A stretch of 26,202 nt of DNA from a virus, in IMG/VR virus record IMGVR_UViG_3300031857_016893, positions 1-26,202 of that record, one strand, 5' to 3'. The notes beneath the pieces were generated by a model. That model ran no database searches. It was given only the letters and a program-made list of their open reading frames with translations, and was not told the DNA's origin. Of the stretch, positions 1 to 26,202 are shown one piece after another; position 1 is the stretch's first letter; each line of letters opens with the position of its first letter. The position numbers were made by a program, and so were the translations under genes.

Positions 1-1458
1 ACTCTTAAAATACGAGCGCGTCCATTAGATATTGACCAAGACGCTCTTAACAGTACTTCATTTACAGAATGGGGTAAAGATGACCCATTTGTGTTTGTAT
101 CATTTTTACCAATTTACTTTAATCAAGCACCTAAAGTTGATGAGAGAGTTTTATTAATATATTCAAATCCAAACAACACTAATTTTAATGACCAGTATTG
201 GATGAGTAGTTCCCCATCCAATATATTAAACATTAATAAAGAAACTTATTTACAGACTCTATCTAATAGTAATTTGGGTGATAATATCGCACCTGCAAAA
301 TCTTTGGTGGGTCCTAAATCAAATGTTGTTGGTAATGTTCTCGAGTCAGGTAATCCTAAATTAATTAACGATAAAATTGTAGGGGTATTCCCAACGACAA
401 GTGAAGTTGCTTTAATGGGTAGAGGAAGTGCTGATGTTGTTGTCGGCGAAGAGTCATTATTATTAAGAGCTGGAAAAGTTTTAGATTTTATACCAAACAC
501 TATTCCGGCAAGAAATCCAAATAGAGCATTTATTGATTTATCAAGATATAAAGAAAAAACTGTTAATGTCGGAGACCCATCCACATTTTTTTATGTTCAA
601 GAAGACTCGATACCTGTAAAAAAATATGTTGTTTATGATATTGATAATTTAGAAAGTGAATTTAATTACTCAGGTACAATTAAAATTTATGATTTACAAG
701 ACAGTGTTAAAACATTATCAAATACTTTAAGTGAGGATACTGATTTAACTGATGTATTAGGTAATGCTCCGTTATTTGTTTATAGTTTTGACGCATTACC
801 TAAATTATCAGCCGTCACAATAATTAATACGTTTATTGGTAAATGTTTTAATGATTTAGGTTTAGTTAATATGCCGCCTCAGCCAAATTACCAATTATCG
901 GGACAAAGATTCCCAGGGTTTTTCTGTTATGGACCAAAAATATCTCAGGGGATTCGGAGTACTGACGTAATCATTCAAAGTAATTCTGACTATTTTAGAA
1001 ATAATGTGACTTATTTCACAAAAAAAGGCTCATCTAAAGTTTATTCTCCAAATAATGTGGTCTCAATACCTAAACCAAAAACTGAAAAGGTTCAAAATAA
1101 AGAAACAACCAAAGTTGACGATACCTATGTTACAATTGGAGCGGATACGTTATATTTAATTAGTCATAATTCAATTGTCCCAAGTAGAGGTCCAATTAAT
1201 CTAAATAATAGTATTACGACTTTAACACAGGAGGAATTAGAGATTATTGGAGCAAAGACGGAACCTACTGTCAGAGGTGATGAGTTAATGAAACTAATAG
1301 GTCTTATAGTCGATTTCTTAATTAGTCACGTACACAATCCGAATGAAGAACCTGACTATGGTCCATATGGAGACAAGAAAGTTACCGCAAATACAATACT
1401 TGAAGCGTTAGCAAATGCAAAAGATACAATTCTAAATCAAAATATTCGTATAAATTGA
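1..1458 (+). CDS. Baseplate or tail-spike-like structural protein, 5' end outside window
   Basis: The frame is open from base 1, so the gene starts upstream of the window; the GTG at 91 is only an internal codon. At least 485 residues are visible. Around residues 138-160 lies a GRGSADVVVGEESLLLRAGK segment followed by an RNPNRAFIDLSRY stretch. The C-terminal part (about residues 420-450) reads VRGDELMKLIGLIVDFLISH followed by VHNP. From memory, similar VRG...LL.LI..IV.FL..HVH segments occur in gp5-like or other baseplate proteins of marine T4-like phages, which suggests a contractile-tail baseplate component. No lysozyme motif is visible in the part present. The next gene begins 23 bases downstream on the same strand. 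The structural assignment is moderate; the exact baseplate role is not resolved. Confidence 0.5.
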   Translation, partial: TLKIRARPLDIDQDALNSTSFTEWGKDDPFVFVSFLPIYFNQAPKVDERVLLIYSNPNNTNFNDQYWMSSSPSNILNINKETYLQTLSNSNLGDNIAPAKSLVGPKSNVVGNVLESGNPKLINDKIVGVFPTTSEVALMGRGSADVVVGEESLLLRAGKVLDFIPNTIPARNPNRAFIDLSRYKEKTVNVGDPSTFFYVQEDSIPVKKYVVYDIDNLESEFNYSGTIKIYDLQDSVKTLSNTLSEDTDLTDVLGNAPLFVYSFDALPKLSAVTIINTFIGKCFNDLGLVNMPPQPNYQLSGQRFPGFFCYGPKISQGIRSTDVIIQSNSDYFRNNVTYFTKKGSSKVYSPNNVVSIPKPKTEKVQNKETTKVDDTYVTIGADTLYLISHNSIVPSRGPINLNNSITTLTQEELEIIGAKTEPTVRGDELMKLIGLIVDFLISHVHNPNEEPDYGPYGDKKVTANTILEALANAKDTILNQNIRIN

Positions 1459-1462
1459 TATT

Positions 1463-1481
1463 TATTTATAAACTATAAATA
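1463..1481. promoter_or_regulatory. Perfect 8-bp inverted repeat with T4-late-promoter-like octamers, abutting a start codon
   Basis: The sequence is TATTTATA, a 3-base spacer, then TATAAATA, which is an exact inverted repeat. TATAAATA is the T4 late-promoter -10 consensus. Here its plus-strand copy (1474-1481) touches the ATG at 1482, which is too close for a normal T4-type leader before that gene. It could be a late promoter for an internal start, a small hairpin between two tail genes, or chance in AT-rich DNA. Confidence 0.3.
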
Positions 1482-2969
1482 ATGTCAGTTCACAAATCAT
1501 ATTTTAGTAAGAATAATACAATCGTTTATAACAATTATGTCAATACTGCGAGAAATCCTGTAACACAATTGTATTTCGGACCGACTAATAATTCATTCAC
1601 TAAAACATCATATTCTCGTTTTATATTTGATTTAGATTTAACAGATTTAATTTCAAAATACACATCAGGTGTTATTTCAACTGATTGTAATTCAAATATT
1701 ACTCACACCTTAAGAATGACGAATACATCGTCATTTGATACTGAGTTATTAAATTCATATGACTCTGAAGGAGTTAGAAGAGCAACTTCATTTGATTTAG
1801 TATTATTTAGAATTCCATTATCTGAAGGTAATTATGGAAATATACAAAATTGGGACGAGGGAGTTGGTTATGATTATTACCCAACAAATAAAACATCAAA
1901 TACCCCAATAGGTGTATTAACACCGTCTGAAGAGATAAATAATAAAGCGTTTTCAGAAAGACCATCTAACTGGTATCAATCAACAACACTATCAGAATGG
2001 AGTAATAACGGTATTTACGATAATACAGATAGTGGAACAGTAAATTATTCAGACCTCACAATAATTGACACTCAACATTTTGAATTAGGTAATGAAGATA
2101 TTGAGTTTGATATGACTAATGAAATTAATTCAATTTTAAATAATGGTCTACAAGTCGCAGGATGGGGTGTCGCGTTTTTACCTCAATTAGAATTATTAAC
2201 AGGTTTAACTGAAAATTATGTTGTTGGATTTTTTACAAAATACACTCAAACATTTTATGAACCATATTTAGAAACAACATATAATGATTTAGTTCAAGAT
2301 GACCGTAATACTTTTTATGGTAATACTGTTAATTATCTTTATTTATATTCATATATTAATGGTGTTTTTACCAATTTAGACCAAAACCCAACAGTTAATA
2401 TTATTAACAATACCGGCTCGGCAATATATACTAATTTACCAACTTGTTTAGTGACTGAAGGGGTCTATATGGTTGAGGTCCCCGCAATGACAATCACAAA
2501 TCCTTGTAGTTATCAAGATGTATGGTCAAATTTAATTTATAATAATCAAAATTTACCAAGTATTACAAATAATTTTGTTGGTCTACCATTTGCACAGTCA
2601 TTCTCCATTGGGGTTAAAAGTAAAGACCCATCAATCTATGGATTTGATTATTATGGAATCAAACAAGATGAAAAAATATTAAACACTGACGTTAGAAAAG
2701 TTGGTGTAATGATTAAAAAGGCATATACCTCACAAGAAGTTTTACAAAAAATTGAAGCGTATTATAGAGTATACGTTAGAGAAGGTCAAACAGAAGTTCA
2801 GGTTCAAGATTGGACTATGATTAATAGAACATCAAATGAACATTATTTTATTTTTGACACTCGTGATAAAATACCTAATGAATATTATGTTGATATTAAA
2901 GTTCTTTCTTCAGGGGAAGTTAATACTTATAAAAGAACATTAAAATTCCAAATAGTTAACAAAAAATAA
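1482..2969 (+). CDS. Large virion protein candidate, unrecognised
   Basis: This 495-residue protein has no motif I can assign with certainty. It is rich in Asn, Thr, Ser, Tyr and aromatic residues and short alternating hydrophobic stretches, as expected for a beta-rich virion or appendage protein. The N-terminal part has TSYSRFIFDLDLTDLISKY and later HTLRMTNTSSFD and RATSFDLVLFRIP, a pattern reminiscent of DNRLRE-like beta-sandwich proteins. The C-terminal 100 residues look like a second beta domain. It lies between a baseplate-like gene and two small genes, and its TAA overlaps the next ATG by one base (TAATG), suggesting translational coupling. A tail fibre, adhesin or baseplate decoration role is plausible but unproven. 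Confidence 0.5.
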   Translation: MSVHKSYFSKNNTIVYNNYVNTARNPVTQLYFGPTNNSFTKTSYSRFIFDLDLTDLISKYTSGVISTDCNSNITHTLRMTNTSSFDTELLNSYDSEGVRRATSFDLVLFRIPLSEGNYGNIQNWDEGVGYDYYPTNKTSNTPIGVLTPSEEINNKAFSERPSNWYQSTTLSEWSNNGIYDNTDSGTVNYSDLTIIDTQHFELGNEDIEFDMTNEINSILNNGLQVAGWGVAFLPQLELLTGLTENYVVGFFTKYTQTFYEPYLETTYNDLVQDDRNTFYGNTVNYLYLYSYINGVFTNLDQNPTVNIINNTGSAIYTNLPTCLVTEGVYMVEVPAMTITNPCSYQDVWSNLIYNNQNLPSITNNFVGLPFAQSFSIGVKSKDPSIYGFDYYGIKQDEKILNTDVRKVGVMIKKAYTSQEVLQKIEAYYRVYVREGQTEVQVQDWTMINRTSNEHYFIFDTRDKIPNEYYVDIKVLSSGEVNTYKRTLKFQIVNKK

Positions 2970-3475
2970 TGAAAAAACTTAAACTAACAGAATCACAACT
3001 GAAATATATTGTTAACAATTTGTTGAATGAAGGGATGGGTGAAATTGACCAAATTTTAGATAAAATCAATAAATCAGGGATGTCTTCTTTAACAGATAAA
3101 GAGAAAAAATATTTAGACCATTATTCTATGAACAATGAGTTTTTAGATAATGAGGAATTAACAACAACAAAATCTGTTGCAGACCAAGGAGAAACTTGGG
3201 TATTTGAGGGACAGGAAGGAATACCATCAATGAATTTTAAATACGAATCAACTGAAGAAAATGTTGACGAGATATTACATTCAGGTTATTTAAATGTTAA
3301 TAACGATGAGTATTATGGGGAGATTTATTGTGATACTGAAGGTACTTATTCATTGTGTAATTTTGAAAGTGCTGAAGGTGAAAATGTATTTGAAAGATAT
3401 GAAGGACTTGAACACGAAATTGGTACATTTCTTTCAATAGTATGTAATGACTTAAAAGGTGATTTAAAATCGTAA
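2969..3475 (+). CDS. Small acidic protein with putative capsid-targeting leader
   Basis: This 168-residue protein starts with a short basic amphipathic segment (MKKLKLTESQLKYIVNNLL) followed by NE|G. The T4 prohead protease gp21 cuts after I/L-x-E, so LNE at residues 19-21 is a fitting cleavage site, as in the capsid-targeting leaders of T4 internal proteins. The rest is strongly acidic (many Glu and Asp) with no recognised domain; about residues 70-150 look like a small alpha/beta fold. The start overlaps the stop of the preceding gene (TAATG), and the next gene follows after 4 bases. An internal head protein or co-packaged effector is inferred; function is unknown. Confidence 0.5.
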   Translation: MKKLKLTESQLKYIVNNLLNEGMGEIDQILDKINKSGMSSLTDKEKKYLDHYSMNNEFLDNEELTTTKSVADQGETWVFEGQEGIPSMNFKYESTEENVDEILHSGYLNVNNDEYYGEIYCDTEGTYSLCNFESAEGENVFERYEGLEHEIGTFLSIVCNDLKGDLKS

Positions 3476-3479
3476 TATT

Positions 3480-3983
3480 ATGGACAAATTAATTAAAAAA
3501 ATCTTAAAAGAAGAAACTCAAAGATATATGTTCTTCAGTAATTTAGAACAAATGCATAGACAAATTGGTCTGTTATTAGATTTAGATGAATCTGAGATAG
3601 AGTCAATATTAGATAACGGTCACGATTGGGCTCAAGACCATATTGCTGAAGCTAAAAATAATATGGACCAAGTATTTGATTTCTTAATGAATGAAACAAA
3701 AAGTGGGGATTCTTGGAAATCTGAAGAAGTTATGGAAGACGACAATATCATTGACGACTTAGCGATGACTGAAAAAAATCCTGATGAAGCGTTATCGTTA
3801 TATCAAATGAATGAGGGTCGTAAAAAGGCAGGTACTAAATTATGTGCTAGAGGTAAGGCGGCAGCTAAAGCAAAATTCAAGGTCTACCCCTCAGCTTATG
3901 GAAATGGTTACGGAGTTCAAGTTTGTAAAGGAACAAAACCAGGATTAGACGGTAAGAAAAAATGTTCACCACCTTATTGTTAG
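3480..3983 (+). CDS. Small protein with leader-like N-terminus and basic Cys-containing C-terminal module
   Basis: The 167-residue product begins MDKLIKKILKE|E, a short amphipathic helix ending in an L-x-E site like the other leader-bearing proteins here. The middle (about residues 20-115) is acidic and helical. The C-terminal 55 residues are a distinct Lys/Ala-rich module with GTKLCARGKAAAKAKFKVYP, then YGNGYGVQVCKG and a final KKKCSPPYC. From memory this module recurs in uncharacterised marine phage proteins, often at C-termini. Four cysteines in a small basic module could bind metal or nucleic acid, but I cannot assign a function. It follows the previous stop by 4 bases, so it is probably the last gene of that transcript. 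Confidence 0.5.
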   Translation: MDKLIKKILKEETQRYMFFSNLEQMHRQIGLLLDLDESEIESILDNGHDWAQDHIAEAKNNMDQVFDFLMNETKSGDSWKSEEVMEDDNIIDDLAMTEKNPDEALSLYQMNEGRKKAGTKLCARGKAAAKAKFKVYPSAYGNGYGVQVCKGTKPGLDGKKKCSPPYC

Positions 3984-4007
3984 ATTAAAACTTTTGTTAT
4001 ATATTTG
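3977..4007 (+). promoter_or_regulatory. Bacteroidota-type promoter TTG-N20-TATATTTG
   Basis: TTG at 3977-3979 and TATATTTG at 4000-4007 are separated by 20 bases, matching the Bacteroidota sigma-A consensus TTG-N17-23-TANNTTTG. The -33 element overlaps the end of the preceding gene. The ATG at 4029 is 22 bases downstream of the -7 box, giving a short A-rich leader without a Shine-Dalgarno sequence. Confidence 0.55.
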
Positions 4008-4028
4008 TGGAAATAAATAAACACTACA

Positions 4029-4451
4029 ATGACAATCAAAAGACTTTACGCTAAACTAAAAATTTCATTACGAAACGTTTCTAAAAAATCATTTGTTGAG
4101 CAACAAGAGGCTAAAACAAATGCAAAACAATGTTCATTCATTTGTCGTAAGTTAATTCATAGTCAAAATTCTGATTTGTTAATTGCTCCTATCTCAAGGA
4201 AAAAATACATTAAAAATGAACAGTTAGGTATTTTTATCACAATGGAAGAAGGTGAGATTACAATTACAAACCACACGTACAGTTATTTTATTAAATTAGG
4301 TGATGCCGAATGGATTAAACTTAAAGATTTCTTCAAAAAAGAAATGGAGTTGAGGGCAATGCAAATGGAAAAAGAAATGGAATATCAAATTAAACATTCT
4401 TTGGATACCATTTACACCAAAATCTCAACTGAATTGGTTACTCAAAAATAG
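4029..4451 (+). CDS. Hypothetical protein, probably early-expressed
   Basis: This 140-residue protein is not recognised. The N-terminal 60 residues are basic, the middle has alternating beta-type segments (GIFITMEEGEITITNHTYSY), and the C-terminal 45 residues form a predicted charged helix rich in Glu, Lys and Met. It has its own good host-type promoter just upstream, unlike most structural genes in this window, which suggests early or host-polymerase-driven expression. Its 3' end overlaps the 3' end of the convergent metallopeptidase gene by 14 bases. No catalytic motif is visible. Confidence 0.5.
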   Translation: MTIKRLYAKLKISLRNVSKKSFVEQQEAKTNAKQCSFICRKLIHSQNSDLLIAPISRKKYIKNEQLGIFITMEEGEITITNHTYSYFIKLGDAEWIKLKDFFKKEMELRAMQMEKEMEYQIKHSLDTIYTKISTELVTQK

Positions 4452-4830
4452 TATCCTCTAACTCGGGATGTTTTTTGATATAATGTTTGGTGATTGCCCC
4501 TGACATAGCATTTGCAAAATTTTCAGAGTCACCACCAACATCTCTTCGGTCTTCAAAATTAATATGTTCTTTATCAAAAGCGTGAGCCCATTCGTGAGAT
4601 AGTGTTCGTAAAATATCGGACACTATTCTACCTTTGGATAAAACTTTTATTTTAAATTCATTCTCTTTGTAAGAACCTGTTGTCATTTTACCAATTCTTT
4701 CATCTAAAAAATACAAATGTAATTCTTTAGATAATGGCATTATTTTATTAAGTAATTTAGTAAAATCTTTAATTATTTCAAATTTTTTCTTACTAAATAA
4801 ACCTTTTTTATATTTAAGACAAACTCTCAT
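4438..4830 (-). CDS. Putative zinc metallopeptidase (HExxH)
   Basis: The 130-residue protein contains TLSHEWAHAFD, giving the zincin signature HEWAH at about residues 79-83, with E80 as the expected catalytic base. A downstream Glu in GDSENFANAM (about residue 103) is a reasonable third zinc ligand, as in gluzincins. There is no signal peptide or membrane segment, so it would act in the cytoplasm or inside the virion. The start overlaps the stop of the upstream gene in ATGA form, indicating translational coupling with the 300-residue leader-bearing protein. Substrate is unknown. The small size and single motif make the peptidase fold likely, but activity is inferred. Confidence 0.65.
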   Translation of the reverse strand: MRVCLKYKKGLFSKKKFEIIKDFTKLLNKIMPLSKELHLYFLDERIGKMTTGSYKENEFKIKVLSKGRIVSDILRTLSHEWAHAFDKEHINFEDRRDVGGDSENFANAMSGAITKHYIKKHPELEDTIFE

Positions 4831-5729
4831 TTTAACGATTTAATAATTGTTTTAATCAGAACCGACTCATTTGCCTTCTTTTTAGGTTTATAACTGACCA
4901 TTTTTGGTTTATTACCAGTACCTGTTTTAGAATGTGTTTTTTCAGCTTTTCTTTTTTGTTGACAAGCAGATTTTTTTTGTGAGTCGGACATTTTACCCGC
5001 AACCCCCGCAGCTCTACATTTAGGATATGATTTATCACTTGCCTCAGGTCTACCACAAGGTGGGTGTTTACCATCAACTTTTTTACATATGTTAACCCAA
5101 GGACCTTTAGGTTGTTTACTACCTTTTGGTTTTTTCTTAGTCCCAAACCAAACACCTAAATCTTCTTTTATTGTATGAACGTCGTGTGTTGGGATTTCAT
5201 AACCTGAATCTTTGTGTTTTTCCCACATTCCGACTATTCTTTTAATGTTATTTTTGATATTTTTTTTCTTAGCTTTACTTGTTGTATGATGGTTACTATC
5301 AACGACAAATGGCCCAAGTTCAGATGTTCTCCATTTTTTTAAACCTATTTCAATAGGACCATTATACTCCCCTGAACTAATTGTTGTGTCAGTTGCTTCA
5401 GTAACTTTTTTAGGTTTACCCATTATACCATTTAAAACATTACCGTCTTCATCATTTTGTTCAGGATGTTTTTCATAATACTTAGATATTTTAACTGATT
5501 TTTTTTCTAAAGACTTCGCATTTTTAGTATCAATATTACCGTCTAAAGCATCAACATATAATTCAGCATTATCGTAACCGTTTAATGGGTCAATAAACGG
5601 TTGTGTTGATTTGTTTTTCCATATTCTCATACCTGGTCTAAATGGTATACTATATTGGCCAGCAGAAGAACTAGAGTCCATCTCCTTAATGATTTTTCTT
5701 ATGGATTTTATTAAACTTGATTCTTTCAT
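4827..5729 (-). CDS. Leader-bearing protein with internal duplication and Cys/Lys-rich C-terminal module
   Basis: The 300-residue protein starts MKESSLIKSIRKIIKE|M, an amphipathic leader ending at an I-x-E site suitable for a T4-type prohead protease. Two related segments follow: SSAGQYSIPFRPGMRIWKNK at about residues 22-41 and ISSGEYNGPIEIGLKKWRTS at about residues 117-136, each leading into P-F-(I/V)-x-D. The second is preceded by VTE|A, a second possible cleavage site. The C-terminal third is very basic with a Cys module (GPWVNICKKVDGKHPPCGRP, later YPKCRAAG, MSDSQKKSACQQKRK). The extreme C-terminus (ESVLIKTIIKSLK) echoes the leader. I infer a packaged internal protein, perhaps nucleic-acid binding. 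It is coupled by ATGA overlap to the metallopeptidase. Confidence 0.5.
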   Translation of the reverse strand: MKESSLIKSIRKIIKEMDSSSSAGQYSIPFRPGMRIWKNKSTQPFIDPLNGYDNAELYVDALDGNIDTKNAKSLEKKSVKISKYYEKHPEQNDEDGNVLNGIMGKPKKVTEATDTTISSGEYNGPIEIGLKKWRTSELGPFVVDSNHHTTSKAKKKNIKNNIKRIVGMWEKHKDSGYEIPTHDVHTIKEDLGVWFGTKKKPKGSKQPKGPWVNICKKVDGKHPPCGRPEASDKSYPKCRAAGVAGKMSDSQKKSACQQKRKAEKTHSKTGTGNKPKMVSYKPKKKANESVLIKTIIKSLK

Positions 5730-5764
5730 TAGTTAAACTATACTGTCTAATAAATATCATCAAA

Positions 5765-5965
5765 ATGGATAATTCGTATACAGGTAAAACATTATTTGAT
5801 AACGTCACATACACCAATGAAGACGACTTTATTGTTGCCATTAAAAATATGCCTGACGAAACTAAAAAAGACATCATAAGAAGGATTATTGAATACTCTT
5901 ATAGTAAGAATATTTACACTATACCTGAGTCAGAATTTATTTCTATACTATTAAGATATTTATAG
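5765..5965 (+). CDS. Small hypothetical protein, 66 residues
   Basis: I chose the ATG at 5765. The open frame extends upstream to an alternative TTG at 5717, but that would overlap the divergent gene start at 5729 and adds an uncharacteristic hydrophobic stretch. The product is acidic and helical (KNMPDETKKDIIRRIIEYS) with no recognised domain. It lies 2 bases before the lysozyme-like gene, so the two are probably cotranscribed. The stretch before the start contains AATAAATA, the motif found next to several starts in this window. Confidence 0.45.
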   Translation: MDNSYTGKTLFDNVTYTNEDDFIVAIKNMPDETKKDIIRRIIEYSYSKNIYTIPESEFISILLRYL

Positions 5966-5967
5966 TT

Positions 5968-6660
5968 ATGAAATTAAAAATTACAGAGTCTCAACTAAAA
6001 AAACTAATTGAGCAAGAACAAGAACCCCAACCTGAAGTTGAACCTGAAACTGATGGGTTTATTCAACAAATAATGGATAGGGTTAGAAAAAGAATGGGTA
6101 AATCTTCCGGTTCAAACAGTGATGACGATGATGATGACGATGGTAGTGAAACTACTAGTAATAGTACAGACCAAACTGATTTTAGAGTCACAGGTTCAAC
6201 AAGCACTGACGGTTCCGACCTATTTAACAAATTAAAAAAACAATTTACTAGTACCCCTAACGATTCATTAGTCGCTGCATTAGTAGCCAACGCTTACGGT
6301 GAATCTAATTTTAAATGTGATGCTAAAGGTGATTTTGGTATCAAGAGTAGTAGAGGTAATAAATATAAACCAATTAATGGATACTGTTCATTTGGTCTAT
6401 GGCAATTTAATATTTGTGGTGGTTTAGGTATCAAATTATTAGATGAATATGGCGGGGATATGTCAGTACTTAGTGATTGTGATAGACAAATTACATTTAT
6501 GTCAAATCATATAAAACAAAAATATTCAGGTTATAATGAAAACCACACAATCGGTTGGTGGATTGATTGGATTGTGGATAATGTAGAAAGACCCACAAAC
6601 AAAGATAAAGCAAAAAGAAAAAGACGAGAATGGGCTAGTAAAACTTACGGAACAGTTTAA
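5968..6660 (+). CDS. Phage tail-lysozyme-like muralytic protein with capsid-targeting-type leader
   Basis: The 230-residue protein begins MKLKITESQLKKLIE|QE, nearly the same leader as the gene at 2969. A Glu/Pro-rich and then Asp-run linker (SDDDDDDDG at about 51-59) follows. From about residue 95 there is a lysozyme-like fold: LVAALVANAYGESNF, with the Glu of GES (E112) as the likely catalytic acid, and CSFGLWQFNICGG (140-152), the usual second signature of phage tail lysozyme and GH23-like domains. Such enzymes cut peptidoglycan. No signal peptide or holin is adjacent, so a virion-borne role during entry is more likely than host lysis. A strong hairpin terminator follows immediately. The enzyme family is fairly sure; head packaging is inference. 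Confidence 0.7.
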   Translation: MKLKITESQLKKLIEQEQEPQPEVEPETDGFIQQIMDRVRKRMGKSSGSNSDDDDDDDGSETTSNSTDQTDFRVTGSTSTDGSDLFNKLKKQFTSTPNDSLVAALVANAYGESNFKCDAKGDFGIKSSRGNKYKPINGYCSFGLWQFNICGGLGIKLLDEYGGDMSVLSDCDRQITFMSNHIKQKYSGYNENHTIGWWIDWIVDNVERPTNKDKAKRKRREWASKTYGTV

Positions 6661-6682
6661 AAGGGACATTGTCCCTTTTTTT
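6661..6682. terminator. Bidirectional hairpin terminator
   Basis: GGGAC (6663-6667), a 3-base loop and GTCCC (6671-6675) are flanked by As on the left and seven Ts on the right. It can end both the lysozyme-like gene (+) and the HNH gene (-), whose stop codon overlaps the T run. The outer flanking A/T bases extend the stem. Confidence 0.75.
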
Positions 6683-7361
6683 ATTCCATTTTATTTGATT
6701 TACGAATATTCTCATCACCCCATAAAGGCTGGAGATTATTTAATGACCAACATTCCATAAATAATTCATCACCAATTTCTTGGATATTAAACGATGAAAT
6801 AGGACGTATGTGGTCAACATGCCATCTACCGTAATTATCCCACGACATTTCACCGGTAAATTGTCCTTCTAAATGAGTAATTAACTCATCAGGAGTGTAT
6901 TTTAAAATTTCAAAATAATGTCCGTTCTTATCCACATTATTTTCTTTCAACACCTGATATACCGCAGTCCTGAAATTTGAAATTAACTTATAAAGGGGGT
7001 CGTTATCCTTACGAGTTTTTTCGTAATTACGTTTATTTTCTCTATGTTTATCTATATTTTTTTCTCTCCATTCTTTATGATATTCATTAAGACGTTCTCT
7101 GTTATCTTTTTGCCAATCAGAAAAATATTGTAATCGTTTTTCTCTATTTTTAAGGTAATGTCGTTTATCTGATTCAGATTTTCCACCTTTAAATTTTCTA
7201 CCTGAAGGACCAATATTACAATTATTTTCTTTTAATGTTTGTAACACAACTTGTTTGTTAATATTTAATTTTTCAGATATTGATGGGGAACCTAACATCT
7301 CATCATTATATAATCTTAAAATTTCATCCACAACTGATTTTTCTAATATTATTTTTTTCAT
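6681..7361 (-). CDS. HNH endonuclease, probably a free-standing homing endonuclease
   Basis: The 226-residue protein carries an HNH core near the C-terminus: GRWHVDHIRPISSF (about 178-191) with the HVDH metal and catalytic residues, followed by CWSLNNLQPLWGDENIRKSN, whose Asn and His-type positions fit the WHVDHI...NLQPLW..N subgroup common in phages. The N-terminus (about 8-45) looks like a helix-turn-helix (SISEKLNINKQVVLQTLKEN), and the middle is a long basic helical region that probably contacts DNA. It sits between the capsid gene and a convergent gene, bracketed by two terminators with the same stem core, a typical location for a mobile homing endonuclease. A possible promoter lies at 7396-7403. 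Confidence 0.85.
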   Translation of the reverse strand: MKKIILEKSVVDEILRLYNDEMLGSPSISEKLNINKQVVLQTLKENNCNIGPSGRKFKGGKSESDKRHYLKNREKRLQYFSDWQKDNRERLNEYHKEWREKNIDKHRENKRNYEKTRKDNDPLYKLISNFRTAVYQVLKENNVDKNGHYFEILKYTPDELITHLEGQFTGEMSWDNYGRWHVDHIRPISSFNIQEIGDELFMECWSLNNLQPLWGDENIRKSNKME

Positions 7362-7395
7362 ATATTATATATATAACCATAAACTTGATTGTTTA

Positions 7396-7403
7396 CAAAT
7401 ATA
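7396..7403 (-). promoter_or_regulatory. Candidate -7 box TATATTTG for the HNH gene
   Basis: The minus strand reads TATATTTG, an exact TANNTTTG match 35 bases upstream of the HNH start. The nearest upstream TTG lies inside the neighbouring terminator, 16 bases away, slightly short of the usual spacing. Read on the plus strand, the same bases overlap a TATAAATA octamer (7400-7407). Confidence 0.4.
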
Positions 7404-7408
7404 AATAA

Positions 7409-7435
7409 AAAAAGGGACAATTTCTTGTCCCTTTT
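7409..7435 (-). terminator. Hairpin terminator after the capsid gene
   Basis: GGGACAA (7414-7420), loop TTTC and TTGTCCC (7425-7431) form a perfect 7-bp stem, with an A run on the left that gives a U tract for minus-strand transcripts and a T run on the right. It lies 20 bases beyond the stop of the major capsid gene. The stem core GGGACA matches the terminator at 6661-6682. Confidence 0.8.
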
Positions 7436-7455
7436 TAGTTATACTTAAGATAAGA

Positions 7456-9324
7456 TTATCTAAGTTCTTGTAAGTCAAATGTACGAACACCATCAACAGT
7501 AATACGGCCATAAAATCTATTATTCACCATCTTTTTTGCGTAACGGGTCATAATACCTTTAATCGGTGTAAAGTTGAATGGGTTATACATTGTTGGAGTT
7601 AATTGAAGTGGTACGTATGGAGCGTAGATGTAACCAGTATCTAACAATGACGTTCCTTTGTGTCCTACTAACACTTGGTTAGCTGGGAAGTAAGGGTCAC
7701 GGTATACTTGGTAACGACCTGCTAATGTACCAACTCTCTCAATACCCATATTGTATTGGTCTTGCTCAGGTGAAGCGTTAGATACGTGGAAGTATTCTAA
7801 GTCATCAAAGATAGCAGAAACCTCAGAAGATACAACAATCCAGTTAGCTCCTCCACGAAGTGTAGACTTGTGAATTTGTGCAGATAATTGGTTGATAGCT
7901 GTAATCAATGTTTGGTTCCAGTCTTTCTGAGTATAAGATGTAGTAGAAGCAATTCTTCTCCATCCGTTGTAGTCCCAACGTAAGTTCCATGCTGCACCTT
8001 TACGTAAATCTCTTAAGATTTCACGGTCAATTTCAGCCGCAACTTGTTCAGACAATAATGCTGTTAATTCAGCTTCAGCGTCAATGTTGTGGAAAGCCGC
8101 AACGTCTTGAGCTAATTCAGGAGACCACTGAGCTCTTAACTTTCTTTCAGTTACAGAAACTGTAACAGATTGAAGGTCGAAAGAAACTTCACCAATCTTA
8201 TCTTCAAATTCTAATTCTTTGTAACGTCTAAATACCGCTACGAAAGATGAACCTGAGTTACCTGAGAATAAAGTTGTACCTGAATATCCATCAGGAGTAG
8301 CTTGAGAACAACCTACACATACTGGACACTGTAAATCAACTTCTAAATAGATACAACCATCAACACTACAAAGGTTATCATAAGTACCACCGTTAGCACC
8401 TGGGAAAGTTGTTGTAGTTTGAGTGTTACCGTAGTTAACGATACCTCTACCATATTGTTGAGTAACAACTCTGAACAATAATGGAGTGTAAGCCGCTAAA
8501 GTAGCACAAGATGTTTGTGCAGATAAACCACCTGCTCCCCAAGCTCCACCGATGTTAGGGAAAATTTTCAAGTCAGACAAGAAAGACTCAGTATCCATTT
8601 CAGAACCGTCTGGTGCTAAAAGTTTACCTGCTCCTATGTCGTTAAATCCACACATCTTGATGATAGCTCTACGATATTCAGTACCTGTAGAACCTGTGAT
8701 AATTCCTACGTCAACTAAGTTACCGTTTGACCAAGTTTGAACAGTTGTAGTTGCAGTGATTGCAGTCCATTGTCCTTTAGAATAGTCAAACAATCCTGGA
8801 GGGTCTAATCCTGCCTCAGCACCTTCGTAGAATAAATCATAAAGGTTTTTAGAGTAAGTTGGATTGTAAGTACCTGCTCCTGCAGTGTAACCTGTGTTAG
8901 GGTCACCAGGATAGTTTCCAGGAGAACCGATTGGTGCGTAGTGTTCACCTGAACTTCTGTCAAAGTTATTAACTAAACCGTTGTTATATCCTTGGATTTT
9001 AGGTACGAAGTAGAACAATTTACCGATTGGTAAGTTCATAGCTTGTACAGAAACGATATCGTTCGCTAACAATTTAGAGAATACACGTCTGATGATTGGG
9101 AAAACAACTGTTTCAAACGAACCTGAAGATGCGTCTGAAGATGCTTCGTTAATCAATTGAGATGCTTGGTTCTCATATAATTGAGCTACGTTTTCTTTTA
9201 GGTGGCCTTTAAGACCTTCAAGGAACCCTAATTTGTCCCATTTGCTGATAGTATCTTCTTTGATAACTTTAAGGTGCTTAAGACCGATGTTACCAACAAG
9301 ACCTGATTCTAATAATGCTCCCAT
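7456..9324 (-). CDS. 23: Major capsid protein precursor (T4 gp23-like)
   Basis: This 622-residue protein resembles T4 gp23 (521 residues) in layout. The first 60 residues are a helical charged propeptide ending SQLINE|A, an I-x-E site for the prohead protease at nearly the same position as the T4 cleavage (residue 65). After it comes a conserved stretch VFPIIRRVFSKLLANDIVSV then QAMNLPIGKLFYF (about 74-106), equivalent to gp23 RRAIPNLIAFDICGVQPMNSPTG. The C-terminal half has the hexamer-forming fold with RKLRAQWSPELAQDVAAFH. A five-cysteine cluster at 319-339 is unusual. The gene uses more C- and G-ending codons than its neighbours, fitting very high expression. It lies just downstream of the scaffold gene and ends at a strong terminator. 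Confidence 0.95.
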   Translation of the reverse strand: MGALLESGLVGNIGLKHLKVIKEDTISKWDKLGFLEGLKGHLKENVAQLYENQASQLINEASSDASSGSFETVVFPIIRRVFSKLLANDIVSVQAMNLPIGKLFYFVPKIQGYNNGLVNNFDRSSGEHYAPIGSPGNYPGDPNTGYTAGAGTYNPTYSKNLYDLFYEGAEAGLDPPGLFDYSKGQWTAITATTTVQTWSNGNLVDVGIITGSTGTEYRRAIIKMCGFNDIGAGKLLAPDGSEMDTESFLSDLKIFPNIGGAWGAGGLSAQTSCATLAAYTPLLFRVVTQQYGRGIVNYGNTQTTTTFPGANGGTYDNLCSVDGCIYLEVDLQCPVCVGCSQATPDGYSGTTLFSGNSGSSFVAVFRRYKELEFEDKIGEVSFDLQSVTVSVTERKLRAQWSPELAQDVAAFHNIDAEAELTALLSEQVAAEIDREILRDLRKGAAWNLRWDYNGWRRIASTTSYTQKDWNQTLITAINQLSAQIHKSTLRGGANWIVVSSEVSAIFDDLEYFHVSNASPEQDQYNMGIERVGTLAGRYQVYRDPYFPANQVLVGHKGTSLLDTGYIYAPYVPLQLTPTMYNPFNFTPIKGIMTRYAKKMVNNRFYGRITVDGVRTFDLQELR

Positions 9325-9358
9325 TTTTTTTGGTTTTTATTATTTTTTAGTTTATTGT

Positions 9359-10831
9359 TTATTTAATTATTTTAGTCATTAAATCTTTCATTCTCATAAA
9401 CTGAGGATTCTCATAAGTTTTTGATTCAATTAATGATTGTGCTGAACCTGTAACAGGTGCGTTATCAATAACTCTTTCAAATGACTCAGTGATGTTTCCT
9501 TTATTTGTAGATGAAAGTTCATCTTTAATAACTTTGTAAAGGTTTTTAGACTCTTTTAATGTGTCAGCTCCGTCAAATCTTCTCAAGATGTTAATTTTCT
9601 CTTGTTTAGATGTTGAATGTTCTGTGAAAAGTCTTGTGGTGTAAGCCAAGTTTGAGTTAAACACAGCAACTTCGTTAAGTTTGTCTCTGAATAAATTCAA
9701 AGCTTTTCTGTATTCTTCATTTTTAGCTCTTAACATTTCAACTTCTTCCATTAATTCGTAGTTTTCCTTCATATTAATGTTTGCACTTGAGTGTGCCTTT
9801 GGTTTAGGTAATCCACCTTTTCTGAAGTTAGAACCATTTCCTAATGTTCTAGCAGCTTCTTTAAACTCTCCTTTCTTCATTTTTGGAGTAGATTCTTTAT
9901 ATTCAAATTTTGGTTTACCAGTACCTTTTGTAGGATTAGCGGACTTTTTAACTGTTTTAAATCCACCTGTAGATTTTTCATAAGAGAATTTAGGACTTCC
10001 TGTTTTACCTTTTTTTCCGACAACAGGCTTCATACCTTTTTTAGATTCAGACATATACTCCTCTTCTTGGTATTCTTCCTCCATATCTTCTTTACGGTCA
10101 GTTGGAAAGAAATCTTCTTCTTCAAATTCTTCTTCAAATTCTTCTTCATCTCTGTCCATATGGATTTCATAGATAGTTTCTTCTAATTCAGAATCTTCTT
10201 CTTCAAGTTCTTCTTTTTCCTCTTCTTCATTGTCATCATCCATAGCAATTTCATAAATTGTTTCTTCAAGTTCAGACTCTAAATCTTTATCTTCGTCTTC
10301 TTCGTCAGTAAAATATTCTTCTCCTGAAGATTCGTTAACTGATAATAAATACTCTTCGTCTCCGTCTTTAAGATTTACGTAATCACCATCTTTTGTGATT
10401 TCAACCTCATCTTCAGGTTTCATTTTTTTGAAGACTGTCATTAATAAATCGTGAGTTTCAGGAGTGTCTTCCATATTAGTGAAATCCATCACTTCAGGGT
10501 TCTCCTCATCGTCAAATTCAAAATCCATTTCTTCAGAATCGTCAGACATTTCGTCGTCAAAATCCATTTCTTCAGATTCTTCTTCATCAGACTCTTCTTC
10601 TTCAGATTCATCTTCTAACCCCATTTCCTCTTCAGATTCTTCTTCAGAATCCTCAAATTCCATTTCGTCTTCATCAGCCTCGTTTAAAGACTCCTTTACT
10701 AGTTCGCTAATTTCTTGCTTCATTGTTGACTCAAGTATTTCTTTTGCGTTTTCATTGATAGCTTCTTCCAAATTTTTTAATTGGATTACCGCTTCTTCAA
10801 CTAAGTTTTTTTCTGCCATTTTTTTATGCAT
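9359..10831 (-). CDS. 22: Prohead core scaffold protein (T4 gp22-like), enlarged and very acidic
   Basis: The 490-residue protein occupies the gp22 position directly before the capsid gene. Its C-terminal half contains a coiled-coil segment with EVAVFNSNLAYTTRLFTEHS then KQEKINILRRFD (about 385-420), typical of T4-type core scaffolds. Residues 55-260 are extremely Glu/Asp-rich, with two copies of LEETIYEI(A/H)MD separated by an acidic run, and a basic Pro/Gly-Lys region (265-350) follows. T4 gp22 has 269 residues, so this one is much longer. Numerous L-x-E sites fit the known destruction of the core by the protease. Start may be the ATG at 10831 or the ATG at 10819 (MAEKNLVEEAV). A terminator precedes it, so it needs its own promoter. 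Confidence 0.85.
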   Translation of the reverse strand: MHKKMAEKNLVEEAVIQLKNLEEAINENAKEILESTMKQEISELVKESLNEADEDEMEFEDSEEESEEEMGLEDESEEEESDEEESEEMDFDDEMSDDSEEMDFEFDDEENPEVMDFTNMEDTPETHDLLMTVFKKMKPEDEVEITKDGDYVNLKDGDEEYLLSVNESSGEEYFTDEEDEDKDLESELEETIYEIAMDDDNEEEEKEELEEEDSELEETIYEIHMDRDEEEFEEEFEEEDFFPTDRKEDMEEEYQEEEYMSESKKGMKPVVGKKGKTGSPKFSYEKSTGGFKTVKKSANPTKGTGKPKFEYKESTPKMKKGEFKEAARTLGNGSNFRKGGLPKPKAHSSANINMKENYELMEEVEMLRAKNEEYRKALNLFRDKLNEVAVFNSNLAYTTRLFTEHSTSKQEKINILRRFDGADTLKESKNLYKVIKDELSSTNKGNITESFERVIDNAPVTGSAQSLIESKTYENPQFMRMKDLMTKIIK

Positions 10832-10879
10832 TTTTTTAATAAATATGTAAATGTTTAAAAAAAGTTAGGTTTCAGATTA

Positions 10880-10913
10880 AATAAATAAAAAAAGGAGGGA
10901 TAAACCCTCCTTT
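10880..10913 (-). terminator. Strong hairpin terminator between DUF4494-like gene and scaffold gene
   Basis: AAAGGAGGG (10891-10899), a five-base loop and CCCTCCTTT (10905-10913) form a perfect 9-bp stem. The left flank is an A run, which becomes a U tract on minus-strand transcripts. It separates the protease/DUF4494 transcript from the scaffold and capsid genes, implying separate control of the most abundant products. Confidence 0.8.
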
Positions 10914-10936
10914 AATGTTTTCACAAAAGTTAATTT

Positions 10937-11152
10937 TTATTCAAAAATCTCATCAATCTTGCTTTCCGCAACTGATGTGATTCTCCAATCATAAGAGAAC
11001 GACTCATAAGCCTTTGTAACTTTTGCCTCAACATCAGTTACATTGTAACCCTTAACGAGTTTTTCTTCTCTTACTTTTTTAATTTTTCCTGAGTTATCAT
11101 CAGGTAAGTCGTACTGAACTTTTGCAACGAAATACTTTTCATCCATTTCCAT
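10937..11152 (-). CDS. DUF4494-like small protein
   Basis: The 71-residue product reads YFVAKVQYDLPDDNSGKIKK, then a V-x-E-E-K-L-V-K-G-Y-N-V-T-D-V-E-A-K-V-T pattern, matching my memory of the DUF4494 family (KVKYEK...G..KKVTE.YLVDA..F.EAEA.I), which is concentrated in Bacteroidota and their phages. It is probably a compact beta-rich cytoplasmic protein. It follows the protease gene by 6 bases, so it is in that operon, and it is closed off by a strong terminator. Function of the family is unknown. Its presence supports a Bacteroidota host. Confidence 0.6.
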   Translation of the reverse strand: MEMDEKYFVAKVQYDLPDDNSGKIKKVREEKLVKGYNVTDVEAKVTKAYESFSYDWRITSVAESKIDEIFE

Positions 11153-11158
11153 AGTAAA

Positions 11159-11878
11159 TTATTTTGATAAATAATCGTTAAGTTTTTTCATTAAATCAAG
11201 CGATTTACTTGCTGATTGTTCAGATTTTTGTTCTTGTTCTTCTTTTAAGTTTTCTTCGTATTTTGCTCTGTCATTAATATCTTGGAATAAATACGCTCCT
11301 GGTGTTGATGGTGAAGATACTAAGTCAAAACAGATTAATTCAAAATCTTCCTGTACCTCATTCTGTTCACCTTTCTTAACCAAAGACCCAACTCCTCTTG
11401 AAGAAATACCCAAAGTAACTCCTTGTCTAAGTAAGTTCGCCGCTTGGTCACCTTTAGTTGATACAATACCTCTTTCGTGGAAGCCAGGTGATGTTAGTAA
11501 CTTTAATTTACCAAGTAGAATATGACCATCCCACCACATCTCAGTAATGATGTGAGATACACGGTCTAAATCGATTAGAGATGACTCAGGATGATTTAAC
11601 TCTGATAATGCAACACCCTTACCTATATAATTCTTTTTGTAGTTCTCAACCTCTCTTTTTAGAATCCTTTCAGGGTAAACTCTACCATTTCTATTTGGGG
11701 TATTGTATTTTTGTAATACGGCATAAAACTCAAATGGTTTTGAATAATCCAATTGAGTTTTATTTTCTTGTAACATTGATAGATTACGACCCTCTGTCGG
11801 AGATATATAACCAGCGTCCATTTCAATAAGGATACCTTTACCACTATCTTTTGGACCTAATATTTTTAAGTTTTGCAT
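11159..11878 (-). CDS. 21: Prohead maturation protease (T4 gp21-like serine protease)
   Basis: The 239-residue protein shows the herpes-assemblin-like prohead protease pattern: FYAVLQKYNTPNRNGRVYPE near residues 52-70, ELNHPESS with the catalytic His at about 96, and LGISSRGVGS with the catalytic Ser at about 159-160, followed by FDLVSSPSTPGA (184-195). T4 gp21 has 212 residues and cleaves after I/L-x-E in head proteins. The position between portal-side core genes and the scaffold is the T4 order. The C-terminal 35 residues are a Lys/Glu/Gln helix that may tether it to the core. The capsid cleavage site LINE and the leader sites in other proteins here are probable substrates. Confidence 0.93.
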   Translation of the reverse strand: MQNLKILGPKDSGKGILIEMDAGYISPTEGRNLSMLQENKTQLDYSKPFEFYAVLQKYNTPNRNGRVYPERILKREVENYKKNYIGKGVALSELNHPESSLIDLDRVSHIITEMWWDGHILLGKLKLLTSPGFHERGIVSTKGDQAANLLRQGVTLGISSRGVGSLVKKGEQNEVQEDFELICFDLVSSPSTPGAYLFQDINDRAKYEENLKEEQEQKSEQSASKSLDLMKKLNDYLSK

Positions 11879-11886
11879 TTTACGTT

Positions 11887-12345
11887 TTATTCATAAATAT
11901 TATTCACTTTTGTTTTATCTGTTTTAGTTAATGCAAAAGTGAAATACTTATTACTTTTAAAATTTTCTTGGTCAATTAAATCAACAACTTCTTTGGTAAA
12001 TTCTTTAATTTTAGGACATTTAAATTCGGAAACACTTTTAACGAAAAATGTAATTTCTAAATTCATAAATGAAGATTTGTTTAATGATAAACCACTACTT
12101 CTTAAATCTGTGTCAACAATAAAATTTGTATCAATAAAATCGTAATTTAATATTTCATAGATTGTGTGTCTAATTGACCTATTAAAATTCATAACCACTC
12201 TATCCCAATTTTCTTCATTTCTTTTGGGGTTAAGCCAAGATTGTATATTTATATAAAAAGATTTTAAATTTTTAGAATCTACTGTTCCATAATTAACCTT
12301 GAATTTTTTGTACCCCTTGAGTGATACGGATTTTCCTTTCTTCAT
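11887..12345 (-). CDS. Hypothetical protein in the head-gene block
   Basis: This 152-residue basic protein is not recognised. It begins MKKGKSVSLKGYKKFKVNYG and has a mixed alpha/beta pattern with SFMNLEITFFVKS in the middle; there is no signal peptide or membrane segment. It lies 8 bases upstream of the protease gene, so the two are cotranscribed, and it is the first gene after a divergent intergenic region containing a host-type promoter. Its place between the core and protease genes suggests a head or early-assembly role, but nothing in the sequence proves this. Confidence 0.5.
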   Translation of the reverse strand: MKKGKSVSLKGYKKFKVNYGTVDSKNLKSFYINIQSWLNPKRNEENWDRVVMNFNRSIRHTIYEILNYDFIDTNFIVDTDLRSSGLSLNKSSFMNLEITFFVKSVSEFKCPKIKEFTKEVVDLIDQENFKSNKYFTFALTKTDKTKVNNIYE

Positions 12346-12376
12346 TTGTGTTCATAATTCTCACGTTTATTTTAGG

Positions 12377-12407
12377 AAAATATAGTTTAAATAAATAAAT
12401 TTGTCAA
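12377..12407 (-). promoter_or_regulatory. Bacteroidota-type promoter TTG-N20-TATATTTT upstream of the protease operon
   Basis: On the minus strand TTG (12405-12407) is followed by exactly 20 bases and TATATTTT (12377-12384), one mismatch from TANNTTTG. It would drive the 152-residue gene and the protease. It overlaps the candidate promoter of the divergent bS21 gene. Confidence 0.5.
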
Positions 12408-12416
12408 AAATTAGGA
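12396..12416 (+). promoter_or_regulatory. bS21 gene -7 box and Shine-Dalgarno-like element
   Basis: TAAATTTG at 12396-12403 matches TANNTTTG exactly. No clear TTG lies 20 bases upstream (TTTA only), so the promoter is partial. TTAGGA at 12411-12416 ends 5 bases before the ATG at 12422 and can pair with the 16S anti-Shine-Dalgarno. Most other genes in the window have only A/T-rich leaders. Confidence 0.45.
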
Positions 12417-12421
12417 TTAGT

Positions 12422-12604
12422 ATGTTAATTGTAAAAGTACACAATCAAAACATTGAGAAGGCTTTAAAGGAGCTTAAGAACAAAGTGATAAAAGTTAAAC
12501 AGGTTAAAGAGTTAACCAAACGTAAAACTTTTGTTAAAAAGAGTAAAATTAAAAGAGACCAAAAAAGAAAGGCAATTTACTTACAAAGTAAATCAGAGGA
12601 CTAA
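12422..12604 (+). CDS. rpsU: Phage-encoded ribosomal protein bS21
   Basis: The 60-residue product fits bS21: MLIVKVHNQNIEKALKELKN, then V-K-E-L-T-K-R-K-T-F-V-K-K-S, then KRDQKRKAIYLQ. This matches the family pattern of a short beta start, helix with ALK.LK, V.EL..R..F.KPS..KR and a basic C-terminal helix ending near (K/R)AAY.Q. bS21 binds the small subunit next to the 3' end of 16S rRNA and affects initiation. I chose the ATG at 12422 because it begins the family homology and has an SD-like TTAGGA; the upstream TTG is part of the promoter. It is transcribed against the head genes and overlaps the end of the 13312 gene by 12 bases. Phage bS21 genes are known from marine phages. Confidence 0.8.
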   Translation: MLIVKVHNQNIEKALKELKNKVIKVKQVKELTKRKTFVKKSKIKRDQKRKAIYLQSKSED

Positions 12605-13312
12605 TTGTTTGTTTAATTCTTTAATTTTAACAAACTCATTAAAATTAAATTGTGTAGATGAGATTCTTTCTTTAGTTTCGTTTAATTTGGTTTTTAATTC
12701 TTCTTCAGAACTTGAAGTCATCATTTCATCCAATTTTTTTAATACTTGTTTCTTTTCAGTTTCAAAATTTTCTCTTAAAACTGATTCATCTTGTTTGAAT
12801 ATAGATAAAACTTCTTGTTTTGTTGATTCGTCAAGTTGATTCAAATACTGATTTGCTGTTGAGTTAGCAATTTTACTAACAGATGATAATGGTAATTTAG
12901 AAATACTTTCTTTTATTACTTTTTTTGATTTTGTAAGATTTTCAATAACCAACTTTTTACTTTCAACAGTTTCTTCAATATTTTGAAGACTTGTATTTAA
13001 TATTTGGTCAATATTATGATATTCACTAACTTTCAAATCGTTGTTTACCCATTTAGCCAATTTTAAAAAATGTTTTTCAGGAATACTAATTCCTTTAGAT
13101 TCTTTAATGATTTCATCAACTAATAAAGATGCACTTTCTTTATCCATTCCCAAGTTCTCATTTAACTTATCGTAAATAAAAAACAATTTTTTAGTGGGAG
13201 CTGATTTCAAAACTAATTCTTTAAAAGTTTTTAAATCGTTAGTTAATGACTCATTAACAAATGAGTTCACTAACTTTCTTTCTATCGCGGTTTTAAGGTA
13301 TCCAAATTTCAT
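12593..13312 (-). CDS. Helical head-core protein candidate between portal and protease
   Basis: The 239-residue protein is almost entirely helical and charged, with Lys/Glu/Ser-rich heptad-like segments (VESKKLVIENLTKSKKVIKE; ENFETEKKQVLKKLDEMM). It starts MKFGYLKTAIERKLVNSFVNE|S, an amphipathic leader with a V-x-E site like those of other putative prohead substrates. It occupies the place of T4 genes 67 and 68, which encode small prohead core proteins between gp20 and gp21. I therefore infer a core scaffold component degraded or trimmed by the protease. No sequence similarity to T4 gp67/68 can be claimed from inspection. It starts 14 bases after the portal stop. Confidence 0.55.
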   Translation of the reverse strand: MKFGYLKTAIERKLVNSFVNESLTNDLKTFKELVLKSAPTKKLFFIYDKLNENLGMDKESASLLVDEIIKESKGISIPEKHFLKLAKWVNNDLKVSEYHNIDQILNTSLQNIEETVESKKLVIENLTKSKKVIKESISKLPLSSVSKIANSTANQYLNQLDESTKQEVLSIFKQDESVLRENFETEKKQVLKKLDEMMTSSSEEELKTKLNETKERISSTQFNFNEFVKIKELNKQLVL

Positions 13313-13326
13313 ATTAATAAATATTC

Positions 13327-15141
13327 TTATTTTAATAGTTTTTCCAATGTCTCATTAATTTCTTTCATAGATTCTTTATTTCTATTTAAATCTGCCATCT
13401 CGAAATCATATTCATCTTTAAGTTTACTCTCTAAAATAATATTTTTCTTATCTCTATTTAAATTTTCAGGAACAGGTGGTGGAGCTCCTGCTTCAGGTGG
13501 AGGTGGTGGTGAACTTCCTTCAGGAGCTCCCCCAATTCCTCCTAAATCAGGTGGTGTTTCACCCCCTTCTGAAGGTGTTCCCGCAGGTTCCCCTTCCTTC
13601 TTACCATATAACTTATCTAAAGTGTCAAATAACCCTGTCTTAACAATAACCTCAGCAGTTTTCTTAAGTTCTTCACCAACCGCTCTTTCAATTCTTTGTT
13701 GTTGGATATCCAATTTAATCTCTTCATCTGAGAAACCAAGGATATGTTTTTTAGCCCAAGATTGTGAAACAGCAGAAATACCTGTTCCTGGGTCAATAAC
13801 CATATCTTTGTAAAGAAGAATTTTTTCTTTCCAAATATCAACCATCAACAAGTCAGCTTGTTTTGATGGGTTTGTTAATGATAATCTGAAGTTAGATAAT
13901 TCATCCTCAAAACCTAACATAAACAAGTGAATAATTGCAATTTTATTAAGTTCTTGCAACATACTCTTTTGAATTCTGTTAATGGTTCTTGCAAAACGAA
14001 TATCTTGTAATGCCAAATTTTTACCGTCACCTACAACTTCCTCAAATCCTAAGAAAGCTTTAGGTACACGTAATGCTGTTAATAATTTCTTTTGAATGTA
14101 TTCAATATCCGCAATTTCAGATAAGTTTTGAGCTCCCGGTAATGTTTCAATTGGAGATGCTTGGGCCGGGTCACGTACAGGGATGAAATAATCTTGGTCA
14201 ACCGCCATTTGATTAAATCTCATATCAACGTTACCTGTCTTAGAATCCACAACTTGGTCTCTCTTAAACTTATTTGCAACTCTTTGGATATATGGTTCAA
14301 CATCTTTATCATCCATATTTCCAACAAACACTTTAAATACACGTCTTTCAGGTGCTCTTGAAGTTCTATAAATTAACATAGCATCTTCAGACAATAATAA
14401 TTGTTTCCAAATACGACGAGCTTTTTCCAACATAGATGTACCGTAAGGTAATCTTCTGTCATCACCCAATAATCTGAAGTGAGCAATCTCCCAAGTATTG
14501 AATTCCATATCCTTGTTTTTCCAAGTAAATTTCAAATGTTTCTTGGTTGGGTCAACATCTACAGACTTACCTTTCGCCATCATACCTCTTTCCAATCGTT
14601 CAATTTCAACAATTGGTAATTGCATACATCCAATCACACCTTTCTCAGGGTCTAATTTTAAGTAAACAAAATTATCACCATACTTACAAGTGTTTCTTGT
14701 CCACATAGGTAAGTTAGTGTTAAGGTCTAATACGTTATTAAATAAATCCGCAATAATTGATTTAATTCTGTTTGATTCAGAAAAGATTTGTAACATATGA
14801 CCATTTTGGTCAATTGTTGTAGATTCCTCAGCATAAATGTCTAATGCCGCAGAAATTTCAGGTGTGAATTCCATAGACTCGTAGTCATAAAACGCTGAAA
14901 GTCTTGTTGGTTCATAATAAATTGCCTGAGTGTATAAATTATTTTCAATTTTAGCCCACTGATTAGACAAATAGAATGTCTGTTGAGCTTGCAATAATTT
15001 TTGCTCGTATTCTCGTTTTGAAGTTGTTTTTAATAACTCTTTTTTATCAAACTTTACACTTGGGTAATCTTGATTTAAAAGAGAGTTCGGACCAAAGGCC
15101 TGTGTTAATCTTTGCCAAACTGTAAAATTTTGTTCTGCCAT
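13327..15141 (-). CDS. 20: Portal protein (T4 gp20-like)
   Basis: The 604-residue protein matches the T4 portal vertex protein in features I recognise: SAALDIYAEEST near residue 95, CKYGDNFVYLKL near 150, WEIAHFRLLGDDRRLPYGTS and MLEKARRIWKQLLLSEDAML (about 220-260), RAPERRVFKVFVGN, and the conserved LSEIADIEYIQKKLLTALRV and PKAFLGFEE region (about 345-370). Portal dodecamers form the DNA entry and exit channel and bind terminase and neck. T4 gp20 has 524 residues; the extra length is mainly a C-terminal Gly/Pro-rich linker with a PPPPP run (about 530-565) and an acidic helical tail. The linker is likely flexible. The gene lies in the order terminase, small gene, portal. Confidence 0.93.
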   Translation of the reverse strand: MAEQNFTVWQRLTQAFGPNSLLNQDYPSVKFDKKELLKTTSKREYEQKLLQAQQTFYLSNQWAKIENNLYTQAIYYEPTRLSAFYDYESMEFTPEISAALDIYAEESTTIDQNGHMLQIFSESNRIKSIIADLFNNVLDLNTNLPMWTRNTCKYGDNFVYLKLDPEKGVIGCMQLPIVEIERLERGMMAKGKSVDVDPTKKHLKFTWKNKDMEFNTWEIAHFRLLGDDRRLPYGTSMLEKARRIWKQLLLSEDAMLIYRTSRAPERRVFKVFVGNMDDKDVEPYIQRVANKFKRDQVVDSKTGNVDMRFNQMAVDQDYFIPVRDPAQASPIETLPGAQNLSEIADIEYIQKKLLTALRVPKAFLGFEEVVGDGKNLALQDIRFARTINRIQKSMLQELNKIAIIHLFMLGFEDELSNFRLSLTNPSKQADLLMVDIWKEKILLYKDMVIDPGTGISAVSQSWAKKHILGFSDEEIKLDIQQQRIERAVGEELKKTAEVIVKTGLFDTLDKLYGKKEGEPAGTPSEGGETPPDLGGIGGAPEGSSPPPPPEAGAPPPVPENLNRDKKNIILESKLKDEYDFEMADLNRNKESMKEINETLEKLLK

Positions 15142-15193
15142 ACTAAAATATAAATACTTAAGTAGGATTATTAAACGCTAATATGAGAATAAA

Positions 15194-15349
15194 TTAATTA
15201 GAGGTAGAACCTGTACTAGGTTTAACTAAAGGTTTAATTACAAGTTTATCATTTTTTTGAACTTTATAAGTTGACAAACCCATACCAGGAACAATCATTC
15301 TTGAACCCGTAAATTTATTTCCACTATCCGGTAAACTATTTAATCCCAT
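15194..15349 (-). CDS. 51-residue protein between terminase and portal
   Basis: This short frame starts with ATG at 15349, 9 bases after the terminase stop, and ends with TAA at 15194. The product begins MGLNSLPDSGNKFTGSRMIV, continues with PGMGLSTYKV and ends KPSTGSTSN. It has no acidic or hydrophobic character and is Gly/Ser/Lys-rich, so it may be partly disordered. Tight spacing within the terminase-portal block supports its being a real gene. In T4 the tail sheath and tube genes lie at this place, but this product is far too small to replace either. Function unknown. Confidence 0.5.
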   Translation of the reverse strand: MGLNSLPDSGNKFTGSRMIVPGMGLSTYKVQKNDKLVIKPLVKPSTGSTSN

Positions 15350-15358
15350 ACTATATAA

Positions 15359-17113
15359 TTATCTCATTCCTCCAAATAACCAAGAATAGTTTTGATAATC
15401 AGTTTTTGTTGGTTCATTAACTTTACCTTGATTTCTATTGTCAGTCATTGGGTCCATAAATTGTGACCTTAAAACAGGTTGATTGTTATTCACTTGCCAA
15501 GATTCAATCATTACTTTGGCCTGTTCAGAAACTCGAGTTAAAGATGCAAATGATGTTTCTCCAACATACACCGCCATTGCCAAAGACATAATTAAGTCAT
15601 CGTGTTGTCCCTTTTGGTGGTCAGGTCTTCCATTAACATAAACAAATGTGTTCATTTCATTTAATAACCTACTTGACCTAATAATAAATCCGTGTCTTAA
15701 ATATTCCTCAAAAGTTGCAATAATTTGAACACGTTTATTGTTAAAGTTAAGTCCTGGAATTCTATCTTGAGCTTTAGGGTCCCACTTCCACTTGTTAGTT
15801 AAATCCCCTCCCTCAACATATAAATCCCTATAACCTAATTCTTGTAATTTACGGGATGTTGTAACCCCCATACCACCTGTAATATCGACAACAATAAATG
15901 TTGAATACATCATAGCCCATTTGTATGCCAATTCGGCTAACACATCAGGTGGAATTTTACCAATATACTCAGCAACTTGTTCTCTTGTATCAAAGTCAAT
16001 TATCTGAAATGTTGAAAAGTCTTCACTATCACCTCTTGATACGTCAATCCCCATAATATACTTGTGTCCAACTTCAGGTTCTTTCCAAATCCATAACGAA
16101 CCACCAATCATTTTTGTTTCAGGGTTTCTAACCATATTAACTCTAATATTTTCAGTAATATTTGAATCAAATACGTTATCACCTGAACCTAAAAAAGCAC
16201 ATTCTAACTCCTGATTAACTTTACGTTTGTCGTACTTTAATTTTTTCACCATCTTCTCATACCAAGAAGATGTTGGTTTATATCCTTGAGAAATTAATTC
16301 TTTTATTTTGTCATATTCTTTTTCCCTGTCACTATAATCTACTGTTTCAACACCTGATTGATATTCATTACGATTTAAATAATAGTGTATTAAATCTTTA
16401 ACATTTAATAATTGTAAATCTTTGTTATATCTTGGGTCTTTCCACCAAACCATTTCAGAAATTTTGAAGTCATTCATATTCTTCAAAGCTTGGTCATAAA
16501 TTTCATAATAAATTGGGTCATATCCGTTTGGTGTAGAAATAACTATTACTTTACCACCCGTAGATAGGGAAGCCATACAAGCCGCCCAAAAATCCCCATC
16601 CGCCTCAATATACGCTGCCTCGTCAAAAATCAATATTGTTGGAGTGTAACCACGTAAAGCATCCGTAGATGTCGCTACCGCTTTAACTTCACAACCATTT
16701 GTTAATTTAAAGTGTCTTTGTGAGTTTTTCTCAGCCGAGAATCCTGCTCCAACCCAAGATGGCCATTGTTCTGTAAATCCTCTAACTTTATTTGCAAATT
16801 CTACCGCAGTATCTAATTTATTTGCAATAATTAGGACTTTTTCAGGTTTGTTTTTAGACGCAAAAACAAGTTTTTTTGATGACCAAGCAGCTGTAACTGT
16901 GGATACACCAGCCTGTCTGTATTTTAATGCAATATTTTCATTAAATTCCTCATAATCATTTACTAACCCAACTTGGTCAGGAAACAACTCCAAAGGAACG
17001 TATCTTGATACTGTATTATCGTAAGTTTGTAGGTAAGTTTTTAAAGCGTATGGGGTTGACCTCATACACTTTGCGTATTCTATTAATACTTGTTCTCTTG
17101 TTATGTTTGACAT
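15359..17113 (-). CDS. 17: Terminase large subunit (T4 gp17-like packaging ATPase-nuclease)
   Basis: The 584-residue protein has both terminase domains. ATPase: P-loop-like KYRQAGVST at 64-72, Walker B ILIFDEAA at 160-167 with D164 and E165, and the coupling motif STPNG at 193-197. Nuclease: MGIDVSRGDSEDF with D357, FIVVDITGG with D410, and HDDLIMSLAMAV with D505/D506, the RNase H-like triad. T4 gp17 has 610 residues. The P-loop lacks Lys at the classical position (Val there); K64 at the start of the loop may replace it, as in the lambda terminase. It packages concatemeric DNA into the prohead through the portal. No small terminase is recognisable next to it. Confidence 0.95.
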   Translation of the reverse strand: MSNITREQVLIEYAKCMRSTPYALKTYLQTYDNTVSRYVPLELFPDQVGLVNDYEEFNENIALKYRQAGVSTVTAAWSSKKLVFASKNKPEKVLIIANKLDTAVEFANKVRGFTEQWPSWVGAGFSAEKNSQRHFKLTNGCEVKAVATSTDALRGYTPTILIFDEAAYIEADGDFWAACMASLSTGGKVIVISTPNGYDPIYYEIYDQALKNMNDFKISEMVWWKDPRYNKDLQLLNVKDLIHYYLNRNEYQSGVETVDYSDREKEYDKIKELISQGYKPTSSWYEKMVKKLKYDKRKVNQELECAFLGSGDNVFDSNITENIRVNMVRNPETKMIGGSLWIWKEPEVGHKYIMGIDVSRGDSEDFSTFQIIDFDTREQVAEYIGKIPPDVLAELAYKWAMMYSTFIVVDITGGMGVTTSRKLQELGYRDLYVEGGDLTNKWKWDPKAQDRIPGLNFNNKRVQIIATFEEYLRHGFIIRSSRLLNEMNTFVYVNGRPDHQKGQHDDLIMSLAMAVYVGETSFASLTRVSEQAKVMIESWQVNNNQPVLRSQFMDPMTDNRNQGKVNEPTKTDYQNYSWLFGGMR

Positions 17114-17129
17114 ATATCTTTAAGGATAA

Positions 17130-18416
17130 TTAGAACCCTAAAGAAGACAAGTCTATATCATCCAAGTCATCTTCGTCATTCTCATTATCACTCAATGCAC
17201 CTTGTTGTAATTTTTTAAAGATGTCATTAGCAATTCTTTCCATAATCTGTTGAGCCTTAGCTCTATCAGATTCGTTATAAGAGTGTAATAGTTTGTTCAA
17301 TCTTTCAAACTCAGGTTTAATTAACTTCGTATATTCAACAAACAAATCACTTTGAATTTCTTTAGCGTTATCTTCAAATGCTGACATAGGGTAAGCACTT
17401 AACATTCTTTCCCATAATAAACTACCAACAATAATATCCCACATTTCATTTTCTAAAACATCAGTTGCTGACTTAATTTTTTCAGCCTTTTCAGGGTCTT
17501 CAGGTAAATGATATGATTGTAACATACCATAATAACCTTTGATTAATTCGTGTACCACGATTGGGAACATAATACCCTTAGCTTTAATTACCAATTTTGG
17601 GTTTTGTTCCATTTCACCATTCTCACCATCTTCTTCATTTTCCTCCATTTCCCATTCAACAGAACCACCCATATTCATTCCTTGTGATGTCATTTGTTGA
17701 GCAATTTGTGGTGGTAAAGTCCAATAGAAATAGTCATTAATCGCCATTACCGCACCATATTTGTTTGTAATCCCTGGTTGCATTCTCTCTAATCTTTGTC
17801 TCATAAATTCAAACATATAATGACCTTTTTTAGAAACTCCTTGTACTAAAGCATTAATAAATCTTCTTTTTGCGACTTGGAAATCAAAATCCTCATCTTC
17901 AGGAGTTTCAATTTCATCACCTGTTTCTAAATCAAATTTTGGTAATTTCGGTTCTTCTTTTTTATCGTCTTTTTTAGCTTTCTTTTGCATATTTTCGGCA
18001 GAAACTCCACCAATTCCAACCAACTCAGGTTGTAAATCTAAATAATCTTTAAACTTGTCAGCAATTACTTCCTCTTCAACAAGTTTAACTGCCATCTTTT
18101 CTAAAATATCTTTATTGTTTCCACTATCCTCAAAATTTTTGATGTCCATAAATAATGACATCATTAATTGCATAATTTGGTCTGGGTTTGGCATATCACC
18201 ACCCATATAATTTCTTATCTTATCTGATAATTCTTTAATTCTTTTTTCACTTGCAGTTTCCAAAAATTTCTTCTCTCCCTCTGCAGATTTTTTAATAAAT
18301 TCAGATTTTGAAAATGGAGTCTCATCCCTTTCAATAGATTGTTTTAAATTTGGATTGATAGGTAAACTACCTGGTTCTAAATCTATCGGTGCTTCTTTTA
18401 CTATTTTTTTTTTCAT
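17130..18416 (-). CDS. Conserved-looking structural or packaging protein, unrecognised
   Basis: I chose the ATG at 18416 because it overlaps the upstream TGA as ATGA; a second ATG at 18425 would add three residues. The 428-residue product starts MKKKIVKE|APIDLEPGSLP, again a basic start ending near a (V)-K-E site. It is mostly helical with an acidic and Lys-rich linker around 150-180, a Met/Gly-rich segment (QQMTSQGMNMGGSVEWEMEE), and a very acidic C-terminus (DNENDEDDLDDIDLSSLGF). The central part has hydrophobic helices such as GIMFPIVVHELIKGYYGMLQ. It lies 16 bases before terminase. A head, neck or packaging-associated role fits the context, but no family is recognised. Confidence 0.5.
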   Translation of the reverse strand: MKKKIVKEAPIDLEPGSLPINPNLKQSIERDETPFSKSEFIKKSAEGEKKFLETASEKRIKELSDKIRNYMGGDMPNPDQIMQLMMSLFMDIKNFEDSGNNKDILEKMAVKLVEEEVIADKFKDYLDLQPELVGIGGVSAENMQKKAKKDDKKEEPKLPKFDLETGDEIETPEDEDFDFQVAKRRFINALVQGVSKKGHYMFEFMRQRLERMQPGITNKYGAVMAINDYFYWTLPPQIAQQMTSQGMNMGGSVEWEMEENEEDGENGEMEQNPKLVIKAKGIMFPIVVHELIKGYYGMLQSYHLPEDPEKAEKIKSATDVLENEMWDIIVGSLLWERMLSAYPMSAFEDNAKEIQSDLFVEYTKLIKPEFERLNKLLHSYNESDRAKAQQIMERIANDIFKKLQQGALSDNENDEDDLDDIDLSSLGF

Positions 18417-19135
18417 TTTTCCCATTTTTTATATTCTGAAAATTTCATAAAGTTAGGCAATTGTTCAAGTGCCTTTGGTTTTGGTAAACTACCAGGATTA
18501 GGTAGTGGACTACCCGGCTTAACTCTTGGTTTTGTAGTTGGTTTTACAGGAGCTTCTTTAGTTCCTGCAGCCTTTGGTTTTGGTAAACTACCAGGATTAG
18601 GTAGTGGACTACCCGGCTTAACTCTTGGTTTTGTAGTTGGTTTTACAGGAGTTTCAACAGGTTGTTCGTTAATCATATTTAATAAATCTCCTTTAGTGAT
18701 TGTTGGTTTTAAATTCTTTTCAATAATAATTCTAAATTTATTCTCTAACAACACCTCTTCAGGATTTTTACCTTCCTTAATAGATTTTTTAACACCCATC
18801 ACACATTTTTCATATTTACCCATTTGTTTTTTAGACCAATCACTTCTTTCCGTTGAGCCAAATTCCGCACCCATAACTGATGTACAGATAGCCCAAGGAT
18901 TTTTTTTCTTTGTCGTCTTCTTTTCAGTTACCTCAATTTTAGCATTTGGGTCCATTTTTTGGATTTCTAACGCTTTTTTAGGGTCCTTAACAGTTATTGC
19001 TTCTTTAGTTTCTTTTTTTGATTCGTAAATGAAATTCTTAAATAATTTAGATATTTCAGATTCAGTCATTAATGATAGTGTTTTAGGACTAAAACCCATC
19101 TTTTTTAAACTTTCTTTTTTGTTAACCAAGCTCAT
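18413..19135 (-). CDS. Protein with late-leader site, Cys module and duplicated proline-rich linker
   Basis: The 240-residue protein has an N-terminal helical region with MTESEISKLFKNFIYE|S (about 23-38), which resembles the TESQLKxLI leader of other proteins in this window and ends at an I-x-E site. A small module NPWAICTSVMGAE with YEKCV follows (about 78-112). The C-terminal third contains two identical 27-residue proline-rich units (PVKPTTKPRVKPGSPLPNPG plus SLPKPKA) separated by a few residues, encoded by an 82-base exact direct repeat. The tail is LPNFMKFSEYKKWEK. It overlaps the following gene in ATGA form. I infer a packaged or structural protein with an extended linker; function is not recognised. 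Confidence 0.5.
   Translation of the reverse strand: MSLVNKKESLKKMGFSPKTLSLMTESEISKLFKNFIYESKKETKEAITVKDPKKALEIQKMDPNAKIEVTEKKTTKKKNPWAICTSVMGAEFGSTERSDWSKKQMGKYEKCVMGVKKSIKEGKNPEEVLLENKFRIIIEKNLKPTITKGDLLNMINEQPVETPVKPTTKPRVKPGSPLPNPGSLPKPKAAGTKEAPVKPTTKPRVKPGSPLPNPGSLPKPKALEQLPNFMKFSEYKKWEK
18471..18651 (-). repeat. Two exact 82-bp direct repeats within a coding region
   Basis: Copies lie at 18471-18552 and 18570-18651, period 99 bases, identical at every base by eye. They encode the proline-rich units of the 240-residue protein and keep the frame (99 = 33 codons). The absence of even silent differences points to recent duplication or ongoing gene conversion or slippage. Confidence 0.9.
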
Positions 19136-19137
19136 TT

Positions 19138-19518
19138 TTATAAAACTTTTTCAAAATTCAAAATTAAGTCTTTTGAATATAATTTATTTTTTATTTCCTC
19201 TTCCTTCTCTCCAAATCTGAAAACTAATCTTTCTTCAATTTCTTTATCACTTTCCCACCCTAAAGATATTACTCCGTCTATTGCGTCTCTCATTGAGAAA
19301 TAATCTGAGTTTTGTACTAACTCTAATTCAATCCCTCCATCGGATAAAACACCTACACTATCAATATCATTTAACTCAGGTGGTTTTGGATATGTACTAG
19401 CCGGTTCGTGTTCCCAATCCTCTCCCTCAATATCTAATTTGTTAGAAAAGATGAATTCGTATCTCATCTCTCCTTTATAATTTGGTCCTAAACCATTAAT
19501 GAAAACTAAATAACTCAT
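19138..19518 (-). CDS. Conserved phage hypothetical protein
   Basis: The 126-residue acidic protein begins MSYLVFINGLGPNYKGEMRY and contains YEFIFSN, GEDWEHEPAS and SDYFSMRDAIDGVISLGWE. From memory, proteins with the same opening and D-A-(I/V)-D-G-V-I-(A/S)-L-G-W-E segment occur in uncultured marine T4-like phages in a similar position, but with no known function. It looks like a compact alpha/beta cytoplasmic protein without membrane segments. Its ATG overlaps the stop of the 387-residue gene (ATGA), and the next gene starts 2 bases after its stop, so the three form one coupled operon. Confidence 0.55.
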   Translation of the reverse strand: MSYLVFINGLGPNYKGEMRYEFIFSNKLDIEGEDWEHEPASTYPKPPELNDIDSVGVLSDGGIELELVQNSDYFSMRDAIDGVISLGWESDKEIEERLVFRFGEKEEEIKNKLYSKDLILNFEKVL

Positions 19519-20678
19519 AAAATATTTCCTGATGGAGTAATCTTAATTTCTTGACCTCCATTTTCAAATACTAAATTTTTTCTATTTGTTCTTCCAACAA
19601 ATTTTAAAGAAGGAGCAACTTCCATTAGGTTTTTAGCAACATTCTCTTGTGTTTTAGTTACTGACATCTCTGAAATTTGAGAATACTTATCTTTCTTTTG
19701 TTTTCCCTCATTTTCATCAATTACAAAATATCTTTTTAGAATGTTTTCAACTTTTAGTTCATTCATTCCAAACATATCTGATGTGTTATGTGACGCAATT
19801 GAAGATTTGTGTGCAGTATCACTTTCACCCATTTCAGCCATTGGTTCTTCCTCAGGCATTTCCTCTTCTTCTGAAGAAAAATCAGTTTCTTCTTCATAGT
19901 CTGAAGGAGTTTGGTCCTCATCTTCTTCCTCAAATCTTGACATAATTTCATCTTTATCATCACTTGATAATTCATCAAGGTTTAATGCTGATAAAATGGA
20001 ATTAATAACATACTTAACATCTTTACCATTTAAAGGTTGTTCTTCCTCAATATCTCTAATTTTTTGAGAAAGTTTTCCTGTAAGTTTTTGAATATCTTTA
20101 AATGAAATTTCTTCACCGTCCATCTCATCCTCTTGACCCATTGAAGTCTCATCATCCATTTCAGGTTCTTCCATTGAAGGTTCTTCTCCTGGCATTGGTT
20201 CTCCCATAGGAGGTTCAGGTGATGGTGCAGGTGCAGCAGACGCTTCCGGTGGTCCCATTGGAATTGGTGCTTCAGCAGGTTCCTCAGTAGGTTCAGGTCT
20301 GTTAGGTTGTCTTAACAAATATTTTTTGTCTTCAGTAAATAATGAAATATTTTCATCAGTTCCTGTAATTACGTTAACTTCTTTAGCAATTAAATTAAGT
20401 CTTTTAAACGCTTGTGAGTATGAACGGTAATGATTTCTATTCTTCATTGACTCAATATACTCAAAGTTTTCATTAACTTCTTTCTTAATTACGTAGCCAA
20501 GTTTTTCTTTGTTGATAGAATATTTTACCCCATCAGCTAAAACAACTTGATATTCTCTACTTGAAACTTCGTTTACAGGTTGAGGAATATTTTCTTTATA
20601 TCTCGCGATTTCCATTATACGTTGGATTTTCTCCAATCCTTCAAGTTTCTCGCTACCAATAGGTTTTAACTTACTCAT
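19515..20678 (-). CDS. Acidic, proline-rich phage protein with conserved ends
   Basis: The 387-residue protein has a structured N-terminal part (about 1-125) with IGSEKLEGLEKIQRIMEIAR, EYQVVLADGVKYSI and NRNHYRSYSQAFKRLNLIAK. A long Pro/Glu/Met-rich disordered region (125-185) follows, then an acidic helical section (185-300). The C-terminal 60 residues are beta-rich (SLKFVGRTNRKNLVFENGGQ). I recall similar N-termini in uncultured marine phage proteins without a function. Its size, acidity and location upstream of the packaging genes are compatible with a scaffold-like or internal structural role, but this is inference. It is first in a three-gene coupled group and has a 96-base leader containing two hairpins. 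Confidence 0.5.
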   Translation of the reverse strand: MSKLKPIGSEKLEGLEKIQRIMEIARYKENIPQPVNEVSSREYQVVLADGVKYSINKEKLGYVIKKEVNENFEYIESMKNRNHYRSYSQAFKRLNLIAKEVNVITGTDENISLFTEDKKYLLRQPNRPEPTEEPAEAPIPMGPPEASAAPAPSPEPPMGEPMPGEEPSMEEPEMDDETSMGQEDEMDGEEISFKDIQKLTGKLSQKIRDIEEEQPLNGKDVKYVINSILSALNLDELSSDDKDEIMSRFEEEDEDQTPSDYEEETDFSSEEEEMPEEEPMAEMGESDTAHKSSIASHNTSDMFGMNELKVENILKRYFVIDENEGKQKKDKYSQISEMSVTKTQENVAKNLMEVAPSLKFVGRTNRKNLVFENGGQEIKITPSGNIL

Positions 20679-20697
20679 TTGTTATTATTTGTTTTTA

Positions 20698-20747
20698 ACG
20701 CATTATTAGATGCGTGATTTTATTAAGTATTTTCTAAATAAATACTT
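20698..20747. other. Two intergenic hairpins upstream of the 387-residue gene
   Basis: ACGCAT (20698-20703) pairs with ATGCGT (20710-20715), and AAGTATTT (20725-20732) pairs with AAATACTT (20740-20747). Neither has a strong adjacent U tract on the minus strand, so a classical terminator after the nucleotidyltransferase gene is doubtful. They may act as leader structures or RNA-processing sites. Confidence 0.4.
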
Positions 20748-20774
20748 CGTAGTTTGTAAACTTATTTAATTTTT

Positions 20775-21515
20775 TTATTTTTTGGATAAAGAAAGTTCTT
20801 TGTCAAGTATTTGATTTTCCAAATTAAACAATTTTTCAATATGACCGGACCTTCTTAAGTATTTAAATACAATATTTTCGTAAGAAAACTCTCCACCTTT
20901 CTCAAGACCACAACCTCTAAACTTCTTAAGTTTTTGTCTATACTTGTCAATCAATTCTTTCGATTCTTCTGCCGACATACCTGTAGTTGTCTCTGTAACA
21001 CCATCAATGATATTAACCCATTGGTTAATTTTCTCTTTTAATATTTTTTTATCAATATCAATTTTTTCGTGTTTAGGTTTGACTAACCATTCATCATATA
21101 ACACAGAATAAACACCTGAACTGAAATGAGATTCATTACTATCTTGTACATATACCTCAACATCAAACCCATATATTTTAATATTGTGAACATTATTAAA
21201 AATTGTTTTTTTAACTTTAAACAATTCGGTATATAATTCTAATTTATCTTCTTCAAATTGAGTGAAGTCAACAACTAAGTGTAGGTCAACATCTGAAAAT
21301 TTTGACCAATTGTAGTTAGCCAATGAACCTGTCATTATTATATCCTCAACAAAAAAATCTACCCCAATAAAATCTCTGAATAGTTCAGAAACTTTAATTA
21401 AGTTTAATTTTACTTCATTTTTTAGTTGTGGTGGATTTTCTTCCAAATCCCAAACTGTTGGACAAAGTGTCGGTTGTAATTTGAAACTATTTAATATTTC
21501 TTGGTCTAACTTCAC
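20775..21515 (-). CDS. Nucleotidyltransferase-fold protein
   Basis: The 246-residue protein contains IMTGSLANYNWSKFSDVDLH (about 60-79), the pol-beta-type nucleotidyltransferase signature GS-x9-12-D-x-D with D75 and D77, and a third acidic strand GFDVEVYVQD (about 117-125) with D118. All three expected carboxylates are present, so it may be active. Possible acts include nucleotidyl transfer to a protein, RNA or small molecule. The rest is helical and basic towards the C-terminus. The start is GTG at 21515; no in-frame ATG precedes the NTase motif closely enough. A TATAAATA octamer (read on the plus strand) lies 3 bases upstream of that GTG. It sits between a KTSC protein and the structural block. 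Confidence 0.7.
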   Translation of the reverse strand: MKLDQEILNSFKLQPTLCPTVWDLEENPPQLKNEVKLNLIKVSELFRDFIGVDFFVEDIIMTGSLANYNWSKFSDVDLHLVVDFTQFEEDKLELYTELFKVKKTIFNNVHNIKIYGFDVEVYVQDSNESHFSSGVYSVLYDEWLVKPKHEKIDIDKKILKEKINQWVNIIDGVTETTTGMSAEESKELIDKYRQKLKKFRGCGLEKGGEFSYENIVFKYLRRSGHIEKLFNLENQILDKELSLSKK

Positions 21516-21535
21516 AAATATAAATACCTCAAAAA

Positions 21536-21778
21536 TTACAATTTTTTAAATTTGTACTTCTTTGCAATATTCTTACTGAAAAAACTCCCCTGTGATTGGG
21601 ACATTCTAAATTGAGTATACAATTGGTGGGGAACTTCCTCATACTCATACAACGTTCCATTCTTAAATTCAACAATCAGTTTCTTACTAATTGTATCATA
21701 ATCTGTTTTTGTAAGATTAGTTGATTCAATTTCACAAATAATCTTAGTACCTTCAATAATTTCTTTTTTGATTGCCAT
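21536..21778 (-). CDS. KTSC-domain protein
   Basis: This 80-residue protein fits the KTSC family: IESTNLTKTDYDTISKKLIV then EFKNGTLYEYEEVPHQLYTQF and GSFFSKNIAKKYKFKK. The family is a small beta-rich domain frequent in phages and near lysyl-tRNA synthetase fusions; I recall that its C-terminal K..Y pattern is typical. Biochemical function is not established, with RNA-related roles suggested. It is divergent from the Clp-like gene, with 78 bases between the two starts, and lies 20 bases before the nucleotidyltransferase start, likely in one transcript. Confidence 0.75.
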   Translation of the reverse strand: MAIKKEIIEGTKIICEIESTNLTKTDYDTISKKLIVEFKNGTLYEYEEVPHQLYTQFRMSQSQGSFFSKNIAKKYKFKKL

Positions 21779-21856
21779 AATTTTGTCTTTGTTAAATGAT
21801 ATGTGGGAATCATTGAAATTTAAATATTTTATGTTTAAACTTATAAAAAAATTAAT

Positions 21857-23905
21857 ATGACAGATTCAGTTGATGACGGAATGAAACTTCCTAAAAAAGT
21901 TGAGACAAATAGTTCTACTCCTGTTTTGGATAACTTTAGTAGAGACTTGATTAAACTTGCCGAAGAAGGTAAGTTAGACCCTGTTGTGGGTAGAGAAAAT
22001 GAGATTATACGAATTGCTCAAATTCTATCAAGAAGAAAGAAAAATAACCCTATTATTATAGGTGAACCTGGTTGTGGTAAAACTGCAATTGTTGAAGGTT
22101 TGGCTATGAAGATTTTTGATGGTGATTGCCCAAGAAATCTATTAGATAAAAGAATTCTATCTTTAGAAATGAACTCAGTAATTGCCGGTACAAAGTACCG
22201 TGGACAATTTGAGGAAAGATTAAAAGTTATCTTGGAAGAAATTCAAGCGAATCCAAATGTAATTTTGTTTATTGATGAGATTCACACTATTGTAGGTGCA
22301 GGTAACGCATCAGGTTCATTAGACGCATCTAATATCTTGAAACCCGCATTATCAAGAGGTGAAATTCAATGTATTGGAGCAACCACGTTGGACGAGTACA
22401 AAAAACAAATTGAAAAGGACGGAGCGTTAGACCGCAGATTTCAAAAAGTTATAGTTAGTCCATCTACTAAACAAGAAACGTTACAAATTTTACAAAACGT
22501 AAAAGATAAGTACGAAAACTACCATAAAGTAAATTTTACAGATAACATTCTTCAAATCTGTGTTGATTTAGCGGAACGATATATCACCGACAGAGAATTC
22601 CCTGATAAGGCATTTGATATTTTAGATGAGGTCGGAGCAAGAGCTCAAGTAGATGTTAAAAATCCTGAGATTATTGAGGAACTAAAACGACAAGCTCAAG
22701 AAATTAAACAACAAAAACTTTTGGTTGTTAAAAAACAAAATTATGAGGAAGCCGCAAACCTTCGTGATAAAGAGAAAAAGGTTTTACACCAACTTGATAT
22801 TGAGAAGAAATTGTTTGAACAAGATTTGCTTGAAAACAGAAAGGAAATCCCTGAAGAACTTGTTTACGAAGTAGTTTCAACAATGACCAAGATTCCATTA
22901 ACCAAATTAAGTTTGGATGATAAAAATGTTTTATTAAATTTGGAGGATGAATTAAATAATTCAGTTATTGGTCAAAAAGAGGCAATTGTTAAAATTGCAA
23001 AATCAATTAGAAGAAACCGTTTAGGTATTAAAGACCCAAATAAACCGATTGGTTCATTTATCTTCTTAGGTTCAACTGGTGTTGGTAAGACATTGTTGGC
23101 AAAAGAACTGGCAAAACAGATTTTTGGAAGTGATGAAAACCTTATCCGTATTGATATGAGTGAATTCCAAGAAAAACATACGGTATCCCGTTTGATTGGT
23201 TCACCTCCTGGTTATGTTGGTTATGATGAAGGTGGACAGTTAACTGAACAAGTAAAAACTAAACCATATTCAGTGGTATTATTTGACGAGGTTGAAAAGG
23301 CACACAAAGATATATTCTCAGCATTACTTCAACTTTTAGATGAAGGATATATGACAGATAGTTTTGGAAGAAAAATTAATTTCAAAAACTGTTTAATCAT
23401 TATGACATCAAACTTAGGTGTTAAGAAAATGCAAGACTTTGGTTCAGGAGTTGGATTTGGTACAGGAAATAACGTATATGCTAACGAAGAGTTGAAAAAG
23501 AATATGTTAAACAAGGAACTTAAAAACCATTTTGCACCTGAATTTATTAATCGTTTAGATGAGGTTATTGTATTTAACACTCTTAAAAATGATGATGTTC
23601 AAAAAATTGTTAGAGTTGAAATTGGTAAACTTCAAAGCAGATTATCAAAACTTGGATATAATATCACATTTGATGAATCAATTATTGAGTACATTTCAAA
23701 AGTTGGATTTGATGATGTATACGGGGCTCGTCCACTAAAAAGAGCAATCCAAGAAAAGATTGAGGACTTTATTTCAGATGAAGTTTTGAGAGATAATGTT
23801 AATACTGAAGACAGTTATCTCATCTCAATTAATGAGGAAACGGTATCAATTCAAAAGGTTGAGGCCAAACCTGAGAAAAAGAAGAGAAAAAGAAAGGGAG
23901 AATAA
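21857..23905 (+). CDS. ClpA/ClpC-like AAA+ protein unfoldase lacking the N-domain
   Basis: The 682-residue protein has two AAA+ modules. D1: Walker A GEPGCGKT (69-76), pore-loop GTKYRGQFEER (111-121), Walker B ILFIDE (136-141), Arg-finger region LDRRF (191-195). A short UVR-like middle segment (NYEEAANLRDKEKK, 295-308) follows, as in ClpC. D2: Walker A GSTGVGKT (405-412), pore loop GSPPGYVGYDEGG (448-460), Walker B VVLFDEVEKAH (473-483), sensor-2 GARPLKR (623-629). Homology begins at about residue 22, so the 150-residue Clp N-domain is absent. SGVGFG (530-535) sits where ClpA/ClpC/ClpX carry the ClpP-docking tripeptide, suggesting use of host ClpP. It ends in a basic KKKRKRKGE tail and a strong terminator. 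No phage ClpP is visible. Confidence 0.93.
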   Translation: MTDSVDDGMKLPKKVETNSSTPVLDNFSRDLIKLAEEGKLDPVVGRENEIIRIAQILSRRKKNNPIIIGEPGCGKTAIVEGLAMKIFDGDCPRNLLDKRILSLEMNSVIAGTKYRGQFEERLKVILEEIQANPNVILFIDEIHTIVGAGNASGSLDASNILKPALSRGEIQCIGATTLDEYKKQIEKDGALDRRFQKVIVSPSTKQETLQILQNVKDKYENYHKVNFTDNILQICVDLAERYITDREFPDKAFDILDEVGARAQVDVKNPEIIEELKRQAQEIKQQKLLVVKKQNYEEAANLRDKEKKVLHQLDIEKKLFEQDLLENRKEIPEELVYEVVSTMTKIPLTKLSLDDKNVLLNLEDELNNSVIGQKEAIVKIAKSIRRNRLGIKDPNKPIGSFIFLGSTGVGKTLLAKELAKQIFGSDENLIRIDMSEFQEKHTVSRLIGSPPGYVGYDEGGQLTEQVKTKPYSVVLFDEVEKAHKDIFSALLQLLDEGYMTDSFGRKINFKNCLIIMTSNLGVKKMQDFGSGVGFGTGNNVYANEELKKNMLNKELKNHFAPEFINRLDEVIVFNTLKNDDVQKIVRVEIGKLQSRLSKLGYNITFDESIIEYISKVGFDDVYGARPLKRAIQEKIEDFISDEVLRDNVNTEDSYLISINEETVSIQKVEAKPEKKKRKRKGE

Positions 23906-23919
23906 TCTCCCTTTTTTTT
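23893..23919. terminator. Bidirectional hairpin terminator after the Clp-like gene
   Basis: GGGAGA (23896-23901), loop ATAA and TCTCCC (23906-23911) are followed by eight Ts and preceded by As. The Clp-like gene's TAA lies in the loop, and the stop of the convergent peptidase gene overlaps the end of the T run, so one hairpin serves both. Confidence 0.8.
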
Positions 23920-24736
23920 ATCCAAAAATGTTTCTTGGTACGTGTTTAAACGGGTATTTCTTTAACCCAAGTTCTTCAATCATCTTTTTACCTGAATGAA
24001 TTCCAGCATATACCTCGTCAACAACAACATATTCGTTTTTTGTATGGTAACTGTGGTATCCAACAGACAGGTTAATACAAGAGAAATCAAACTTTTGTTT
24101 CAATTGCCAAACGTCTGTATATGGGTGTTGCATAAACTTCGGTTCAGACAACATATTTTCAGTTAATACTGTTTTTGCGGTTGTGTGGAAAACAGAATCT
24201 GTCTCAAACATTTTAACCCCATAACAATATTCAGTAACCATATAGTCATCAGGAGCGTCAAACTGAATTGCATATCCCACATTACTGAAGAATTCAGGGT
24301 CCGCCTGTTTTGAACCAATACAACCTACTTCTTCCGATACGAAAAATGCAACTTTGATTTTATCAAAGACTTCAAGTAATTGCAAACAAGCAAATACCCC
24401 ACATTTGTCATCACCTCCAATACCTGTTGGTTGACCTTCGTCGTTATAGGCTTTAAGACTGAAACTTTTATTACCCTTAGAATCTCTAAGGTACTCTTCT
24501 CGAATGTTAATAGTGTCTAATGGGTGAACAGTGTCGGTGTGAGCAACAACACAAGGATAATACTCTCCTTCGGACAATACTCCTTTGGTCACATAAATGT
24601 TACCAATTTCATCAAATACAAAATTGTGTTTTTTCTCAGATAAATAATCAATAAGAAAATCAATCATCTTATCTTCTTCAAACGTGTGTGTTGGGACAGA
24701 TAAAACCGATTTTAAAAAGTCAAGGTTTTCAATCAT
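23918..24736 (-). CDS. Compact M20/M42-type zinc peptidase
   Basis: The 272-residue protein carries the two-metal aminopeptidase ligand set: VVAHTDTVH with H66 and D68, GIGGDDKCGVFACL with D109/D110 bridging, FFVSEEVGCIGSK with E135/E136, an Asp in IQFDAPDD (160), and a final His in VGYHSYHTKNEYV (228 or 231). The order matches M20/M28/M42 peptidases such as tripeptidase PepT. Only about 68 residues separate D160 from the final His, so the usual lid or dimerisation domain of M20 enzymes (PepT has about 408 residues) is small or missing. It would act in the cytoplasm on short peptides. It converges on the Clp-like gene and follows the 358-residue gene by 24 bases. Confidence 0.8.
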   Translation of the reverse strand: MIENLDFLKSVLSVPTHTFEEDKMIDFLIDYLSEKKHNFVFDEIGNIYVTKGVLSEGEYYPCVVAHTDTVHPLDTINIREEYLRDSKGNKSFSLKAYNDEGQPTGIGGDDKCGVFACLQLLEVFDKIKVAFFVSEEVGCIGSKQADPEFFSNVGYAIQFDAPDDYMVTEYCYGVKMFETDSVFHTTAKTVLTENMLSEPKFMQHPYTDVWQLKQKFDFSCINLSVGYHSYHTKNEYVVVDEVYAGIHSGKKMIEELGLKKYPFKHVPRNIFG

Positions 24737-24760
24737 AATCCGTAAAGTTACGGCAAAAAA

Positions 24761-25837
24761 TTAATTAAACAACTCTGGATGATATAAATAATTTAAAAAT
24801 TCTTCAAAATCCATAATTGACCTACCGATATTAAAATATGTCCCTTTCTTTTTTCTAAAAATCTCAATCTTACCATCTTTAACTCTATCAATTTTAAAAA
24901 TCTCATCGGTTTCTTCACCATATTTTTTTTGCTTAGGTAAATCGTACCATACACCAAAGTTATAATTCAACTTTGAGAGTTTTTCAAAAATTTCTTTGTT
25001 TTTGTCTAAGACCCCTTCCTCCATTTCTTCCTCAATCTTTTCTTGGATTTTTTCTAAATTCCTTGTAACCTCCCTATCAAATGCTTCCTGGTCAAAATTC
25101 TTGTAGTCATAGTACGCATAATAATCTTCATATAAATCCTCATCAAGTTCTAAATTAGAACTTGTTACTAAATTTCTAAGAACTTGTTTAATATCATCAT
25201 CCTCAGAAGATTCAGTTCTTTTCCAAATTGATAATAGGACATTAACTGTTGTGAAATACTTATAAGTACATTGTTTTTCGTATATACCGTATATTTGGAA
25301 TTTATCGCAAAGTTTAGCCATAATGTACTCTTTCAATCCTGCAACTAAACAATCATCATATAATACTGCATATTCCCCTGTAATATTTGATATTTGAGAA
25401 TCAAACATTTCTACCATAAATTTAAAAACAACATCTTCGTATCTATCGTGTTGGGTTTTCTTTTCTAATAAAGATGGATTTAGTTGTCTAACTAATGAGG
25501 TAAATAACTCTTTATTTTCTTCACTAAATGAATCAAAAATATAACCTTCATTCCACTCTTCATCACTAAAATAACTGTAATCGATAAAAACATTACTATG
25601 ATACGACGGATTAAATGCAACTCTAATTAAATATTGATTATTACTATCATCACGTTCAGTATCAGTAAATAATTCAACATACTCGTCTCTATCAAACGTA
25701 AGAGATATCAATGATTTACCTAAATTTTTTTGATTTATGGTTTGAATTTGTACAACACCATCTCTACAAGACCTTCTAACGTCCCATTCATCGGCATTAC
25801 CATCTTTAAATTTAACAAGTGACTCGTATAACGTCAT
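24761..25837 (-). CDS. Hypothetical acidic protein, 358 residues
   Basis: I do not recognise this protein. It is acidic and rich in Tyr, Phe, Asp and Glu, with an N-terminal beta-type part (VVQIQTINQKNLGKSLISLT), a helical middle (EDVVFKFMVEMFDSQISNIT, CLVAGLKEYIMAKLCDKFQI), a highly charged coiled stretch (ATRNLEKIQ-like REVTRNLEKIQEKIEEEMEE) and a final basic beta part. No signal peptide, membrane segment or catalytic motif stands out. It is divergent from the tmRNA and just upstream of the peptidase gene, probably in one transcript. A TATAAATA octamer in sense orientation lies at 25878-25885, and AATAAATA lies at 25852-25859 on the other strand. Confidence 0.5.
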   Translation of the reverse strand: MTLYESLVKFKDGNADEWDVRRSCRDGVVQIQTINQKNLGKSLISLTFDRDEYVELFTDTERDDSNNQYLIRVAFNPSYHSNVFIDYSYFSDEEWNEGYIFDSFSEENKELFTSLVRQLNPSLLEKKTQHDRYEDVVFKFMVEMFDSQISNITGEYAVLYDDCLVAGLKEYIMAKLCDKFQIYGIYEKQCTYKYFTTVNVLLSIWKRTESSEDDDIKQVLRNLVTSSNLELDEDLYEDYYAYYDYKNFDQEAFDREVTRNLEKIQEKIEEEMEEGVLDKNKEIFEKLSKLNYNFGVWYDLPKQKKYGEETDEIFKIDRVKDGKIEIFRKKKGTYFNIGRSIMDFEEFLNYLYHPELFN

Positions 25838-25860
25838 TTAAAACTTTTTTTAATAAATAC

Positions 25861-25891
25861 TTGTGTAATCAAGAATATATTTATATCTTTG
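25861..25891 (+). promoter_or_regulatory. tmRNA promoter TTG-N20-TATCTTTG
   Basis: TTG at 25861-25863, exactly 20 bases, then TATCTTTG at 25884-25891 matches the Bacteroidota consensus in full. The mature tmRNA 5' end (25913) is 21 bases beyond, leaving a short leader that host RNase P would remove. Confidence 0.7.
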
Positions 25892-25912
25892 TAACATAGT
25901 TCTTTGATTTAT

Positions 25913-26202
25913 GGGGATGTTTTTGGATTTGACAGGAATGAATTTGTCATAAAACGCACGTCGGAGCTGAATTAACTCCGCTAAACTGATTCAAATTATA
26001 AACGGCAACGTTATTTCTAAACTTTCTTCTATCGGTTTAATCCGTACTGAAGAAGTATCTGTAGCTTAATCTAGGATTAACCTACTAGGGGTCGGCAGAC
26101 ATACAACCTTGCAACAGAAGTCGTAGTTGTGGTGTGGTTTCTACCCAAAAAGAAACAAAGTGGAGGATTAGTTCTCAGTAAACCGAACCACTATAAAATA
26201 AG
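25913..26202 (+). ncRNA. ssrA: Phage-encoded tmRNA (trans-translation RNA), 3' end outside window
   Basis: The 5' end GGGGATGTTTTTGGATTTGA followed by CAGG is the tmRNA acceptor and D-loop signature. PK1 is visible: CGGAG (25962-25966) pairs with CTCCG (25976-25980), and loop TGAAT (25968-25972) pairs with ATTCA (25989-25993). Ten bases after PK1 comes the resume codon GGC at 26004, the same spacing as in E. coli. The region ending AAATAAG fits the segment before the conserved CATGTAG and T-arm, so roughly 70 bases are missing. tmRNA with SmpB rescues stalled ribosomes and tags the nascent chain for proteolysis; no smpB is in the window. The encoded tag is unusually long and ends differently from host-type tags. 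Confidence 0.92.
26004..26069 (+). other. tmRNA tag reading frame, 21 codons
   Basis: From GGC the frame reads GNVISKLSSI, then GLI, then RTEEVSVA and TAA at 26067-26069. Typical bacterial tags have 8-15 residues and end in ALAA or a close variant; from memory Bacteroidota tags are about 9 residues such as GENNYALAA. This one is about 21 residues and ends SVA. The other two frames give either a hydrophobic 11-mer without a degron-like end or a stop after four codons. Confidence 0.65.

Follow-up and report, generated by a model that had tools for sequence, protein, structure and literature searches.

Introduction

Bacterial tmRNA of the ALAA type (RF00023), with tags such as GENNYALAA and GETNYALAA in Bacteroidota, is the closest described counterpart of the phage tmRNA reported here. 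Both share the one-piece form, the G3-U70 acceptor, the PK1 pseudoknot, the GGC spacing and the terminal Ala, whereas the phage tag has 21–22 codons instead of 9, lacks (Y/F)ALAA, contains an internal Phi-xx-L/M-xx-Phi-G-L-Phi motif and is linked to a phage Clp gene. Long tags with non-ALAA ends are known in Mycoplasma relatives, which use Lon, and the mf-ssrA tag of Mycoplasma/Mesoplasma is read by a non-ClpXP protease, mf-Lon (PMC9382460). The phage tag resembles the mf tag in its length and non-ALAA end but shows no evident sequence likeness to it, is viral, and occurs in phages with a ClpC-type ATPase in which no Lon was found.

Virus-encoded ssrA genes have likewise been described in mycobacteriophages, Bacillus phage G and methylophage Melnitz (PMC4131195, PMC9004378). 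The Melnitz tmRNA is permuted and SAR11-like, unlike the long-tag tmRNA, and amino-acid recycling has already been proposed as its role (PMC4131195, PMC9004378). tmRNA was reported in 402 of 18,146 phage genomes (2.3%; PMC9004378), and a survey of tmRNAs lists 79 unique phage sequences among 97,179 (PMC11915505). In the open-access literature, which was the scope of our search and excludes most subscription journals and preprints, we found no description of phages that share a conserved family of long tags together with an unfoldase inherited alongside it.

Results and Discussion

The tmRNA gene in the window

The window is the whole 26,202-bp virus record (G000 in our set), which carries the phage head genes for the major head protein, head protease, portal and TerL. 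The following features were assigned at its 3′ end.

25861..25908, + strand: promoter and boxA-like element, TTG ... TATCTTTG, then GTTCTTTGA; upstream of the tmRNA
25913..26202, + strand: tmRNA (ssrA) gene, 5′ three quarters; RF00023; 3′ end lost at the contig end
25962..25993, + strand: PK1 pseudoknot, stems CGGAG/CTCCG and TGAATTA/TGATTCA; exactly 10 nt separate it from the resume codon
26004..26069, + strand: tag reading frame from the GGC resume codon to TAA, translated as GNVISKLSSIGLIRTEEVSVA*

The RF00023 model matched positions 25913–26202 of the + strand with 42.8 bits (E 8e-16), truncated on the 3′ side and covering model positions 1 to approximately 300 of 374. Because the gene runs off the end of the contig, this score is slightly lower than the gathering score of 47 bits. 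The window holds the first 290 bases of the tmRNA, including the 5′ end GGGGATG, the D-region and the 5′ half of the acceptor. The covariance match, the pseudoknot search and the position of GGC confirm the 5′ signature, the complete PK1 and the 10-base spacing that a preliminary description had read from the window. ARAGORN called no tmRNA in the window; used alone, this program misses most long-tag tmRNAs or sometimes gives a shortened tag.

A TAnnTTTG-like site and a GTTCTTTGA-like box are found upstream of the tmRNA in most relatives. We take TTG...TATCTTTG to be a Bacteroidota-type promoter and GTTCTTTGA to be boxA-like, and a promoter of this predicted type points to a Bacteroidota host.

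Complete tmRNA genes in related contigs

Five related contigs (L001–L005) were retrieved with the adjacent protein as query. The tmRNAs of L001–L004 are 89–96% identical to the window copy over the aligned part. The whole gene, through to the terminal CCA, is present in L001 (124.7 bits) and L002 (138.3 bits). In L003 and L004 a group I intron splits the T-loop, and the diverged tmRNA of L005 encodes the tag GDLFANLVNEGLLKTEGQEVAIA. Among 26 long-tag records, 23 exceeded the RF00023 cut-off with full 1–374 coverage. The tRNA-like 3′ end, for which the preliminary description had proposed a search with the Rfam model, is thus present in the complete relatives. The G3-U70 alanine identity pair was observed in 68 of 68 complete genes, which were found with a pattern that fixes the G side of this pair and not the U side, and all seven acceptor pairs are formed in 65 of the 68.

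In a Python pseudoknot search, a PK1 with at least 11 pairs was detected at the homologous place in 44 of 76 distinct 5′ regions and in 8 of 380 shuffles, while a perfect two-stem fit was absent in 22 of the 76. The compensating stems include 31 distinct versions of stem 1 and 27 of stem 2; they vary yet still pair in most sequences. The sequence and known tmRNA biology point to a functional phage tmRNA in the window, for which charging, SmpB binding and trans-translation activity are predicted.

T-loop introns have been described in tmRNA before, and Bacteroidia are one of the minor sites. The group I intron at this position was also present in L008 and L010, and in L003 the site lies between GGGTT and CGA. 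Because L003 and L004 are the closest relatives of the window tmRNA, its lost 3′ end may also carry such an intron.

Conservation of the long tag

A first, narrow DNA pattern for the tag gave no matches. Searching viral contigs with a degenerate pattern for the C-terminal half of the tag gave 90 matching stretches; another pattern, written for a 23-residue variant, gave two. All of the matches listed are in frame with the resume codon, which is GGC or GGA in nearly all of them, and this places the frame well outside chance expectation. Across bacterial and archaeal genomes (257 Gb), the tag pattern gave one match, located inside a protein-coding gene and accompanied by no tmRNA. The long tag thus belongs to viruses in the collections searched.

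For the selection test, tags found by pattern were set aside, as residues are already fixed by the pattern used to find them. An unbiased sample was collected from relatives gathered via the Clp gene, not via the tag, and the tmRNAs in these contigs were located with a profile built from 44 distinct complete genes. All 55 full tags obtained in this way have 21 or 22 codons counted from the same GG(C/A) resume codon, and they represent 44 distinct peptides. The long tag noted in the window is confirmed, with neither the (Y/F)ALAA terminus nor the length of approximately 8–11 residues of the usual tags. The consensus is G-N-V/T-Phi-x-K-L/M-x-x-Phi-G-L-Phi-x-x-E-x-V-x-V-A. In 41 distinct 21-codon tags, G1, G11 and L12 are invariant, although they are written with 2, 2 and 5 codons, respectively; positions 4, 7, 10 and 13 are hydrophobic, apart from Thr at position 13 in 6 tags; and the last residue is Ala in 38, after V, A or T. 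The endings are mostly VTVA, VAVA, VSVA and VVAA, with some VYAA.

The pN/pS value of the tag frame was 0.62 for the 55 unbiased tags, against 0.82 and 1.20 for the other two frames. In the tag frame, variability is highest at the third codon position, and changes are mostly synonymous in that frame only. These results indicate that the tag is a peptide under selection and not debris, as judged from the sequences. Resumption at another codon in the +1 frame, which would read ATLFLNFLLSV, was ruled out, since selection follows the GGC frame.

From the window, where the gene is cut by the contig end and ARAGORN finds nothing, one might have suspected the remnant of an integration site or a host tmRNA copy that has decayed or shifted frame. 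The complete relatives, the conserved frame, the pN/pS values and the compensating PK1 stems refute this for the family and leave it a negligible probability. The comparison with related phages that the preliminary description had proposed gave no sign of decay from a 9-residue tag, and a frameshifted descendant of such a tag is ruled out by the conserved frame.

The same description had suggested that host ClpXP may ignore the tagged products. This receives no positive support, as the tag ends remain degron-like: terminal Ala is kept in 38 of 41 tags, and some end in VVAA or VYAA. That the tag shields or re-routes rescued phage polypeptides from host ClpXP is accordingly improbable. The tag end is unlike the host-type tags (GENNYALAA and the like) of Bacteroidota-type viral contigs, as evasion would have it, but the C-terminal Ala and the small hydrophobic residues persist while the tags vary. 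Protection would not call for an end resembling a degron, nor would it lead one to expect a ClpP-docking ATPase in all records.

The degron-like ends speak for the reading in which the tag is a variant degron for proteases of the host, either ClpXP or its ClpC with ClpP, and the phage Clp acts on other targets as an independent chaperone or protease. The endings VVAA, VYAA, VTVA and VAVA are compatible with it, and E. coli tags with changed ends, LVA and AAV among them, still drive degradation and serve as degradation tags (PMC9382460). This explanation, which we regard as fairly unlikely, does not account for the length of 21–22 residues, the invariant internal G-L or the hydrophobic positions.

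A long conserved internal motif could also act in localisation or assembly, for instance as a signal for a phage compartment or in the sorting of rescued proteins, with ribosome rescue as the main benefit. A similar C-terminus was sought among 1,453 other phage ORFs and none was convincing, which makes a role of this kind very improbable. In regards to the form of the motif, the hydrophobic moment at 100 degrees was lower than the permuted mean, which does not indicate an amphipathic helix; the hydrophobic positions instead recur at every third residue.

A Clp unfoldase encoded upstream of the tmRNA

The gene for a putative unfoldase lies upstream of the tmRNA, next to two smaller genes.

20775–21778, − strand: nucleotidyltransferase-like protein and KTSC-domain protein; adjoin Clp; kept in 77/80 and 78/80 relatives, respectively
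21857..23905, + strand: ClpC-type double-ring AAA+ unfoldase, 682 aa; phrog_4871 E 1e-237; Pfam AAA_2, AAA_lid_9, ClpB_D2-small, UVR

The phage Clp aligned end to end with residues 156–785 of S. aureus ClpC. As in the ClpC/ClpE-ClpP proteases, there are two AAA rings with Walker motifs, a ClpC-type M-domain, the pore motifs KYRG and GYVG and a VGF/IGF loop. The phage protein differs from ClpC and ClpE in being phage-encoded and in lacking the N-terminal (adaptor-binding) domain: homology begins at residue ~17, corresponding to ClpC ~156, and Clp_N is not among the families listed. ClpC and ClpE interact with ClpP through their VGF motif (PMC13125188). The docking loop FGxG[VI]GF is present in 12 of 12 aligned phage Clp relatives, with VGF in the window copy, and this conserved loop suggests that the phage Clp docks on ClpP. 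Two relatives, L016 (5237–7426, − strand) and L112, contain an intein-like unrelated stretch ending ...SSHNC immediately before the GKT of the D1 Walker A motif.

One such Clp gene per record was found in 26 of 26 long-tag records. For comparison, 26 viral records matching the canonical (Y/F)ALAA tag pattern were taken, many of which were confirmed as tmRNA by ARAGORN, and only 2 of these encode the Clp (Fisher P 1.5e-12, uncorrected for shared ancestry). The rarity of the Clp among viral tmRNA records with host-like tags is a second point that reading by host proteases leaves unexplained. Conversely, tmRNA was found in 58 of 80 contigs obtained through the Clp gene, and in 53 of the 54 loci with at least 3.5 kb of sequence downstream of Clp. 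The two genes are on the same strand, with the tmRNA 2.0–5.2 kb downstream in the 58 sampled loci; in G001 they are approximately 170 kb apart on the contig. The long-tag phages are a widespread group of large phages. The statement that phage tmRNAs are uncommon agrees with the frequency reported for phage genomes in general, but not with this lineage, in which the tmRNA is nearly universal.

The preliminary description had also proposed that another unfoldase takes the tagged products, which is the better half of its inference given the co-occurrence with Clp. A ClpC-type ATPase encoded beside the tmRNA and found in 26 of 26 records makes such a reader plausible, and recognition of the tag by the phage Clp is suggested by co-occurrence and linkage. 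Related Clp genes also exist without a tmRNA, as would be expected if host proteases read the tag: L363 has a Clp without a nearby tmRNA, and two phages of ~640 kb (LR756502, LR745206) encode related N-domain-less Clp proteins and have no detectable tmRNA. The phage Clp may therefore have other work too.

ClpP is encoded in 5 of the 26 long-tag records. SmpB was found in none of 25 long-tag records tested, and Lon, considered as a tag reader, in none of 26; most of these records are fragments, which makes such absences weak. The Mycoplasma-type Lon tag combines a YAFA end with a Lon partner, and the phage endings differ from YAFA.

Genes between Clp and the tmRNA

Two further genes separate Clp from the tmRNA in the window.

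23918..24736, − strand: PepT/M42-like metallo-aminopeptidase, catalytic domain only; Pfam M42/M20
24761..25837, − strand: fast-evolving 358-aa protein; adjoins the tmRNA; AlphaFold pLDDT 88

The AlphaFold model of the peptidase (pLDDT 94.8) gave PepT 3gb0 as the best PDB match (E 1e-13). The protein shares the fold and the metal and catalytic residues of the PepT and M42 TET aminopeptidases: H66, D68, D109, E135, E136, D160 and H231 are intact, being invariant in 38 sequences. It differs from these enzymes in consisting of the catalytic domain only and in being phage-encoded, between Clp and the tmRNA, a position that it occupies in 58 of 58 loci. The 358-aa protein is found there in 42 of 58 loci; it was considered as an adaptor, and its fairly confident model gave no PDB match below E 0.1.

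TerL, the nucleotidyltransferase, the KTSC protein and others are neighbours conserved to about the same degree. The phages seem to form a single lineage in which gene order is conserved, and linkage and co-occurrence may therefore be inherited and not functional.

Proposed mechanism

We slightly favour the interpretation that the locus encodes a phage module leading from trans-translation to proteolysis, with the tmRNA as its front end and the phage Clp, ClpP and the aminopeptidase as the following components. The tmRNA would be transcribed by the phage from its own Bacteroidota-type promoter, charged by host AlaRS through G3-U70 and delivered by host SmpB, and the ribosome would resume at GGC and add the long tag, A-GNVISKLSSIGLIRTEEVSVA, to stalled polypeptides; these steps follow from the sequence and known tmRNA biology. 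The N-domain-less phage Clp would then recognise the Phi-xx-L/M-xx-Phi-G-L-Phi motif together with the V-x-V-A end and dock by its VGF/IGF loop on ClpP, mostly that of the host or the phage's own where encoded, and the product would be degraded. The PepT-like aminopeptidase may trim the released peptides to amino acids, as its co-occurrence and linkage suggest.

In a stronger form, for which we would give somewhat less than an even chance, the pathway is viral and orthogonal: a dedicated tag is read specifically by a viral unfoldase that takes over host ClpP, a viral aminopeptidase finishes the process, and rescue and amino-acid recycling are independent of host ClpXP and ALAA. If true, this would be the first case, in the literature searched, of a virus that encodes both a degradation tag and the unfoldase matched to it. 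The specificity of the ssrA tag would then have switched in evolution once more, in addition to the switch in Mycoplasma. Such a pathway would offer a reason for tmRNA genes in phages and suggest a virus-owned route to recycle stalled proteins. The predicted pair of tag and ATPase could also give an orthogonal degron for Bacteroidota.

Other tmRNAs and RNA elements in related contigs and large phages

In the 484-kb phage LR756508 (L137, L140), the tmRNA contains an open frame of 36 codons that ends in PAAV, and the phage also encodes an N-domain-less Clp. A tag of 36 codons is unsupported, as no relatives were found. A separate 112-nt tmRNA-like sequence in this phage joins both tmRNA ends without the message part. 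The phage contigs L148 (235 kb) and L167 (184 kb) carry Bacteroidota-type tmRNAs with the tags GETTYALAA and GERTYALAA, respectively, and gave no Clp match. GOLLD RNA (RF02032) was detected in L308 (14256–14670, − strand, 325 bits) and L310 (15944–16351, − strand, 306 bits), in both cases approximately 2 kb past the tmRNA, on the opposite strand and near tRNA genes.
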